From contig NZ_JAQZAM010000007.1 of NCBI RefSeq assembly GCF_028737215.1, forward strand, positions 124,001 through 188,000: a stretch of 64,000 nt of DNA. Reading direction: 5' to 3'. Origin of the DNA: Actinomycetospora chibensis (lineage in GTDB: Bacteria > Actinomycetota > Actinomycetes > Mycobacteriales > Pseudonocardiaceae). The first letter of the stretch is position 1. Every line of letters starts with the position of its first letter. Position numbers and translations under genes: made by a program. Under the pieces are notes generated by a model, which made no database searches, was not told the origin of the DNA, and was given only the letters and a program-made list of their open reading frames with translations. Shown here in pieces: positions 1 through 64,000 of the stretch.

Positions 1-92
1 TGCGCGCCCACACCGCGGCGCAGGTCGTCGCCGGTGTCGTCGTCGGTGCCGGGGTGACCACCGCGGTCCTGCTGCTCGCCGGGGTCGGGTGA
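1..92 (+). CDS. PAP2-family phosphatase, C-terminal fragment
   Basis: Only the last 29 codons are in the window (frame starting at base 3, TGA at 90-92). They encode a histidine followed by TAAQVVAGVVVG and a hydrophobic helix. The H-T-x-x-Q-V-x-x-G pattern resembles the third motif of PAP2 (phosphatidic acid phosphatase type 2) enzymes, where the His is catalytic and a transmembrane helix follows. The family call rests on this short tail alone. The protein would be an integral membrane lipid or phosphoester phosphatase. Confidence 0.5.
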   Translation, partial: RAHTAAQVVAGVVVGAGVTTAVLLLAGVG

Positions 93-317
93 GGTCGGGC
101 TGGAGCTGACGGGGGAGCGCGGGCCCCTCACCGGTCACCGACGAGAGTCGGGCGACCGCGGAGAGCGTTGATCGCTGGAACGTCCAGGGGTCCGTCCTGG
201 TGCGACCGCGCGAGTGACACACGCCACCACGCGGCGGAGGATCACGGAGTCAGCCCGCCGCGGCGGCCCCGGCCGGGGCCGTCCGAGTCGGCGAGACGAC
301 CCCCCTGAGGAGCGCCC

Positions 318-1526
318 ATGAAGGCCGTCGCCTACATCGAGCCCATGAAGGTCGAGGTCCAGGACATCGAGTACCCGAGCCTGGAGCTCAAGGACGGGCC
401 GGGGGTGAACCCCGCCAACGTCGGGCGGAAGTGCCCGCACGGGGTGATCCTCAAGCTCGTCGCCACCAACATCTGCGGCTCGGACCAGCACATGGTCCGG
501 GGCCGCACCACCGCGCCGCCGGGCCTGATCCTCGGCCACGAGATCACCGGCGAGGTCGTCGAGGTCGGCCGCGACGTCGAGTTCATCAAGCAGGGCGACC
601 TGTGCTCCGCGCCGTTCAACATCGCCTGCGGGCGGTGCCGGATGTGCAAGGAGGGGCACACCGGGGTCTGCCTCAACGTCAACCCCGACCGCCCGGGCTC
701 CGCCTACGGCTACGTCGACATGGGTGGCTGGCAGGGCGGTCAGGCCGAGTACGTGATGGTCCCCTACGCCGACTGGAACCTGCTGAAGTTCCCGGACCGG
801 GACCAGGCGATGGAGAAGATCCTCGACCTGACGATGTTGTCGGACATCTTCCCGACCGGGTACCACGGCTGCGTCTCCGCGGGCGTGACGACGGGATCGA
901 CGGTCTACATCGCGGGTGCGGGACCGGTCGGGCTCGCCGCGGCCGCGTCGGCGCAGCTGCTCGGTGCGGCGGCGGTGATCGTCGGGGACATGAACGCCGA
1001 GCGGCTCGCCCACGCCCGGTCGTTCGGCTGCGAGACCGTCGACCTCACCGAGGACGGCACGCTGCCGGAGAAGATCGAGCAGATCGTCGGCGAGCCCGTG
1101 GTCGACGCGTCGGTCGACGCCGTCGGCTTCGAGGCCCGCGGTTACGGCAAGGACGCCGGCGAGGCCCCGGCCACGGTGCTGAACTCGATCATGGAGGTCA
1201 CGCGCGCGGCGGGGAGGCTGGGCATCCCGGGCCTGTACGTCACCGGCGACCCGGGAGCCCCGGACGAGTCGGCCAAGGAGGGCAGCCTCTCGATCCGCAT
1301 CGGTCTGGGCTGGGCGAAGTCGCACTCGTTCACCACCGGGCAGTGCCCGGTGATGCGCTACCACCGGCAGCTGATGAACGCGATCCTGCGCGACAAGGTG
1401 CAGATCGCGAAGGCGGTCAACGCGGACGTCATCTCCCTCGACGATGCCCCGCAGGGCTACGCCCAGTTCGACTCGGGCGTAGCGAAGAAGTTCGTCATCG
1501 ACCCGCACGGCATGATCGCCCACTGA
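318..1526 (+). CDS. fdhA: Glutathione-independent formaldehyde dehydrogenase (zinc MDR family)
   Basis: 402 aa, the usual length for the Pseudomonas putida FdhA type, which oxidises formaldehyde to formate with a tightly bound NAD and no glutathione. The sequence shows the catalytic zinc region NICGSDQHMVRG followed by GHEITGEVVEVG. The structural zinc cysteines are in CGRCRMCKEGHTGVC. A Rossmann motif GAGPVGLAAAASAQ leads to an acidic residue (VGDMN), as expected for NAD rather than NADP. GAGGAG lies just upstream of the ATG. It is transcribed alone, ends at a strong hairpin, and sits about 1.7 kb from a PQQ alcohol dehydrogenase operon, so detoxifying aldehyde made from methanol or similar alcohols is a reasonable inference. 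Related dismutases are the main alternative. Confidence 0.9.
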   Translation: MKAVAYIEPMKVEVQDIEYPSLELKDGPGVNPANVGRKCPHGVILKLVATNICGSDQHMVRGRTTAPPGLILGHEITGEVVEVGRDVEFIKQGDLCSAPFNIACGRCRMCKEGHTGVCLNVNPDRPGSAYGYVDMGGWQGGQAEYVMVPYADWNLLKFPDRDQAMEKILDLTMLSDIFPTGYHGCVSAGVTTGSTVYIAGAGPVGLAAAASAQLLGAAAVIVGDMNAERLAHARSFGCETVDLTEDGTLPEKIEQIVGEPVVDASVDAVGFEARGYGKDAGEAPATVLNSIMEVTRAAGRLGIPGLYVTGDPGAPDESAKEGSLSIRIGLGWAKSHSFTTGQCPVMRYHRQLMNAILRDKVQIAKAVNADVISLDDAPQGYAQFDSGVAKKFVIDPHGMIAH

Positions 1527-1540
1527 CCTGACCACAACGA

Positions 1541-1579
1541 CGTGCGGCCGCGCTCCCCGTGAGGGAGCGCGGCCGCACG
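1541..1579. terminator. Perfect 17-bp hairpin between convergent genes
   Basis: CGTGCGGCCGCGCTCCC (1541-1557) pairs perfectly with 1563-1579 across a 5-nt loop. It lies 15 nt after the fdhA stop and before the convergent small membrane gene. No U tract follows, which is normal for actinobacterial terminators. It probably works in both directions. Confidence 0.75.
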
Positions 1580-1604
1580 ATCACGTCCGGACGGTCGGGA
1601 CGTC

Positions 1605-1868
1605 CTAGCCGTCCCCGTCGTCGTCATCGCCGTCGGCGTCCGGCGGGGTGGGGGCCTGCGGCTGCTGCACCTGGCCGCCCGGGGCGGGCGGCTGGACCTG
1701 TCCGGGCGGCAGTACGCCCGGCGCCGGGGCGATCTGGCCGGTGGCCGGGCCCGCGGGAGCGTCGTCGCCGTCGTCGTCACCCGGGGACTGGGGGAACTGG
1801 AACACCAGCCACAACCCGATGATGGCGGCCAGCGCGGCGAGGCCGGCCCCGACTCGATCCTTCGTCAC
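1605..1868 (-). CDS. Small membrane-anchored Pro/Asp-rich protein
   Basis: 87 aa, GTG start at 1868 preceded by GGAGAGG. Residues about 6-24 form one hydrophobic helix (GAGLAALAAIIGLWLVFQF). The rest is low complexity: Pro, Gly, Gln and long runs of Asp at the C-terminus. This is consistent with a single-pass protein with a disordered, acidic outer tail, but no family is recognised. It lies 44 bp downstream of the cation exchanger on the same strand and is probably cotranscribed. The Asp-rich tail could bind divalent cations, which would fit the neighbour, but that is speculation. Confidence 0.55.
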   Translation of the reverse strand: MTKDRVGAGLAALAAIIGLWLVFQFPQSPGDDDGDDAPAGPATGQIAPAPGVLPPGQVQPPAPGGQVQQPQAPTPPDADGDDDDGDG

Positions 1869-1912
1869 GTCGCGTCGTCCTCTCCGGTGGGCGTGTCCTC
1901 GGTGGGTCCGGC

Positions 1913-3061
1913 TCAGTCGTCGACGGGGACCTCGCCGAAGATCACCAGGCTGATCACGAAGTAGGCGATGTAGAGGCCGAGCAGCACCATGCCGTGCCAG
2001 CGACGCAGCCGGCCGGTCGCCAGGAAGACCGCCGCGATCACCGTCATCACGAGCAGGACCGGCATGTGCCAGGCGAGGGTGTCGTCGTCGATGGTGATGG
2101 CCCCGCCGACGAGCAGGATGATGCCGAGCTTGCCGGTCACGGAGAACACGACGCTCCCGATGACGTTGGCGATGCCGATCTCCGGCGCGCCCCGGCGGGC
2201 GGGCTCGACCGTGAGGAAGATGTCCTCGAGCGATAGCGCCAACGTCGCGATCGTGACGCCGAAGACCGTGCCCTCGATGGCGAACTCGTCGAGGATCCCC
2301 TCGGTGCCCGCACCGGCGACCACGGCGCCGACGACGAGGCCGACCAGGGCCAGGACCGCGAGGACGACGGTGCCGACCGGCGAGGTCTGACGCGCCTTGA
2401 GGAAGCCCTGGTCGATGCGGAGGTCGGCCGGCAGCTCGAAGCCGCCGTGACCGCCGGGGCCGGTGCCGCCGCCCGTGCCCGTACCCGTGCCACTGCCGTC
2501 GGTGCCGGCGCTCGGGCCGTCACCGCCCCCGCCCTCACGGGTCAGGGTGGCCGTGCCGCCTCCGGCGGTCACGCCGGCCTTCTCGAGCTGCTCGTACACC
2601 TCGGCGTTGCGCCACACCGGGCGTCGCGCGGAGTACTCGCGGTAGGCCACCCAGCCGACGAACGCCACGAACAGCAGGAGCAGCACCACGCCGGTGAGGA
2701 CCGTCAGGGCCCCGGTGAGCGCGAGCGCGAACATGATGATCGGCGCGAGGACGAACAGGACGAGGTAGTCCTTCGGGACGTCCACCGGGGTCGGCGCGAT
2801 GATCGCCGCGAGGGCGAGCACGATGCCGGTCATCGCGGTGGTCGTCCCGACGACGGTGCCGAGGGCCACCTCGCTGAGGTCCTCGAGGTTGAGCACGATG
2901 CCGAAGGCGAGGTCGTCGAACTCGATCCCGGTGAAGACGACGGCGATGAGGAAGAGCGAGATCGCCCATCGGCTGGAGACGCCCACCAGATATCCGATGA
3001 GCTTCTCGGCGCTGTACACGAGCACCGCGATGCCCAGGACGAACTGGAGGATGGGGATCAC
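1913..3061 (-). CDS. CaCA-superfamily Na+/Ca2+ (cation) exchanger-like protein
   Basis: 382 aa integral membrane protein with about ten hydrophobic helices in two halves separated by a Gly/Ser/Thr-rich linker (residues about 175-210). Each half carries an alpha-repeat-like segment: GIEFDDLAFGIVLN followed by ALGTVVGTTTA in the first, and LALSLEDIFLTVEP followed by IGIANVIGSVVFS in the second. This is the inverted-repeat plan of sodium/calcium exchangers. The usual GTSLPEL-type signature is altered: acidic pairs D-D and E-D replace the Pro-Glu. Cation specificity therefore cannot be assigned. GTG start at 3061. The upstream 180 bp hold a 12-bp palindrome that could be an operator. Confidence 0.75.
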   Translation of the reverse strand: MIPILQFVLGIAVLVYSAEKLIGYLVGVSSRWAISLFLIAVVFTGIEFDDLAFGIVLNLEDLSEVALGTVVGTTTAMTGIVLALAAIIAPTPVDVPKDYLVLFVLAPIIMFALALTGALTVLTGVVLLLLFVAFVGWVAYREYSARRPVWRNAEVYEQLEKAGVTAGGGTATLTREGGGGDGPSAGTDGSGTGTGTGGGTGPGGHGGFELPADLRIDQGFLKARQTSPVGTVVLAVLALVGLVVGAVVAGAGTEGILDEFAIEGTVFGVTIATLALSLEDIFLTVEPARRGAPEIGIANVIGSVVFSVTGKLGIILLVGGAITIDDDTLAWHMPVLLVMTVIAAVFLATGRLRRWHGMVLLGLYIAYFVISLVIFGEVPVDD

Positions 3062-3117
3062 GAAACGGCTCCTTGCTCAACCGACGCCTGGTGAGGTGGC
3101 CGCCATATGGTGATCGT

Positions 3118-3129
3118 CACGGGCCCGTG
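3118..3129. promoter_or_regulatory. 12-bp perfect palindrome upstream of the exchanger gene
   Basis: CACGGGCCCGTG lies 57 bp upstream of the exchanger start, inside a slightly less GC-rich stretch (minus-strand TTGAAA about 5 nt before it). It could be an operator. No specific regulator is suggested by the sequence. Confidence 0.25.
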
Positions 3130-3200
3130 TTTCAACGGGTTGACACGGTCACTCGGCTGTGTAGCGCAGGTCACTCGTGCCGTTGCGAGCGGTGATCAAA

Positions 3201-3245
3201 CCCGACCGGATCAGTCCCGCCCAGTTCAATCCCGCCCAGATCAAT
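3201..3245. repeat. Three tandem 15-bp units over the pqqE stop codon
   Basis: The units are CCCGACCGGATCAGT, CCCGCCCAGTTCAAT and CCCGCCCAGATCAAT. The last unit covers the pqqE stop (3241-3243). A partial fourth unit precedes them. This is a local duplication at a gene end with no evident function. Confidence 0.6.
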
Positions 3246-4395
3246 CGGCGCGATGCGGCCGGACCGCGAGCTCCGGCATCCCCAGCCCGACGGGCCCGGA
3301 CCCGACCGGGACGGGGCCGACCTGCTCGGCGGGGTCGGCGGTGGCGGGGTCGTTCGCCGCCGCGACGGCCTCGTCGATGAGGTGGCGATCGGGCGAGAGC
3401 ACGCAGACCGGGTCGGTGCGGGTCATGTCCCCGGTGAGCTGGAAGGCCTGGCAGCGGCACCCGCCGAGGTCGACCTCGCGGCGCTCGCAGCTGCGGCACG
3501 GGTCGGGCATCCAGTCGGTGCCCCGGAACGCGGTGAACATCGGCGACGAACGCCAGATCCAGTCCAGGGGGTGCTCCCGGACGTTCGCCTTCGGCAGCGG
3601 CAGCTCGTGGGCGGACAGGCACGGCCAGGCGTTTCCCTCGGGCCCGATGACGAGCTGGCGATCGCCCCAGCCGCCCATGCAGGGCTTGGGGTAGCGGCTG
3701 TAGTAGTCGGGGATGACGTAGATGACGTCGGTGCGGTCCCGCAGGCGCTCGCGGAACGCCCGGGTGACCTTCTCCGCGTTCTCGAGCTGCTCACGGCTCG
3801 GCAGCAGCGCGGACCGGTTGGCCAGCGCCCAGCCGTAGTACTGGGTGTTGGCGAGCTCGACGCGGTCGGCCCCGAGCTCCTCCACCCAGCCGAGGATGGC
3901 CTCGACGCGGTCGATGTTCTGGCGGTGCAGCACGACGTTGAGGGTCAGCGGCCACCCCAGCTCCTTGACCAGCCGGGCCGCCTCGATCTTCTTGTCGAAC
4001 GACGAGATGCCGGCGAGACGGTCGGAGAGCACGGGCTCGTCGGCCTGGATGCTGACCTGCACGTGGTCGAGGCCGGCGTCGCGCAGCGCCTGCGCACGCG
4101 GGCGGGACAGACCGATCGCGCTGGTGACGAGGTTCGTGTACATCCCGAGCGAGCTCGCGTGCCCGACGAGCTCGACGAGGTCGCGGCGCAGCAGCGGCTC
4201 GCCACCCGAGAAGTGGCTCTGCAGCACGCCGAGGTCCGCGGCCTCGTCGAGCACGCGGTGCCAGTCCGCGGTGGCCAGCTCCGCGGAGCGCTTGGTGAGC
4301 TCCAGCGGGTTCGAGCAGTACGAGCACGACAGCGGGCAGGCGTGCGTCAGTTCGGCGAGCAGACCGAGTGGGCCGTCCACCGTCGTCTCAGGCAC
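3241..4395 (-). CDS. pqqE: PQQ biosynthesis radical SAM protein PqqE
   Basis: 384 aa. Makes the Glu-Tyr carbon-carbon crosslink in PqqA, the first committed step of PQQ synthesis, with PqqD as peptide chaperone. The radical SAM cluster motif is CPLSCSYC near residue 20, followed by the SAM-binding FSGGEPLL. A C-terminal SPASM-type domain supplies auxiliary cluster cysteines: PCMGGWGD, WPCLSAHE, PCRSCERREVDLGGCRC and DPVC. The GTG start overlaps the pqqD end by 8 bp. The last 45 residues are Pro/Val/Gly-rich and look dispensable. It is the last gene of the PQQ operon. Confidence 0.95.
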   Translation of the reverse strand: MPETTVDGPLGLLAELTHACPLSCSYCSNPLELTKRSAELATADWHRVLDEAADLGVLQSHFSGGEPLLRRDLVELVGHASSLGMYTNLVTSAIGLSRPRAQALRDAGLDHVQVSIQADEPVLSDRLAGISSFDKKIEAARLVKELGWPLTLNVVLHRQNIDRVEAILGWVEELGADRVELANTQYYGWALANRSALLPSREQLENAEKVTRAFRERLRDRTDVIYVIPDYYSRYPKPCMGGWGDRQLVIGPEGNAWPCLSAHELPLPKANVREHPLDWIWRSSPMFTAFRGTDWMPDPCRSCERREVDLGGCRCQAFQLTGDMTRTDPVCVLSPDRHLIDEAVAAANDPATADPAEQVGPVPVGSGPVGLGMPELAVRPHRAD

Positions 4396-4678
4396 CGGTG
4401 TCCTCCTCGATGGCGATCCAGCGACGGGCGACGAGCTGGGCGAGGAACTGCGTCACCTCGTCGTCGACGACGCGGTCGTACCGCCGGCCGAGCTCGTCGA
4501 CGATGTCGGCGACGCTCCGGGTCCCGTCGCAGAGACCGAGGATGTCGGCGCCGGTGGGGTTGAGCGTCACGACCGTCTCCGGACCGAGCAGCACCTGACG
4601 GTCCCGCGCCTTGTCGAAGCGCATCTTGACGAACCGGGCGAGCGCGGGGCGGCCGGTGAGCGGGACGGTGCCGGTCAT
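4388..4678 (-). CDS. pqqD: PqqD peptide chaperone
   Basis: 96 aa, typical length. PqqD is a RiPP recognition element that binds the PqqA leader and presents it to PqqE. The characteristic segments are present: LNPTGADILGLCDG, then a helix VADIVDELGRRY, then a C-terminal LVARRWI. The ATG overlaps the pqqC stop by 4 bp (ATGA) and the 3' end overlaps pqqE by 8 bp, so translation of C, D and E is coupled. PqqD is separate here rather than fused to PqqC. Confidence 0.93.
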   Translation of the reverse strand: MTGTVPLTGRPALARFVKMRFDKARDRQVLLGPETVVTLNPTGADILGLCDGTRSVADIVDELGRRYDRVVDDEVTQFLAQLVARRWIAIEEDTGA

Positions 4679-5418
4679 GCCGGATAGGCCCGGTCGATGG
4701 CGTCCATCATCGCCCAGAGCACGTCGTTCTTGAACGCGAGCGCGGCGACGGCGGCGTCCTGCTGCTCGGCCGTGCGGCAGCGCTCGGTGACGATCTCCAG
4801 GGCGTGCTCGGAGTCGCGCGGGGCCTGGTGCAGCCGGTTGCGGAAGTAGTCGAGGCCGTCGCGGTCGATCCAGGTGTAGTGCTTCTCGAACGCCGCGAGG
4901 CGCTCGGCCATGAGGCCCGGCGCGAAGAGCTCGGTGAGCGACGACGCCACGGCCTCGAGCCAGGGCCGGGTGCGCGCGTACACCACGTAGGCGTCGACCG
5001 AGAACCGGACGCCGGGCACGATGTGCCGCCCGTCGAGCAGCTCGGCCCGGTCGAGCCCGACGGCCTCGCCGAGGCGCAGCCAGGCCTCGATGCCGCCCTC
5101 GGTCGTCTCGGTCCCGTCGTGGTCGGTGATGCGCCGGATCCAGCGCTGCCGGATCTCGCGGTCGGGGCAGTTGCCCAGGATCGCGGCGTCCTTGCGGGGG
5201 ATCGCCTCCTGGTAGCAGAACCGGTTGGCCACCCAGCCCCGGATCTGGGCGGGGGAGAGCTCGCCCGCGTTCATCCGGACGTGGAAGTCGTGCTCGCTGT
5301 GGTAGCGGGTGGCCTGGGACCGCAGGCGTTCGACGAGCGCGTCCGGGCCCACGGCGCCGCCGTGTCCGGCGCCGTTCGTCCCCGCCACCTCGTGGGTCAC
5401 GTCGTGCGTCGCGGTCAT
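4675..5418 (-). CDS. pqqC: Pyrroloquinoline-quinone synthase PqqC
   Basis: 247 aa. Cofactorless oxidase of the heme-oxygenase-like fold that performs the last ring closure and eight-electron oxidation to PQQ. Conserved features are HSEHDFHVRMNAGEL, the NRFCYQEAIPRKDAAIL segment, RITDHDG and the YFRNRL-x-H-x-P C-terminal helix. The start ATG was chosen at 5418 because a GGAGG lies in the end of pqqB just upstream and the residues from here match the family. The first about 25 residues are a Gly/His-rich extension. It starts 5 bp after the pqqB stop and overlaps pqqD by 4 bp. Confidence 0.95.
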   Translation of the reverse strand: MTATHDVTHEVAGTNGAGHGGAVGPDALVERLRSQATRYHSEHDFHVRMNAGELSPAQIRGWVANRFCYQEAIPRKDAAILGNCPDREIRQRWIRRITDHDGTETTEGGIEAWLRLGEAVGLDRAELLDGRHIVPGVRFSVDAYVVYARTRPWLEAVASSLTELFAPGLMAERLAAFEKHYTWIDRDGLDYFRNRLHQAPRDSEHALEIVTERCRTAEQQDAAVAALAFKNDVLWAMMDAIDRAYPA

Positions 5419-5423
5419 CCGCT

Positions 5424-6350
5424 CTAGACCTCCACCTCGAGCCCGTCGGTCGCGATCTCCGCGCCGCGGGCGACCACCGTGGCGTACTCGGGGGAGTCCT
5501 CGAGCAGCATGGGGTTCGTGTTGTTGATGTGTACGTAGATCTTGCGTTCCGCCGGCAGGCCGGCCAGGACCGCGAGGCTCCCGTCCGGACCGTCGACGGC
5601 CATGTGCCCCATGTCGCGGGCGGTCTTGGACGCCAGGTCCAGGCGGATCATCTCGTCGTCGGTCCACGTCGTGCCGTCGACCAGCACGACGTCCGCGGCC
5701 GCGAGCTCGTCGTGCACCGCGGGGGTGATCTCCTGGACGCCCGGCAGGTACACCGCGACGCGCCCGCTCGCGGTGTCGGTGAGGCGGTAGCCCACCACCC
5801 GGCCGACGTCCGAGGCGGCTCCGACCGTGGACGAGCTCCGTGCGGCGTCGTCCGCGAACCGCTTCTTCTTCACCGTCGGTACGTCGAACGCGCGGTAGGA
5901 CAGGCCCTCGCCGAGCGCGACGGTCTCGCCGGGGACGACGCGCCGCCGGTCGACCGCCGTGTAGCGCTCCAGGGTCGGCAGGAAGCCGGTGCCCCCGGTG
6001 AGGGTCTCGACGCTGGCGTCGGAGGCATGCAGCTCGATGCCCGGACCCTCGCGCAGGAGCAGCAGACCCATCGTGTGGTCGAGCTCGGCGTCGGTGAGCA
6101 GCACCGCGGCGATCGGGCTCTCGCGTCCCGAACGGGGCTGCAGCGCGGGCGTGGCCTCGATCTGGCTGCGGAGGTCGGGGGAGGCGTTGACCAGGAACCA
6201 GGTGGTCCGGTCGGCGCTGACGGCGATCGACGACTGGGTGCGCGGCCGGGTCGGGCGGGAACCGTCGCGGACGGCGCGGCAACCCGGGCACCCGCAGTTC
6301 CACTGGGGGAAGCCGCCACCGGCGCCTGCTCCCAGCACCCGCACCCACAT
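5424..6350 (-). CDS. pqqB: PQQ biosynthesis protein PqqB
   Basis: 308 aa. Metallo-beta-lactamase-fold iron hydroxylase that oxidises the tyrosine of the released Glu-Tyr dipeptide. The N-terminus MWVRVLGAGAGGGFPQWNC and the zinc knuckle CGCPGC are typical. The metal-binding loop LLTDAELDHTMGLL-x-LRE replaces the usual HxHxDH, as in other PqqB proteins. ATG at 6350 is preceded by AGGAGGAGG. A hairpin lies between it and pqqA1, so its expression is probably lower than that of the precursor. Confidence 0.95.
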   Translation of the reverse strand: MWVRVLGAGAGGGFPQWNCGCPGCRAVRDGSRPTRPRTQSSIAVSADRTTWFLVNASPDLRSQIEATPALQPRSGRESPIAAVLLTDAELDHTMGLLLLREGPGIELHASDASVETLTGGTGFLPTLERYTAVDRRRVVPGETVALGEGLSYRAFDVPTVKKKRFADDAARSSSTVGAASDVGRVVGYRLTDTASGRVAVYLPGVQEITPAVHDELAAADVVLVDGTTWTDDEMIRLDLASKTARDMGHMAVDGPDGSLAVLAGLPAERKIYVHINNTNPMLLEDSPEYATVVARGAEIATDGLEVEV

Positions 6351-6390
6351 CGTGAGACGTCCTCCTCCTGAGCATTTCCGGTACAACGCA

Positions 6391-6428
6391 CGCGAGGGGC
6401 GCCGAGAGCAATCCTGGCGCCCCTCGCG
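6391..6428 (-). terminator. Intercistronic hairpin between pqqA1 and pqqB
   Basis: CGCGAGGGGCGCC (6391-6403) pairs perfectly with 6416-6428 across a 12-nt loop. On the minus strand it lies just after the pqqA1 stop and before the pqqB ribosome binding site. It probably works as a partial terminator or 3' RNA stabiliser that lets the precursor peptide be made in excess over the enzymes. Confidence 0.65.
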
Positions 6429-6438
6429 GTGACGTTGG

Positions 6439-6531
6439 TCAGTCGTCGAGCTGAGCGATGTACATCGTCACCTCGGGGGCGACGCCGAACTCCTCGAACT
6501 GCGGGGTCTCCCACACGGCGAGCGTCTCCAT
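6439..6531 (-). CDS. pqqA: PQQ precursor peptide PqqA (copy 1)
   Basis: 30 aa, too short for routine ORF calling. It contains the substrate core PEVTMYIAQ, in which the Glu and Tyr separated by three residues are crosslinked by PqqE and become PQQ. The leader has the METLAVWETPQFEEFG start, with Trp and Pro placed as in the classical MWTKP leader. ATG at 6531 has a perfect AAGGAGG 11 nt upstream. It is followed by a strong hairpin and then pqqB. It is one of two copies in the operon. Confidence 0.93.
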   Translation of the reverse strand: METLAVWETPQFEEFGVAPEVTMYIAQLDD

Positions 6532-6605
6532 GTCTGATGCCACCTCCTTTCTCAACGGTCGGTCCAACCTACCTGCCGCGGCGGACCGCAGCAGTGATTC
6601 GGGGA

Positions 6606-7370
6606 TCACCAGAATTTGATCCCGACGGACTTGAGGCGGCGCTTGTGGAGCTGGTCCACCTTCTCGATGTCCTTGGAGGAGATGAGGTCGCCCCAGGCCC
6701 AGGCCGCTTTCGAGCCCTCGTTGAGGATTTTCTCGAGGTCGTTGTCGACGAGGTCGGCGCTCTGGATGACCCGTGAGCCGAAACCGATGTGCCAGCGCTC
6801 GTCGCGCAGCACCAGTTCCATGCCCTTGCGCATCCCCGGCATGGGGACGGACAACTTCTCGAGGGCGTCGAGCAGCGCGTGCTGCCCGGCCGTGAGGACC
6901 ACGCCCTCGAGGATCATGTGGTAGAGCCCGACCGCGGTGGTCAGCTCCTCGTCGGACTCGGCGAGGCCGCGGGCGATGGCCGGCAGGCGCTCCTCGAACA
7001 GCTCGAGGAGCTCCGGGCTCACCCGCTCACGCAGGACCTGGAGCCGCTCGTTGAGGTTCTTCCCCGGGACGCCGACGACCTCGCCGACGACGCGGTCGAA
7101 GAAGCGGGCGTGCCGGGCCTCGTCGCGGGCCTGCGCCTCGAAGCAGCCGGCCATCGCGTCGTCGACGGTGGCCTTCGACTGGAACGATCCGAGGTGCAGG
7201 GCCACCGACGTCTCACCGACGCAGAAGCCGGCGATCAGCCCGAGGATCTGGTCGTACTCGCTGTCCTCGAGCTTCGTCCAGGACTCGATGTCCGTGGTGA
7301 GGTCGATGGCGGTCTCGTCCCACTGCAGTGATTCCGCGAGTTGGACGAAGTGGCCGTACCCGGTGATCAT
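6606..7370 (-). CDS. R2-like ferritin-fold diiron protein
   Basis: 254 aa, shorter than true ribonucleotide reductase small subunits. A full set of carboxylate-bridged diiron ligands can be read in order: E53, E84-x-x-H87 (DEARH), E155, E191-x-x-H194 (DERWH). This is the R2/ferritin-like pattern. The position four residues after the first His, where R2 has its radical tyrosine, is Phe, which argues against a reductase role. It lies 12 bp after a rubredoxin gene inside the PQQ operon, so it is probably an oxidase or oxygenase fed by the rubredoxin. The substrate is unknown: a PQQ intermediate, an alcohol or alkane, or simply O2/peroxide are possible. Automatic annotation would call it ribonucleotide reductase beta. 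Confidence 0.75.
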   Translation of the reverse strand: MITGYGHFVQLAESLQWDETAIDLTTDIESWTKLEDSEYDQILGLIAGFCVGETSVALHLGSFQSKATVDDAMAGCFEAQARDEARHARFFDRVVGEVVGVPGKNLNERLQVLRERVSPELLELFEERLPAIARGLAESDEELTTAVGLYHMILEGVVLTAGQHALLDALEKLSVPMPGMRKGMELVLRDERWHIGFGSRVIQSADLVDNDLEKILNEGSKAAWAWGDLISSKDIEKVDQLHKRRLKSVGIKFW

Positions 7371-7382
7371 TGATCAGCATCC

Positions 7383-7601
7383 TCACATCCCCGGGAGGTG
7401 CTCTCCCGGTTCCAGCATGCGGAAGTCGGACTTCTCGGCTCCGCAGATCGGGCACATCCAGTCGTCCGGGATGTCTTCGAAGGCCGTCCCGGGCGGTATG
7501 CCGCTGTCGGGGTCGCCCTCCTCCGGATCATAGATGAATCCGCACAGTTCGCAGAGCCAACGTGGGGCCTCGGGCGGCGCCAGCGTCTCCTCGACGGTCA
7601 T
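7383..7601 (-). CDS. Rubredoxin
   Basis: 72 aa. It has the two iron-binding knuckles CELCGF (C17, C20) and [11 protein letters not shown] (C50, C53), with the usual [20 protein letters not shown] stretch between them. There is an acidic, Pro-rich N-terminal extension of about 13 residues and a short C-terminal tail. It is a soluble one-electron carrier that normally serves diiron hydroxylases or peroxide/superoxide reductases. Immediately upstream of the R2-like diiron gene, its natural partner is that protein. Confidence 0.93.
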
Positions 7602-7647
7602 ACCCTCTCTCCACGGTTCTCCGGCCCGGGCGGTCCCGAAACCGGAG

Positions 7648-7680
7648 AGGGGCGCCGGACCTGCGAGGTCCGGCGCCCCT
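7648..7680 (-). terminator. Intercistronic hairpin after pqqA2
   Basis: AGGGGCGCCGGACC (7648-7661) pairs perfectly with 7667-7680 across a 5-nt loop. It lies 15 nt past the pqqA2 stop and before the rubredoxin gene. It shares the GAGGGGCGCC core with the hairpin after pqqA1 apart from one base. It is likely to split the operon into a strongly expressed front part (partner protein, dehydrogenase, pqqA2) and a weaker distal part. Confidence 0.65.
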
Positions 7681-7695
7681 CCCGGTGTCAGTCGA

Positions 7696-7785
7696 TCAGT
7701 CGTCCATCTGGGCGACGTACATCGTCACCTCAGGAGCGACCCCGATCTCCTCGAACTGCGGGGCCTCCCACACGTGGAGCTCCAT
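7696..7785 (-). CDS. pqqA: PQQ precursor peptide PqqA (copy 2)
   Basis: 29 aa. It carries the same core PEVTMY followed by VAQMDD, and a leader [15 protein letters not shown] very similar to copy 1. ATG at 7785 is preceded by AGAGGAGG. It sits directly downstream of the PQQ dehydrogenase gene and is followed by its own hairpin, so it should be transcribed with the dehydrogenase. The two copies differ mainly at leader positions 3-5 and the last residues. Both keep the reactive Glu and Tyr. Confidence 0.93.
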
Positions 7786-7832
7786 CTCGTGACCTCCTCT
7801 CACAGGTCTCGCGATCCCGCCGGAGCGGAAAA

Positions 7833-9521
7833 CTAGTTCTCGGGCAGGGCGAAGACGAACAGGGCGTCGCCCGCCGCCGCGCCGAGCAGGCCGGGCAGGA
7901 AGCCCTCGACCCAGCCGCCCCAGCCCGTGGGCACCGCGATGTACTGCCGGCCGTCGATGCTGTACGACATCGGGCTGCTGTGGTGCCCGCTGCCGCACTG
8001 GAACGACCAGAGCTTCTCGCCGGTCTGCTCGTCGAGGGCGACGAACTCGCCGGTCGGCGTGCCCTGGAAGACCAGACCACCGGCGGTGGTCAGCGTCGAG
8101 GCGCACATCGGGTACTCGTTGCGCCAGCGCCACTTCTCCTCGCCCGTGAGCGGGTCGATGGCGGCCACGAATCCGTAGTGGTCGTCGAGGTCGACGGCCA
8201 CGCCGGCACCCCAGTAGGGGATGCTCTCCTTGAATTCGCGGCGACGGCGGGTGGCCGTCGCGCCGACTTCCTGCACCGGCACGTAGATCAGCCCCGTGTT
8301 GGGGCTGTACGCCATGTGCGTCCATTCCTTGCCGCCGGCCGGGCCCGGCCAGAAGTGCACCGGGACACCTTCCTCGTCCGGGTACACCTTCGGCGTGACC
8401 TTGCCGTCGGGGCTGATGTCGCCCCAGGTGATGCGGTCGACGAACGGGAACACGCGGACGAGCTCGCCGTTCGTGCGGTCGAGGACGAAGAAGTAGCCGT
8501 TCTTGTCCGCGTGGGCGAGCAGCTTGCGCCCGTCCGGAGCGTCGAAGAGGAGGTTCTCCATCGTCGAGTCGTAGTCCCACAGGTCGTGGGGCGTGAACTG
8601 GTAGTGCCAGCGAATCTCGCCGGTGTTCACGTCGATGGCGACCGTCGAGTCGGTGTAGAGGTTGTCGCCCTCGCGCACACCGCCGTCGAAGTCGGGCGCC
8701 GGGTTGCCCGTCCCCTGGAACAGGAGCTCGAGCTCCGGGTCGTAGGAGGGGGTGATCCAGCAGTTCGCGCCGCCGCGCTGCCAGGCCTCGCCGTCGTCCG
8801 GCCAGGTCTCCGAGCCGGGCTCGCCCGGCTTCGGCACCGTGTAGCAGCGCCACTGGCGCTCGCCGGTCTGGGCGTCGAACGCGTCCAGGTGGCCGCGGAC
8901 ACCGAACTCGCCGCCTGCGCTGCCGACGATGACCTTGTCCTTGACGATCAGCGGGGCCACCGAGCCGGACTCACCCGCGCGCACGTCGCCGTTGGTGACG
9001 TCCCAGACCAGGTCGCCGGTCTCCGCGTCGAGCGCGATGAGGTGGGCGTTGAGGGTGTACATATACACCTTGCCGTGGCCCACCGCGACGCCCCGGTTGA
9101 CGTTGCCGCAGCACAGCGAGACGTCGTACGGGGAGGCGTGCTTGTAGCGCCACAGCTCCTCGCCGGTCTTGCCGTCGATCGCCCAGACCTTGCCCTCCGG
9201 GCCCGAGACGAACATGACGCCGTCCACCACGAGCGGGGACGCCTCGAACGAGTACGTCGAGGAGCCGGAGTGCAGACCCGTCGAGCCGGCCTGGAACACC
9301 CACGCGGGGCTCAGGCGCTTGACGGTGTCCTTGTTGATCTGGTCGAGCCGGCTGTGCCGCTGGGCGTCGTAGGTGCCGTAGTAGGTGATCCAGTTGTGCG
9401 GCTCCGAGGCCGCGTTCTGGATGCGCTCGTAGTCGACGTTGCTGACCTGCGGGGCCTGTCCCTTGACGGCGCTCAGGGTCTTGTGGGGGACGGCCTCGCC
9501 GGCGTCCACGTAGTCAGTCAT
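7833..9521 (-). CDS. PQQ-dependent alcohol dehydrogenase (eight-bladed propeller), no signal peptide
   Basis: 562 aa. Repeated Trp-docking motifs (LDAETGDLVW, FDAQTGERQW, IDPLTGEEKWRW, LDEQTGEKLW) define the propeller. The vicinal disulfide C137-C138 (SLCCGN) that caps PQQ is present. Predicted metal and catalytic residues are E205, N273 (GTGNPAP) and D297 (AIDVNTG). The residue two after D297 is Asn, not the Asp typical of lanthanide enzymes, so a calcium-type site is likely. AGAGAGG sits upstream of the ATG at 9521, and the first 45 residues are hydrophilic with no Sec or Tat signal, which is odd for this family. No cytochrome c gene or domain is present to take electrons. Substrate probably a primary alcohol; unproven. 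Confidence 0.88.
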   Translation of the reverse strand: MTDYVDAGEAVPHKTLSAVKGQAPQVSNVDYERIQNAASEPHNWITYYGTYDAQRHSRLDQINKDTVKRLSPAWVFQAGSTGLHSGSSTYSFEASPLVVDGVMFVSGPEGKVWAIDGKTGEELWRYKHASPYDVSLCCGNVNRGVAVGHGKVYMYTLNAHLIALDAETGDLVWDVTNGDVRAGESGSVAPLIVKDKVIVGSAGGEFGVRGHLDAFDAQTGERQWRCYTVPKPGEPGSETWPDDGEAWQRGGANCWITPSYDPELELLFQGTGNPAPDFDGGVREGDNLYTDSTVAIDVNTGEIRWHYQFTPHDLWDYDSTMENLLFDAPDGRKLLAHADKNGYFFVLDRTNGELVRVFPFVDRITWGDISPDGKVTPKVYPDEEGVPVHFWPGPAGGKEWTHMAYSPNTGLIYVPVQEVGATATRRRREFKESIPYWGAGVAVDLDDHYGFVAAIDPLTGEEKWRWRNEYPMCASTLTTAGGLVFQGTPTGEFVALDEQTGEKLWSFQCGSGHHSSPMSYSIDGRQYIAVPTGWGGWVEGFLPGLLGAAAGDALFVFALPEN

Positions 9522-9535
9522 TGACGGGTTCCTCT

Positions 9536-10000
9536 CTACGGGCGCGGCTGCGGGGGACGGTCGAGCTTGGCCGAGTCCGGCACCTCGCCACCGAAGACGA
9601 GCGCGGCGGTCAGCCCGCGGCCCTCGTCGTTGCCGGTGGTGGAGCCGTAGTAGTACGTGCCCGGTCCGCCCAGGTTGAGCCGCGCCGTGCCCTTGGAGTG
9701 GTTGACCATCCAGATGATCTTGGGGTCACCGTTGTTGGGCAGCACCGCGCAGTGCGTGTTCTTGTCGTCGTTGATCAGCGTGAGCTCGATCTCGCCACCG
9801 TGCGGGAAGACGAGGATCGAGGGCTCCCAGACGAGCTGGTCCTCCGGGATGCGGACCGTGGCCCGCATGACCCCGTCCGATCCCTCCTCGGCGTAACCGA
9901 TGCCGCCGGTACCGAGCAGTCGGCCCAGGGCCGTCCTGTTCTGTCCGTCCAGTCCCGCTGCATGCAGCTCGGACTCGCGATCGCTATCCGTGGCCGTCAT
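9536..10000 (-). CDS. PQQ-associated cupredoxin-like protein (MSMEG_3727-type)
   Basis: 154 aa, first gene of the PQQ operon. ATG at 10000 preceded by GAGGAGGG. The beta-rich half (about 45-140) resembles cupredoxins: VWEPSILVFPHGGEIELTLIN, a ligand-like His83 in THCAVLPNN, and the closing GGPGTYYYGSTTGN. The usual downstream Cys, His and Met copper ligands appear as Ser120, Asn124 and Leu130, so a type 1 copper site is not evident. No signal peptide is visible. Its fixed position next to a PQQ dehydrogenase matches the mycobacterial MSMEG_3726/3727 pair. It may be a structural or electron-transfer partner of the dehydrogenase; the function is unknown. Confidence 0.7.
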   Translation of the reverse strand: MTATDSDRESELHAAGLDGQNRTALGRLLGTGGIGYAEEGSDGVMRATVRIPEDQLVWEPSILVFPHGGEIELTLINDDKNTHCAVLPNNGDPKIIWMVNHSKGTARLNLGGPGTYYYGSTTGNDEGRGLTAALVFGGEVPDSAKLDRPPQPRP

Positions 10001-10744
10001 CGGCCATCCCTCCTCGTCACTAGCGGACTTCCTGCTCGTGGTGGCACGGCCACCACGTGAACCAGCCCGGCCCTTCCGTCGTCGACGGTCACGCGGGCTC
10101 GGGACGACCGGGAGCTGTGTGCTCTCCCGGCCGGACGAGCCGCGTGCCCTCGACCCGGCGGACGGCGGGATCGACGTGCGGGGAGGAGGAGGCCGTGCTG
10201 CCGGAGCTGATGCGCCCCGGCGCGAGCGCGTCCGTGGACGCATGCTCGGGCACTCCCATGTGCTCCTCCTGGCCGTCGCCGTCCCGGGGACACCTCGGAG
10301 ACGGCGTACAGCAGGTGCCGCCACGATCCCGGAGGACCGTCTGGCCGAGGGTCTCGACCGCTGGGCGGCAGGACACGACGTGATCGACGACGAGCGGAGC
10401 CAGTCGGTCGACCAACGGTGTGTGCTGAGCCACAGGTGACCATAGGGATGCGGTCCGTGATCGGCAAGGGTCCGATCGGTCCGTCGGCGCTCTCGATCAC
10501 GGCGATCCGGCCCTTCCGACCGGGCTCGCCAGGGGAAACGACGGCGACCGAGAAATCTCGACGGCGTTCCGACTTCCGGAATCGGGGCCCTGTGGATCAC
10601 GGCTCGTCGCGCCCGCGCAGGGCACCTGTCCAACCCGCCAGTTTCCTCGTCCCGAGGTGTCCCGGGTCACCGCGCGGAGCTATGGTCGCGGCAGGGCGAT
10701 GCCGGCGACGGGGACCGACATGGGGTCCGGCAGGAGGTCGATCG
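10001..10744. other. 744-bp intergenic region upstream of the PQQ operon
   Basis: No convincing gene. Codon-position bias is weak in all frames, and a minus-strand open frame (10089-10433) has no ribosome binding site and loses coding character after about 35 codons. The region contains the divergent promoters of the PQQ operon and the CYTH-like gene. Two inverted repeats are visible: 10037-10057, and an imperfect one around 10108-10131 (CCGGGAGC-TGTGT-GCTCTCCCGG). It may include decayed coding DNA. Confidence 0.5.
10037..10057. promoter_or_regulatory. Inverted repeat just upstream of the PQQ operon
   Basis: CGTGGTGG (10037-10044) and CCACCACG (10050-10057) with a 5-nt spacer, centred about 45 bp upstream of the first gene. 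It could be an operator or a 5'-leader hairpin. It is the most obvious candidate control site for the operon. Confidence 0.4.
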
Positions 10745-11500
10745 GTGGGCAGTTTCGCGGCGGCCGAGGCACTCGCCCAGCTGGACGGCCCGGGGGACGA
10801 CACCGCCAGCGTCGAGATGAAGTCGCTGCTCGTGCCCCCGGCCGGCGCGGCGGCCGAGGCCCTGACGGGACGTCCGTCCCCGACGTGGAGCGTGCGCGAG
10901 TCCTACCTCGTCGACACCCCCTCGCTGGACCTGATCCGCGCCGGCGTCGAGATCCGCCTGCGCCGCCGGGCCCGCGGGCGCTTCGACCTCTGCGTGTCCA
11001 CGCGGCATGGCGGCACCGGGCGGCCCCCGGCGATCCCCCGGGGCGCGCGCGTGGAGTACGACGTCGTGCCGGGGGGCGTGTGGCAGGACATCGAGGTGCG
11101 CCGCGAGATCGATCGCGCCGCGGCCGCCGCGGTGATCGCAGGCTCGGCCGAGTCGCGGCAGTTGCTCTCGCCCGCCCAGAAGACGTGGGCCTGCGGCGGC
11201 GGCAGCGAGACCGTCGACGACGACCTGCTCAAGGAGCTCCTGGTCCACGGCCCGCTGGTGGTGCGGCGGGTCAAGGTCGCGGCGGCCGAGGGGCTGAGCC
11301 GGGCCGACCTCGAGCACTTCCGGTTTCCCAGCGGACGGGAGCTCCTCGAGCTCTCCACCCGGTGCTGCCCGCCGGAGGTGGTCGCCACCGCGGCGGCGTT
11401 CGAGCGGCTGATCGCCGAGCGCGACGTCACCTGCGCGGGGGAGTACGTCCAGAAGACCTCGGTGTGGGCCGACGAGGTCGGCTACCACGCCGGTCGCTGA
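10745..11500 (+). CDS. CYTH-like domain protein
   Basis: 251 aa. The GTG start at 10745 is fixed by AGGAGG seven bases upstream. The order SVEMKSLLVP, then YLVDTPSLDLIRAGVEIRLR, then GRFDLCVSTR, then RVEYDVV and DIEVRREID resembles the beta-barrel of CYTH proteins, which hydrolyse or bind triphosphates (adenylate cyclase CyaB, thiamine triphosphatase, inorganic triphosphatase). The signature E-x-E-x-K is reduced to x-E-M-K, so catalytic activity is uncertain. The C-terminal half (150-250) is alpha/beta with a conserved-looking Cys pair (TRCCPPE). It is divergent from the PQQ operon. The family call is by pattern only. Confidence 0.5.
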   Translation: MGSFAAAEALAQLDGPGDDTASVEMKSLLVPPAGAAAEALTGRPSPTWSVRESYLVDTPSLDLIRAGVEIRLRRRARGRFDLCVSTRHGGTGRPPAIPRGARVEYDVVPGGVWQDIEVRREIDRAAAAAVIAGSAESRQLLSPAQKTWACGGGSETVDDDLLKELLVHGPLVVRRVKVAAAEGLSRADLEHFRFPSGRELLELSTRCCPPEVVATAAAFERLIAERDVTCAGEYVQKTSVWADEVGYHAGR

Positions 11501-11576
11501 CTCTCCCGCGCCCTGACTCTCCCGCGCCCTGACTCTCCTGCGGCCTGACTCTCCTGCGGCCTGACCCTCCGGTGCC
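11497..11576. repeat. Five tandem 16-bp repeats overlapping a stop codon
   Basis: Units of CTGACTCTCC(C/T)GCG(C/G)C: two identical, then two identical variants, then a degenerate fifth. The first unit contains the TGA of the CYTH-like gene. The array fills the space up to the ftsK promoter. No dyad that would make a terminator is seen. Confidence 0.85.
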
Positions 11577-11656
11577 CCGGCCCCGAACGAGCACCGGCCG
11601 GGTGGTGGCGCGTGTGGCTACCGGGGCTCGTGGTGCGCCCGGGATACCGTGACGGC

Positions 11657-14344
11657 ATGGCCGGGCGGACCGAGACACCAGACAAGCGCGCGTCCCGTAG
11701 CCGCCCGTTGACCGGCGGCCGGACGCCCCGCCGCACCGGCGCCGGCCCGCAGACCCCGACCCGGTCGCCCCAGCAGCGCCCGCCGTCGAAGGGTGGGCGG
11801 CGTCCCACCGGCGGGTCGAAGGGCCGGACGACGAAGGGTCGTGCGCCCGTACGACGAGGCGGACCCGGGCCGATCGTGCGCACGCTGCACGGTGGCTGGG
11901 TGCTCACCGCGCGCGGCCTCGGGTCCCTGGTCCGCACCCTGGGACGTGCCCGGGACGTCGACGCCGCCCACCGCCGCGACGGTGTGGCTCTCGGGCTCGT
12001 GGTGCTCGCCGTCCTCACCGCCGCCGGGGTGTGGTGGGGGGCCGGCGGCCCGGTCGGCGCGGGCCTGGACATCGGCCTGCGCACGATCATCGGCGCGGCC
12101 GCCCTGGTCCTGCCCGTCGTCCTGCTGGGCGTCGCGGTCATCCTCCTGCGCACCGACCCGGTGCCCGAGACCCGCCCGCGCAGCGTCGTGGGCGCGCTCC
12201 TGCTGGGCGTCGCCGTGCTCGCCGTCTGGCACCTGGTCACCGGCTCACCCCGTGACCTCGGCGGTCGGCGCGCCGCCGGGGGCGTGATCGGTGCCGTCGT
12301 CGCCGACCCGCTGGCCCGCGGCGTCACCACCTGGATCGCCGGCATCGTGCTCGTGCTCGTCGGGCTCTACGGCCTGCTCGTGCTCACGGGCACCCCCGTC
12401 CGCGAGGTCGGCGAGCGCCTGCGCGCCCTCGTCACCGGCGAGTACCCCGACGACGAGTGGGGTGGTCCCGAGGACGTCGACGTCGACGGGGACGACGGCA
12501 CGGCGCCGACCACGCGGATCCGCCGTCGGCGTCGCGGGGAGGACGCCGCCGAGGACGACCCGGACCCGGACGCCGCCGCGCACCCGGCCCGCCACCGCGA
12601 ACGCACCCCGGGCGCGGTGCCCGACCTCACGACACCTCCCGAGGGTGCTGCGGCGGTCGTCGCCGAGCCCGAGGCCGCCGCCCCCGCGCCGCCCGCGAAG
12701 AAGCGCAGGCCCGCCGCGGCGGCACCCGCCGCCGTGCCCGACGTGACCGCGCCGCCCGAGACCGAGCCCGACCCGCAGGCCGCGGCGTCGTTCAGCTCCC
12801 AGCGCGAGCCCGGCGAGGACGACGACTACCGCCTGCCGCCGCCCGACCTGCTGATCCCCGGCGACCCGCCCAAGGCCCGCAGTGCGGCGAACGACGCGAT
12901 GATCGAGGCGATCACCGGGGTCCTCGAGCAGTTCAAGGTCGACGCGGAGGTCACGGGGTTCACCCGCGGTCCCACCGTCACCCGGTACGAGGTCGAGCTC
13001 GGGCACGGCGTCAAGGTCGAGAAGATCACCGCGCTGCACCGCAACCTGGCCTACGCCGCCGCGACCGACCGGATCCTGCTGCTCGCCCCCATCCCCGGGA
13101 AGTCCGCGGTGGGTATCGAGGTGCCCAACGCCGACCGCGAGATGGTGCGCCTGGCCGACGTCCTGAACTCGCCGACCGCCCGTGCCGAGACCCACCCGAT
13201 GGTCATCGGGCTCGGCAAGGACATCGAGGGCCGGATGGTCACGGCCAACCTGGCGAAGATGCCCCACCTGCTGGTGGCCGGCTCCACCGGGTCCGGCAAG
13301 TCGAGCTTCGTCAACTCGATGCTGGTGTCGCTGCTCACGCGGTCGACGCCGGACGAGGTCCGGATGATCCTCATCGACCCGAAGATGGTCGAGCTGACGC
13401 CCTACGAGGGCATCCCGCACCTGATCACGCCGATCATCACCTCGCCGAAGAAGGCGGCCACCGCGCTGGCCTGGCTGGTCGAGGAGATGGAACAGCGCTA
13501 CACGGACATGCAGGCCAACCGTGTGCGGCACATCGACGACTTCAACCGCAAGGTGCGCTCCGGGGAGATCACCGCGCCGCTCGGCTCCGAGCGCGTCTAC
13601 CGGCCCTACCCGTACATCATGTGCATCGTCGACGAGCTCGCCGACCTCATGATGACCGCCCCGCGCGACGTCGAGGACGCGATCGTCCGGATCACGCAGA
13701 AGGCCCGCGCCGCCGGCATCCACCTGGTGCTCGCGACGCAGCGCCCGTCCGTCGACGTCGTCACCGGCCTGATCAAGACCAACGTGCCGTCGCGCCTGGC
13801 GTTCGCGACGTCGTCGCTGACGGACTCGCGCGTGATCCTCGATCAGCCCGGCGCCGAGAAGCTCATCGGCATGGGCGACGCCCTCTTCCTGCCCATGGGT
13901 GCGGGCAAGACCAACCGCCTGCAGGGCGCGTTCATCGCCGACGACGAGATCAGCGCCGTCGTCGAGCACTGCAAGGAACAGGCCGACCCGGACTACACCG
14001 AGGGCGTCACCACCGAGGCCGCCGGCGAGAAGAAGGAGATCGACGCCGACATCGGCGACGACCTCGAGCTGCTCGTGGCCGCGGCGGAGCTGATCGTCAC
14101 CAGCCAGTTCGGGTCGACCTCGATGCTGCAGCGCAAGCTGCGCGTCGGCTTCGCGAAGGCCGGGCGGCTCATGGACCTGCTCGAGACCCGCGCCGTCGTC
14201 GGACCGTCCGAGGGCTCGAAGGCCCGCGACGTGCTGTTCAAGCCCGACGAGCTGCCCGACCTGCTGGCGTCCCTGCGGGGCGAGCCGGCGCCGTCGGCGG
14301 GCGGGGGCGAGGCCGACACCCGCGTGCCGGACGACGACATCTGA
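11657..14344 (+). CDS. ftsK: DNA translocase FtsK
   Basis: 895 aa. Septum-anchored ATPase that pumps DNA and coordinates chromosome dimer resolution and segregation. A basic, Arg/Pro-rich N-terminus precedes four transmembrane helices (about 115-260). An acidic and Pro/Ala-rich linker (270-390) follows, then the alpha/beta motor with Walker A GSTGSGKS near residue 541 and Walker [14 protein letters not shown] near 655. A winged-helix gamma domain (about 800-875) ends the protein. ATG at 11657 was preferred because TACCGT lies six bases before it, the pattern of a leaderless mRNA. It ends at a hairpin facing argA, the same arrangement as Rv2748c/Rv2747. Confidence 0.96.
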
Positions 14345-14378
14345 GGGGCCTCGTCGTCCGCCGCCGCGGACCCGGTCG

Positions 14379-14403
14379 GGACGCTTCGGAAACCGAAGCG
14401 TCC
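14379..14403. terminator. Hairpin between ftsK and argA
   Basis: GGACGCTTCGG and CCGAAGCGTCC form an 11-bp stem with an AAA loop. It lies between two convergent genes and can stop transcription from both sides. Its centre, CTTCGGAAACCGAAG, recurs inverted at 20083-20097. Confidence 0.75.
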
Positions 14404-14442
14404 GCGGGAGAACTCGCGGCGAGCGGCCGATCCCGCGCCGCC

Positions 14443-14964
14443 CTACAGGTCGAGCAGCATCCGGCTGTTGCCGAGGGTGTTCGGCTTGACGTAGGCGAGG
14501 TCGAGGAACTCGGCCACGCCCTCGTCGGCCGAGTGCAGCATCTCGGCGTAGACCTCGGGGGCCACCGGCGAGCCCTCGATCTCGCGGAAGCCGTGCTGCT
14601 GGAAGAAGGGGAGCTCGAAGGTGAGCACGAACAGGCTGCGCAGGCCGAGGGCCCGCGCCTGGGCCACGAGCTCCTCCACGAGCGCGTGGCCGATGCCCGC
14701 GCCCTGCATGCGCGGGTCGACGGCGATGGTGCGGATCTCGGCGAGGTCCTCCCAGAGCACGTGCAGCGCCCCGCAGCCGACGACCTCCCGTCCGCGCACC
14801 GCGACCCGGAACTCCTGGACCGTCTCGTACAGGGTGACCAGGGGCTTGCGCAGCAGGATGTTGTCGTCGGCGAACGAGTCGACCAGGGTCTTGATGCCGC
14901 GGACGTCGGCCGTCCGGGCCCTCCTCAGCAGGACCGGCGCGGCTGTCTCGGGCGAGGGGCTCAC
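14443..14964 (-). CDS. argA: Amino-acid N-acetyltransferase (N-acetylglutamate synthase, Rv2747 type)
   Basis: 173 aa. A stand-alone GNAT domain that acetylates glutamate to start arginine synthesis in actinobacteria lacking the large ArgA. Diagnostic stretches shared with Rv2747 are VGCGALHVLWEDLAEIRT, the acetyl-CoA loop QGAGIG, VLTFELPFFQQHGF and the C-terminal YVKPNTLGNSRMLL. The GTG at 14964 gives the same length as the M. tuberculosis protein; an upstream open extension is not coding. Position beside ftsK and rimO/pgsA supports the assignment. Confidence 0.9.
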   Translation of the reverse strand: MSPSPETAAPVLLRRARTADVRGIKTLVDSFADDNILLRKPLVTLYETVQEFRVAVRGREVVGCGALHVLWEDLAEIRTIAVDPRMQGAGIGHALVEELVAQARALGLRSLFVLTFELPFFQQHGFREIEGSPVAPEVYAEMLHSADEGVAEFLDLAYVKPNTLGNSRMLLDL

Positions 14965-15019
14965 CGGACGCTCACACCGGCGGAGGGTAGGCCAGTCCCC
15001 GGGCCGATAGGCTGGGCAG

Positions 15020-16546
15020 GTGGTCGAGAGCTCCCCCGGTACCGATGAGCGTCCCCCACGGGTCTCGCTCGTGACCCTGGGGTGCGCCCGCAACGACGTC
15101 GACTCCGAGGAGCTGGCCGGTCGGCTGGCCGCGGACGGGTGGGACGTCAGCGCCTCCTCCGACGGAACGGACGGGGACGCGGACGTCGTCGTCGTCAACA
15201 CCTGCACGTTCGTCGAGCAGGCGAAGAAGGACTCGGTCGACGCCGTCCTGGCCGCGGGCGGCGGCAACGCCCGGGTCGTCGCGGTCGGCTGCATGGCGGA
15301 GCGCTACGGCGCCGAGCTCGCCGAGGCGCTGCCCGAGGCGGCCGCGGTGCTCGGGTTCGACCACTACGGCGACCTGCCCTCCCGGCTCGACGACGTCCTC
15401 GCCGGGCGGCCCCTCGCGTCGCACACGCCCAGCGACCGGCGCACGCTGCTGCCGATCAGCCCGGTGAAGCGGCCCGAGGCCGTGCGCGACCAGAGCATCC
15501 CCGGCCACGAGTGGGTGCCGACCGTGCCGCGGCAGCGCCTCGACGACGCCCCCGTGGCCCCGCTCAAGCTCGCCTCGGGGTGCGACCGGCGCTGCAGCTT
15601 CTGCGCGATCCCCTCGTTCCGCGGCGCCTTCGTCTCCCGCGACCCCCGCGACGTCGTCGCCGAGGCCGCCTGGCTGGCCGACCACGGCGTCGCCGAGGTC
15701 CTGCTGGTCAGCGAGAACTCCACGTCCTACGGCAAGGACATCGACGCCCGGGGCGCCGCCGGGGGCGCGCTCGAGCGCCTGCTCGGCGAGCTCGCCGCCG
15801 TGCCCGGGCTGCGGCGCGTGCGCGTGTCGTACCTGCAGCCGGCCGAGGTGCGCCCGCCGCTGCTGTCCGCCATCGCCCGCACGCCCCGGGTGGCGCCCTA
15901 CTTCGACCTCTCGTTCCAGCACGCCAGCGCCGCGGTGCTGCGCCGGATGCGGCGCTTCGGGTCGCGCGAGACGTTCCTCGCGCTCTGCCGTGAGATCCGC
16001 GCGCTCGATCCCGAGGCGGGCATCCGGTCGAACGTCATCGTCGGCTTCCCGGGCGAGACCGAGGACGACCTCGCCGAGCTCGAGGCGTTCCTCTCCGAGG
16101 CCGAGCTCGACGCGGTCGGGGTGTTCGGCTACTCCGACGAGGATGGCACCGAGGCGCTCGGCCTGCCCGACAAGGTCGACCCGACGGAGATCGCCGCGCG
16201 CGTCGAGCGAATCACCCAGCTCGCCGAGCACGTCGCGGAGGACCGGGCCGCGCGTCGGGTCGGCACCACCGTCGAGGTGCTGGTCGAGCGGTACGACGCC
16301 GAGGACGACTGCTGGGTGGGGCGCGCCCCGCACCAGGGCCCGGACGTCGACGGCGAGTGTCGCCTGGAGGGCGATCCCGAGCTGCTCGACGGGCTCGACC
16401 CGGGTGTCGTGGTCCGGGGAACGGTCACCGACGCCGAGGGGATCGACCTGGTGGTCGAGGCGCTGGCCGTCGTGACCGACGGTGCCGGCACCGAGCCCGC
16501 GTCCGACCCCGCCACCGGTGCGCCGGTCGGTGCCGGAGCGTGGTGA
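15020..16546 (+). CDS. rimO: Ribosomal protein S12 methylthiotransferase RimO
   Basis: 508 aa. Radical SAM methylthiotransferase that modifies an aspartate of S12. Domain order: N-terminal UPF0004 domain with its cluster cysteines ([20 protein letters not shown]), the radical SAM core with CDRRCSFC, and a C-terminal TRAM domain (about 410-475). The DVDSEEL motif after the first cysteine separates it from MiaB, which has MNVHDSE at 52.6 kb. TAGGCT ends six bases before the GTG start, a leaderless arrangement. The last about 25 residues are an unconserved Gly/Ala tail. The stop overlaps pgsA. Confidence 0.95.
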
Positions 16547-17163
16547 CCGACGCCGGCCCGGGCGGACCGACCACCCCGACGGGCGTGGTCGCCCCCGTGC
16601 CACTGGTCAACATCGCGAACGGGCTCACCGTGGTGCGCCTGCTCCTCGTGCCGGTGTTCCTCGTCGTGCTGTTCGTCGACCACGGCCAGAGCTCCGCGTG
16701 GCGGTGGGGCGCGTTCGCCGTGTTCGCCTTCGCGTCGCTGACCGACACGTTCGACGGTGAGTTCGCCCGCCGCTGGGGCCTCGTCACCGACTTCGGCAAG
16801 ATCGCCGACCCGATCGCGGACAAGGCCCTCACCGGCGCCGCCCTGGTCGGGCTGTCGATGCTGGGGGAGCTCGCGTGGTGGGTGACGATCACCATCGCGG
16901 TCCGCGAGCTGGGGGTGACGCTGCTGCGGTTCTGGGTGCTGCGCCACGGCGTGATCCCGGCGAGCCGCGGCGGGAAGATCAAGACGGTGGTGCAGACGCT
17001 CGCGCTGGGGCTCGCGATCATGCCGTTGCCCGTGGTGCTCGAGCCCGCGGTCGCGGTGCTGATGGTCGCCGCCGTGGTGGTCACGGTCGTCACCGGCTTC
17101 GACTACCTCATCCGCGCGCTGCGCCTGCGTGCGCGGGCGAAGGCCGGAGCGACGGCGGTCTGA
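16543..17163 (+). CDS. pgsA: CDP-alcohol phosphatidyltransferase (phosphatidylglycerophosphate synthase type)
   Basis: 206 aa. Makes phosphatidylglycerophosphate from CDP-diacylglycerol and glycerol-3-phosphate, on the way to phosphatidylglycerol and cardiolipin. The complete family motif D-x2-DG-x2-AR-x8-G-x3-D-x3-D is present, beginning DTFDGEFAR and ending IADPIADK. About six membrane helices surround it. The start GTG (16543, or 16540) overlaps the rimO stop, with GGAG upstream. It corresponds to Rv2746c (pgsA3) by position. Substrate specificity is inferred from this synteny. Confidence 0.88.
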
Positions 17164-17186
17164 CGGCGCGGTCTACCGGGGCGGGG

Positions 17187-17205
17187 CGTTCGCCCTCGGC
17201 GAACG
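17187..17205. promoter_or_regulatory. ClgR-type operator upstream of clgR
   Basis: The palindrome CGTTCGCCCTCGGCGAACG (8-3-8) matches the core of the ClgR box described in corynebacteria and mycobacteria (CGCY-N3-RGCG flanked by A/T). It is centred about 137 bp upstream of the clgR start, consistent with autoregulation. Confidence 0.65.
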
Positions 17206-17332
17206 CGGCGGGGATCGCGACACGCTCCCTGATCGTCGCGCGTCGGTACGGTGAACGGACACGGTCGTCGACGGCCCTCCCTCCGAGGTGCCGCCAGGGG
17301 AACCCCGCGCGGCCGGTGGTGGGAGGTGTGGC

Positions 17333-17926
17333 ATGTCGCTGCTGTTGCGGGAGGCCATCGGCGGGAGCATCCGCCGTGCCCGGACCGAGCGTCGCCGCAC
17401 GTTGCGTGACGTCTCGAAGGAGGCGCGCGTGAGCCTGGGCTACCTCTCCGAGATCGAGCGCGGGCGCAAGGAACCGTCGAGCGAGCTGCTCGCCGCGATC
17501 TGCGAGGCGCTCTCCCTGCCGCTGCCCGAACTGCTCGACGAGGTGGCCGACGTCCTGCGTCCCGCCCCGCGCCCGGTCCCGGCCGGGGTCGGTGCCGGCG
17601 CTCCGCGGGGCTTCGGGGACGCGCCCGGGGTGGACGCCGCGCTGCGCTCCGCGGTCGAGGAGGCCTTCGAGCCCACGACCTCCGGGGACGACGCCTCGGC
17701 CGGCATGTCGGCCAGTATGTCCGCCACCCTCCCGACCCCGCCGGAGCCCGAGGAGCCCGCCGCGCCGCGCACGGTCGCGCTGCCCGAGCCCGAGGGCCTG
17801 CCGCAGCGTGACTCCGACGAGGAGGTCGTGGCGCCCGTGGAGGGGGCGACGACCGTGCGTCTGGTCGGTCTGGCGGGCGGTGTGACCAGCGGTCCGCGGT
17901 CGCACGTGGTGCGCGCCGCGGCCTGA
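17333..17926 (+). CDS. clgR: HTH transcriptional activator ClgR
   Basis: 197 aa, longer than mycobacterial ClgR. Residues about 6-65 are a Cro/CI-type helix-turn-helix ([40 protein letters not shown]), the hallmark of ClgR, which activates clp protease genes and stress genes including the pspA operon. The middle is an acidic, Pro-rich linker. The protein ends VVRAAA, a nonpolar Ala tail like the degrons that make ClgR and PopR substrates of Clp proteases in other actinobacteria. ATG at 17333 with GGGAGG upstream. It is followed by pspA as in Rv2745c-Rv2744c. Confidence 0.9.
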
Positions 17927-18010
17927 GCCGTGTGATCGGTGTGAGCGTCCGGCTCGCGTGATCGTCGCCGATGGGCGGGTCGGTGGAAGCCTCCGCGAGG
18001 AGGTGAGACG

Positions 18011-18046
18011 ATGGTCGGGAGACCAGGCGCGGCTGTCGCGGCCTGA
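18011..18046 (+). CDS. Possible 11-codon leader ORF before pspA
   Basis: An ATG with a strong GAGGAGGTGAG five bases upstream opens an 11-residue frame that ends ...AAVAA just before a TGA. It lies 33 bp upstream of the pspA start. The last codons and the sequence after the stop (CGCGGCCTGAGCCGT) are identical to the end of clgR. It may be a regulatory leader peptide or a scar from partial duplication of the clgR 3' end. No homologue can be judged at this length. Confidence 0.3.
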   Translation: MVGRPGAAVAA

Positions 18047-18079
18047 GCCGTATCGACGTCACGAGTTGGGCGGGAGCAG

Positions 18080-18922
18080 ATGGCCAACCCCTTCGTCAAG
18101 GCCTGGCGGTACTTCCTGGCCGCGTTCTCCTCGAAGATCGACGAGAACGCCGACCCGAAGGTCCAGATCCAGCAGGCCATCGAGGACGCACAGCGTCAGC
18201 ACCAGACGCTGTCGCAACAGGCCGCGTCGGTGATCGGCAACCAGCGCCAGCTGGAGATGAAGCTGAACCGTCAGCTGGCCGACATCGAGAAGCTGCAGGC
18301 CTCGGCGCGGCAGGCGCTGGTGATGTCCGACGACGCGCGCTCCAAGGGCGACGAGGAGTCTGCGCGGCGCTACGAGCAGAGCGCCGAGCAGTTCGCCTCG
18401 CAGCTGGTCACCGCGGAGCAGAACGTCGAGGACCTCAAGACGCTGCACGACCAGTCGATCGGCGCGGCGCAGCAGGCCAAGCAGGCCGTCGAGCGCAACG
18501 CCAACATGCTGCAGCAGAAGATCGCCGAGCGCACCAAGCTCCTCAGCCAGCTCGAGCAGGCCAAGATGCAGGAGCAGGTCTCCGCATCGCTGCGCTCGAT
18601 GAGCGAGGTCGCGGCGCCGGGCAACACGCCGTCGCTCGACGAGGTGCGCGACAAGATCGAGCGGCGGTACTCCACCGCGCTCGGTCAGGCCGAGCTGGCG
18701 CAGAACAGCGTGCAGGGCCGGATGCTCGAGGTGGAGGAGTCCACCCGCGACTTCGCGGGCAAGAGCCGCCTCGACCAGATCCGCGCCTCGATGGGCGGGG
18801 GCGCGCAGATCCCGGCCGGGCAGGCGGCCCAGCCGCAGGTCCAGCCGGCGCAGCCGACGCAGGCCCAGCCCGCGCCCGCGGCGCAGCCCACCCAGAACAC
18901 GCAGGCCCCGCGCCAGTACTGA
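18080..18922 (+). CDS. pspA: Phage shock protein A / IM30 family (35 kDa antigen type)
   Basis: 280 aa. Peripheral membrane ESCRT-III-like protein that maintains the envelope. N-terminal amphipathic helix [20 protein letters not shown], then long coiled coils rich in Gln/Glu/Ala to about residue 225, then a flexible tail of Pro-Ala-Gln repeats ending in APRQY. It corresponds to Rv2744c. Expression is probably driven by ClgR from upstream, and a short leader ORF precedes it. GGGAG lies seven bases before the ATG. Confidence 0.93.
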
Positions 18923-18946
18923 GTACTGAAGCTCCGGTCCCGGAGG

Positions 18947-19591
18947 TCATCCGCGCCGGGCCGCTGTGAAGCGGCCCGGCGTGGTGCCGGTGACGCGGCG
19001 GAAATGCCGGGTCAGGTGCGGCTGGTCGTGGAACCCCGCGGCCGCCGCCACCTCGGCCGGCGGCATCCCACCGAGCACGAGGCGGCGCGCGAGGTCGGCG
19101 AGGCCGGGGTCGCGGGGCGCTGAGGCGCGCTCGTCGCCGAGGTGGGCCGCGAGCCGCTCGGTGATGAACGCGAGCCGGCTCTGCGCCGCCAGCTCCTCAC
19201 CGGGGTGGGCGAGCGCGCGGTGCAGCTGGTCGATGCGCCGGCGCAGCACCGGGTCGTCGAACGCCGGCCGGTCCACCGCGCGCCCGGTGAGCGAGGGGCC
19301 GTGCAGGGCGGTGTCGTCGAGGTAGACGACGCGCTTGCGGAACCCGCCGGGACGGGCCGAGCGCCCGTCGTGCGCGACGTGGGGCGGCAGCAGCGTCACC
19401 GACGACGGCAGCGCGCCGTGCTCGTGGCGGTCGAGGTCGTAGCGGACGGCGCCGTCGTCGACGATCAGCAGGGTCCACGCGTCGTGGGTGTGCGACGGAT
19501 AGGCGTGCTCGGTGAACCGCGCGTGGAACACCTCGGTGACCCCCGGGACCTCCGGGCGCCAGGCGCGGACGTGCTCGGCCGGGCCAGCCAT
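18947..19591 (-). CDS. AraC-family transcriptional regulator
   Basis: 214 aa. N-terminal cupin sensor (ARFTEHAYPSHTHDAWTLLI, with VTLLPPHVAHDG) and C-terminal double helix-turn-helix (ADLARRLVLGGMPPAEVAAA, HDQPHLTRHFRRVTGTTPGRF). The ATG at 19591 has TACGTT six bases upstream, so the mRNA is probably leaderless. It is divergent from a DUF2000 gene across 49 bp, a pairing often seen for this subgroup, and probably controls it. Confidence 0.88.
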   Translation of the reverse strand: MAGPAEHVRAWRPEVPGVTEVFHARFTEHAYPSHTHDAWTLLIVDDGAVRYDLDRHEHGALPSSVTLLPPHVAHDGRSARPGGFRKRVVYLDDTALHGPSLTGRAVDRPAFDDPVLRRRIDQLHRALAHPGEELAAQSRLAFITERLAAHLGDERASAPRDPGLADLARRLVLGGMPPAEVAAAAGFHDQPHLTRHFRRVTGTTPGRFTAARRG

Positions 19592-19640
19592 GCCAGGAAC
19601 GTACAAGACCGGCGCGGTCCGCCCCGGTGACGCTGAGCCG

Positions 19641-20057
19641 GTGAGCAGCGCATTCGACACCAAGATCGCCGTCGTCCTGCGGGACGACCTCGCGGGCTGG
19701 CAGGCCCTCAACGTCACCGCGTTCCTCGTCAGCGGGATCACCGCGGCGACCCCCGAGCTGGTCGGCGAGCCCTACGCCGACGCCGACGGCACCGCCTACC
19801 TGCCGATGCTCGGCCAGCCGGTGATGGTCTTCGCCGGCGACGCCGGGGTGGTGCGCGCCGCCCATGGGCGCGCCCTCGGCCGCGGGCTGCGCATCGCGGT
19901 GTTCACCGCCGACCTGTTCGCGACGGGCAACGACGCCGACAACCGCGCCGCGGTGGCCAAGGTCGGTCGCGACGACCTCGACCTCGTCGGCCTCGCGGTG
20001 CACGGACCCCGCAACGCGGTCGACAAGATCGTCAAGGATGCGCGGATGCACCCGTGA
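19641..20057 (+). CDS. DUF2000 family protein
   Basis: 138 aa. Single alpha/beta domain beginning FDTKIAVVLRDDLAGWQALN and ending GPRNAVDKIVKDARMHP, matching the DUF2000 pattern (KIAVVLR-x-DL-x-WQ-x-LN, then a VFTADLFATGNDADNRAAV stretch). The function is unknown; the fold resembles peptidyl-tRNA hydrolase 2-like proteins. GTG start at 19641, 49 bp from the divergent AraC gene. An alternative upstream start would run into the regulator. Confidence 0.85.
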   Translation: MSSAFDTKIAVVLRDDLAGWQALNVTAFLVSGITAATPELVGEPYADADGTAYLPMLGQPVMVFAGDAGVVRAAHGRALGRGLRIAVFTADLFATGNDADNRAAVAKVGRDDLDLVGLAVHGPRNAVDKIVKDARMHP

Positions 20058-20082
20058 GGTCGTTGTCGAGGTCGTGGAGTTG

Positions 20083-20097
20083 CTTCGGTTTCCGAAG
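20083..20097. terminator. Short hairpin CTTCGG-TTT-CCGAAG between convergent genes
   Basis: A 6-bp stem with TTT loop lies between the DUF2000 stop and the convergent nei2 stop. It is the exact reverse complement of the core of the ftsK/argA hairpin (14385-14399 region). It is probably a bidirectional terminator or part of a dispersed repeat. Confidence 0.5.
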
Positions 20098-20142
20098 TGT
20101 TGCGGCGAACTGGCGTCGTCCCCGAGCAGTCGATGCTGCTCG

Positions 20143-21021
20143 CTAGTAGCGGGCCTGACGGCCCGACTGCTGCTGGGGCCGGCGACCACGCCGCCGCTCG
20201 AGCGGGGGGTGCGGTCCGGGCTGGCAGGTGGGGCAGAAGTAGGCGATGCGGTCCTCGCGGTCCGGCGAACCATCGTCCTGCCCCGCGGTCCGCACGACGT
20301 CGCGGCACCGGCGGCACCCGCGCCCACCCCGCTCGAACACCCAGTGCTGGGCGTTCCCGCCGAGGTCGCCGGTGGTCGACTGCTCGGGGCGCCAGGCGTT
20401 GCGCTCGAGCAGCTTGCGGGCCCAGGCGACGGCGTCGTGGACCTGCCGGTCGGACAGGTCGCCGACCGTCGTCCACGGCGACACGCCGATCAGGAAGCAG
20501 ATCTCGGCCTTGTAGAGGTTGCCGACCCCGCAGGCCACCCGCTGGTCGAGCAGGGCGGCGCCGAGCTCGCGGGCCGGGTCGGCGCGCAGGCGCCGTTCGA
20601 TCTCGGCGGCCGCGTCGGGCCCCCAGTCGTCGCCGAGCAGGTCGGGCCCGAGGTGGCCCACCCAGGTGTCCTCGTGCGCGGTGGGCAGCAGGTCGAGGTC
20701 GTGCAGCCGGTAACCGACGGCGACGCGATCGGGCACCTCGAGGATCGCCCGGATCTGGTGGTCGCCACCCCCGCGCCAGGGACGGCCCGGCCGGTAGAGG
20801 TGCCACGTGCCGTCCATGCGGAAGTGGCTGTGAAGGCTCGTGGCGTCGTCGAAGCGGGTGAACAGGTGCTTGCCGACACTGACCACCTCGAGCACGGTGC
20901 GCCCGGCGAGATCGTGCTCCACGAGACGCGGGTGCCGCAGCTCCCCGCGCGTCAGCGTCGCGCCGGCCAGCGCGTCGTGCAGGCGCTTGCCGGCGAGGAA
21001 GACGGTGTCACCCTCGGGCAC
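20143..21021 (-). CDS. nei2: Fpg/Nei-family DNA glycosylase (Nei2 type)
   Basis: 292 aa. Bifunctional glycosylase/AP lyase for oxidised bases. The N-terminal Pro nucleophile and Glu are in MPEGDTVF (GTG start). Further family marks are SVGKHLFTRF, SHFRMDGTWHLY, LDQRVACGVGNLYKAEICFL and the zinc finger CRRC...CPTC near the C-terminus. The last 30 residues are a basic Arg/Gln tail. It matches M. tuberculosis Rv3297, which neighbours lhr (Rv3296); here lhr lies about 5 kb away. It is probably cotranscribed with the hypothetical gene 20 bp upstream. Confidence 0.9.
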   Translation of the reverse strand: MPEGDTVFLAGKRLHDALAGATLTRGELRHPRLVEHDLAGRTVLEVVSVGKHLFTRFDDATSLHSHFRMDGTWHLYRPGRPWRGGGDHQIRAILEVPDRVAVGYRLHDLDLLPTAHEDTWVGHLGPDLLGDDWGPDAAAEIERRLRADPARELGAALLDQRVACGVGNLYKAEICFLIGVSPWTTVGDLSDRQVHDAVAWARKLLERNAWRPEQSTTGDLGGNAQHWVFERGGRGCRRCRDVVRTAGQDDGSPDREDRIAYFCPTCQPGPHPPLERRRGRRPQQQSGRQARY

Positions 21022-21041
21022 GTCGCCATCGTCCCACCAGG

Positions 21042-21356
21042 TCAGTCGTCGGGCCGACCGACGCGGACCTCCTGGTCGCCGACGCGGTCGCGCGGGTCAC
21101 CGGCCACGTCGATGGGTCGGAGAGCGCCGGCGAGCCGCTCACGCAGCGCGCTCAGGTCGCGGGTGTGCGGGTCGCGCGGATCGGTGGTCGCCCGGTCGAC
21201 GCTCTGCAGCACGTCGACCAGCTGCTCGACCAGGCCGCGGGCCTCCGCGCCCAGCAGCCCGAGGTCGTCGCTGTCGAGGGCACGCGTGACGGTGCCTGCT
21301 CGCAGCGCGGCGGTGGCCTGGCGGACCGCCACCACCGGGGTGTCGTCGCTCGACAT
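21042..21356 (-). CDS. Hypothetical protein upstream of nei2
   Basis: 104 aa, ATG at 21356 with GGGAGGG upstream. Soluble and mostly helical by eye (RQATAALRAGTVTRAL, LVEQLVDVLQSVDRATTD, LSALRERLAGALRP), acidic, without cysteine or a membrane segment. No family is recognised. It ends 20 bp before nei2 and follows the MFS gene by 75 bp on the same strand. Confidence 0.5.
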   Translation of the reverse strand: MSSDDTPVVAVRQATAALRAGTVTRALDSDDLGLLGAEARGLVEQLVDVLQSVDRATTDPRDPHTRDLSALRERLAGALRPIDVAGDPRDRVGDQEVRVGRPDD

Positions 21357-21431
21357 GGAGCCCTCCCGGACACGTCGTCGGGTCCTGGAGGGAGGAATGC
21401 CACGGACGGGGCGCGACACAAACCCCCGGGC

Positions 21432-23195
21432 TCAGCTCTCCCTCATCAGCTCGCCGGGCGTCGCCAGCACGAGCGGGCGGTCGAGGGTGTCCTGGCCCGG
21501 GACGACGTGGACGGCCGCGGGCCGGGCGCCCGCGAGGCCCGCGATGAGCAGGACGGGGCGCTCGGCACCGGGGTCCGCGGCGAACCCGCCGTCGGGATCG
21601 ACCGGGATGACCGCGAGCTGCCGGCCGTCATGACCCACGAGCGTCACGCGGGCCCCGGTCGCCGGGGCGCCGTGGTCGTGCAGGACCCGGCCGCGGACCA
21701 GCGCCGGCGCGGCCGGCACCTCGGGGGCGTCGTCGGAGGGGGCGTCCCCGAACGACTCCACGTGTCGGGCCGGGTCGGGCAGGGAGGGCACGGCGAGGCT
21801 GACGAGCAGGGCGAGGACGGCGCAGCCCGCGGCGATGATCAGCGTGGTGCGCAGCGCCGCCAGCGAGGGCACGAGCGTGCCCTCGACCGGCACGGTCGAC
21901 GCCGAGAGCACGACCGCCGCGACGGCCGAGGCCGTCGACGTGCCGATCGAGCGCATCAGGGTGTTGAGGCCGTTGGCGGCGGCGGTGCGGGTGGTCGGCA
22001 CCGCCCGCATGATCAGCGCGGGGAGCGCGCCGTAGGCCAGCGCGACGCCGGCCCCGATCACGGCGATGACCAGCGAGACCTGCCAGGCCGCGGAGAGCAG
22101 CATGGTGCCCGCGCCGTAGGCCCCGGCGATGATGACCAGGCCGATCTGCAGCGAGGTCCGTGGACCCCAGATCGTCGAGATGCGGGCGGTCACCGGCGAC
22201 ATGGCCATCATGACGAGGCCGTTCGGGGCGAGGGTGAGCCCGGCGACGAGCAGGCTGAGCCCGAGACCGTGGCCGGAGGCGACCGGTGCGGAGAGCAGCT
22301 GCGGGAAGACGACCATGCCCGTGAACATCGCGACGCCGACCGGGATCGAGATCAGGTTCGGCAGCAGGACCGCGCGCCGGACGTTGAGGCGCAGGTCCAC
22401 CAGCGGGTCGCGCACGCGCAGCTCGTAGAGCGCCCACCCGACGAGGGCGACGACGGCGACGCCCGCCGAGCCCAGGGTCGCGGCGCTGGTCCAGCCCCAC
22501 TCGGCGCCCTTGGAGACGGCGAGCAGCAGGCCGATGAGGCCGATCGAGAGCCCGACCGCGCCGCCGGTGTCGAAGCGTCCGCCGGAGCGGGTGGTCGACT
22601 CGGGGATGATCACGGCGACGAGCGCGAGGCCCGCGAGCCCTAGGGCGCCCGCCACCCAGAACAGGGCGTGCCAGTCGGCGATCTCGACGATCACGGCGGC
22701 CAGCGGGAGGCCCAGGCCGCCGCCGATGCCCAGCGTCGCGCTCATCAGCGCGATCCCGGACCCGAGGCGCTCGGGCGGGAGCGTGTCGCGCATGAGGCTG
22801 ATGCCCAGCGGCACCGCGCTCACCGCGACGCCCTGCAGGGCGCGGCCGACGAGGACGGGCACGAGCTCCGAGGTCACGGCGCAGAGCACCGAGCCGACGA
22901 CGAGCAGCCCGAGCGTCGCGAGCAGGACGCGACGCTTGCCGATCATGTCGCCGAGCCGGCCGGCGATGGGCGTGGCCACCGCCCCCGCGAGCAGCGTCGC
23001 GGTGATCACCCAGGAGGCGGTGGCGGACGTCGTCGAGAGCAGCTGGGGGAGCTGCGGAACGATCGGGACGACCAGGGTCATGCACAGCGCCGCGACGAGC
23101 CCGACCGACGACAGGACCGAGACCACGAGCGCCGGGCGGGGAGCCGCGCGGCCCGCTGCGGCGTCCACCGACTCCGGAGCGCCGGTGTTCGGCAC
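21432..23195 (-). CDS. DHA2-type MFS transporter with C-terminal carboxypeptidase-regulatory-like domain
   Basis: 587 aa. About 14 membrane helices with motif A GRLGDMIGKRRVLL and motif C-like GLGLPLAAVI, the pattern of drug:proton antiporters. After the last helix (about residue 470) there is an acidic linker and a beta-sandwich-like segment VRGRVLHDHGAPATGARVTL through RPLVLATPGEL. It resembles the transthyretin-like carboxypeptidase regulatory domain. The same architecture occurs in the MFS protein at 57.3-59.1 kb. GTG start at 23195 with GGGAGG five bases upstream. AGTTGGT direct repeats lie in the promoter. The exported substrate is unknown. Confidence 0.88.
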   Translation of the reverse strand: MPNTGAPESVDAAAGRAAPRPALVVSVLSSVGLVAALCMTLVVPIVPQLPQLLSTTSATASWVITATLLAGAVATPIAGRLGDMIGKRRVLLATLGLLVVGSVLCAVTSELVPVLVGRALQGVAVSAVPLGISLMRDTLPPERLGSGIALMSATLGIGGGLGLPLAAVIVEIADWHALFWVAGALGLAGLALVAVIIPESTTRSGGRFDTGGAVGLSIGLIGLLLAVSKGAEWGWTSAATLGSAGVAVVALVGWALYELRVRDPLVDLRLNVRRAVLLPNLISIPVGVAMFTGMVVFPQLLSAPVASGHGLGLSLLVAGLTLAPNGLVMMAMSPVTARISTIWGPRTSLQIGLVIIAGAYGAGTMLLSAAWQVSLVIAVIGAGVALAYGALPALIMRAVPTTRTAAANGLNTLMRSIGTSTASAVAAVVLSASTVPVEGTLVPSLAALRTTLIIAAGCAVLALLVSLAVPSLPDPARHVESFGDAPSDDAPEVPAAPALVRGRVLHDHGAPATGARVTLVGHDGRQLAVIPVDPDGGFAADPGAERPVLLIAGLAGARPAAVHVVPGQDTLDRPLVLATPGELMRES

Positions 23196-23362
23196 GCATC
23201 CTCCCGGAGGACGTGAGGGGTAATTGGCTGTACCAACTAACTGGGCCGAACCAACTGTAGACGGCGGGCATTCCTCGGGACACGTGTCTCTTGTCGCGCC
23301 CCGCGTCCGGTCCGCGCGGTTGCCGTCACCGCGTCCGTGCCGATCCGCTACGGTCCGTGAGC
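23196..23362. promoter_or_regulatory. Divergent promoter with AGTTGGT direct repeats
   Basis: The region between the MFS gene and the M28 peptidase gene is less GC-rich. On the minus strand it contains two AGTTGGT copies about 18 bp apart, a possible -35 TTGGTT and -10 TACAGC. The repeats look like an operator for the pump gene, but no dedicated regulator is adjacent. On the plus strand TACGGT precedes the peptidase start. Confidence 0.35.
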
Positions 23363-24886
23363 ATGATCGCGTCTCGACGGAGCGCCGCGGCGCTGGTCAT
23401 CGTGGCCGCCCTCGCGCTCGGGGCCTGCGGCACCGGGGGGAGCGGAGGCGCGGGGACGCCGACCCCGCCCGGGACGACCCCGCCCGCGCCGAGCCCGGCC
23501 GCCGCACCCACCGGTGACCCCGGGCTGCCGCGCCGGCTCGCCGAGCAGAGCACCGGGGACGCGGCGTTCGCGCGGCTGGCGGAACTGCAGCGGATCGCGG
23601 ACGCGAACGGCGGCAACCGCGCGGCCGGCTCGCCGGGCTACGACGCCAGCGTCGAGTACGTCGCGGGCGAGCTGCGCCGGGCGGGGTTCCGGGTGGAGAC
23701 GCCGAGCTTCCCGTTCGACACCTTCGCCGTGGACGGCGAGTCCCTCACCGTCGCCGGGGCGCCCGGTCCGGCGGTCACCGCGCTCACCTACTCGCCGTCG
23801 ACCCCGCCGGGCGGCGTCACCGCGCCGCTCGTGGTGGCCCCGGACGCGCCGGCCGACCCGACGCCGGGCTGCGAGGCGACGGACTACGCCACCCTGCCGG
23901 CCCGTGGCGCGGTCGTGCTCGTGCGCCGCGGCTCGTGCACGTTCACGCAGAAGCAGCAGGTCGCGGCGGAGGTCGGGGCGGCGGCCGTGCTCGTCGGCAA
24001 CAACGCGCCGGGCCCCCTGGGCGGCACGCTCGGCTCCGTCGCCGAGGGCCGCCTGCCCACCGGCGGGCTCCTGCAGGCCGACTTCGACGGGCTCGTCGCC
24101 CGCGGCGGCACCCCGGTCGGCCTGACTCTCGCCACACGCTCGGCGACGGTGACCACCCGCAACGTGATCGCGCAGACCACCACCGGGCGCGGAGACGAGG
24201 TGGTCATGAGCGGCGCCCACCTCGACTCCGTCCCGCAGGGACCCGGGATCAACGACAACGGCTCCGGATCGGCCGCCCAGCTCGAGCTGGCGATGCGGAT
24301 GGGCGGTGCCCCGCCGGTGACCAACGCCGTGCGCTTCGCCTGGTGGGGCGCCGAGGAGAACGGCCTGCTCGGGTCGACGGCCTACGTGCAGGGCCTGACG
24401 CCCGAGGCGCGCCGCGACATCGCGGTGCTGCTCAACTCGGACATGCTCGCCTCGCCGAACCCCGCCTACCTGATCTACGACGGCGACGACTCCGACCGAG
24501 AGGGCGCGCCGCCCGGACCGACCGGGTCCGACGGCATCGAGCGGACCCTCGCCGCGGCGCTCACCGCCACCGGCGTGTCGCCGCGCGGCACCGACTTCGA
24601 CGGCCGCTCGGACTACGGGCCCTTCGTGGAGGCGGGCATCCCGTCGGGCGGGCTGTTCACCGGGGCCGAGGAGGTCAAGACCCCGGAGGACGCCGCGCTG
24701 TGGGGCGGCCAGGCCGGCGTCCCGTTCGACCGGTGCTACCACCAGGCCTGCGACACCGTCGCCAACATCGACCGCGTCGCCCTCGACCGCATGCTCGACG
24801 CCCTCGCGGTCTCGCTGGGCACCTACGCGGTCGACCTCGGCGGGCCGAACGGGGTCCCGTCGCGGGAGCAGCGCCAGACACGCTGA
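23363..24886 (+). CDS. M28-family metallopeptidase lipoprotein (LpqL-like)
   Basis: 507 aa. Lipoprotein signal with lipobox LALGAC, so it is exported and lipid-anchored. A Pro/Thr-rich linker follows, then an M28 aminopeptidase domain interrupted by a protease-associated (PA) insert (LPARGAVVLVRRGSCTFTQK, VGNNAPGPLGG). Zinc ligands are readable: SGAHLDS, NDNGSG, AEENG and YHQACDT. It resembles mycobacterial LpqL and Streptomyces-type double-zinc aminopeptidases. TACGGT lies eight bases before the ATG (two before an alternative GTG at 23357), so the mRNA may be leaderless. Confidence 0.88.
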   Translation: MIASRRSAAALVIVAALALGACGTGGSGGAGTPTPPGTTPPAPSPAAAPTGDPGLPRRLAEQSTGDAAFARLAELQRIADANGGNRAAGSPGYDASVEYVAGELRRAGFRVETPSFPFDTFAVDGESLTVAGAPGPAVTALTYSPSTPPGGVTAPLVVAPDAPADPTPGCEATDYATLPARGAVVLVRRGSCTFTQKQQVAAEVGAAAVLVGNNAPGPLGGTLGSVAEGRLPTGGLLQADFDGLVARGGTPVGLTLATRSATVTTRNVIAQTTTGRGDEVVMSGAHLDSVPQGPGINDNGSGSAAQLELAMRMGGAPPVTNAVRFAWWGAEENGLLGSTAYVQGLTPEARRDIAVLLNSDMLASPNPAYLIYDGDDSDREGAPPGPTGSDGIERTLAAALTATGVSPRGTDFDGRSDYGPFVEAGIPSGGLFTGAEEVKTPEDAALWGGQAGVPFDRCYHQACDTVANIDRVALDRMLDALAVSLGTYAVDLGGPNGVPSREQRQTR

Positions 24887-24897
24887 CGACGCGCTAA

Positions 24898-24916
24898 GGT
24901 TGCGCATCCCGCAACC
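24898..24916. promoter_or_regulatory. Palindromic IclR-type operator
   Basis: GGTTGCG-CATCC-CGCAACC is a 7-5-7 inverted repeat centred about 80 bp upstream of the IclR-family gene. IclR regulators bind TTGCG-spacer-CGCAA-like palindromes, so this is a likely autoregulatory site. Confidence 0.5.
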
Positions 24917-24987
24917 CGAGGTGGCTCCGCCCTCGCGCCGCACCCGCCGCCCGGTCGCCACCGTCCGACCGGAGAGGATGTTCCTCG

Positions 24988-25785
24988 ATGGCACGCACCG
25001 ACGGCGACGGCGACGGCAAGGAGCCCGCGCTCGTCCGTTCGGTCGATCGCGCGGTCACCGTGCTCGAGATCGTGGCGGCCCGTGGCGAGATCGGCATCAC
25101 CGAGCTGGCCGACGAGCTCGGGGTGCACAAGTCCACGGCCTCGCGGCTGGTGGCCGCCCTGGCGCGTCGCGGGCTGCTCGAGCAGAAGGGCGACCGGGGG
25201 CGGATCGCCCTGGGCTTCGGCGTCGTCCGCCTCGCGGCAGCGGCGACCGGCAGCATGGACCTCGCCCGTCTCGGCCAGCCGACCTGCCAGCAGCTCGCCG
25301 AGGTGGTGGGCGAGACCGTCAACCTCGCCGTGCACGACGGCGAGGCGGCCATCAACGTCGCCCAGGAGTTCGGGACGTCGTCGGTGACCACCCGCAACTG
25401 GGTCGGACGACGCACGCCGCTGCACGCGACCTCGGCGGGCAAGGTCCTGCTCGCGTACATGAGCGACGCCGACCGCCGGGCGTTCCTGCGCCGGCGCCTG
25501 CCCCGCTACACCGAGTCGACGATCACCGAGGCGGCCGCGCTGCGCGCCGAGCTCGCCCGGGTGGTCGACGAGGGGAACGCGCGGTCCTTCGAGGAGCTCG
25601 AGGTGGGCCTGCACGCCGTGGCCGTGCCCGTGTGGGGTGCGGGCGACGTCGTCGTCGCCGCGCTGAGCGCCGCCGGCCCGGCCTACCGACTGCCGCGCCG
25701 CCGGGCCCGCGCGATCGTCCCGGACCTCCGAGCGGCGGCCGAGGAGCTCTCGACCCGGCTGGGCTGGGTCGGCACCTCGTCCTGA
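24988..25785 (+). CDS. IclR-family transcriptional regulator
   Basis: 265 aa. Winged helix-turn-helix at about 14-75 (ITELADELGVHKSTASRLVA) and an IclR effector domain with the signature LHATSAGKVLLAYM and FEELEVGLHAVAVPV. The first 12 residues are an Asp/Gly-rich extension. No catabolic gene is adjacent, so the effector cannot be guessed. The upstream palindrome suggests self-control. Confidence 0.92.
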   Translation: MARTDGDGDGKEPALVRSVDRAVTVLEIVAARGEIGITELADELGVHKSTASRLVAALARRGLLEQKGDRGRIALGFGVVRLAAAATGSMDLARLGQPTCQQLAEVVGETVNLAVHDGEAAINVAQEFGTSSVTTRNWVGRRTPLHATSAGKVLLAYMSDADRRAFLRRRLPRYTESTITEAAALRAELARVVDEGNARSFEELEVGLHAVAVPVWGAGDVVVAALSAAGPAYRLPRRRARAIVPDLRAAAEELSTRLGWVGTSS

Positions 25786-25868
25786 CGTGGCGGCGCCTCG
25801 CGGTCCTGGTTCGGTGAGCTACCTCGCCGAAGGCCGGCGTCGCTCGTCGCCGGCCAGGGGGAGTGAGG

Positions 25869-26825
25869 TCAGCCGAGGTCCGGGTGGTCCTTGACCCACC
25901 AGAGGAACTGGCGGGCGTGGTCGAGGTCGACGAAGCGGTGGCCGACGAGCTCGACGAGCAGGTCGTTGCTCCAGTGCACGAGCCGCCCGATCGTCTGCCC
26001 CGTCGTCGCCGGGGCCGGGAGCTCGAGGCCGAACACCCGGCGGGCGATCTCGCGCTTGCCGCCGGCCGGGCTCGAGTAGACCAGGATCGGCAGGAACCGC
26101 TCGGGCTCGGCGATGCAGAGCACACGGGTCAGCATCGACTCGCGGAAGCCGGGCATGGCCGGCGGCTCGTCCGAGGTGATCAGCGTCGTGAGCCGGTCCT
26201 CCTGCGCCGCCGGCTCCTCGCCGCGGAGCAGGTACTCGATCACGCCGCGGAACGCCTCGGCCGCCTGCTGGTTGCCGAGGGCCTTCCACTCGTCGTTGAA
26301 GCGGCTCATGTTCCCGGGCCTCGCCACGACCTTGCTGTTGGCGAAGTCCTTGAGCGCGACCGGCGTGGTGTAGGGGAGGGCGTCGGCCTCGAACGCCTGC
26401 CGGTAGACGTCGCGGTAGAGCCCGGCCTCGGGGTCCGGGCGCGGGAAGTCGGCGAGGAACTCCTTGCGCAGGCTCTCCAGGCGCACCAGGGCGCCGGGCG
26501 CCACGTCGTCGACGGTCGGGAAGCGGCGCCGGGCCATCTCGACGCCCTCCACCGGGCGGGCGCTGCGGGCCGGCCGCGAGCTGCCCGGGACCGACGTCCG
26601 TGTCCGGGGCGCGGTCGCGCCGGGGGTGGTCGAGCGGGGAGTGGTGGTGCGGGTCGTCGTGCTGCGCGACCGCGTCGTCTGGCTGATCGCTCGGGGTGAG
26701 ATCGGCTTGGCGCCGAGCACCCACTCGTGCCCGCAGCTGGTGCAACGCATCATGTTGCGCCCGTCGTCGGCCATCCCGAGGTACTCGGCCGCGGACTGTT
26801 CGCACGTGGGGCACGCCAGCGCCAT
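25869..26825 (-). CDS. Zinc-ribbon protein with unknown C-terminal domain
   Basis: 318 aa. ATG at 26825 with GGGAG four bases upstream. Residues 5-36 form a zinc ribbon (CPTC...CTSCGHEW) as in transcription- or RNA-related proteins. Residues about 45-95 are a Ser/Thr/Arg/Pro-rich linker. The C-terminal 220 residues (from FPTVDDVAPGALVRLESLRK to HARQFLWWVKDHPDLG) form an alpha-rich domain that I do not recognise. The gene starts 42 bp after the lhr stop on the same strand and is probably cotranscribed. A nucleic-acid role is a guess from ribbon and context. Confidence 0.6.
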   Translation of the reverse strand: MALACPTCEQSAAEYLGMADDGRNMMRCTSCGHEWVLGAKPISPRAISQTTRSRSTTTRTTTPRSTTPGATAPRTRTSVPGSSRPARSARPVEGVEMARRRFPTVDDVAPGALVRLESLRKEFLADFPRPDPEAGLYRDVYRQAFEADALPYTTPVALKDFANSKVVARPGNMSRFNDEWKALGNQQAAEAFRGVIEYLLRGEEPAAQEDRLTTLITSDEPPAMPGFRESMLTRVLCIAEPERFLPILVYSSPAGGKREIARRVFGLELPAPATTGQTIGRLVHWSNDLLVELVGHRFVDLDHARQFLWWVKDHPDLG

Positions 26826-26866
26826 ACCGCTCCCTGCTGTTCGCCTGCTCGCTGTCGGCGCCCACC

Positions 26867-29800
26867 CTAGGCCCGCAGGCGCAGGCCCTTCGGGCTGTGC
26901 CGGAAGCCGGCGTCGGTGAGCACCTCGGCCAGGATCCCGTCGAGGGCTCCCGAGCCGTCGGCCCTCTCGACGGCGATGCCGCCGAGCCAGCCCTCGTGCA
27001 CGGCCGTGGCCAGCGCGGACGCGGCGGCGGCGAGGGCGTCGCGCTCGCCGGTGAAGCTCAAGAGCGACTTCCCGCCCCGCTCCACGTAGATCGCCGGCTC
27101 TCCGTTCGCGAGCACGACGAGGGCCCCCGCCTTGCGCCCCGGACGATGGGAGTTGTCCCCGGTCGTGGGCGGCCACTCGAGCGCGGCGCCCCACGGCTGG
27201 GCGGGGTCGGTGGCGGCGAGGACGAGGGCGCTCGGCGCGCCACCGTCGTCCTCGAGGCGCGATTCGGCCCGCAGCCGGTCGATCGCGCCGGGCACCGCGA
27301 ACTGCGCCGCGCCCAGGCCCTCGATGACGTAGCCGCGCCGCGCACGGCCCGACTCCTCCATCGCCCGCAGCACCGGGTAGATGCCGGCGAACCCGCCGGT
27401 GACGCGCTCGGTGTCGAGCGCGCCACGGGTGAGCACGCCGTGCCGCTCGAGGAACGCCTCGGTGCGCGCCTGGGCCCGCCGGGTCGGCTCCGCCTCGCGG
27501 ACGGGCACGGCCGACCAGCGACCCTGGGCCGTCGGCGGGCCGGTCCGCGAGGGCATGGGCGCGCGCCCCAGCCGGGCGTAGCGACCCCGCGACGGCGAAC
27601 GGCGCTGCTTGTGCGCCCCGCCCCGCGAGCCCCCGCTGCCGCGCGACCCGCCGCCGGACACGAGCGCCCGGACCGGCGCGAGCGTGTCGTTGGTGGCGAG
27701 ACCCGCCCACACCAGGTCCCACAGCGCGGCGACGAGCGTCGCGTCGTCGGGCAGGGCGGTCTCGGCCTCGCCGCCCTCGCGCAGCACCGCCTGCGTGCGC
27801 TCGGTGAGCTGGCGGAAGAACAGCGCCCCGCCCGCGTCGAGCGTCTCGCGCAGCGCGCGGTGCAGGGGCGTGTCGACGTGCTCGTCCTCCGGGTCGGGCA
27901 GCAGCAGGTCGGCGAGGTCGGTGGGCGCGACCGCCAGCCACCCGTCGCCGCCGGCCAGCGAGCCGCATCCGGTCCACGTGACCTCCCCGGCGCTCGTGAG
28001 CTCGTCGAGCAGCGCGGGGGAGTAGCCGGGCAACCGGGCCGGGAGCACGAGGCTCTCGAGTGCGCTGGCCGGGATCGGTGCGCCGGCAAGCTGCTCGACG
28101 ACGCCCAGGACGTCGTCGGGACCCGGCGAGCGGCGCATCCGCTTGGGCCCGATCCCGTGCCACGAGGGCAGGAAGCGACCCAGCGCCGCCGGCTCGACGG
28201 GCTCGACCTCGGCGCGCAGCCGGGCCAGCGAGCCGCGCCGCAGCCGGCGCAGCACCTCGGCGTCGCACACGTCCGGTCCGGTGGCCGGCAGGTCGGCCGG
28301 CACGCCGGGCAGCGGCGGGGCACCCTCGGGACGCAGCTCGCCGCGCATGAGCCGGCCGGACGACACCAGGCGGTCGACCACCCCGCCGACGACTGCCGTG
28401 CCGAGGGCGAAGCGGTGGGCCGCGGCCGCCACCGGGAACGGCCCGCGGGTGCGGGCGAAGCGGGCGATGAGGTCGCCCAGCGGATCGGCCACCGGCTCGG
28501 TGAACGCCTCGGGCACGCCGACCGGAAGGCCGGCGCCGAGGGCGTCGCGGAAGCGGCCCGCGTCCTCGATCGCGATCCAGCGCTCCTCGCCGGCCACCCG
28601 CACCCGGATCGCCCGGCGCGCGGACTCCAGCTCGGTGAGCCACGGCTCCTGCACGCCGCGGGCCCCTGCCTCGGCGGTGGTGAGGTCGCCGACGAAACGC
28701 AGCAGGTCGGCCGTGCCCTCGGCGTCGCGGACGTGGCGCTCCGGGTCGGTGCGCTGCAGCTGGCCCTCGATCTCGGCGAGGACGTCGCCGTCGAGCAGCT
28801 CGCGGATCGCCTCCGACCCCAGGAGCTCGGCGAGCAGCGTCGAGTCGAGCGAGAGGGCGGCGGCGCGGCGCTCGGCCAGCGGGGCGTCCAGCTCGTAGAG
28901 GAACATCCCGACGTAGCCGAACATCAGCGTGCGCGCGAACGGCGACGCGCTGCTGGTGGCCACGTCGACGACCTGCACCGCCCGCGAGCGCACGTCGCGC
29001 ATGAGCTCGGCGAGCCCCGGGACGTCGTAGACGTCCTGCAGGACCTCGCGCATCGTCTCGAGCACCACCGGGAACTGCTCGAACCGGCTCGCGACGCTCA
29101 GCAGCTGGGCGGCCTTCTGGCGCTGCTGCCACAGCGGGGTGCGCCGGGTCGGGTCACGCCGCGGGAGCAGCAGCGAGCGGGCCGCGCACTCCCGGAACCG
29201 CGCGGCGAACAGCGCGGAGTTGCTGACCTCGGCCGTGACCACCTGCTCGACCTCGTCCGGGTCGAGCAGCACGTCCTCGGCGCCCGGCATGATCTCCTCG
29301 CCGGCGTCGTCGAGGGCCTCGGGCAGCCGCAGGACGATGCCGTCGTCCGCGCTCGCCGCGGACACCTCGAGGCCGCGCGTCTCGCGGAACCGCGCGGCGA
29401 TGGCCAGCGCCCACGGCGCGTTGACCTGCGCGCCGAAGGGGGAGTGCACCACGAGACGCCAGTCGCCCAGCTCGTCGCGGAAGCGCTCGACGACGATGGT
29501 GCGGTCGCTGGGGACGTGGCGCGTGGACTCCTTCTGCTCGCGCAGGTAGGTCAGGAGGTTCGACGAGGCGTTGGCGTCCAGCCCGGCGGCCTCGGTGCGG
29601 GTGTGGGCCGCCTCGTCGTCGGCCGCGGCGACCTCGCGCACGAACGCCCCGAGCGCGCGGCCCAGCTCGAGCGGGCGGCCCGGCGCGTCGCCCTTCCAGA
29701 ACGGCATCCGCGCCGGGACGCCGGGCGCGGGCTCGGCGACGACGCGGTCGCGCGTGATGTCGAGGACGCGCCAGCTGGTGGACCCGAGCAGGAAGGTGTC

Positions 29801-31633
29801 GCCCACCCGGGACTCGTAGACCATCTCCTCGTCCAGCTCGCCCACCCGGGACCCGCCGGTGCCGCCCTCGCCCGAGCCGGGCGTGACCACCGTGTAGAGC
29901 CCGCGGTCGGGGATCGTGCCGCCGCTGGTGACCGCGAGGCGCTGCGCGCCGGGGCGCCCGGCCAGCTGGTCGGTGACGCGGTCCCAGGTGATGCGCGGGC
30001 GCAGCTCGCCGAAGTCGTCGCTGGGGTAGCGCCCGGCGAGCATGTCGAGCACGGCCTGCAGCGCGGAGTCCGGCAGCCCGGCGAAGGGCGCGGCGCGACG
30101 GACCAGCGAGGTGAGGTCCTCGACCGACCACGGCTCCATCGCCGTCATCGCCACGACGTGCTGGGCGAGGACGTCCAGGGGGTTGCGCGGGTAGCGCATC
30201 GCCTCGATCTGCCCGCCGGCCATGCGCTCGGCGACCACGGCGCACGAGACGAGGTCGCCGCGGTACTTCGGGAACACCACGCCCTCGCTCACGGCGCCGA
30301 CCTGGTGGCCCGCGCGCCCGACACGCTGCAGCCCGCTGGCCACCGACGGCGGCGCCTCGACCTGGATGACGAGGTCCACCGCGCCCATGTCGATGCCCAG
30401 CTCGAGGCTCGACGTGGCCACGACGCAGGGGAGGTGCCCGGACTTCAGCGCCTCCTCGACCTGCGTGCGCTGGGTGCGGCTCATCGAGCCGTGGTGGGCG
30501 CGGGCGACGATCACCTCGGCGGGCTCGGCCGTCCCCGACTGCCCGACGGCCTCGGCCGGGAACGCGCTCCCGACGACCGGCGCCAGTTCGTCCGCCTCGT
30601 CGTCGGTGTCCAGCTCCACGGGCGGACGCTCCGCGTCCGCGGCGTGGGCACGCTCGGTGGCGAGCTCGTTGATCCGCGCGGTGAGCCGCTCGGCGAGGCG
30701 TCGGGAGTTGGCGAACACGATGGTCGAGCGGTGCTCGCCGACGAGGTCGAGCACGCGCTCCTGCACCGCGGGCCAGATCGAGGCCTTCTGCGCCGCGCCG
30801 GCGGCCGAGCCCTCGACCTCCTCCTCGACGCCGGGGCCGGAGGCGTTGCCGCCGCCGTCGAGCGCCGCCATGTCCTCGACCGGCACCTCGACGCGGACCT
30901 GCACGGTCTTCGCCGTCTCCGGGTTGACGATCCGCACCGGGCGTCCGCCGCCGAGGAAGGACGCGACCTCGTCGACCGGGCGCACGGTGGCCGAGAGCCC
31001 GATGCGCTGGGCCGGGGCGTCGAGCAGGGCGTCGAGGCGCTCGAGGCTGAGCGCGAGGTGCGCCCCGCGCTTGGAGGCGAGCACGGCGTGCACCTCGTCG
31101 ACGATCACCGTGTCGACCCCGCGCAGCGACTCGCGCGCCGCCGAGGTGAGCAGCAGGAACAGCGACTCGGGCGTGGTGACGAGGATGTCCGGCGGCGTGC
31201 GGTTGAAGCTGCGCCGTTCGTCGGCGGGGGTGTCGCCGGTGCGGGAGCCGACCGTGACGTCGGGCTCGGTCATCCCGAGGCGGTGCGCGGCCTGGCGCAG
31301 CCCGGCCAGCGGGGAGCGCAGGTTGCGCTGCACGTCGACGGTGAGCGCCTTCATCGGCGAGACGTAGAGGACCCGGCAGCGGCGCGTGGCCTCCTCGGGC
31401 GGCGGCGTGGTGGCCAGCCGGTCGAGCGCCCAGAGGAACGCCGCGAGCGTCTTGCCCGAGCCGGTGGGCGCCACGACCAGCGCGTGCTGCCCGTCGGCGA
31501 CCGCGTCCCACGCGCCCTCCTGCGCGGCGGTGGCTCCCTCGAACGCGCCCGTGAACCAGTCGCGCGTGGCGGGGGAGAAACGATCGAGGACGGCCGCGGG
31601 CCGCCGGGGGGCCGAGCCGTCGGAAGGGGACAC
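26867..31633 (-). CDS. lhr: Large ATP-dependent helicase Lhr
   Basis: 1588 aa, as in mycobacteria. Superfamily 2 3'-5' DNA-RNA helicase linked to DNA repair. Walker A APTGSGKT (55-62), DEVH box (179-182), GLSATVRP motif III, and motif VI QRVGRAGHQVG. The Lhr core winged-helix and beta-barrel domains follow, then the long C-terminal part with HTH-type repeats to residue 1588. GTG at 31633 was chosen because the conserved part starts within 15 residues; the open frame continues upstream only as antisense of the patatin gene. A weak PafBC-like motif lies just upstream. Nei2 in the same region suggests a repair neighbourhood. Confidence 0.95.
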   Translation of the reverse strand: MSPSDGSAPRRPAAVLDRFSPATRDWFTGAFEGATAAQEGAWDAVADGQHALVVAPTGSGKTLAAFLWALDRLATTPPPEEATRRCRVLYVSPMKALTVDVQRNLRSPLAGLRQAAHRLGMTEPDVTVGSRTGDTPADERRSFNRTPPDILVTTPESLFLLLTSAARESLRGVDTVIVDEVHAVLASKRGAHLALSLERLDALLDAPAQRIGLSATVRPVDEVASFLGGGRPVRIVNPETAKTVQVRVEVPVEDMAALDGGGNASGPGVEEEVEGSAAGAAQKASIWPAVQERVLDLVGEHRSTIVFANSRRLAERLTARINELATERAHAADAERPPVELDTDDEADELAPVVGSAFPAEAVGQSGTAEPAEVIVARAHHGSMSRTQRTQVEEALKSGHLPCVVATSSLELGIDMGAVDLVIQVEAPPSVASGLQRVGRAGHQVGAVSEGVVFPKYRGDLVSCAVVAERMAGGQIEAMRYPRNPLDVLAQHVVAMTAMEPWSVEDLTSLVRRAAPFAGLPDSALQAVLDMLAGRYPSDDFGELRPRITWDRVTDQLAGRPGAQRLAVTSGGTIPDRGLYTVVTPGSGEGGTGGSRVGELDEEMVYESRVGDTFLLGSTSWRVLDITRDRVVAEPAPGVPARMPFWKGDAPGRPLELGRALGAFVREVAAADDEAAHTRTEAAGLDANASSNLLTYLREQKESTRHVPSDRTIVVERFRDELGDWRLVVHSPFGAQVNAPWALAIAARFRETRGLEVSAASADDGIVLRLPEALDDAGEEIMPGAEDVLLDPDEVEQVVTAEVSNSALFAARFRECAARSLLLPRRDPTRRTPLWQQRQKAAQLLSVASRFEQFPVVLETMREVLQDVYDVPGLAELMRDVRSRAVQVVDVATSSASPFARTLMFGYVGMFLYELDAPLAERRAAALSLDSTLLAELLGSEAIRELLDGDVLAEIEGQLQRTDPERHVRDAEGTADLLRFVGDLTTAEAGARGVQEPWLTELESARRAIRVRVAGEERWIAIEDAGRFRDALGAGLPVGVPEAFTEPVADPLGDLIARFARTRGPFPVAAAAHRFALGTAVVGGVVDRLVSSGRLMRGELRPEGAPPLPGVPADLPATGPDVCDAEVLRRLRRGSLARLRAEVEPVEPAALGRFLPSWHGIGPKRMRRSPGPDDVLGVVEQLAGAPIPASALESLVLPARLPGYSPALLDELTSAGEVTWTGCGSLAGGDGWLAVAPTDLADLLLPDPEDEHVDTPLHRALRETLDAGGALFFRQLTERTQAVLREGGEAETALPDDATLVAALWDLVWAGLATNDTLAPVRALVSGGGSRGSGGSRGGAHKQRRSPSRGRYARLGRAPMPSRTGPPTAQGRWSAVPVREAEPTRRAQARTEAFLERHGVLTRGALDTERVTGGFAGIYPVLRAMEESGRARRGYVIEGLGAAQFAVPGAIDRLRAESRLEDDGGAPSALVLAATDPAQPWGAALEWPPTTGDNSHRPGRKAGALVVLANGEPAIYVERGGKSLLSFTGERDALAAAASALATAVHEGWLGGIAVERADGSGALDGILAEVLTDAGFRHSPKGLRLRA

Positions 31634-31690
31634 GACCCCATGGTGCCCCGCACCTCCGACAACGACGCGGGCGAGCACTAGCGTGGCCTG

Positions 31691-32932
31691 GTGAGAATCG
31701 CGCTGGCCTTCCAGGGCGGCGGCAGCCACACCGCCTTCACCGCGGGCGTGGTGTCCCGGCTCGTCGAGCGCGGGGCCTTCGACGGCCACGAGATCGTCGC
31801 GGTCAGCGGCACCTCGGGCGGGGCGATCAACGCGCTGCTGACGTTCGCGGCGCTGCGCGACGACCGGCGCGACCGCATCCCGGCCGACCTCGAGGACTTC
31901 TGGGAGGACAACGCCGCGAGCGGGCTGCTCCAGCGCCTCGGCAACGCCGTCGCCGTGGGCGCCGGCGTCGCCCAGAGCCTCGGCCTCGCGCCGCCGCTGA
32001 ACCCCTACCTCGTGCCCCCGGCGTTCGACGGCCGCGAGGAGTTCCGCCGGCTGCTGCGACGCCACGTCGACTTCGACGCGCTGGACGTCCCGGATCTCGA
32101 CGCCCGACACCCGCGCCTCGTCCTCGGCGCCGTGGACGTCCGTAGCGGCGCGTTCCGCGCGTTCGACAGCCGCCGCGACCGCATCACCCCGGACACCGTG
32201 CTCGCCTCCGCGGCGATCCCGACCCTGTTCCGGGCGATCCATGTCGACGGCGGCGCCTACTGGGACGGGCTGTTCTCGCAGAACCCGCCGGTCGCCCCGC
32301 TGCTCGACGACGACCCCGACGAGCTCTGGGTCGTCCAGATCAACCCGACGCGGCGCGACGACGAGCCGGGCACGACCCTCGACATCGCCGACCGCCGCAA
32401 CGAGCTCGCCGGTAACCTCTCGCTCTACCAGGAGCTCGCGTCGATCGAGAAGATCGACCAGCTCCTCGCCGCCGGCACGCTCACCGCGGCCAGCGGGTAC
32501 CGGCAGGTCGCCGTACGCGTGCTCGAGCTCGACCGCTCGATCGTCTCCGGGCTCCTCGGCGCCGCGTCGAAGGTCAACCGCGACGTGGTGTTCCTGCGCG
32601 ACCTGCGCCGGCGCGGCGGCGAGCAGGCCGACGTCTTCCTGACCTCGCTGCGGTTCGAGGAGGCCTGGAACGGGGGCGACGTCGAGCGCCTCCGGACCCT
32701 GCTGGCCGGCGCGCGCCTCGTCCTCGAGCCCCCGTTCGGGCGCGCCACCGACGACGTCGCGGTCGTGCTCGCCACCGCCGTCGTCCGCGACGTCACGCGC
32801 AAGGAGCTCGTCGGCGAGGAGGTCGTGTGGCGGGTGGCGGCCTCCGGGACGCCCGGCGTGCTCTCCGTGACCTTCGACGCCGGGCGGCTCGTCTCGCTGC
32901 ACCTCGGCCCCGTGCCGGAGGACGAGCGGTGA
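31691..32932 (+). CDS. Patatin-like phospholipase with C-terminal SnoaL/NTF2-like domain
   Basis: 413 aa. Patatin domain about 1-290: oxyanion loop FQGGGSHTA, nucleophile elbow SGTSGG (Ser42) and the dyad aspartate in VDGGAYWDG (about residue 185). The C-terminal about 105 residues, from LRFEEAWNGGDVERL to VTFDAGRLVSLHLGP, look like a SnoaL/NTF2-like fold, an unusual fusion. No signal peptide, so it is cytosolic or membrane-peripheral. TAGCGT six bases before the GTG start indicates a leaderless mRNA. The gene is divergent from lhr and translationally close to the next gene (7 bp). Confidence 0.85.
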   Translation: MRIALAFQGGGSHTAFTAGVVSRLVERGAFDGHEIVAVSGTSGGAINALLTFAALRDDRRDRIPADLEDFWEDNAASGLLQRLGNAVAVGAGVAQSLGLAPPLNPYLVPPAFDGREEFRRLLRRHVDFDALDVPDLDARHPRLVLGAVDVRSGAFRAFDSRRDRITPDTVLASAAIPTLFRAIHVDGGAYWDGLFSQNPPVAPLLDDDPDELWVVQINPTRRDDEPGTTLDIADRRNELAGNLSLYQELASIEKIDQLLAAGTLTAASGYRQVAVRVLELDRSIVSGLLGAASKVNRDVVFLRDLRRRGGEQADVFLTSLRFEEAWNGGDVERLRTLLAGARLVLEPPFGRATDDVAVVLATAVVRDVTRKELVGEEVVWRVAASGTPGVLSVTFDAGRLVSLHLGPVPEDER

Positions 32933-32939
32933 GTGCCCG

Positions 32940-33614
32940 GTGAGCCCCGAGGCCCTGATCCTCGGTCTCCTCAGCGCCGTGCGCGCCGTGCCCCTGGCGA
33001 TCGTCTACGCGGTGCTGCTCACCGAGAGCCCCCGGCGCCTGCTGACCGCGTACCTGCTGGCCGGCGCGGCCCTCAGCGTCGTGGTCGGCGTCCTGGTCGT
33101 CACGGCCTTCGGCGCGAGCACCCGGAGCTCGGAGAACACCGCCGGGCGCCTGATCGTCGACCTCGTCCTCGGCGTCCTCGCGATCGTCTGGGCCGCCGCC
33201 CGCGCGACGGGACGCCTCCCGCGACCGCGCCGGCGCCCCGAGAGGGAGCGCTCGTCGGTGCTCCCCGACGCGCTCGCGACACGCCTGAAGTCCCCCACGC
33301 CGACCGCGATGGCCGGGGCGGGCCTCGTGACCAACCTCCCCGGGCTCTACTACATCGCGGCGCTGGTGGCGGTGCTCCAGACCCACCCGAGCGCCGTCGG
33401 CGGGATCGCGCAGGTGCTCGTCTACAACCTCCTGCGCTTCGCGGTGCCGGCCGCGGTGCTCGTGCTGGTGATCGTGCGCCCGGACCGGACCCTCGAGCTC
33501 GTGCGCGCGGTGCACGCCTGGGGACGCCGCCACGCCACGGTCCTGCTGGTGCTCGCCGTCGGCGGGGTCGGTATCTACCTGACCGGCAAGGGCGTCCTGG
33601 GGCTGCTCGGCTAG
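32940..33614 (+). CDS. GAP-family (Sap-like) membrane protein
   Basis: 224 aa, GTG start 8 bp after the patatin stop. Six hydrophobic helices in two blocks separated by a basic loop (RLPRPRRRPERERS). The second block starts with PTPTAMAGAGLVTNLPGLYYIAAL, a segment typical of GAP/Sap proteins, which help transport lipids in mycobacteria. Cotranscription with a patatin lipase fits a lipid-related role, but this is inferred. Its 3' end overlaps the convergent response regulator gene by 4 bp. Confidence 0.72.
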   Translation: MSPEALILGLLSAVRAVPLAIVYAVLLTESPRRLLTAYLLAGAALSVVVGVLVVTAFGASTRSSENTAGRLIVDLVLGVLAIVWAAARATGRLPRPRRRPERERSSVLPDALATRLKSPTPTAMAGAGLVTNLPGLYYIAALVAVLQTHPSAVGGIAQVLVYNLLRFAVPAAVLVLVIVRPDRTLELVRAVHAWGRRHATVLLVLAVGGVGIYLTGKGVLGLLG

Positions 33615-34279
33615 TCCTGCGCCGACAGCCCGGCGTCGTGGGCGAGCAGGGCCAGCTGGGTGCGGTTGTCCAGGTCGAGCTTGGACAGCGCGCTCGACAG
33701 GTAGGTCTTGACCGTCGAGAGCGAGAGCAGCAGCTCGCGGCTGATGCGCGCGTTGCTCCAGCCCCGCCCGACGGCCGCCGCGACCGAGCGCTCCTGGTCG
33801 GAGAGGGCGGCCAGGCGGGCCCCGGCGTCCGGGCGTCCCGTGCCCCGACCGGTGGCCGCTGCGATCAGGCGGCGGGTCACCGACGGCGAGAGCGACGTGC
33901 CGCCGGCCGCGACCCGGCGGATGGCGTCCTCGATGTCGGCGGGCGGGGTGTCCTTGACCAGGTAGCCCGTGGCGCCCGCGCGCAGGGCGGCGAGGACGTC
34001 CTGGTCGGAGTCGAAAGTGGTGAGGACGAGGACGGCGGGCGCCTCGGGGTGCGCGAGGAGCTCGGTGGTCGCCCGGACGCCGTCGACCCGCGGCATGCGG
34101 AGATCCATCAGGACGACGTCGGGACGGTGCTCGGCGACCGCGGCGGGCACCTCGTCGCCGTCGGCGGCCTCGCCGACGATCGCGATGTCGTCGGCCTCGC
34201 CGAGCATCAGCCGCAGGCCGGAGCGCACGAGCGCGTCGTCGTCGACGAGGAGCACGCGGACCGTGGTCGGGTCGGTCAT
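33611..34279 (-). CDS. NarL/LuxR-type response regulator
   Basis: 222 aa. Receiver domain with acidic pocket VDDDA, phospho-acceptor Asp in VVLMDLRMP, and the TTFDSDQD and KDTPP (Lys) motifs. C-terminal LuxR helix-turn-helix around VGRGWSNARISRELLLSLST. It partners the histidine kinase immediately upstream (4-bp overlap). Targets are unknown. Confidence 0.93.
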   Translation of the reverse strand: MTDPTTVRVLLVDDDALVRSGLRLMLGEADDIAIVGEAADGDEVPAAVAEHRPDVVLMDLRMPRVDGVRATTELLAHPEAPAVLVLTTFDSDQDVLAALRAGATGYLVKDTPPADIEDAIRRVAAGGTSLSPSVTRRLIAAATGRGTGRPDAGARLAALSDQERSVAAAVGRGWSNARISRELLLSLSTVKTYLSSALSKLDLDNRTQLALLAHDAGLSAQD

Positions 34280-35484
34280 CGCGGCTCCATCACCGGCCAG
34301 GGCACCCGCACCGCGACACGGAAGCGGCCGTGATCGGGGCCGCGGGAGAGCACGTGGCCGCCCGCGAGGTCGACGCGCTCGGTGATGCCGAGCAGCCCGT
34401 TGCCGGGCGGCCGGACGGGGCCGAGGGCGGGCAGCGGGTTGGAGACCTCGAGCTCGGCCTCGCCGCCCGGCGCGCCCCGCAGCACGACCTCGACGGGCTG
34501 CCCCGGGGCGTGGCGGGCGGCGTTGGTGAGCGCCTCCTGGGTGATGCGGTAGAGCGTGCGCCCGCACTCGTCGGGCAGTGCACCCTCGGCCAGCTCGTCG
34601 CGCAGGGTCACCGGGGTGCCCGCGGCGCGCACGCCCTCGAGGAGGCGCTCCAGGTCGGCCAGGGTCGGCTGCGGCGGCCGCTGGGCGGGATCGACCCCGG
34701 TGTCGGCCTCGTCGTCGGTGTCCGGGTCGCGCAGGACGCCGAGGATCGCCCGCAGGTCGACCAGCGCGTCGCGGGCCCCCGTCCGGATGACCTCGAGGGC
34801 GTCGCGGACCTCCTCGGGCGGGGCGGAGCGACGGTGGGCCAGCGCCCCGGCGTGCAGGGAGACCATCGACAGGCGGTGGGCGAGGACGTCGTGCATCTCG
34901 CGGGCGATGCGGGTGCGCTCGGCCGTCCGGGCCGCCTCCGCCCGTAGCGCCGCCTCGGTCTCGGCGCGTTCGGCCCGCTCGACCAGCGAGTCGAGCAGCT
35001 CGTGGCGCGCGCGGACGGCGGCGCCGACGGCCACGACGGCGGCGGTGATGACGACGGCGTACCCGACGGTCTCCCAGGACGCGGACTCCTCGGTCTGCGC
35101 GCGGAACAGGCCCTGCAGGGGACCGATGGCCAGCGAGAGGGCCGCGAGCGCCACGGCCGTCGGCCACGGGCGGCGCACGGCGAGGGAGAACGTCGCCACC
35201 GCACCCGCGAGCCAGGCCGACGTGCACAGCACCGTGAGGCCGAAGACGATCAGCGCCGAGCCGACCGGGGCGCGGCGGCGGGCGAGCAGCACGAGGGCGG
35301 ACAGGACGCCGCCGACCAGGTCGATCCACCACCACGCCGGCGCCTCGCCGGCCTGCACCGGGCGCTCGGGCCACTGCGCGAGGTAGACCCCGAGCAGGGC
35401 GACGGCGAGCGCGCCGGCGTCGTAGAGGCGCGCGACGAGCGCGGTGGGCGGCACGGCGATCACGCTAGCGCCGCCGTCCGACAC
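34276..35484 (-). CDS. Sensor histidine kinase, HisKA_3 type
   Basis: 402 aa. Four to five membrane helices in the first 155 residues, with no large extracytoplasmic domain, then a coiled coil and the dimerisation box REMHDVLAHRLSMVSLHAG with the phospho-His. A HATPase domain follows (TQEALTNAARHAPG, GNGLLGITERV). This is the DesK/NarX-like class. GTG at 35484, though a second GTG eight codons in is possible. It is divergent from the GT39-like gene. Confidence 0.92.
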   Translation of the reverse strand: MSDGGASVIAVPPTALVARLYDAGALAVALLGVYLAQWPERPVQAGEAPAWWWIDLVGGVLSALVLLARRRAPVGSALIVFGLTVLCTSAWLAGAVATFSLAVRRPWPTAVALAALSLAIGPLQGLFRAQTEESASWETVGYAVVITAAVVAVGAAVRARHELLDSLVERAERAETEAALRAEAARTAERTRIAREMHDVLAHRLSMVSLHAGALAHRRSAPPEEVRDALEVIRTGARDALVDLRAILGVLRDPDTDDEADTGVDPAQRPPQPTLADLERLLEGVRAAGTPVTLRDELAEGALPDECGRTLYRITQEALTNAARHAPGQPVEVVLRGAPGGEAELEVSNPLPALGPVRPPGNGLLGITERVDLAGGHVLSRGPDHGRFRVAVRVPWPVMEPR

Positions 35485-35585
35485 GCCGCCCCGGCCGAAG
35501 GTCGACCGGGAGCGGTCCCTTCGACGGTGATCTCCGGCCGGTGCGCCGTGGTCGCCGGCCCGGCCCCGTCGCGACGCTCGTCGGC

Positions 35586-37253
35586 ATGATGCTCACGGCT
35601 CCGCCCACGACCGCAGGCCCGTCCGTGCCCGCCGGCCCGCCCGCCACGGTGCCGCGTCTCGCGCGGTGGCCCGTCGGCGCCGTCGCCGCCGTGGTCGCCG
35701 CCGCGCACCTGGCCGTCGCGTGGATCCCCGGCTGGTGGTTCGACGAGGCCCTCATGCTGGCGATCGGGCGCCACCACCTCGACTGGGGCTCGGTCGACCA
35801 GCCGCCGATGGCCCCGCTGATCGCGGCCCTGATGGACCTGATCGCCCCCGGCAACGTGCTCGTGCTGCGGCTGCCGGCCGTGGCCGCCACGGCCGCGACC
35901 GCGGTGCTCGCCGCGATGATCGCGCGTGAGCTCGGCGGGGACACGCGGGCGCAGACGCTCACCGCGATCGCCCAGGGCACGGGGCTCTGGCTCACGCTCA
36001 GCGGGCACTGGCTCACGCCCTACACGCTGGAGCCGCTGACCTGGCTGGTGATCGGGTGGCTGCTCGTGCGGTGGTGGCGGGTGCGGGACGACCGCCTGCT
36101 GCTCGCGCTCGGCGTCGCCGTCGGCGTGGCGGCCCAGACGAAGTTCCAGGTGCTGCTCCTGGCCGCCGTGATGCTGGTGTCGGTCGCGGTGCTCGGACCG
36201 CGGGCGTTGCTGCGCCGCCCGAGGCTCTGGGCCGGCGCCGGGATCGCGGCGGCGATCGCCACGCCCACGCTGGTCTGGCAGGCCCTGCACGGGTGGCCGC
36301 AGCTGCGGATGGGCCCGATCGTGGCCTCGGAGGCCGCATCCCTCTACCAGGGACGCCCCGGGATCATGATCTTCCTGCTCGCGGCGGCCGGGGTGATGGG
36401 CGTGCCGCTGGTGCTGTTCGGGCTGTGGCTCCTCGCCCGCGACCCGGCGCTGCACGACCTGCGTCACCTCGCGCTCACGACCCTGGTCCTCTACGTGTTC
36501 TTCTCGGTCACCCTCGGCCGCCCGTACTACCTCGCCGGGCTCTACGGGCTGCTCGCGGCAGTGGGTGCGGTCGGCCTGCAGCGCCGCCGCGAGGCCGGTC
36601 ACCGTCGCCTGCGCTGGGTGGCCTGGCCGGCGACCGTCCTGAGCGTCGCGGCGGCGGGCGCGGTGCTGCCGGGGTCGGTGGCGGCGGCCGCGCCCACGGT
36701 CGGCGAGCAGGTCACGCAGGCGACGACGCGCGCGTACGACGCGCTCCCGCCCGAACGGCGCGCGCACACCGGGGTGATGGCCGAGTCCTACATCTACGCC
36801 GCCCTGATCGATGCCCGGGCCCCGGAGGGGACGCTCCCGCCCGCGATGAGCAGCAACCGCAGCTACGGGTGGTTCCCGCCGCCCGGGGACGACGTCGACT
36901 CGGTCCTCTACGTCGGGTCGACCGCCGGCGAGCTGCGGCCGTGGTTCGCCGAGGTTCGCCCGGTCGGGGAGGTCGGGAGCCCCACCGACCCGGGGGCGCA
37001 GGTGTGGCTGGCCACCGGCCGGCTCGCCCCGTGGGACGCCGTCTGGCCGAGCCTGCGCCATCTCGACGTGCCCGTGAGGAGGTACGGGTCAGCGCCCGCG
37101 GTTCTGGAACCACCAGCGCAGCAGGACGACCAGCGCCGCGAGCATCCCGAGCAGCGCCACCACCGCGCCGACGGTGCCTCCGAGGGAGTCGAACGCCGTG
37201 GTGGTGAGCAGGGGGTCCACGCCCCCGAGGTTATCGTGGGCCCGTGCGGCTGA
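35586..37253 (+). CDS. GT39/ArnT-like membrane glycosyltransferase
   Basis: 555 codons from the first ATG to the frame stop. Multi-pass protein with the dolichyl-phosphate-mannosyltransferase-like loop AWIPGWWFDEALMLAIGRHH and SVDQPPMAPLIAAL, containing the acidic residues that bind metal and donor. About 11 helices follow, then a soluble C-terminal part (370-500) including MSSNRSYGWFPPPGDDVDS. It probably transfers sugar from a polyprenyl-phosphate donor to an envelope acceptor. The real end is doubtful: after about residue 500 (base 37085) third-position GC bias collapses, and the frame runs antisense over a small minus-strand gene. The natural stop may have been lost. Confidence 0.75.
   Translation: MMLTAPPTTAGPSVPAGPPATVPRLARWPVGAVAAVVAAAHLAVAWIPGWWFDEALMLAIGRHHLDWGSVDQPPMAPLIAALMDLIAPGNVLVLRLPAVAATAATAVLAAMIARELGGDTRAQTLTAIAQGTGLWLTLSGHWLTPYTLEPLTWLVIGWLLVRWWRVRDDRLLLALGVAVGVAAQTKFQVLLLAAVMLVSVAVLGPRALLRRPRLWAGAGIAAAIATPTLVWQALHGWPQLRMGPIVASEAASLYQGRPGIMIFLLAAAGVMGVPLVLFGLWLLARDPALHDLRHLALTTLVLYVFFSVTLGRPYYLAGLYGLLAAVGAVGLQRRREAGHRRLRWVAWPATVLSVAAAGAVLPGSVAAAAPTVGEQVTQATTRAYDALPPERRAHTGVMAESYIYAALIDARAPEGTLPPAMSSNRSYGWFPPPGDDVDSVLYVGSTAGELRPWFAEVRPVGEVGSPTDPGAQVWLATGRLAPWDAVWPSLRHLDVPVRRYGSAPAVLEPPAQQDDQRREHPEQRHHRADGASEGVERRGGEQGVHAPEVIVGPCG
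37089..37220 (-). CDS. 43-residue single-pass membrane protein
   Basis: GTG at 37220, TGA at 37089. Residues about 14-34 form one helix (GTVGAVVALLGMLAALVVLL) followed by RWWFQNRGR, a basic inside anchor. Almost every codon ends in G or C, while the overlapping plus-strand frame has many A/T third positions, so this strand is the coding one. It lies between the GT39-like gene and DUF3046. No function is known. Confidence 0.65.
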   Translation of the reverse strand: MDPLLTTTAFDSLGGTVGAVVALLGMLAALVVLLRWWFQNRGR

Positions 37254-37438
37254 CCCATTTCCGCCGGCTCATGGACGACGAGTTCGGGGCCGTGCGTGCC
37301 GGCTCGATCGCCCGCGACCACGTCTTCGGCGCGCTCCGCGGGCGCACCGTCGAGCAGGCCCTCGAGGACGGCGACGAGCCCCGCGACGTGTGGCGGGCGG
37401 TGTGCGCCGAGTTCGAGGTGCCGGCCGAGAGGCGCTGA
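37244..37438 (+). CDS. DUF3046 protein
   Basis: 64 aa. It begins [15 protein letters not shown] and contains [21 protein letters not shown] and [18 protein letters not shown], which match the small DUF3046 family found just upstream of recA in actinobacteria (Rv2738c). The role is unknown. TATCGT lies six bases before the GTG start, which indicates a leaderless mRNA. Confidence 0.88.
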
Positions 37439-37498
37439 CCGGATCCGGGGCGGACCCGGGCCGGGCCCGACACGCCGGTCGGCGACCGGGGCTCGGTA

Positions 37499-37514
37499 TC
37501 GAACAGGTGTTCGT
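37499..37514. promoter_or_regulatory. LexA (SOS) box of recA
   Basis: TCGAACAGGTGTTCGT matches the actinobacterial SOS box (CGAAC-N4-GTTCG) with both half sites intact. It is about 180 bp upstream of recA and overlaps a possible promoter, TCTACCCT just downstream. It indicates LexA repression of one recA promoter. Confidence 0.85.
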
Positions 37515-37612
37515 CTACCCTGCTCCTTACGGTCGCCGTGCGGCGTCAGCGTCGCCGCCGTCCGTCCACAACCGTTCCGTTTCTCCACAGGGCGGCCGGT
37601 CCGGCACCACCG

Positions 37613-37635
37613 TTGTCGGACCCCCCGCCTAGCGT
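37613..37635 (+). promoter_or_regulatory. PafBC-type (RecA-NDp) promoter of recA
   Basis: TTGTCGGAC, eight bases, then TAGCGT. This fits the mycobacterial LexA-independent DNA-damage promoter (TTGTCRGTG-N8-TANNNT) recognised by PafBC. It lies 57 bp upstream of the recA start and downstream of the SOS box, so recA has two damage-responsive promoters. Confidence 0.75.
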
Positions 37636-37691
37636 CGGCGCCAGAGAGTCGACCCCTGACACCCCCGACCTTCGACGCAAGGTGGCATTCC

Positions 37692-38732
37692 ATGGCACAG
37701 GCACCGGATCGCGACAAGGCGCTCGAGCTCGCCCTCGCCCAGATCGACAAGCAGTTCGGCAAGGGCTCGATCATGCGTCTGGGCGACGACGGCCGGGCGC
37801 CGGTCAACGTCATCCCGACAGGATCGATCGCCCTCGACGTGGCGCTCGGCGTCGGCGGGCTGCCCCGCGGGCGCGTGGTGGAGATCTACGGCCCGGAGTC
37901 CTCGGGCAAGACGACGGTCACGCTGCACGCGGTGGCCAACGCGCAGGCCCAGGGCGGCATCGCGGCGTTCATCGACGCCGAGCACGCGCTCGACCCGGAG
38001 TACGCCAAGGCCCTCGGGGTCGACACCGACGCGCTGCTGGTCTCGCAGCCCGACACCGGTGAGCAGGCGCTCGAGATCATGGACATGCTGATCCGGTCGA
38101 ACGCGCTGGACGTCATCGTCGTCGACTCGGTGGCCGCGCTCGTGCCGCGCGCCGAGATCGAGGGCGACATGGGCGACAGCCACGTCGGCCTCCAGGCCCG
38201 CCTCATGAGCCAGGCGCTGCGCAAGATCACCGGTGCGCTGCACGCCTCGGGCACCACGGCGATCTTCATCAACCAGCTGCGCGAGAAGGTCGGCGTCATG
38301 TTCGGCTCGCCGGAGACCACCACGGGTGGCAAGGCGCTGAAGTTCTACGCCTCGGTCCGGCTCGACATCCGCCGCATCGAGACGCTCAAGGACGGTGCCG
38401 ACGCGGTCGGCAACCGCACGCGGGTCAAGGTCGTGAAGAACAAGGTCGCCCCGCCGTTCAAGCAGGCCGAGTTCGACATGATCTACGGCAGCGGCATCTC
38501 CAAGGAGGGCTCGCTGATCGACATGGGCGTCGAGCAGGCGATCGTCCGCAAGTCGGGCGCCTGGTACACCTACGAGGGCGACCAGCTGGGGCAGGGCAAG
38601 GAGAACGCCCGCAAGTTCCTGCGCGACAACCCCGACGTCGCCGACGAGATCGAGAAGCGCATCAAGGAGAAGCTCGGCATCGGGGCGAAGCTCGACGCCG
38701 AGGCGCCCGCCGCGGCGCCCGTCGACTTCTGA
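37692..38732 (+). CDS. recA: Recombinase RecA
   Basis: 346 aa, uninterrupted (no intein, unlike M. tuberculosis). DNA strand-exchange protein and LexA coprotease. Walker A GPESSGKT (67-74), the MAW-like loop with [13 protein letters not shown], Walker [13 protein letters not shown], loop L2 region [21 protein letters not shown]. The C-terminal tail is short and Ala/Pro-rich. LexA and PafBC sites lie upstream. recX follows 5 bp after the stop. Confidence 0.99.
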
Positions 38733-38737
38733 GTCGG

Positions 38738-39367
38738 ATGGGTCTCGGCCAGGGGGTCGGGCGGCGGGGGTCGTCGCGGGGACGTGCGCCGGAACCACCC
38801 GACGCCGACCGTCCCGATCACGCGGCCGATCCGCCCGCCGACCCCGAGTCGGTGGCGCGCACGATCTGCCTGAACCTCCTCACCACCCGGGCCCGCTCAC
38901 GCGCCGAGCTGGCCGACGCCCTCGCCCGCAAGGACGTCGACGACGACGTCGCCCGGCGGGTGCTCGACCGCCTGGGCGCCGCCGGCCTGGTCGACGACGC
39001 CGCGTTCGCCGAGCAGTGGGTGTCCTCGCGGCACCGGCACCAGGGCCTCGGCAAGCGGGCGCTGGCCGGGGAGCTGCACCGCAAGGGCGTCGACCGCGAG
39101 ACGGCCGCGACGGCGGTCGAGGAGATCGGCCGTGACGACGAGCGTGCCCGCGCCCGGGCGCTGGTCGACCGGCGGCTGCCCTCGCTCGCCCGGTACGAGC
39201 ACGCGGTGGCGGCCCGCCGGCTGGTCGGGATGCTCGCACGCAAGGGCTACGACGCAGGCGTCGCGTACGGGGTCGTCCGCGAGGCGCTGGCGGAGCGGCC
39301 GTCGCCGGACGAGGCCGACGAGGCGCTCGACGACCTGCTCTCCGATCCGGACGCCGACCACCGCTGA
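38738..39367 (+). CDS. recX: Regulatory protein RecX
   Basis: 209 aa. Inhibitor that limits RecA filament growth. Three-helix repeats are visible: ARTICLNLLTTRARSRAELA, DDAAFAEQWVSSRHRHQGLG and ARYEHAVAARRLVGMLARKG. A disordered Arg/Pro/Asp-rich N-terminus of about 38 residues and an acidic C-terminus frame them. ATG 5 bp after the recA stop, so the two genes are cotranscribed. Confidence 0.96.
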   Translation: MGLGQGVGRRGSSRGRAPEPPDADRPDHAADPPADPESVARTICLNLLTTRARSRAELADALARKDVDDDVARRVLDRLGAAGLVDDAAFAEQWVSSRHRHQGLGKRALAGELHRKGVDRETAATAVEEIGRDDERARARALVDRRLPSLARYEHAVAARRLVGMLARKGYDAGVAYGVVREALAERPSPDEADEALDDLLSDPDADHR

Positions 39368-39572
39368 CGCCCGCCGACGATCCCGATCACCCGACGTGGC
39401 CATCGTCACGCCTCCAGACGGGGGTGACCCGGGCGACACCGGGGTTTGACGCGTCGTAGTGTGCGGCCCACCACAGAGCGTCGCCGCGCCCTGGTTCACC
39501 AGCGGTCCACCGCCCCCCACCGCGGCGGTCCCGGCGACGCGGAACGTCATCGAAGACGAGGACCGGGGTGCC

Positions 39573-40409
39573 GTGACCACCACACACGACTCCGGGACGT
39601 ACCGGCCGCCGGCGCCGGGACGACCCGACATCCGACAGCGAACCCTGCGCACCGACCGCTGGTGGCTGCCGCCGCTGGCGAATGCGCTGGGCCTGGCCAC
39701 GTTCGTCGTCTACGCGACGATCCGCTCGCTGTGGGGCTCCGCGTACTACGTGGAGGAGTACCACTATCTCTCACCGTTCTACTCGCCGTGCGTGAGCGCC
39801 TCGTGCATCCCCGAGGCGAGCCACCTGGGCCAGTGGTTCGGCGAGATGCCGTGGTTCCTGCCCTACGCGCTCGTGTCGCTGCCGTTCCTGCTCGGCTTCC
39901 GGTTGACCTGCTACTACTACCGGAAGTCGTACTACCGGGCGTTCTGGTCGTCGCCGCCGGCGTGCGCGGTCGCCGAGCCGCACGCGAAGTACTCGGGTGA
40001 GACGCGGTTCCCGCTGATCCTGCAGAACGCGCACCGCTACTTCTTCTACGTCGCGTTCGCGATCTCGATCCTCAACACCTACGACATGGTGCTCGCGTTC
40101 CAGAGCACCGACCCGGTCACCGGGGAGACGTCGTTCGGGCTGGGGCTGGGGACGCTGCTCCTGCTGATCAACGTGATCGGCCTCTGGCTCTACACGCTCT
40201 CGTGCCACTCCTGCCGCCACATCACCGGCGGACGGCTCAAGCACTTCTCGAAGCACCCTGTGCGCTACAAGCTCTGGACCACGCTCTCGAAGCTCAACAC
40301 CCGCCACATGCTGTTCGCCTGGCTGACGATCGGGACACTGATCCTGACCGACTTCTACGTGATGCTCGTGGCGAGCGAGACCATCTCCGACCTGCGGATC
40401 GTGAACTGA
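39573..40409 (+). CDS. sdhC: Succinate dehydrogenase membrane anchor (Sdh1/Rv0249c type)
   Basis: 278 aa with five to six helices. It matches the single large membrane subunit of mycobacterial Sdh1, not the classical SdhC/SdhD pair. The loop SCHSCRHITGG (C211, H212, C214, H216) supplies Cys/His residues of the kind reported to hold a membrane Rieske-type cluster in mycobacterial Sdh1. Other Cys are at PCVSASC and LTCYYY. GTG at 39573 fits the Rv0249c length. The stop overlaps the sdhA ATG (TGATG). Confidence 0.85.
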   Translation: MTTTHDSGTYRPPAPGRPDIRQRTLRTDRWWLPPLANALGLATFVVYATIRSLWGSAYYVEEYHYLSPFYSPCVSASCIPEASHLGQWFGEMPWFLPYALVSLPFLLGFRLTCYYYRKSYYRAFWSSPPACAVAEPHAKYSGETRFPLILQNAHRYFFYVAFAISILNTYDMVLAFQSTDPVTGETSFGLGLGTLLLLINVIGLWLYTLSCHSCRHITGGRLKHFSKHPVRYKLWTTLSKLNTRHMLFAWLTIGTLILTDFYVMLVASETISDLRIVN

Positions 40410-42484
40410 TGACCGACCCGGGAACCACCACCGCGTTCGAGGCGGCCGGCGCGCCCACCACGGGCCCCGACGGCCAAGCCCCCGTCACCCACCACACCTA
40501 CGACGTCGTCGTCATCGGCGCCGGCGGGGCCGGCCTGCGGGCCGCGATCGAGGCCCGCCTGCGCGGCAAGCGGGTCGCGATCATCTCCAAGTCGCTGTTC
40601 GGCAAGGCCCACACGGTCATGGCCGAGGGCGGGATCGCGGCGTCGATGGGCAACGCGAACCCCCGCGACAACTGGGAGGTCCACTTCCGCGACACCATGC
40701 GCGGGGGCAAGTTCCTCAACAACTGGCGCATGGCCGAGCTGCACGCCAAGGAGGCGCCGCAGCGGGTGTGGGAGCTCGAGACCTACGGGGCCCTGTTCGA
40801 CCGCACGCCCGAGGGCAAGATCAGCCAGCGGAACTTCGGCGGGCACCAGTTCCCGCGGCTCGCCCACGTCGGCGACCGCACCGGGCTCGAGCTGATCCGC
40901 ACCCTGCAGCAGAAGATCGTCTCGCTGCAGCAGGAGGACTTCGCGCGGACCGGCGACTACGAGTCCGACCTCGCGGTCTACCACGAGTACACGGTCACCG
41001 AGCTGCTCAAGGACGGCGACCGGATCGCCGGCGCCTTCGGCTACCGGCGTCCCACCGGCGAGCTGGTCTGCTTCCACTCCGCCGCGGTGGTGCTCGCCAC
41101 CGGCGGCGTCGGCAAGTCGTTCAAGGTCACGAGCAACTCCTGGGAGTACACCGGCGACGGGCACGCGCTCGCGATGCGCGCCGGCGCGAAGCTGCTGAAC
41201 ATGGAGTTCGTCCAGTTCCACCCCACGGGGATGGTCTGGCCGCCCAGCGTCAAGGGCATCCTCGTCACCGAGTCGGTGCGGGGAGACGGCGGCGTCCTCA
41301 AGAACTCCGAGGGCGAGCGCTTCATGTTCAACTACATCCCCGAGGTGTTCCGCGAGCAGTACGCCACGAGCGAGGACGAGGGCGACCGCTGGTACACCGA
41401 CGCGGACAACAACCGTCGGCCGCCGGAGCTGCTCCCGCGTGACGAGGTCGCCCGCGCGATCAACAACGAGGTCAAGGAGGGCCGCGGCTCCCCGGCCGGC
41501 GGCGTCTACCTCGACGTCTCGAGCCGCATGCCGGCCGCGGAGATCACCCGGCGCCTGCCGTCGATGTACCACCAGTTCAAGGAGCTGGCGGACGTCGACA
41601 TCACCGCGGGGCCGATGGAGGTCGGGCCGACCTGCCACTACGTCATGGGTGGCGTCGAGGTCGACCCCGACACGGCCGCCTCGGCGGTGCCGGGGCTCTT
41701 CGCCGCAGGCGAGGTCGCGGGCGGGATGCACGGCTCGAACCGCCTCGGCGGCAACTCGCTGTCCGACCTGCTCGTGTTCGGCTGCCGCGCCGGTGCCGGT
41801 GCCGCGGCCTACCTCGACGGGCTCGCCGAGGTGCCGTCGGTCAGCGAGCAGTCGATCGCCACGGCCCGGGAGGACGTCGAGCGCCCGATCCACAACTCGG
41901 GTGGCGAGAACGCCTACACGGTCCACCAGGAACTGCAGCAGACGATGAACGACCTCGTCGGCATCATCCGCAAGGCCGACGAGATGGAGCTGGCGCTCAA
42001 GAAGCTCCACGAGCTCAAGGACCGGATCCCGCGCGTCGCGGTCGACGGCCGCCGGGCCTACAACCCGGGATGGCACCTCGCGCTCGACCTGCGCAACATG
42101 CTCATGGTCAGCGAGTGCATCGCGATGGCCGCGCTCGAGCGGCAGGAGAGCCGTGGCGGGCACACCCGCGACGACTACCCGACGATGGACGAGAACTGGC
42201 GCCAGGAGCTGCTGGTCTGCTCGCTGCGCGACAGCCCGGACGGCCCGGAGGTGCACCTCGAGCACCAGGGCCAGCCGGCCATGCGCCACGACCTGTTCGA
42301 CCTCTTCGAGCTCGACGAGCTGAAGAAGTACTACACCGGTGACGAGCTGGGTGGACACCGCTCGGACGCGCCGCCGCGGCAGTCGCGGGGCACCGAGGAC
42401 GCCGGAGACGACGCGGAGCGGAGCTCGACCACCGTCGAGACCGGCGGCGACCCGGGCGGCGAGCTCACCGGAGGGGGAGCGTAG
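40409..42484 (+). CDS. sdhA: Succinate dehydrogenase/fumarate reductase flavoprotein subunit
   Basis: 691 aa. FAD-binding VVVIGAGGAGLRAAIEARL, the covalent-FAD loop FGKAHTVMAEGGIAASMG, substrate-binding region QFHPTGM and RGDGG, catalytic Arg region near GPMEVGPTCHYVMGGVEVD, and C-terminal NMLMVSECIAMAALERQESR. Longer than E. coli SdhA because of a family insertion and an acidic 45-residue tail. It corresponds to Rv0248c. The start overlaps the anchor gene and sdhB begins 2 bp after the stop. Confidence 0.96.
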   Translation: MTDPGTTTAFEAAGAPTTGPDGQAPVTHHTYDVVVIGAGGAGLRAAIEARLRGKRVAIISKSLFGKAHTVMAEGGIAASMGNANPRDNWEVHFRDTMRGGKFLNNWRMAELHAKEAPQRVWELETYGALFDRTPEGKISQRNFGGHQFPRLAHVGDRTGLELIRTLQQKIVSLQQEDFARTGDYESDLAVYHEYTVTELLKDGDRIAGAFGYRRPTGELVCFHSAAVVLATGGVGKSFKVTSNSWEYTGDGHALAMRAGAKLLNMEFVQFHPTGMVWPPSVKGILVTESVRGDGGVLKNSEGERFMFNYIPEVFREQYATSEDEGDRWYTDADNNRRPPELLPRDEVARAINNEVKEGRGSPAGGVYLDVSSRMPAAEITRRLPSMYHQFKELADVDITAGPMEVGPTCHYVMGGVEVDPDTAASAVPGLFAAGEVAGGMHGSNRLGGNSLSDLLVFGCRAGAGAAAYLDGLAEVPSVSEQSIATAREDVERPIHNSGGENAYTVHQELQQTMNDLVGIIRKADEMELALKKLHELKDRIPRVAVDGRRAYNPGWHLALDLRNMLMVSECIAMAALERQESRGGHTRDDYPTMDENWRQELLVCSLRDSPDGPEVHLEHQGQPAMRHDLFDLFELDELKKYYTGDELGGHRSDAPPRQSRGTEDAGDDAERSSTTVETGGDPGGELTGGGA

Positions 42485-42486
42485 GC

Positions 42487-43356
42487 ATGGGCTACCAGGC
42501 ACAGTTCAAGGTCTGGCGGGGCGACGCCGAGGGCGGCGACTTCGTCGATTACGCCGTGGACGTCGAGGAGGGCGAGGTCGTCCTCGACATCATGCACCGC
42601 ATCCAGGCCACCCAGGCCGGGGACATGGCGGTGCGCTGGAACTGCAAGGCCGGCAAGTGCGGCTCCTGCAGCGCCGAGGTCAACGGCCGCCCGCGGCTGA
42701 TGTGCATGACGCGGATGTCGACGTTCGAGGAGAACGAGGAGATCAGCGTCGCGCCGATCCGGACCTTCCCGGTGATCCGCGACCTCGTCACCGACGTCGA
42801 CTTCAACTACGCCAAGGCCCGCGAGGTGCCGGCATTCGCGCCGCCCGAGGGGCTCGCGCCGGGCGAGTACCGGATGGCGCAGGCCGACGTCGAGCGGTCG
42901 CAGGAGTTCCGCAAGTGCATCGAGTGCTACCTGTGCCAGAACGTCTGTCACGTGGTGCGCGATCACGAGGAGAACAAGCAGGAGTTCTCCGGCCCGCGCT
43001 ACCTCATGCGGATCGCCGAGCTGGACATGCATCCGCTCGACGTGCGCAACCGCAAGGAGGACGCGCAGGAGGAGCACGGCCTCGGGTACTGCAACATCAC
43101 CAAGTGCTGCACCGAGGTCTGCCCCGAGCACATCAAGATCACCGACAACGCGCTGATCCCCATGAAGGAGCGCGTGGTCGACCGCAAGTACGACCCGCTG
43201 GTGTGGCTCGGTAAGAAGATCTTCAAGCGCCAGGAGCTCGAGCAGCGCGGCGCCACCGGCGCCCGCTCGCTGGACGCCCCGGGGCCCGACAACGGCTCCG
43301 CGCTCGACGCCGACCACATCGCGCACATCGAACAGCGCGGGGGCGCTCAGGCCTGA
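42487..43356 (+). CDS. sdhB: Succinate dehydrogenase iron-sulfur subunit
   Basis: 289 aa. Ferredoxin domain with [2Fe-2S] ligands in NCKAGKCGSC and the later LMC, then the [4Fe-4S] motif CIECYLCQNVC and the [3Fe-4S] motif CNITKCCTEVC. Electrons pass from FAD through these clusters to the membrane subunit and menaquinone. It corresponds to Rv0247c. The C-terminal 40 residues are an unconserved tail. Confidence 0.96.
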   Translation: MGYQAQFKVWRGDAEGGDFVDYAVDVEEGEVVLDIMHRIQATQAGDMAVRWNCKAGKCGSCSAEVNGRPRLMCMTRMSTFEENEEISVAPIRTFPVIRDLVTDVDFNYAKAREVPAFAPPEGLAPGEYRMAQADVERSQEFRKCIECYLCQNVCHVVRDHEENKQEFSGPRYLMRIAELDMHPLDVRNRKEDAQEEHGLGYCNITKCCTEVCPEHIKITDNALIPMKERVVDRKYDPLVWLGKKIFKRQELEQRGATGARSLDAPGPDNGSALDADHIAHIEQRGGAQA

Positions 43357-43414
43357 CGCCCTTCCGGTCGCCCGTCGGCCCGGGTCCGCTGCGGCAGGCC
43401 CGGGCCGCGGTGTG

Positions 43415-43900
43415 TCAGGGCTCCTGCTCCGCCGTCTCCCGCCCCGTCCCGGACGAACGCCCGAACGCAGCCAGGCCGAGGGCCAACAGGGCGGGGAGTG
43501 CCAGCACGGGGACGAGGAGCAGCGGCAACGTCGTTCGCCACGGCCAGCCGTCCTCGACGAGTGCGGCGCGCGCCGGCGCGTCGGGATCCACCACCGTCGC
43601 GACGACGTCGCCGGGCTCGAGGTCCTCGCGCGGCGTCGCGACCTCGGCCCGGACGTCGTACGGAGCGGGGAGCGCCACGACGAGGTCGTCCATGCGACCG
43701 AGCCGGGAATCGTGGTCGGCGGCCACGACGGTCGCCGGCACGGACTCGCCACGGACGAGCAGCACGGCGGCGTCCCACGTCGCCGTCCCGGCGTTCACCC
43801 CGGCCCACACGGCCCCGACGAGGAGCAGGAGCCCCACGACGAGGTCGGTGAGCCGGTGGAGGCGCGAGACGCGGGGCGGGGCGGCCGGTTCGGGGTCCAC
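43415..43900 (-). CDS. DUF3592-like two-helix membrane protein
   Basis: 161 aa. N-terminal helix (LVVGLLLLVGAVWAGVNAG), a central extracytoplasmic beta-rich domain (GESVPATVVAADHDS, VRAEVATPREDLEPGDVVATVV) and a C-terminal helix (PLLLVPVLALPALLALGLAAF). The layout and the VPATVV-type strand recall DUF3592/DUF3592-like proteins. Function unknown. It is convergent with sdhB. GTG start at 43900. Confidence 0.55.
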   Translation of the reverse strand: MDPEPAAPPRVSRLHRLTDLVVGLLLLVGAVWAGVNAGTATWDAAVLLVRGESVPATVVAADHDSRLGRMDDLVVALPAPYDVRAEVATPREDLEPGDVVATVVDPDAPARAALVEDGWPWRTTLPLLLVPVLALPALLALGLAAFGRSSGTGRETAEQEP

Positions 43901-43963
43901 GCTGCCTCCTCGACGACAGGGGTCACCCAGAGTAGTGACCGAACGGACGAATCTCCACGACGA

Positions 43964-43986
43964 GACCGTGTCCTCAGGACACGGTC
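43964..43986. terminator. Hairpin at the end of the glutamate transporter operon
   Basis: GACCGTGTCC and GGACACGGTC form a 10-bp perfect stem with a TCA loop, 17 nt past the stop of the GNAT gene on the minus strand. It probably terminates the operon. Confidence 0.65.
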
Positions 43987-44002
43987 GGGCCGTGGGCCAG
44001 GC

Positions 44003-44518
44003 TCAGAGCTCGCGGCGCATCGCGGTCCGGGGCCAGCGGTCCAGCCCGCGGGCGACCTCGGCGCGGCGCACGGCCCGCAGGCCCGGCCCGAGCTCGTCGT
44101 CGGCGAGGGGCCGGAAGCCCAGCCGCGCGTAGTACGGCCCGTTCCACGGCACGTCGACGAAGGTCGTGAGCGTGATCGTCCGGTGGCCCGCGGCCCGCGC
44201 GCGGGACACGAGATCCTCGACGAGTCGCGCCCCGAGGCCCCGGCGGGCGTGGTCCGGGTGCACCGAGACCTGCTCGAGGTGGGGCGCGCCGTCGACGACG
44301 TCGTCCATCAGATAACCGGCCACGACGCCGTCGTCCTCGATCACCCGGAGCCCGCCGCGGTCGAGCGCCCCGCGCAGCACGACCGTCGAGGGCGGGGCGT
44401 CGTCGGCGACGGGATCCATCCCGATCTCGCGGAAGACCGCGCCGGCGGCGACCTCGATCGCTCGCAGGTCCTCCAGCTCGTCGCCGCGGGCCGGGCGGAC
44501 CCGCCCCGGTCCGGTCAC
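44003..44518 (-). CDS. GNAT-family N-acetyltransferase
   Basis: 171 aa. Acetyl-CoA-binding motif VSVHPDHARRGLGARLVEDL and C-terminal GPYYARLGFRPLADDELGPG identify a GNAT. The GTG start overlaps the gluD stop by 4 bp, so it is the last gene of the transporter operon. Substrate unknown; an amino-acid-derived compound would fit the context. Confidence 0.88.
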   Translation of the reverse strand: MTGPGRVRPARGDELEDLRAIEVAAGAVFREIGMDPVADDAPPSTVVLRGALDRGGLRVIEDDGVVAGYLMDDVVDGAPHLEQVSVHPDHARRGLGARLVEDLVSRARAAGHRTITLTTFVDVPWNGPYYARLGFRPLADDELGPGLRAVRRAEVARGLDRWPRTAMRREL

Positions 44519-45372
44519 GCGTCGTCGAGGCGGCCCACGGGAGCCACGGCCAGCGCGGCCGGGCTGCGCCGGGACCGTCGCTCGAGCCAGGTCGCGAAGG
44601 CCGACAGCAGCAGGCACAGGGTGATGTAGATGACCGCGACGACGAGGGCCACAGGGATCAGCGGGGAGCCGAGCGTGGCGTTCGAGCCGAGGAACTGCGC
44701 CTGGAAGAGGAGCTCGGGGTAGGTGATGAGGAACCCGAGGGCGGAGTCCTTGAGCAGCACCACGAGCTGGCTGACGATCGCGGGCAGCATGGAGCGCACG
44801 GCCTGCGGGAGCAGGATGAACCGCATGACGCCCGACTTGCGCATCCCCAGGGCGTAGGCGGCCTCGGACTGCCCGCGCGGGACCGCCAGGACACCGGCGC
44901 GGAACACCTCGGCGAGGACCGCCCCGTTGTAGAGCGTCAGGCCCAGCACCACGGCCGCGTAGGTCGAGACGGTGATCCCGATCGACGGCATGCCGTAGTA
45001 GAAGAGGAACATCAGCACGACCAGGGGGACGGCGCGGAAGAGCTCCACCACCCCACCGGAGACGGACTTCAGCCAGCGCTGGTCCGAGAGCCGGCCCAGC
45101 GCCAGGAGCCCGCCCAGGAGCATGGCGAGCACCGCTCCGGACGCGAAGGCCCGCAGGGTGTTGACCAGGCCGTCGAGCAGGGCGAGCTGGACGTTCTCGT
45201 AGAGGAGCCACTCCCACACGCGGGCGTCGAGCTGCCCGGTGGCGGCCATCCGCCAGACGATCACGCCGATCATCGCCGCGACGACGGCGAGCGTGACGAT
45301 GCCGGCGACGGTGTTGCGGGCCCGTGCCCGGGGACCGGGAGCGTCGAAGAGGACGGCGGTGGGTGCGCTCAT
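44515..45372 (-). CDS. gluD: Amino-acid ABC transporter permease (GluD type)
   Basis: 285 aa. HisM/GluD-like permease. Five to six helices and the EAA loop EVFRAGVLAVPRGQSEAAYALG near residue 190. It has a longer N-terminus than GluC with an additional helix. The ATG overlaps the gluC stop by 4 bp. It pairs with GluC to form the channel for a glutamate/glutamine-type importer. Confidence 0.9.
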   Translation of the reverse strand: MSAPTAVLFDAPGPRARARNTVAGIVTLAVVAAMIGVIVWRMAATGQLDARVWEWLLYENVQLALLDGLVNTLRAFASGAVLAMLLGGLLALGRLSDQRWLKSVSGGVVELFRAVPLVVLMFLFYYGMPSIGITVSTYAAVVLGLTLYNGAVLAEVFRAGVLAVPRGQSEAAYALGMRKSGVMRFILLPQAVRSMLPAIVSQLVVLLKDSALGFLITYPELLFQAQFLGSNATLGSPLIPVALVVAVIYITLCLLLSAFATWLERRSRRSPAALAVAPVGRLDDA

Positions 45373-46013
45373 CGGCTGACGCTCCAGCGCATCTCGAGCC
45401 GGCGCTGCAGCACCGTCAGGGGGAGGACGAGGACGATGAAGCCCAGCGCGACCCACAGCAGGGCCACCAGCGTCGAGCCACCCCGCTCGTTGATCGCGCG
45501 GTAGAACCCGCCGGCCTCGAACACCGAGAAGCCGGCCGCGACCGTGGTGTTCTTCAGCAGGGCGATCTGCACGCTGGTCAGCGGCGGCATGACCGAGCGC
45601 ACCGCCTGCGGGAGCACGATGAGCCCGAGGATCTGGGTGAACCCGAGCCCCAGGGCGCGCCCCGCCTCGGCCTGGCCCTCGGGCACGGTGCTGATCCCGC
45701 CGCGGACGACCTCACACACGAACGCGGCCGTGTAGAGCGAGAGCCCGATGACCGCGAGCAGGAAGAACGGTAGGTAGAAGAACAGCTTGGTGAAGCCGAG
45801 CGCGAAGAAGAACAGCACGAGGGTCAGCGGCGTGTTCCGCAGCAGCGTCACGTAGACCGTGCCGGTCGCGCGCATCGCGGGGACCGGGCTGACCCGCATC
45901 GCCGCGAGGACGACGCCGAGGATCAGCGACACGATCGCCGAGATGACGAACAGCCCGATCGTGCCGCCGAAGCGGCCGAGGTACTCGCCGAGGTTGCCGA
46001 ACAGGACGTCCAC
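45369..46013 (-). CDS. gluC: Amino-acid ABC transporter permease (GluC type)
   Basis: 214 aa. Second permease of the importer, with the EAA loop EVVRGGISTVPEGQAEAGRALG and LLRNTPLTLVLFFFALGF, typical of the polar amino acid family. GTG at 46013 gives the normal N-terminus (VDVLFGNLGEYL). A hairpin separates it from gluB upstream. Confidence 0.9.
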   Translation of the reverse strand: MDVLFGNLGEYLGRFGGTIGLFVISAIVSLILGVVLAAMRVSPVPAMRATGTVYVTLLRNTPLTLVLFFFALGFTKLFFYLPFFLLAVIGLSLYTAAFVCEVVRGGISTVPEGQAEAGRALGLGFTQILGLIVLPQAVRSVMPPLTSVQIALLKNTTVAAGFSVFEAGGFYRAINERGGSTLVALLWVALGFIVLVLPLTVLQRRLEMRWSVSR

Positions 46014-46036
46014 GTGTGGCCTCCATGGCTTCGCCA

Positions 46037-46078
46037 CGTGAGTGATCCGGGTCGCCATGACGACCCGGATCACTCACG
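46037..46078 (-). terminator. 18-bp hairpin between gluB and gluC
   Basis: CGTGAGTGATCCGGGTCG (46037-46054) pairs perfectly with 46061-46078, loop CCATGA. It lies between the binding-protein gene and the permease genes. Such intercistronic stems commonly raise binding-protein mRNA over permease mRNA by partial termination or 3' protection. Confidence 0.7.
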
Positions 46079-46090
46079 AGTGCGGAGCCC

Positions 46091-46987
46091 TCAGTAGCGC
46101 TCGATGGGCGGGGGCTGGGGCGCCGGGATGCCGGAACGGCCCAGCGTCTCGTTGTAGAGACGGGTCCACGTGCCGTCGGCCTCGGCGGCCGCCAGCAGGT
46201 CGTTGACCTTGTTGCGCAGGGCCGCGTCGTCACGGTTCATGCCGATGCCGTACGGCTCCTCGGAGAACGTCACCCCGACGACACGCAGCTGGTCGGGCGA
46301 CTGTGCGGCGTAGCCCTGCAGGATCGCGTTGTCCGTGGTGACGGCGTCGACCTGGCCGCCGCGCAGGGCGTCGACGCACTGCGAGTAGTTCTGGAACTCG
46401 ACCACGTTCTGGGTCAGGTTCTGCTGGCGCACTCGCTGGATCGGCGTCGAGCCGGTCGCCGAACAGACCCGCTTGCCCTGGAGGGTCTGCGGGCCGGTGA
46501 TCGACTGGTCGTCGGCGCGGACGAGCAGGTCCTGCCCGGCGACGAAGTACGGCCCGGCGAAGCCCACGCGCTGCTTGCGGCTGTCGTTGATCGTGTAGGT
46601 ACCGACGTAGAGATCGACGTCGCCGCGCGAGATCGCGTCCTCGCGAGCGGCCGACGGGATGACCCGGTAGTCGATCTGGTCGGGGCCGAAGCCGAGGCCC
46701 GCGGCGACCATCCGGCCGATCTCGATGTCGAAGCCGGTGTACTGGCCGGTCGTCGGGTCCTGGATGCCGAGCCCGGGCTGGTCGTTCTTGACGCCCAGCA
46801 CCAGGCGGCCGCGCTGCTGCATCGTCGCGAACACCGGCGATCCGGGCACCTGGACGTTCTGGGCCACCGGCGAGCCCGCCACGGGCTGGCCGCCGGGGCT
46901 GCCCTCGCGGCCGCACGCCGCGCCGAAGGCGAGCGCGACGACCGCGAGGAGCACGCCGAGGGTCCGAAGGGAGACGAGGCGTCTCAT
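46091..46987 (-). CDS. gluB: Glutamate-type ABC transporter substrate-binding lipoprotein
   Basis: 298 aa. Lipoprotein signal with lipobox AFGAAC, then a type II periplasmic-binding fold: GRLVLGVKNDQPGLGIQDP, YTGFDIEIGRMVAAGL, DLYVGTYTINDSRKQRVGFA and KRVCSATGSTPIQRV. These match GluB of corynebacteria and GlnH. ATG at 46987 with GGAG upstream. Ligand probably glutamate, but glutamine or aspartate cannot be excluded. Confidence 0.9.
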   Translation of the reverse strand: MRRLVSLRTLGVLLAVVALAFGAACGREGSPGGQPVAGSPVAQNVQVPGSPVFATMQQRGRLVLGVKNDQPGLGIQDPTTGQYTGFDIEIGRMVAAGLGFGPDQIDYRVIPSAAREDAISRGDVDLYVGTYTINDSRKQRVGFAGPYFVAGQDLLVRADDQSITGPQTLQGKRVCSATGSTPIQRVRQQNLTQNVVEFQNYSQCVDALRGGQVDAVTTDNAILQGYAAQSPDQLRVVGVTFSEEPYGIGMNRDDAALRNKVNDLLAAAEADGTWTRLYNETLGRSGIPAPQPPPIERY

Positions 46988-46999
46988 GACGGCTCCGTT

Positions 47000-47773
47000 C
47001 TAGTGGGTGAGGATCTTCCCGAGGAAGTCGCGGGCGCGTTCGGTGGCGGGCCGGGAGAAGAAGCTGTCGGGGGTGGTGTCCTCGACGATCTCGCCGTCGT
47101 CCATGAACACCACGCGGTGGGCGGCCCGGCGGGCGAAGCCCATCTCGTGGGTCACCACGACCATCGTCATGCCGTCCTTGGCGAGGCCCGCCATGACCTC
47201 GACGACCTCGCCGACCATCTCCGGGTCGAGCGCGGAGGTGGGCTCGTCGAAGAGCATCACCTTGGGCTCCATGGCCAGCGCCCGGGCGATGGCCACCCGC
47301 TGCTGCTGCCCGCCGGAGAGCTGGGCGGGGTACTTGTTCGACTGCTCGGCGATGCCGACGCGGTCGAGCAGCGCGCGGGCGCGCTCCTGTGCCTCGGCCT
47401 TGGACACGCCGCGGACGCGCGTCGGGGCCAGCACGACGTTGTCGAGGATCGTCAGGTGGGCGAACAGGTTGAACTGCTGGAACACCATGCCGACGTCGGA
47501 CCGCAGCCTGGCGAGGTCCTTGCCCTCCTCGGGCAGCAGGGTGCCGTCGATCTCCACGGTGCCGCCGTCGATCGGCTCGAGCCGGTTGATCGCCCGGCAC
47601 AGCGTCGACTTGCCCGACCCGGACGGGCCGAGCACGACGACGACCTCGCCGCGCGCGACCTCGAGGTCGATGTCCTTGAGGACGTGCAGGTCGCCGAAGT
47701 GCTTGTTGACCCCGGCCATGCGGACCATCGGGGGGCTGGAGCTCGCTGCGCCCGGAGCGCTCTGGTCACTCAT
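47000..47773 (-). CDS. gluA: Polar amino-acid ABC transporter ATPase
   Basis: 257 aa. Walker [11 protein letters not shown]-loop FQQFNLF, signature LSGGQQQR, Walker [15 protein letters not shown]-loop THEMGFAR. This is the GlnQ/GluA class. It is the first gene of the operon gluA-gluB-gluC-gluD-GNAT, 12 bp ahead of gluB. It has a 16-residue Ser/Ala/Pro-rich N-terminal extension. Confidence 0.93.
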
Positions 47774-47929
47774 CGCCACCGGTCCTCCTCGCTGTGCCAC
47801 CGACCCGGTGGTGCGGAACGTGCCAGGGCGCCGAACCGGGCGTCCACGCTCTTGAGGAAGACTTAGGGTTACCGGGCCACCCCGTAACGTCGGTGACACC
47901 GGGGGAGGTGGGCCGGGAGGAGCGCGGCA

Positions 47930-48625
47930 GTGCGAGTGCTCGTGGTGGAGGACGACGACCGCGTCGCCGCGGCCCTGCGCGCCGCCCTCGAGCGCCACGA
48001 GATGCAGGTGGAGCGGGTCTCGCGCGGGCTCGCCGTGCTGCCGCACCTCGCCGGCACCGACGTCGTGCTCCTCGACCTCGGTCTGCCCGACGTCGACGGC
48101 CTCGAGGTGTGCCGGCGCATCCGGGAGGCCGGCGACGTACCCGTGATCGTGGTCAGCGCCCGCGGCCGGGTCGACGAGCGCATCCTCGGGCTGCACCACG
48201 GCGCCGACGACTACCTGGTCAAGCCCTACGACGTCGGGGAGCTCGTCGCCCGCATCCACGCCGTGCGCCGCCGTCGCGGCGTCGTGCCCCCCACCGGTGG
48301 GACCCCCGCCACCGTGGCGGAGCTCGGCGACGGCGTCGTGCTGGACCGGGCCCGGCACGCGCTGACCGTCGACGGGGAGGAGGTCGCGCTCTCCCGCAAG
48401 GAATTCGCCGTCCTCGCCCTGCTCGCCGAGGCCGACGGCGCGGTGTGCACCCGTGACCGGCTGGTCGCCGAGGTGTGGGGCCGCCGCTGGCCGGGCGCCG
48501 ACCGGACGCTCGACGTTCACGTCGCCACCCTGCGCACCAAGCTCGCCCGCCCCGGCATGGTGGCGACGGTGCGCGGGGTCGGGTACCGGCTGACCGCGGG
48601 GGCCGACCGCCGGAGCGGGGTCTGA
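47930..48625 (+). CDS. OmpR-family response regulator
   Basis: 231 aa. Receiver domain (VVEDDDR, Asp in [18 protein letters not shown]) and OmpR/PhoB winged helix ([42 protein letters not shown]). GTG start with GGGAGGAG upstream. It is the first gene of a kinase pair. Divergent from gluA across 156 bp, which holds both promoters. Confidence 0.94.
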
Positions 48626-48628
48626 GGG

Positions 48629-50224
48629 GTGCGCACGCGGCTGCTCGTCGTCTTCGGGGTCCTCGTGGGGCTGCTGGTCGTGGGCCTCGGCGCGCCGCTG
48701 GCGGGCGCCGCGGCGTCGGCGGCCACGTCGCGGCTGTTCGCCGACCGGCTGGGCGACACCACCCGGTTCGCGGCCCTGGCCCAGCGCGCGGTCACCGACG
48801 ACGAGCCGGGGGCGCTGGCGGGGGAGCTCGCCCGCTACGACGAGCTGTACGGGGTCGCCGCGGTGGTGCTCGACCGCGAGGGCCGGGTGCTCACGGCGTC
48901 GCGACCGGAGGTGTCCGACGCGACCGTGGCGCGCGTGCAGCTCGCCCTGGTGGGGCAGCGCTCCGAGCCCCCGGACACCGTGTGGCCCTGGGACACCGCG
49001 CCGATGCTGCTCGCCGAGCCCGTGCTGGTCGGCGGCGAGGTGCGGGGTGCCGCGGTCACGGTCTCGCCCACGGCGCCTGCGCGGTGGGAGACGCTGCGCG
49101 CCTGGGCGGCGCTGGCCGGGGCGGCGCTCGTGGCGCTCGCCGTCGCCGCCGGGCTCGCGCTCCCGCTCGTGCGCTGGATCCTCGCCCCCGTCGAGAGCCT
49201 CGACGCGGGCACGGCCCAGGTCGCCGCGGCCGTGCGGGCGGGCCGGGCGCCCCGCCCGGTCGGCGATGACCACGGCCCGCCCGAGCTGCGGCGGCTCTCC
49301 CGGCACTTCGACCAGATGGCCGTGGGCGTGACGCACGCGCTCGAGTCGCAGCGCGCGTTCGTGGCCGACGCCGGCCACCAGTTGCGCAACCCGCTGACCG
49401 CCCTGCGGCTGCGGCTGCAGAACGTCGGCGCCGCCCTCGCCGCACCGGACGTCCGCGTCGACCCCGACGCGCTGGCTGCCCTGCGCGACGAACACGGCGC
49501 GGCGCTGGAGGAGACCGATCGCCTGGCCGCGGTGCTCGACGCGCTGCTGGCGCTCGCGCGCGCCGAGGGCCGTCCGCCGCAGCCGGTGCCGATGCCGATC
49601 GACCCGGTGCTCGACGAGCGGGCGGACACCTGGAGCGTGCTCGCGGAGCACGAGAGCCTGTCCCTGCGCCGCCTCGGCCCCGGCGGGCTGGTGGCGCGCT
49701 CCGACGTGGACTCGGTGGTCGCGGTCCTCGACGCGGTACTCGACAACGCGCTCAAGTACGCCCCGCCGGGCACCGACGTCGAGCTCTCCACGGCGCGGGT
49801 CGACGGCTGGGTCGAGATCGGCGTGCGCGACCACGGCGACGGGATCGACCCGGGCGAGCTCGCCCGCGCTACCGACCGGTTCTGGCGCTCACCGGCCCAG
49901 GACGGCAGCACCGGCACCGGCCTCGGGCTCGCCATCGCCGCCCGTTCGGCCGAGCGGGTCGGGGGCGAGCTGCTGCTGCAGCTGCCCGAGGACGGGGGCC
50001 TGCGCGTCGTGCTGCGCCTGCCGCCGGCGGCGGCGCCCGCGGCGGATGACGAGCGGGCCGACGCGGCGGCCGGCTCGGCCGATGCCCCCGTCTCCGATGC
50101 CCCCGTCTCCGATGCCCCCGTCTCCGATGCCCCCGTCCCCGGTATCCCCGTCTCCGGGGTCGCCGCCTCCGGGGCCGCCGCGTCCCGGCCGGCCGTGGAT
50201 CAGAGCCCCTTGACCGCCCGGTAG
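48629..50224 (+). CDS. Sensor histidine kinase with repeat-rich C-terminal tail
   Basis: 531 aa, GTG start 3 bp after the regulator stop. N-terminal helix, extracytoplasmic domain of about 125 residues, second helix ([20 protein letters not shown]), HAMP, HisKA box [20 protein letters not shown] and HATPase ([30 protein letters not shown]). After the kinase core a 60-residue tail contains five 15-bp repeats coding DAPVS. The 3' end overlaps the convergent TAXI gene by 25 bp. It is probably functionally linked to that binding protein. Confidence 0.92.
50081..50155. repeat. Five 15-bp tandem repeats inside the kinase gene
   Basis: GATGCCCCCGTCTCC three times exactly, then two variants. They encode Asp-Ala-Pro-Val-Ser repeats in the disordered C-terminal tail. 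Copy number is likely to vary between strains, without frameshift because the unit is a multiple of three. Confidence 0.85.
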
Positions 50225-51147
50225 GCGGCAACGGCCCCGGGGTGCAGCGCGACCGGCTGGGTGCCGATCGCCGAGCGGGGGTCGATGCTGCGACCGGCCG
50301 GATCGGCGACAGCGAGGGCCTCGCGCCCCTCGAGGAGCGCGCGGGTCAGCGACTCGGCGAGGTCCGGGGCCATGTCGCCGGTGACGAGCAGGACGTTGCG
50401 GACCGAGGCCGCGCTGACCGGGTCGACGAGCCCGTAGGTGCCCGCCGGGACCGTGGTGACGTCGTAGACGGGGTACCGGGTGCGCAGCCGCACGGTCTCC
50501 TCACCGAGGTCGAGCAGGCGGACCGGGCGCACGGCGGCGAGCCGGTCGACGCCGGCGGTGGGCACTCCGCCCGACCAGAAGAAGGCGTCGATCTCGCCGC
50601 GCGCGAGCGCTGCCGCCGACTCGTCGAGCCCGAGCATCACCGCCCGCATGTCCCGCTCGGCGGTCAGGCCCACCGACGAGAGCAGGCGCGGGGCGACGAC
50701 GAGCACGCCGGAGTTGCGGGCGCCCACCGAGACCCGGCGTCCCGCGAGGTCGGCGAGCCGGCGGATCGGCGACTCCGCCGGGACGACGACGTGGATCGCG
50801 TCGTCGTGCACCCGGGCCAGCGCCTGCAGCGGGTGGCGGGGACGGGCGCCGTCGACCGCGCCGTCGACCGCGACGTCGGCGGCGCAGAACGCGACCCGCG
50901 CCCGGCCGGAGACGAGCATGCCGACGTTGTCGACCGAGCCCTCACTGCCGAGGACCCCCGTCGGCACCCCGGGGTCGACCCGCCAGAGCTCGGCCATCGC
51001 CTCGCCGAGGCGCCGGTAGACACCCTGCGGCCCGCCGGTGGCGACGACGACGGGCGTCCTGTCGGGCGGGGCGCACCCGACGCCGAGCAGCGCCGCCGCA
51101 CCCAGACCAGCGCCGAGGACCGTGCGGCGTCGCAGGGCCCGGGTCAT
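50200..51147 (-). CDS. TAXI-family solute-binding lipoprotein
   Basis: 315 aa. Signal MTRALRRRTVLGAGLGAAAL with lipobox LGVGC; the RRRTVLG may allow Tat export. The mature part has TAXI marks: VATGGPQGVYRRLGEAMAEL, NVGMLVSGRARVAFCAADVA, RVSVGARNSGVLVVA and DAFFWSGGVP. No TRAP permease gene is adjacent. The convergent two-component system suggests a sensory role: the lipoprotein would bind a ligand and report to the kinase. This is inferred from context. Confidence 0.82.
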   Translation of the reverse strand: MTRALRRRTVLGAGLGAAALLGVGCAPPDRTPVVVATGGPQGVYRRLGEAMAELWRVDPGVPTGVLGSEGSVDNVGMLVSGRARVAFCAADVAVDGAVDGARPRHPLQALARVHDDAIHVVVPAESPIRRLADLAGRRVSVGARNSGVLVVAPRLLSSVGLTAERDMRAVMLGLDESAAALARGEIDAFFWSGGVPTAGVDRLAAVRPVRLLDLGEETVRLRTRYPVYDVTTVPAGTYGLVDPVSAASVRNVLLVTGDMAPDLAESLTRALLEGREALAVADPAGRSIDPRSAIGTQPVALHPGAVAAYRAVKGL

Positions 51148-51153
51148 CGCGTC

Positions 51154-52598
51154 ATGGTGCAGCATGCCCCCGTGACCGACGACACCGTGAACGCCACGAC
51201 GACCGACGGATCCGGGGGTGGATCGGGCGGCGGTACGAGCCTGGCCCGCGCGATCGGCCCCAAGCTGCTCGTCTTCTTCATCATCGGCGACATCCTCGGC
51301 ACGACGATCTACGCCCTCACCGGCACCGTGTCGGAACGGGTCGGCGGGGCGTTGTGGCTGCCGTTCCTGCTGGCCTTCGTCGTGGCCTTCATGACGGCGT
51401 TCAGCTATCTCGAGCTGGTGGGCAAGTACCCCCGCGCCGCGGGCGCCGCTCTCTACACCCACCAGGCCTTCCGGCGGCCCTTCCTCACGTTCCTCGTCGC
51501 CTTCACGGTGATGTGCTCGGGATCACCTCCGCGGCCTCGGCCGCCCAGGCCTTCGGCGGGCGGAACCTCGAGACGATCGTCGGCGAGCTGCCGAGCTGGG
51601 TCACCCCGCTGGTGGTCGTCGCCTTCCTCCTGATGCTCGCGACGATCAACTTCCGCGGCGTGGGCGAGTCGGTGAAGGTCAACGTCGTGCTCACCACGAT
51701 CGAGCTGCTCGGCCTGCTCATCGTGATCGTGCTCGGTGGCTACGCGGTGCTCAACGGGCTGGGTGACCCCTCGCGGCTCACCGAGTTCGCGGCGTCGGCC
51801 CCGGAGAGCTCGATCTTCTCCGAGCCCGCCGTCCTGCTGGCGATCTCCTCGGCCACCGCGCTGGCGTTCTTCGCCATGGTCGGCTTCGAGGACTCGGTGA
51901 ACATGGCCGAGGAGACCGTCGACCCGCCGAAGACGTTCCCCCGCGCGATGCTGCTGGCGATGGGGTTCACCGCGACGATCTACCTGGTCGTGGCGGTGAT
52001 CGCCTCGACGCTCGTGCCCACCGACCAGCTCGCGGAGGCCGAGAGCGGGGCCCTGCTGACGGTGGTGCAGACCGCCTCGCCGGCCTTCCCGGCGATCGTG
52101 TTCGCCGCCATCACGCTGTTCGCGGTGACGAACACGGCGCTGATCAACATGATGATGGCCAGCCGGCTGCTCTACGGCATGGCGAACGAGCGGATCATCC
52201 CCAACGCGTTCGCCAAGGTGCACCCGGGACGTCGCACCCCGTGGTTCGCCATCGTCGTCACCAGCGGCCTCGCGATCATCCTGGTCCTGCTGCTCGACAT
52301 CTCCGAGCTGGGCAGCATGACGTCCCTTCTCCTGCTCGTCGTGTTCACCATCGTCAACATCGCGGTCCTCGTGCTGCGTCGCGACCCCGTGGACCACCAG
52401 CACTTCCGGACGCCGACGGCGGTCCCCGTGGTCGCCGCCGTGCTGTGCGCGTTCCTCGCCAGCCCCTTCTCCGGGCGCCCGCCGAAGGAGTACCTGTTCG
52501 GCGGCATCCTGATCCTCCTCGGCGTCGTGCTGTGGGGAGTCAACCGCGCGACGGTGGGCAGGGTCGACGAGTTCGACGCGGAGCGGCTCGGCAAGTGA
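51154..52598 (+). pseudogene. APC-family amino-acid permease, single-base frameshift
   Basis: Two frames together encode one APC permease of about 480 residues. Frame 1 runs from ATG 51154 through GPKLLVFFIIGDILGTTIYA and FLTFLVAFTVMCSG. At about 51521 one base is missing after CTCGGG, and the protein continues in frame 2 as ITSAASAAQAFGGRNLETIV to [12 protein letters not shown]. Both halves have full coding bias and membrane helices, so this is a recent mutation or a sequencing error in a G run. If real, the product ends about 45 residues later in junk. GTG 51172 is an alternative start. Confidence 0.85.
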
Positions 52599-52620
52599 CG
52601 GGCGCCTACCCTGGGCGGTG

Positions 52621-54231
52621 ATGACCGCAGGGATGAGCGCCGGAACCCGGCCCCGCTTCCACATCCGCACCCACGGATGTCAGATGAATGTGCACGACTC
52701 CGAGCGCCTGGCCGGGGTGCTCGAGGAGGCGGGCTACGAGCACACGCCCGACGCCGACGGCGCGGACCTCGTCGTGTTCAACACCTGCGCGGTGCGCGAG
52801 AACGCCGACAACAAGCTCTACGGCCAGCTCGGTAACCTCGCGCCCGAGAAGGCCCGCCGGCCCGGGATGCAGATCGCCGTGGGTGGCTGCCTGGCGCAGA
52901 AGGACCGCGACACCGTGGTCCGCAAGGCCCCCTGGGTCGACGTCGTGTTCGGCACGCACAACACCGGGTCCCTGCCCGCCCTGCTCGAGAGGGCCCGCCA
53001 CAACGGCGAGGCGCAAGTGGAGATCCTCGAGGCGCTCGAGACCTTCCCGTCGCACCTGCCGGCGCGCCGCGACTCCGCCTACGCGGGCTGGGTCTCGATC
53101 TCGGTGGGCTGCAACAACACCTGCACGTTCTGCATCGTGCCCTCGCTGCGCGGCAAGGAGGTCGACCGCCGACCGGGCGAGATCCTCGCCGAGGTCGAGG
53201 CGCTGGTCGCCGAGGGCGTGCTCGAGGTGACGCTGCTCGGTCAGAACGTCAACGCCTACGGGGTCGGGTTCTCCGACAGGGCGACGGGACGGACGGCGTT
53301 CGCCGACCTGCTGCGGGCATGCGGGGAGATCGAGGGTCTCGAGCGGGTGCGCTTCACCAGCCCGCACCCCCGCGACTTCACCTCCGACGTCATCGCGGCG
53401 ATGGCCGAGACGCCGAACGTCTGCCCGCAGCTGCACATGCCGCTGCAGTCCGGCTCGGACCGCGTGCTCAAGGCGATGCGCCGCTCCTACCGGGCGAAGC
53501 GCTACCTCGACATCGTCGCCGAGGTCCGCGAGGCGATGCCCGACGCGGCCCTGACCACCGACATCATCGTCGGCTTCCCGGGCGAGACCGAGGAGGACTT
53601 CGCCGGGACGCTGCGCGTGGTGGAGGAGTCGCGGTTCTCGCAGGCCTTCACGTTCCAGTACTCGCCGCGCCCCGGCACGCCCGCGGCGACGTTGCCCGAC
53701 CAGGTGCCCAAGGCCGTCGTCCAGGAGCGGTACGACCGCCTCGTCGACCTCCAGGAGCGGATCTCCCTTGAGCTGCACCGCGAGCAGGTCGGCCGGGAGC
53801 TCGAGCTCGTCGTCTCGACCGGTGAGGGCCGCAAGGACGGGGTAACCCGCCGCATGAGCGGACGCGCCCGCGACGGGCGGCTCGTGCACTTCACCCCGGT
53901 CGGACCCGCCGTCGCCCTCGGAGACGGAGCGCAGCGGAGCCCGACCGTCGAGGGAGCGGTGCGCCCCGGCGACGTCGTCACCGTGCGGGCCACCTACGGC
54001 GCGCCGCACCACATCGTCGCCGACGGTGACGTCCTCACCCACCGGCGCACGCGTGCCGGCGACGCCCACGCCGCCGGGCAGCGGCCGACGACCCCGCGCA
54101 CCACGGGTCTCGGCCTGCCCACGCTCGGGCCACCCCCCTCTCCGGCCACGCCCGCCACCGGCTGCGGGGCGGGTCCGGACGGGCCGGGCTCTGCGGCGCC
54201 GGGGCACCCGGCCACCCTCACGGAGGTCTGA
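52621..54231 (+). CDS. miaB: tRNA-2-methylthio-N6-dimethylallyladenosine synthase MiaB
   Basis: 536 aa. Adds the methylthio group to i6A37 of tRNAs, acting after MiaA (encoded 2 kb downstream). UPF0004 domain with [24 protein letters not shown] and GGCLAQ; radical SAM core [12 protein letters not shown] domain near 375-450. The C-terminal 60 residues are Pro/Thr/Gly-rich and unconserved. TACCCT eight bases before the ATG suggests a leaderless transcript. Confidence 0.96.
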
Positions 54232-54233
54232 CG

Positions 54234-54695
54234 GTGACCGATCCCCGCACCACCGATCCCCACACCGGCCCGCCTCGCACCGACGGCCCGCCGCCGCGGG
54301 ACGCGCGGGTCGACTTCGGCGCCGGCGCCCTTGTCGCCGCCGTCGCCGTGCTCGTCCTGCTGCTCGCCGCCGTGCTGCCGTGGACCGGTCTGGGCGCCTC
54401 GGGCTGGGAGGTCGTGCTCGGCCGCCCGGGCGTCACCGTCCTGCCCCGGCTCTTCGGCACGCTCGCCGTGGTGTTCGGGGTGGTCGGCACCGCGGTCACG
54501 TTGCTGACCGCCCGCTGGCCGCTGGTCTTCGTCACCGCCGCCGGGTGCGCGATCACCTCGGTCACCGGCCTGTGGGCGATCTGGTCGCAGAACACCTCGG
54601 CCGGCTCGGGGCCGGGCGGTGGGCTCTGGCTCGCCCTCCTGGCGATGATCGTCCTCACCGGCCGCTGGGCGGGGTACGCCTTCTCGCGGCGGTAG
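54234..54695 (+). CDS. Four-helix membrane protein (Rv2732c-like)
   Basis: 153 aa. A disordered Pro/Thr/Asp-rich N-terminus of about 27 residues precedes four helices (GALVAAVAVLVLLLAAVLPW, LFGTLAVVFGVVGTAVTLL, PLVFVTAAGCAITSVTGLWA, LWLALLAMIVLTG). It starts 2 bp after miaB, the position of Rv2732c in M. tuberculosis. Function unknown. Two helix-end LPW/WAIW motifs are the only notable features. Confidence 0.7.
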   Translation: MTDPRTTDPHTGPPRTDGPPPRDARVDFGAGALVAAVAVLVLLLAAVLPWTGLGASGWEVVLGRPGVTVLPRLFGTLAVVFGVVGTAVTLLTARWPLVFVTAAGCAITSVTGLWAIWSQNTSAGSGPGGGLWLALLAMIVLTGRWAGYAFSRR

Positions 54696-54697
54696 CC

Positions 54698-56101
54698 CTA
54701 CCGGGTCGCCTGCTCCGCGGCGGCGAGCCACTCGCGCCACTGGGCGGCCTGGCGCTCCGCCTCCTTCGCCCGACGGTGGTCGCCCGCGGCCGTGGCCTTG
54801 GCAGCCTGCGCCTCGTACCCCTCGACGCGCGAGCGGAACTGCGCGACCCGGGCCTCGGTCTCCGGGTCGGCCGCCTGCCAGCGGCGGTCGACCGCGGCAC
54901 GCACCCGGTCCTCGACCTCCTTGAGACGTGCGGCGAACTCGCGCACCCGCTCGCGGGGGACCTTGCCGATCGCGTCCCACCGCTCCTGGACGTCGCGCAG
55001 CGCCGCGCGGGCCGCGTCGACGTCGGAGAGGTCGATCTTCGCGGCCTCGGCGAGCAGCGCCTCCTTGGCCGTCGCGTTGCCGATGAACTCGGCGTCGCGG
55101 GCGGAGAACGTCTCGGAGCGGCGGGCGAAGAACGTGTCCTGGGCGCCGCGGAACCGCGCCCACAGCGCGTCGTCGGCGTCCTTGCTGGTGCGCCCGGCGG
55201 CCTTCCACTCCGCCATGAGCTCCTTGTAGCGCCCGGCGGTGGGGCCCCAGTCCTCGGAGTCGGTGAGCGCCTCCGCCTCGGCGACCAGCTCCTCCTTGCG
55301 GGCCTTCGCCGCGGTGCGCGCGCGGTCCAGCTCGGCGAAGTGCGCGCCGCGGCGGCGGGCGAACGTCTCGCGGGCCCGGGAGAAGCGCTTCCAGAGCGCG
55401 TCGTCGGTGCGCCGGTCGATGCCCGTGACGGCCTTCCACTCCTCGACCATGGCCGCGAAGCGGTCGCCGGCGTGCTTCCAGCGCGTGGTCTCCTCGGCCA
55501 GCGCCTCCGCCTCGGCGATCAGCGCCTCCTTGTGGGCCACCGCCTCCTCGCGGGCCCCGGCGCGGGCCGCGCGCTCGACCTCGTCGGCCTGCTCCGCGGC
55601 GGCCACGACGGCGTCGAGCCGGGCGGCGAGCCCCGCGACGTCACCGACCACCGCCGCGTCGGTGAGGCGCTCGCGCAGGGTGGTGGCGCTGCGCAGCGTC
55701 GCGCGCGCCTCGCCACGCCCGGAGGTCAGGCGGCGGACGAGCAGGTCGGCCTCGGTGCGCAGGTCGTCGAAGCGCAGCGCGAAGTGGGCCAGGCCCTCCG
55801 TGGCGTCGCCTGCCTGCCACGAGCCGACGGCCCGCTCGGTCACCGCGCCGTCGGGGCCCTCGACCCGCAGCCAGACCGTGCCCTCGTCGTCCACGCGCCC
55901 CCATCGACCCGGATCGCCGGCCGCCGCCGGGACGGACGGGAACGTGGGCGGTGCCCCGTCCGGGGTGGGTGCGGGGGTGGCCGGCGGGGTGGTGGCCGCA
56001 GGGGCCGCCGGGGGCGTCACCGTGGGCGGCGTCATCGTGGGCTGGGCCGCGCCGCCGGGAGCCGCGGTGTCCACGGCGCCCCGGGCCTGCTCGTCGGTCA
56101 T
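54698..56101 (-). CDS. DUF349 repeat protein (Rv2731-like)
   Basis: 467 aa. A Pro/Thr/Ala-rich N-terminus of about 65 residues, a short beta region (WGRVDDEGTVWLRVEGPDG), then three to four DUF349 helical repeats with the pattern W-K-x-A-G...D-D-A-L-W-x-R-F-x-x-A (TRWKHAGDRF, RTDDALWKRFSRARETFARR, DADDALWARFRGAQDTFFAR). The C-terminus is a coiled coil. DUF349 proteins are probably scaffold or RNA-linked proteins; the function is unknown. It is divergent from miaA and convergent with the membrane gene. Confidence 0.85.
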   Translation of the reverse strand: MTDEQARGAVDTAAPGGAAQPTMTPPTVTPPAAPAATTPPATPAPTPDGAPPTFPSVPAAAGDPGRWGRVDDEGTVWLRVEGPDGAVTERAVGSWQAGDATEGLAHFALRFDDLRTEADLLVRRLTSGRGEARATLRSATTLRERLTDAAVVGDVAGLAARLDAVVAAAEQADEVERAARAGAREEAVAHKEALIAEAEALAEETTRWKHAGDRFAAMVEEWKAVTGIDRRTDDALWKRFSRARETFARRRGAHFAELDRARTAAKARKEELVAEAEALTDSEDWGPTAGRYKELMAEWKAAGRTSKDADDALWARFRGAQDTFFARRSETFSARDAEFIGNATAKEALLAEAAKIDLSDVDAARAALRDVQERWDAIGKVPRERVREFAARLKEVEDRVRAAVDRRWQAADPETEARVAQFRSRVEGYEAQAAKATAAGDHRRAKEAERQAAQWREWLAAAEQATR

Positions 56102-56207
56102 CTCCCGCCGACACCTCCCGCTCCTCGGCGTCCGGGCATTCAAGCAGGTCCGGAGGCCGCGCAGGAACTCCCTTCGGCCCGGCGGGGTGCCGCGGGTCCG
56201 GGGCCTG

Positions 56208-56305
56208 TCTGTGATCCCCCGTCCGGGATCCCTCGTCTGTGATCCCCCGTCCGGGATCCCTCGTCTGTGATCCCTCGTCTGTGATCCCCCGTCTGGGATC
56301 ATCCG
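56208..56305. repeat. Seven 14-bp tandem repeats directly before miaA
   Basis: Units alternate TCTGTGATCCCCCG and TCCGGGATCCCTCG and end four bases before the miaA ATG. The array occupies the place of the miaA leader and ribosome binding site, between divergent genes. Each unit contains GATC. Confidence 0.9.
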
Positions 56306-56309
56306 CGGG

Positions 56310-57239
56310 ATGATCCGCCCGATCGCCCTGGTCGGCCCCACGGCGACCGGCAAGTCCGACCTCGCGCTGGATCTCGCCGCCGCCCTCGACCGCCGGGGTG
56401 CCGGGGCGGAGGTCGTCAACGCCGACGCGATGCAGCTCTACCGCGGCATGGACGTCGGCACCGCCAAGCTGCCGCCCGCGCAGCGCCGCGGTGTGCCCCA
56501 CCACCTGCTCGACGTCCTCGACGTCACCGACACCGCCACGGTCGCCGCGTACCAGCGCGACGCCCGGGCGGCCGTCGACGCGGTCCGGGAGCGGGGCCGG
56601 ATCCCGCTGGTCGTGGGCGGGTCGGGTCTCTACGTCCAGGCGGTGCTCGACGACCTGCGCTTCCCGGGCACCGACCCTGCGCTGCGCGCGCGGCTGGACG
56701 CCGAGCTCGCGACGGTCGGGCCGGCGGCGATGCACGCCCGGCTCGCCGACCGCGACCCCGACGCCGCCCGCGGCATCCTCGCGAGCAACGGCCGGCGGAT
56801 CGTCCGCGCCCTCGAGGTCGTCGAGCTCACCGGCCTCCCGTTCGCGGCGAGCCTGCCCCGGCCGGGCGCCCCCCGCCACGACGCCCTGCTCGTCGGGCTC
56901 GACCGCGAGACCGCCGTCCTGGACGAGCGGATCGAGGTCCGCGTCGACGGCATGCTCGCGGCCGGACTCGTCGACGAGGTCCGCGCGCTCGCCGCGCGCG
57001 GGCTGCGCGACGGGCCGACGGCCTCGCGGGCCGTCGGCTACCGCGAGGTGCTCGAGCACCTCGACGGGACGATCGATCTCGACGAGGCCCGGCGCCGCAC
57101 GATCGTCGCCACCCGCCGGCTGGTGCGGCGCCAGCGGTCGTGGTTCCGGCGCGACGAGCGGATCACCTGGCTCGACGCCGGCGTGGCGGACGCCGAGGCG
57201 GTCCTGGCCCTCCACCGGGCCACCGGGAGCCACCCGTAG
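56310..57239 (+). CDS. miaA: tRNA dimethylallyltransferase MiaA
   Basis: 309 aa. Transfers dimethylallyl to A37 of tRNAs reading UNN codons. P-loop [13 protein letters not shown], DSxQ-like [32 protein letters not shown], and the tRNA-binding [15 protein letters not shown]. No Shine-Dalgarno is visible; the preceding tandem repeat must provide the leader. It ends 16 bp from the convergent MFS gene. Confidence 0.96.
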
Positions 57240-57255
57240 AGCACGGGGTACGTCG

Positions 57256-59115
57256 TCAGGTGCGGCTGAGGGCGTGGCGCCCGGACGCGGCGCGGGGGAG
57301 CGCGACGTCGCGGTACTGGGGCCCGGTGGCGCCGCCGAGGGCCTCGACGTGCGGGGCGCCGTGCCACTGGACGACGAGCAGGTGCGGGCGTCCGGCGTCC
57401 TGGGTGTCGACCGTGTAGGACCCGTCGCCGCCGGCGACCGCCCGCCCGAGCTGCTGCCCGTCGGCGTCGACGACGGTGAGGACGGCTCCCGGCGCCGGGT
57501 GCTCGCCCCGACGGACCACGCCGGCGAGTGTCGGGCGGTGCAGCGGGGCGGGGGCGGTGTCCGGGTCGTGGACGGCGGGCCCGGCCGCCGGCACCTCCTC
57601 GACGTCGATCGTGGTGCGCAGCGGGACCTCGCGCAGGAGGAGCACCGCGACGAGGGCGACGAGCGCCAGCGGGGCGGCCGCCAGGAACACGCTCGCGATG
57701 GCGTCGCCGTAGGCGTTCTCGATCACGCCTCGGACCGGCTCGGGCAGGGTCGCGAGGTTCGGGATCTGGCCGGTGGCCGAGGCGGGCAGGCCGAGGGCGC
57801 CGAGCCCCTGGGTGATCGAGGTCGTCACCTGGGTGCTCAGCAGCGCGCCGAGCGCGGCCACGCCGGCGGCACCGCCGAGCGAGCGGAAGAACGCGACGGT
57901 GGAGCTGGCGGCGCCCATCTCGCTCATGGCGACCTGGTTCTGCACGGCGAGCACGAGGTTCTGCTGGGTGGCGCCGACGCCGATGCCGACCATCGCCATG
58001 AACACAGCGAGCACCGGGTAGGACACCGTCGCGCTGACGAGGAGTCCCTCGCCGAGGAGTCCCACGGTGAGCAGGACGCCACCGCCGACGAGGTAGGGCT
58101 TCCAGCGCCCGTAGCGGGTGATCAGCTGCCCGACGATCGTCGAGGCCAGGAACAGCCCGCCGATCATGGGCAGGGTCAACAGGCCGGCCTCGGTGGCCGA
58201 CGCGCCGCGGGCGAGCTGGAAGAACTGGCTGAGGTAGACCGTCGAGCCGAACATCGCGACGCCGACGCACAGGCCGGCGACGGTGGCCAGCGTGACCGTC
58301 GGGTTGCGGAACAGGTGCAGCGGGACGATCGGCTCGCGGACCCGCGACTCGACGACCACGGCGAGCACGAGGGCGAGGACGCCGCCGCCGACCCAGGCCA
58401 CCGACGCCCACGAGCCCCACGCGAACTGCTTGCCGGCGAGCGAGGTCCAGACGAGCAGGGCCGAGACGCCGGCGGCGATGAGGACGGCGCCGAGGTAGTC
58501 GATGTGGACCTCGCGCCGCACCGTCGGCACCGTCAGCGTGCGCTGCAGGACGACGAGGGCCACCACGGCGATCGGGACGGTGACGTAGAAGCACCAGCGC
58601 CAGCCGATGCTGTCGACGATGACGCCGCCGATGAGCGGGCCACCGACCGTCGCCACGGCCATGATCGCGCCGAGGTAGCCGGAGTACCGGCCCCGCTCGC
58701 GGGGCGGGATGATCGCCGCGATCACGACCTGGGCCAGGGCCATGAGCCCGCCCATGCCGAGGCCCTGCAGGACGCGGAAGCCGATGAGCGCCTCGGTGTT
58801 CGTGGTGAGGCCGCAGAGCATCGAGCCGACGATGAAGACCGTGATCGCGATCTGGACGAGCAGCTTCTTCGAGAAGAGGTCGGCGAGCTTGCCCCAGATC
58901 GGCGTCGAGGCGGTCATCGCCAGCAGCGAGGCGGTGACCACCCACGTGTACTGCGCCTGCGACCCGCCGAGGTCCGCGAGGATCCGGGGCAGCGCATTGG
59001 ACACGATCGTCGAGGACAGGATCGCGACGAACAGGGCCATGAGCAGGCCCGACAGCGCCACGAGCACGTGACGGGTCTCCGGCGCGGCGGCCGGTGCCGT
59101 CGTGGGTGCGGACAT
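57256..59115 (-). CDS. DHA2-type MFS transporter with C-terminal carboxypeptidase-regulatory-like domain
   Basis: 619 aa. Fourteen helices with motif A GKLADLFSKKLLVQ and motif C-like GGPLIGGVIVDSIGWRWCF, as in EmrB/QacA drug exporters. After about residue 520 an acidic linker leads to LAGVVRRGEHPAPGAVLTVV and GDGSYTVDTQDAGRP, the same type of beta-sandwich tail seen on the MFS protein at 21.4-23.2 kb. A TetR regulator gene lies 58 bp upstream on the same strand and probably controls it. Confidence 0.9.
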   Translation of the reverse strand: MSAPTTAPAAAPETRHVLVALSGLLMALFVAILSSTIVSNALPRILADLGGSQAQYTWVVTASLLAMTASTPIWGKLADLFSKKLLVQIAITVFIVGSMLCGLTTNTEALIGFRVLQGLGMGGLMALAQVVIAAIIPPRERGRYSGYLGAIMAVATVGGPLIGGVIVDSIGWRWCFYVTVPIAVVALVVLQRTLTVPTVRREVHIDYLGAVLIAAGVSALLVWTSLAGKQFAWGSWASVAWVGGGVLALVLAVVVESRVREPIVPLHLFRNPTVTLATVAGLCVGVAMFGSTVYLSQFFQLARGASATEAGLLTLPMIGGLFLASTIVGQLITRYGRWKPYLVGGGVLLTVGLLGEGLLVSATVSYPVLAVFMAMVGIGVGATQQNLVLAVQNQVAMSEMGAASSTVAFFRSLGGAAGVAALGALLSTQVTTSITQGLGALGLPASATGQIPNLATLPEPVRGVIENAYGDAIASVFLAAAPLALVALVAVLLLREVPLRTTIDVEEVPAAGPAVHDPDTAPAPLHRPTLAGVVRRGEHPAPGAVLTVVDADGQQLGRAVAGGDGSYTVDTQDAGRPHLLVVQWHGAPHVEALGGATGPQYRDVALPRAASGRHALSRT

Positions 59116-59173
59116 CAGAGTTCTCCGGACGGGGAGCGGGGGTGGTGGACGCGGCGCGGGTGGACGGGCCGCG

Positions 59174-59773
59174 TCAGGGCGCCCGGGAGGGGTGGCGCAG
59201 ACCGGTCGTCAGCAGGTCGAGGGCCTCGTCGATGACGTCGCCGAGGTCGTCGTGCTCGTCGGAACCGAGCCAGCGGTCGGTCGCGACCCGGATGGCCGCC
59301 ATCACCGCGGCGGCCGTCAGCGCCGGGTGGAGGTCGTCCGGGGCGAGGCCGGTGCGCTCGGCCAGCACGACCCGCAGGCTGTGCTCGATCTGGGCGTGGG
59401 CCGCGAGCTGGTGGGGAAGCAGCGCGGGGTTGGCGCGCACGAGCCGGACCTGGGCGACCCACTCCTTGGGCGGGGCGGTCTCGCCGAGCGACTCGCGCAC
59501 GACGACCCGCAGCGAGGTCATCACCGGCTCGTCGGCCGGGCGCGCGGCGAGGCGGTCGGCCAGGTCCCGGGCGCGCTCGACGCCGGCGGCGACGACCGCC
59601 TCCTCCTTGGAGGAGAAGTAGTTGAAGAACGTCCGCGGCGAGACCTCGGCAGCCTCGGCGATCTGCTCGACGGTGACCTCGGCGAGCCCGTGCCGGACCG
59701 CGAGATCCAGCGCGGCCGTGCCGAGCTCGCGCCGGGTCCGGAGCTTCTTGCGCTCGCGCAGTCCCGTGGTCAC
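59174..59773 (-). CDS. TetR-family transcriptional regulator
   Basis: 199 aa. N-terminal HTH (RRELGTAALDLAVRHGLAEV, EQIAEAAEVSPRTFFNYFSS) and a helical ligand domain. GTG at 59773 is preceded at 7 nt by TAGTGT, which indicates a leaderless mRNA. It is probably the repressor of the downstream MFS pump and of itself. The promoter contains TTGCAG direct repeats. Confidence 0.92.
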   Translation of the reverse strand: MTTGLRERKKLRTRRELGTAALDLAVRHGLAEVTVEQIAEAAEVSPRTFFNYFSSKEEAVVAAGVERARDLADRLAARPADEPVMTSLRVVVRESLGETAPPKEWVAQVRLVRANPALLPHQLAAHAQIEHSLRVVLAERTGLAPDDLHPALTAAAVMAAIRVATDRWLGSDEHDDLGDVIDEALDLLTTGLRHPSRAP

Positions 59774-59871
59774 GGGGACGACACTACGCTGAACTTGCAG
59801 TATGTGTAGATTTGCAGAGCAGGCTGTTTTGCACGTCACGCAAGGCTTGGCGTGTCGATATCCTGGGGAGC
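59774..59871. promoter_or_regulatory. Divergent tetR/dapF promoter region with TTGCAG repeats
   Basis: This stretch is the most AT-rich of the neighbourhood. It contains TTGCAG twice with 11 bases between and a further TTTTGCACG. The minus-strand -10 (TAGTGT) of tetR and the plus-strand -10 (TATCCT) of dapF lie at its ends. The repeats are a plausible TetR operator. Confidence 0.4.
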
Positions 59872-60720
59872 GTGGAGTTCGTCAAAGGGCACGGCACCGA
59901 GAACGACTTCATCGTGCTCCCCGACCCCGACGGCGCGATCGACCTGGACGCGGGCGGTGGCGCGCTGGTGCGCGCCCTGTGCCACCGCCGGCGGGGCATC
60001 GGCGCCGACGGGGTCCTGCGCGTCGCGCGCACCGACTCGTCCGCCGCGGCCCTGGCCGGGATCGACGCCGGCGCGGCGACGTGGTTCATGGACTACCGCA
60101 ACGGTGACGGCTCGCTCGCCGAGATGTGCGGCAACGGGGTGCGGGTGTTCGCCCGCCACCTCGTCGACGCGGGCCTCGTCGCCCCCGGCACGCACCCCGT
60201 CGCGACCCGCGCCGGCACCCGGTGGGTGACCGTGGACCACACCGGCCCCGTCACCGTCGACATGGGACCGGCCCTCATCGGGCCCGGGTCCTCGACGGTC
60301 GTCGACGGGGTCGAGCTCACCGGCGTCGCGGTGGACGTCGGCAACCCGCACCTGGCCTGCGTGGCCCCCGCCGACCGCGTCGACCTCGACGCCCTCGACC
60401 TGGCCCGACCGCCGCGGTTCGACGCCTCGCTCTTTCCACACGGCGTGAACGTCGAGGTGCTCACCCCGCTGACGCAGGGGGCGGTGCGTCTGCGGGTGCA
60501 CGAGCGCGGTTCGGGCGAGACCCGGTCGTGTGGCACCGGCACCGTCGCGGGGGCCGTCGCCGCACTGCACGCGGCGGGTCGGGGCACCGGAGCGGTCACC
60601 GTCCACACCCCGGGCGGCACGCTCGTCGTCGGCGTCGACGGGGCCACCACGACCCTCACCGGCCCCGCCGAGCTCGTCGCTCACGGCACCTGGGGTGCTC
60701 CCGTGCCCGCGGCGACCTGA
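59872..60720 (+). CDS. dapF: Diaminopimelate epimerase DapF
   Basis: 282 aa. Converts LL- to meso-diaminopimelate for lysine and peptidoglycan. N-terminus VKGHGTENDFIVLPD, first catalytic Cys in AEMCGNGVRVFAR, second in RSCGTGTVAGAVA, and GNPHLAC and HERGSGET substrate loops. GTG at 59872 with TATCCT seven bases upstream; the GGGGAG in between could also serve as a ribosome binding site. hflX follows, as in mycobacteria. Confidence 0.96.
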   Translation: MEFVKGHGTENDFIVLPDPDGAIDLDAGGGALVRALCHRRRGIGADGVLRVARTDSSAAALAGIDAGAATWFMDYRNGDGSLAEMCGNGVRVFARHLVDAGLVAPGTHPVATRAGTRWVTVDHTGPVTVDMGPALIGPGSSTVVDGVELTGVAVDVGNPHLACVAPADRVDLDALDLARPPRFDASLFPHGVNVEVLTPLTQGAVRLRVHERGSGETRSCGTGTVAGAVAALHAAGRGTGAVTVHTPGGTLVVGVDGATTTLTGPAELVAHGTWGAPVPAAT

Positions 60721-60756
60721 GCGCGCGGTGGTTTTCGCGTTGCCGGTCGTGGAACC

Positions 60757-62307
60757 ATGGGTCGCAACATGACAGAACCCGCACCGCAGGACCCCCGCGC
60801 ATCGACGTCGCCCCTCGTCCGGGGCGCCCGTCGCGACCGCGCCAGCGACATCCGGCTCGACCCCCTGGCTCCGGATCCGGGCCCCGACGGGTCTCCCGAG
60901 GAGCCCACCGGGGGTGCGCTCGACCTCGAGGAGCGCTCGTCCCTCCGGCGTGTCCCGGGGCTCACCGGTTCGTCCACCGAGCTCACCGACGTCACCGAGG
61001 TCGAGTACCGGCAGCTGCGCCTCGAGCGCGTCGTGCTCATCGGCGTGTGGACCGAGGGCACCTCGCGGGAGGCCGAGGCCTCGCTCGTGGAGCTGGCCCG
61101 CCTGGCCGAGACCGCCGGCTCCGAGGTCCTCGACGGCCTCATCCAGCGCCGCAAGAATCCCGACCCGGGCACGTTCGTGGGCTCCGGCAAGGTCGCCGAG
61201 CTCCGCGAGGCGGTGCAGGCCACCGGCGCCGACACCGTCATCGCCGACGGCGAGCTCTCGCCCGGGCAGCTGCGCCAGCTCGAGGAGAAGCTCAAGGTCA
61301 AGGTCGTCGACCGGACCGCGCTGATCCTCGACATCTTCGCCCAGCACGCCCGCTCCAAGGAGGGCAAGGCGCAGGTCGAGCTGGCCCAGCTGCGCTACTT
61401 CCTGCCCCGTCTGCGGGGCTGGGGCGAGTCGCTGTCCCGCCAGGGCGGTGGCGCCGGTGGTGGCGGCGGCGCGGGTGGTGGCGGCGTCGGCACCCGTGGT
61501 CCCGGTGAGACCAAGCTCGAGACCGACCGCCGGCGCATCCACCGCCGGATCTCCAAGCTGCGCCGCGAGATCGAGGACATGTCCACGGTCCGCGAGACGA
61601 AGCGCGGACGCCGGCAGGCGCGCGCCGTGCCCGCCGTCGCCATCGCCGGCTACACCAACGCCGGCAAGTCCAGCCTGCTCAACGCGATCACCGACGCGGG
61701 TGTGCTGGTCGAGGACGCGCTGTTCGCGACCCTCGACCCCACCACCCGGCGCTGGGAGACCGCGGACGGCCGCGAGGTCACGCTCACCGACACCGTCGGC
61801 TTCGTGCGCCACCTGCCCCACCAGCTCGTCGACGCCTTCCGCTCGACGCTGGAGGAGGTCGGCGGGGCGGACCTGCTCCTGCACGTGGTCGACGGGTCCG
61901 ACCCCTCGGCCCAGGACCAGATCGCGGCCGTGCGCGAGGTGATCGGGGAGCTCGAGGGCCCGAAGCCGCCCGAGCTGCTCGTGGTGAACAAGGTCGACGC
62001 CGCCGAGCCGATGGCGCTCGCGCAGCTGCGCGCGGCGCTGCCCGGAGCGGTGTTCGTCTCGGCGACCACCGGCGAGGGCCTCGACCGGCTGCGCGCCCGC
62101 CTCACCGAGGAGCTGCCGCACCCGGACGTCGAGCTCGAGGTCGTGCTCCCGTACACCGAGGGCGCGCTGGTCGCGCGGGCCCACGGCGAGGGTGAGGTGC
62201 TCGCGGAGCGCCACACCGCCGACGGCACGGTGCTGCACGCGCGGGTCTCCGAGGAGCTCGCGTCGTCGCTGCGGCGCTCGGCGGTCGACCCGGCACACGT
62301 GCCCTGA
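60757..62307 (+). CDS. hflX: Ribosome-associated GTPase HflX
   Basis: 516 aa (ATG 60757; ATG 60769 is an alternative). Ribosome splitting/rescue GTPase. HflX N-domain (LIQRRKNPDPGTFVGSGKV, DGELSPGQLRQLEE, GKAQVELAQLRYFLPRLRG), a Gly-rich linker, then the G domain with G1 GYTNAGKSSLLN, G3 DTVGFVRHLP and G4 NKVD. The N-terminal 75 residues are an unconserved extension. Confidence 0.95.
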   Translation: MGRNMTEPAPQDPRASTSPLVRGARRDRASDIRLDPLAPDPGPDGSPEEPTGGALDLEERSSLRRVPGLTGSSTELTDVTEVEYRQLRLERVVLIGVWTEGTSREAEASLVELARLAETAGSEVLDGLIQRRKNPDPGTFVGSGKVAELREAVQATGADTVIADGELSPGQLRQLEEKLKVKVVDRTALILDIFAQHARSKEGKAQVELAQLRYFLPRLRGWGESLSRQGGGAGGGGGAGGGGVGTRGPGETKLETDRRRIHRRISKLRREIEDMSTVRETKRGRRQARAVPAVAIAGYTNAGKSSLLNAITDAGVLVEDALFATLDPTTRRWETADGREVTLTDTVGFVRHLPHQLVDAFRSTLEEVGGADLLLHVVDGSDPSAQDQIAAVREVIGELEGPKPPELLVVNKVDAAEPMALAQLRAALPGAVFVSATTGEGLDRLRARLTEELPHPDVELEVVLPYTEGALVARAHGEGEVLAERHTADGTVLHARVSEELASSLRRSAVDPAHVP

Positions 62308-63317
62308 GGCGGGTCCTGCTCGTCCTGCTGGCGGCCGCCGGCCTCCTCGTGCCCGGGGTGGCGCTGGCGGAGCCCCAGGTCCGCTGCACGCTGGACGACG
62401 AGCGGCTGGCCGAGGCGTCCGGGCTCGTCGCCGAGCCCGGGGGCACCTACGCGGTCGTCAACGACAGCGGTAACGCGAGCACCGTCTACGTGCTCGACGA
62501 CCGTTGCGCCGTGGTCGGCGAGCGTGAGGTGCCCGAGCAGGGCCGCGACGTCGAGGACCTGGCCCGCGGCGCGGACGGCACCCTCTGGATCGCCGACATC
62601 GGCGACAACGGTCGTCGGCGCAGCTCGGTGGCCGTGCTGCGGCTGGCGCCCGGTGGGGAGGAGACCGTCGCGCGGTTCGCCTACCCGGACGGCGTCCACG
62701 ACGCCGAGTCGCTGCTGGTGCCCGGCGACGACCGCCCGGTGATCGTCACCAAGGACCTCAGCGGGCGCAGCGGGGTGTACGTGGCCGAGCGGCACCCGGA
62801 CGGTTCCGATGAACCCGGGCCGCTGCGGCGGGCCGGCGAGGTCGTGGTGCCCGGCGAGGCGATCACCAGCGTCGGCTCGGGCACCTACACCGGTGGCGCG
62901 ATCTCCGCCGACGGCCGGGTCGTCGCGCTGCGCACCTACACCGACGCCTGGCTCTACCCGGCGCCGGGCGGCACCGCGACCGCCGAGGACGTCGTCACCG
63001 CGCTGGCGTCGCCGCCGGTGCGCGTCCCGCTGTCCGGCGAGGTCCAGGGCGAGGCGCTGGCCTTCACCCCGGACGGGACGTTGCTGGCGACGGGGGAGAC
63101 GCCGTCGGGCGAGCGGCCGGCGCCCCTGCTCGCCGTGCCCGGCGCGACGACGCTGGCGACCGAGGGCACGCCGGCCACGTCCGCCGGCAGGCCGGCCCCG
63201 GAGCGCGCCGGCCTCCCGGAGCCGCTCACCAGCATCGGCGTGGTCGTCGCCGTCGCCCTCGGGGTGTTCGCGCTCGTCGCCGTCGTGGCCGTGGTGCGCC
63301 GGCGCTCTTCCCGGTAG
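62304..63317 (+). CDS. Exported beta-propeller-like protein with C-terminal membrane anchor
   Basis: 337 aa if a CTG codon at 62304, overlapping the hflX stop, is the start. This gives a signal peptide RRVLLVLLAAAGLLVPGVALA with cleavage before EP. The first standard start (GTG 62349) would delete most of the signal. The mature part has propeller-like repeats (GRDVEDLARGADGTLWIADI, GRSGVYVAERHPDG, AISADGRVVALRTYTDAWLY), then a Pro/Ala linker and a terminal helix (IGVVVAVALGVFALVAVVAV) with RRRSSR. It would face outside. Function unknown. Confidence 0.65.
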   Translation: MRRVLLVLLAAAGLLVPGVALAEPQVRCTLDDERLAEASGLVAEPGGTYAVVNDSGNASTVYVLDDRCAVVGEREVPEQGRDVEDLARGADGTLWIADIGDNGRRRSSVAVLRLAPGGEETVARFAYPDGVHDAESLLVPGDDRPVIVTKDLSGRSGVYVAERHPDGSDEPGPLRRAGEVVVPGEAITSVGSGTYTGGAISADGRVVALRTYTDAWLYPAPGGTATAEDVVTALASPPVRVPLSGEVQGEALAFTPDGTLLATGETPSGERPAPLLAVPGATTLATEGTPATSAGRPAPERAGLPEPLTSIGVVVAVALGVFALVAVVAVVRRRSSR

Positions 63318-63405
63318 CAGCGACGTCGGTGCCTCCGGCGAGGATGACGGTCATGTCCGCATCGCGCGCCGGGTCCCTCGTCGACGCCATCACCGGCGAC
63401 ACCGC

Positions 63406-64000
63406 TCAGAGTCGCCGCAGGACCGCCACGACCTTGCCGAGCACGGTGGCGTCCTCGCCGGGGATGGGCTCGTAGTCGACGTTGTGGGGGAGCAGCCAGA
63501 CCCGGCCGTCCTTGCGCTTGAAGGTCTTCACCGTGGCCTCGCCGTCGATCATCGCGGCGACGATCTCGCCGTTGTCGGCCACCGGCTGCTGGCGGACGAC
63601 CACCCAGTCGCCATCGGTGATCGCGGCGTCGACCATCGAGTCGCCGGCGACGCGCAGGAGGAACAACGACCCCTCGCCGACCAGCTCGCGCGGCAGGGGG
63701 AAGACGTCCTCGACGGCCTGCTCGGCGAGGATCGGCCCACCGGCGGCGATGCGACCGACGACGGGCACGAACGTCGGCGCGGGCCGGTCCGCGCGGATCT
63801 CCTCGGTGTGATCGGCCGTGTCGGCGCCCTCGAGCTCCTCGGGCAGGCGCACGTCGAGCGCACGCGGGCGGTTGGGGTCGCGCCGGAGGTAGCCCTTCTT
63901 CTCCAGGGTGCGCATCTGGTGGGCGACCGACGACGTGGAGGTCAGCCCGACCGCGTCGCCGATCTCACGCACGCTCGGCGGGTAGCCCTGGCGCTCGACG
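63406..64000 (-). CDS. lexA: SOS repressor LexA, 5' end outside the window
   Basis: The last about 198 codons are present; the start lies beyond base 64000. N-terminal winged helix ([39 protein letters not shown]), a linker, then the S24 peptidase domain with cleavage site region [14 protein letters not shown], nucleophile Ser in [11 protein letters not shown] and Lys in [10 protein letters not shown]. It represses the recA SOS box seen at 37.5 kb. Convergent with the propeller-like gene. Confidence 0.97.

Follow-up and report, generated by a model that had tools for sequence, protein, structure and literature searches.

Lanthanide-dependent PQQ alcohol dehydrogenases carry an extra aspartate two residues past the catalytic one (the WDxD motif). 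R2lox proteins are recognised by a Mn/Fe cofactor, an ether cross-link and a bound fatty acid. Rubredoxin serves as electron donor in alkane hydroxylases, and AlkB systems place it beside the oxygenase and an alcohol dehydrogenase, while rubrerythrin systems combine it with a diiron protein. One account describes XoxF as periplasmic and regards the lack of it in Gram-positive genomes as unsurprising (PMC10875860); another mentions MSMEG_3721-3727 as putative genes of PQQ biosynthesis and of the alcohol dehydrogenases that depend on PQQ (PMC6529628). A 2018 text describes R2lox as a protein of unknown physiological function (PMC6060897). According to a 2024 report, lysate containing GkR2loxI degrades alkanes and its gene is surrounded by genes of alcohol and aldehyde metabolism; in the crude lysate assay, replacing two metal ligands (E202A/H205A) lowered activity only slightly. 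On this one alkane report, with a ligand mutant that keeps most activity, the function of R2lox rests at present (PMC10867098). Searches of the PMC literature returned no paper joining R2lox and rubredoxin, none joining pqqA and Pseudonocardia and, in titles and abstract openings, none describing the locus presented here.

The window, that is, the whole stretch of 64,000 nucleotides of Actinomycetospora chibensis DNA that was analysed, contains ten tightly spaced genes within 3241-10000, all on the minus strand by their open-reading-frame coordinates (Table 1). Their reading order is partner, dehydrogenase, pqqA1, rubredoxin, R2lox-like gene, pqqA2, pqqB, pqqC, pqqD and pqqE. An earlier note on this DNA had described such a ten-gene set with PqqA-E, two precursors, a dehydrogenase, its partner, a rubredoxin and a diiron protein; all of them are present, with model matches above cut-offs, and every gene but that of the R2-like protein, nine in all, is confirmed by curated NCBIfam models. 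The redox proteins had been called unassigned, which does not hold for the partner, a member of the named family MSMEG_3727 (TIGR04339). It clears the cut-off of that model and adjoins a PQQ dehydrogenase, which makes this an MSMEG_3727-type PQQ locus. The partner and dehydrogenase portion had already been recognised earlier, and the rubredoxin/R2lox-like pair is the mark of a subtype. A tblastn search of PLSDB at 1e-20 gave no match, so there is no sign of a plasmid-borne module. By dehydrogenase tree and locus scan, the nearest relative of the window is A. callitridis.

Table 1. Features of the PQQ locus and of its surroundings, in window positions
Feature	Coordinates	Strand	Evidence
Glutathione-independent formaldehyde dehydrogenase	318-1526	+	TIGR02819 753 bits (cut-off 637)
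Na+/Ca2+-exchanger-family protein	1913..3061	-	PF01699 105 bits; TIGR00367 101 bits, below cut-off 180
pqqE, radical SAM/SPASM protein	3241..4395	-	TIGR02109 514 bits (cut-off 381)
pqqD	4388..4678	-	TIGR03859 82 bits (cut-off 46)
pqqC	4675..5418	-	TIGR02111 310 bits (cut-off 240)
pqqB	5424..6350	-	TIGR02108 388 bits (cut-off 245)
13-bp hairpin immediately 3' of pqqA2	6391..6428	-	stem search
pqqA2 precursor peptide, 30 aa	6439..6531	-	Pfam and TIGR models, above cut-offs
R2lox-like dimetal-carboxylate protein, 254 aa	6606..7370	-	Ribonuc_red_sm 51 bits (cut-off 33.6)
Rubredoxin, 72 aa	7383..7601	-	93.6 bits (cut-off 90)
18-bp hairpin immediately 3' of pqqA1	7645..7683	-	stem search
pqqA1 precursor peptide, 29 aa, EVTMY core	7696..7785	-	PF08042/TIGR02107, above cut-offs
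PQQ-dependent alcohol dehydrogenase, 562 aa	7833..9521	-	TIGR03075 634 bits (cut-off 480)
MSMEG_3727-family PQQ-associated partner, 154 aa	9536..10000	-	TIGR04339 257 bits (cut-off 75)
Divergent gene upstream of partner	10418-11500	+	no Pfam match
FtsK-type DNA translocase	11612-14344	+	

Among solved sequences, the dehydrogenase is closest to the quinoprotein ethanol dehydrogenases 6zcv/6zcw. By alignment it has in common with the lanthanide-dependent quinoprotein alcohol dehydrogenases PedH and XoxF the family, the cysteine pair (CC at 137-138) and the Glu/Asn/Asp/Asp residues that I take to be metal ligands. The lanthanide-type Asp pair is D316/D318, and WDYD is found in 70 of 70 frames. 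Reading the N-termini of these 70 frames, together with a hydrophobicity check, disclosed no evident signal peptide; none is evident in the partner either. On these features of the sequence, the enzyme is probably cytoplasmic and probably lanthanide-using. It has residues specific to its clade at 11 positions, which give no clear hint of the substrate. The partner has a cupredoxin-like fold, from which the type-1 copper loop (Cys...His...Met) is absent, GPGxYxxxSxxGNDEGRG standing at that place in 31/31 rows; the copper-ligand pattern and the placement of the loop, positioned by eye, are my assumption. Unlike PedH and XoxF, the window's dehydrogenase is actinobacterial, without an evident signal peptide, and provided with a cupredoxin-like partner, and Pfam and NCBIfam models recognised no cytochrome c gene among the ten. 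The locus presents a family of lanthanide-type PQQ dehydrogenases from Gram-positive bacteria in which no export signal is evident. If such a quinoprotein is cytoplasmic, its electrons would have to go to another acceptor, for which this locus offers candidates. With the MSMEG_3721-3727/TIGR04339 locus it shares the partner, the dehydrogenase, often pqqA-E and the exchanger, and the lack of evident dehydrogenase signal peptides; by contrast, the 29 other dehydrogenase loci of that type that were examined have neither rubredoxin nor R2lox-like gene.

The six predicted metal ligands of the R2lox-like protein, four Glu and two His (E53, E84, H87, E155, E191 and H194), are invariant in 36/36 rows and align, with the same spacing, with R2lox E69, E102, H105, E167, E202 and H205. 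The positions of the R2lox cross-link, Val (ligand+3) and Tyr (ligand-5), are kept as V56/Y150 in 14/14 clade members. In a fold search, the structure model matched solved R2lox best, over the top 27 entries listed, with RNR R2 close behind and rubrerythrin absent among the best 50 matches; the rubrerythrin Pfam match is weak and below cut-off. Fold, ligands and V/Y positions are therefore common to this protein and R2lox (M. tuberculosis 3ee4, G. kaustophilus 4hr0, S. erythraea 7qbp). It differs from these R2lox sequences in length (254 aa versus 316-330), is 20-27% identical to them and misses the curated NCBIfam R2lox cut-offs, its best score being 78 bits against 194-346 over five models. 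Unlike the references, moreover, it is encoded with a rubredoxin and a PQQ dehydrogenase. A role as a PqqB substitute is ruled out, PqqB being intact by its curated model.

The rubredoxin is the only PF00301 match in its genome, and each of 18/18 Actinomycetospora genomes (genus names here and below inferred from coordinates that match named GTDB loci; three of the 18 are 59-84% complete) has exactly one rubredoxin match, beside the R2-like gene. Of 44 distinct loci besides the window's, 40 have rubredoxin immediately 5' of the R2-like gene, the R2-like start falling 6-54 nt past the last aligned rubredoxin residue. The other four loci are a second A. callitridis copy (L003), one whose flank is cut off by a contig edge (L100), and L074 and L099, where inspection found none beside the R2-like gene. 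In the genome of L099 (G1001), dehydrogenase and R2lox-like gene are present and rubredoxin is nowhere found; that of L074 (G983) has just one weaker match, elsewhere. Six further Pseudonocardia genomes have one or two rubredoxins each. Rubredoxin is therefore the usual, not the obligatory, companion of the R2-like gene. The window's protein is nearer to small canonical rubredoxins (9zdi, 3.6e-24) than to 1s24 ('Rubredoxin 2', 7e-17), which I take to be of the alkane type, or 2kn9 (1.2e-15). A search for the Rbx_binding reductase domain (PF18113) found none in the window's genome, the E. coli control being positive. An adjoining rubredoxin, oxygenase and alcohol dehydrogenase are common to this locus and the AlkB-rubredoxin systems; unlike these, however, the R2lox-like protein is not a membrane AlkB, the rubredoxin is closer to the small canonical ones and the reductase domain is missing. 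An alkB-rubredoxin cluster as the home of the rubredoxin is ruled out by the single rubredoxin in the genome and the missing Rbx_binding domain.

In the order set of 397 genomes, the partner family occurs in 31 at E 1e-3 and in 30 above cut-off. The window's own place left out, 35 of 36 partner-family places were fetched, and 33 of them have a dehydrogenase, the two without being L048 and a weak match, L057. The rubredoxin/R2-like pair lies beside 4/4 dehydrogenases of 84-88% identity and 0/29 at <=74%. A profile search of the same 397 genomes found the R2-like clade in five, all of the window's family, and in 396 genomes of the phylum no match beyond the window's own genome was better than 2.4e-38, against 2.8e-148; this clade of R2lox-like protein was thus found within one family alone. 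Among 390 genomes of that family it is present in 44 (E <=1e-78; next best 8e-21), and a dehydrogenase of at least 82% identity was found by search in 43 (next 75%). The 44th genome, G1035, has the same dehydrogenase type, cut by a contig end (L062). R2lox-like gene and dehydrogenase clade therefore go together in 44/44 genomes both ways and in 0/92 of the remaining genomes with a PQQ dehydrogenase (at 1e-60), a co-occurrence that holds in a few draft genomes with the genes on separate contigs. Fisher's test gives p ~1e-34 with 43 and 1, the truncated dehydrogenase of G1035 not being counted, a value overstated by shared descent. In a tree of 68 sequences, the dehydrogenase clade forms one side of one branch, with support of 100/100, and since the clade has one origin the 44 co-occurrences are not independent events. 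The pair is found at three positions. In Actinomycetospora and Saccharopolyspora it stands between dehydrogenase and pqqB, in the majority of the fetched Pseudonocardia loci it lies upstream of the partner, and in L063, L067 and L068 its place is downstream of pqqE. Because it is kept across three different arrangements, mere hitchhiking is disfavoured. In L004, L009 and L020, where pqqB-E do not adjoin, the dehydrogenase still has the pair beside it. Comparison of the distance matrices of the genes gave uninformative correlations of 0.33-0.86. The co-occurrence of rubredoxin and R2 genes with the dehydrogenase, proposed earlier, thus stands for one dehydrogenase clade and fails as a general feature, 29 of the 33 order dehydrogenase loci fetched being without the pair: it defines a subtype of the actinobacterial PQQ locus. 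A PQQ supply reserved for this system, the other proposal of the earlier note, is doubtful as to exclusivity, because at least seven genomes (G1042, G986, G385, G314, G790, G1020 and G1011) have a second dehydrogenase, of the other type; the two such loci fetched (L042, L044) have no pqqB-E alongside. A close relative of R2lox that is linked to a single enzyme, to a single cofactor pathway and in most cases to one electron carrier constitutes a testable set.

Gene content, the link between R2lox-like gene and dehydrogenase clade, ligands, predicted fold, missing evident signals and Asp pair can be read from the sequence, and the company of PQQ genes, dehydrogenase, R2lox-like protein and rubredoxin in one locus suggests a dedicated intracellular route of oxidation. 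Since related dehydrogenases have the partner without the pair, the pair would contribute either a step ahead of the dehydrogenase or another way out for the electrons. I tentatively favour the former, at well under even confidence: a probably cytoplasmic, probably lanthanide-using dehydrogenase would be supplied with alcohol by an R2lox-like, O2-activating hydroxylase, usually with a dedicated rubredoxin. The R2lox-like protein would use O2 and electrons supplied by rubredoxin to hydroxylate a C-H substrate, aliphatic or other, and the alcohol so formed would be oxidised to an aldehyde by the co-encoded dehydrogenase, with PQQ from the same locus. Rubredoxin as the donor would have its parallel in the alkane hydroxylases. 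Alkane degradation by GkR2loxI and its gene neighbourhood, as reported, favour upstream hydroxylation, if weakly, because of the ligand mutant that stays largely active and the crude lysate (PMC10867098). The hydroxylation reading has to contend with G1001 and G983, whose rubredoxin pattern indicates that rubredoxin is not strictly required, with the canonical-like rubredoxin, the missing Rbx_binding domain and the far-off R2lox cut-offs, and with the fact that no substrate-uptake gene was identified. Because a cytoplasmic dehydrogenase cannot reach an extracytoplasmic cytochrome c, the pair might instead be an electron sink, in which the R2lox-like protein would receive the electrons of PQQH2 through partner and rubredoxin and reduce O2 to water as a terminal oxidase and not a hydroxylase. 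This possibility, which I regard as somewhat unlikely, is consistent with ten genes that include no recognised cytochrome c, with the lack of evident signal peptides, and with a small, canonical-like rubredoxin that is the only one of the genus, in a genome without Rbx_binding reductase domain. That domain, however, covers one reductase type; the R2lox ligands and V/Y pair suggest two-electron C-H chemistry, other actinobacterial dehydrogenases of this type manage without the pair, and two genomes lack an adjoining rubredoxin. Taken together, the missing domain, the sole rubredoxin and the signal-less dehydrogenase favour an electron link from the dehydrogenase. Hydroxylation combined with such a link would give a self-fuelled cytoplasmic cycle, in which electrons taken by the dehydrogenase from the alcohol pass via the sole rubredoxin to the R2lox-like oxygenase hydroxylating the next substrate. 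I consider this unlikely; if true, RH + O2 would yield aldehyde + water without NADH, and R2lox would gain a physiological partner.

The R2lox-like gene has a pqqA gene on either side in the window and in nine relatives, and in L003 only pqqA and the exchanger accompany it, as might be expected if the R2lox-like protein oxidatively modified PqqA, a PQQ intermediate or the dehydrogenase, yielding a special cofactor form or a cross-link. Such a maturation role is unlikely. Since pqqB-E are complete, above curated cut-offs, and related loci with pqqB-E and dehydrogenase manage without the pair, a part in PQQ synthesis is less likely, and in L004, L009 and L020 it is the dehydrogenase, not pqqB-E, that the pair adjoins. 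The likeness of a rubredoxin and a diiron protein to rubrerythrin systems would suit a protective role, the two scavenging O2 or peroxide in the vicinity of PqqE, a radical SAM protein sensitive to oxygen, yet other pqqE loci are without the pair, and fold and ligands are of R2lox type, with a sub-threshold rubrerythrin match; I hold this to be quite improbable. That the genes are accidental neighbours inherited together is the least credible reading and is disfavoured: one clade with one inferred origin means that shared descent explains part of the pattern, but not the retention of the pair in three arrangements nor the complete co-occurrence, in a few draft genomes across separate contigs.

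From partner to pqqC the intergenic gaps measure 14, 47, 94, 12, 74, 88 and 5 nt, followed by overlaps of pqqC/D and pqqD/E. Both pqqA copies of the window are followed by a strong GC-rich hairpin, a feature recurrent in fetched actinobacterial pqq loci. Each of the gaps of 94 and 88 nt contains one of these hairpins, so that a single uniform transcript is not to be assumed. A stem of >=12 bp within 70 nt 3' of the pqqA motif was found in 51/68 cases, identical stretches being counted once, some loci having come from two sources. The same search gave 0/52 for pqqB, 0/51 for pqqC, 0/50 for pqqD, 0/39 for rubredoxin and 0/72 for partner, and, where terminators may count, 2/44 for the R2-like gene, 8/70 for the dehydrogenase, 5/50 for pqqE, 11/50 for the exchanger and 5/16 for formaldehyde-dehydrogenase-like genes. 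On a simple reading, the hairpin would act as an attenuator or stabiliser yielding more precursor than enzyme.

The exchanger gene adjoins pqqE in many actinobacterial PQQ loci, those without rubredoxin included; an accessory role in handling Ca2+ or Ln3+ is possible. A formaldehyde dehydrogenase beyond the exchanger, found in 7/44 relatives, would agree with a part of the PQQ dehydrogenase in methanol or C1 metabolism. A protein resembling, by eye, the product of the divergent gene upstream of the partner lies between R2-like gene and partner in Pseudonocardia L018 and L061. In genome G267, an orphan partner gene of 83% identity (L048, 9805-10263) has no dehydrogenase or pqq match in its 20-kb region, where no Pfam match accounts for it. 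The second A. callitridis copy (L003, 9786-11918) encodes an R2lox-like protein identical to that of the main copy from residue 80 onward; all 14 differences lie before it, which suggests recent conversion.
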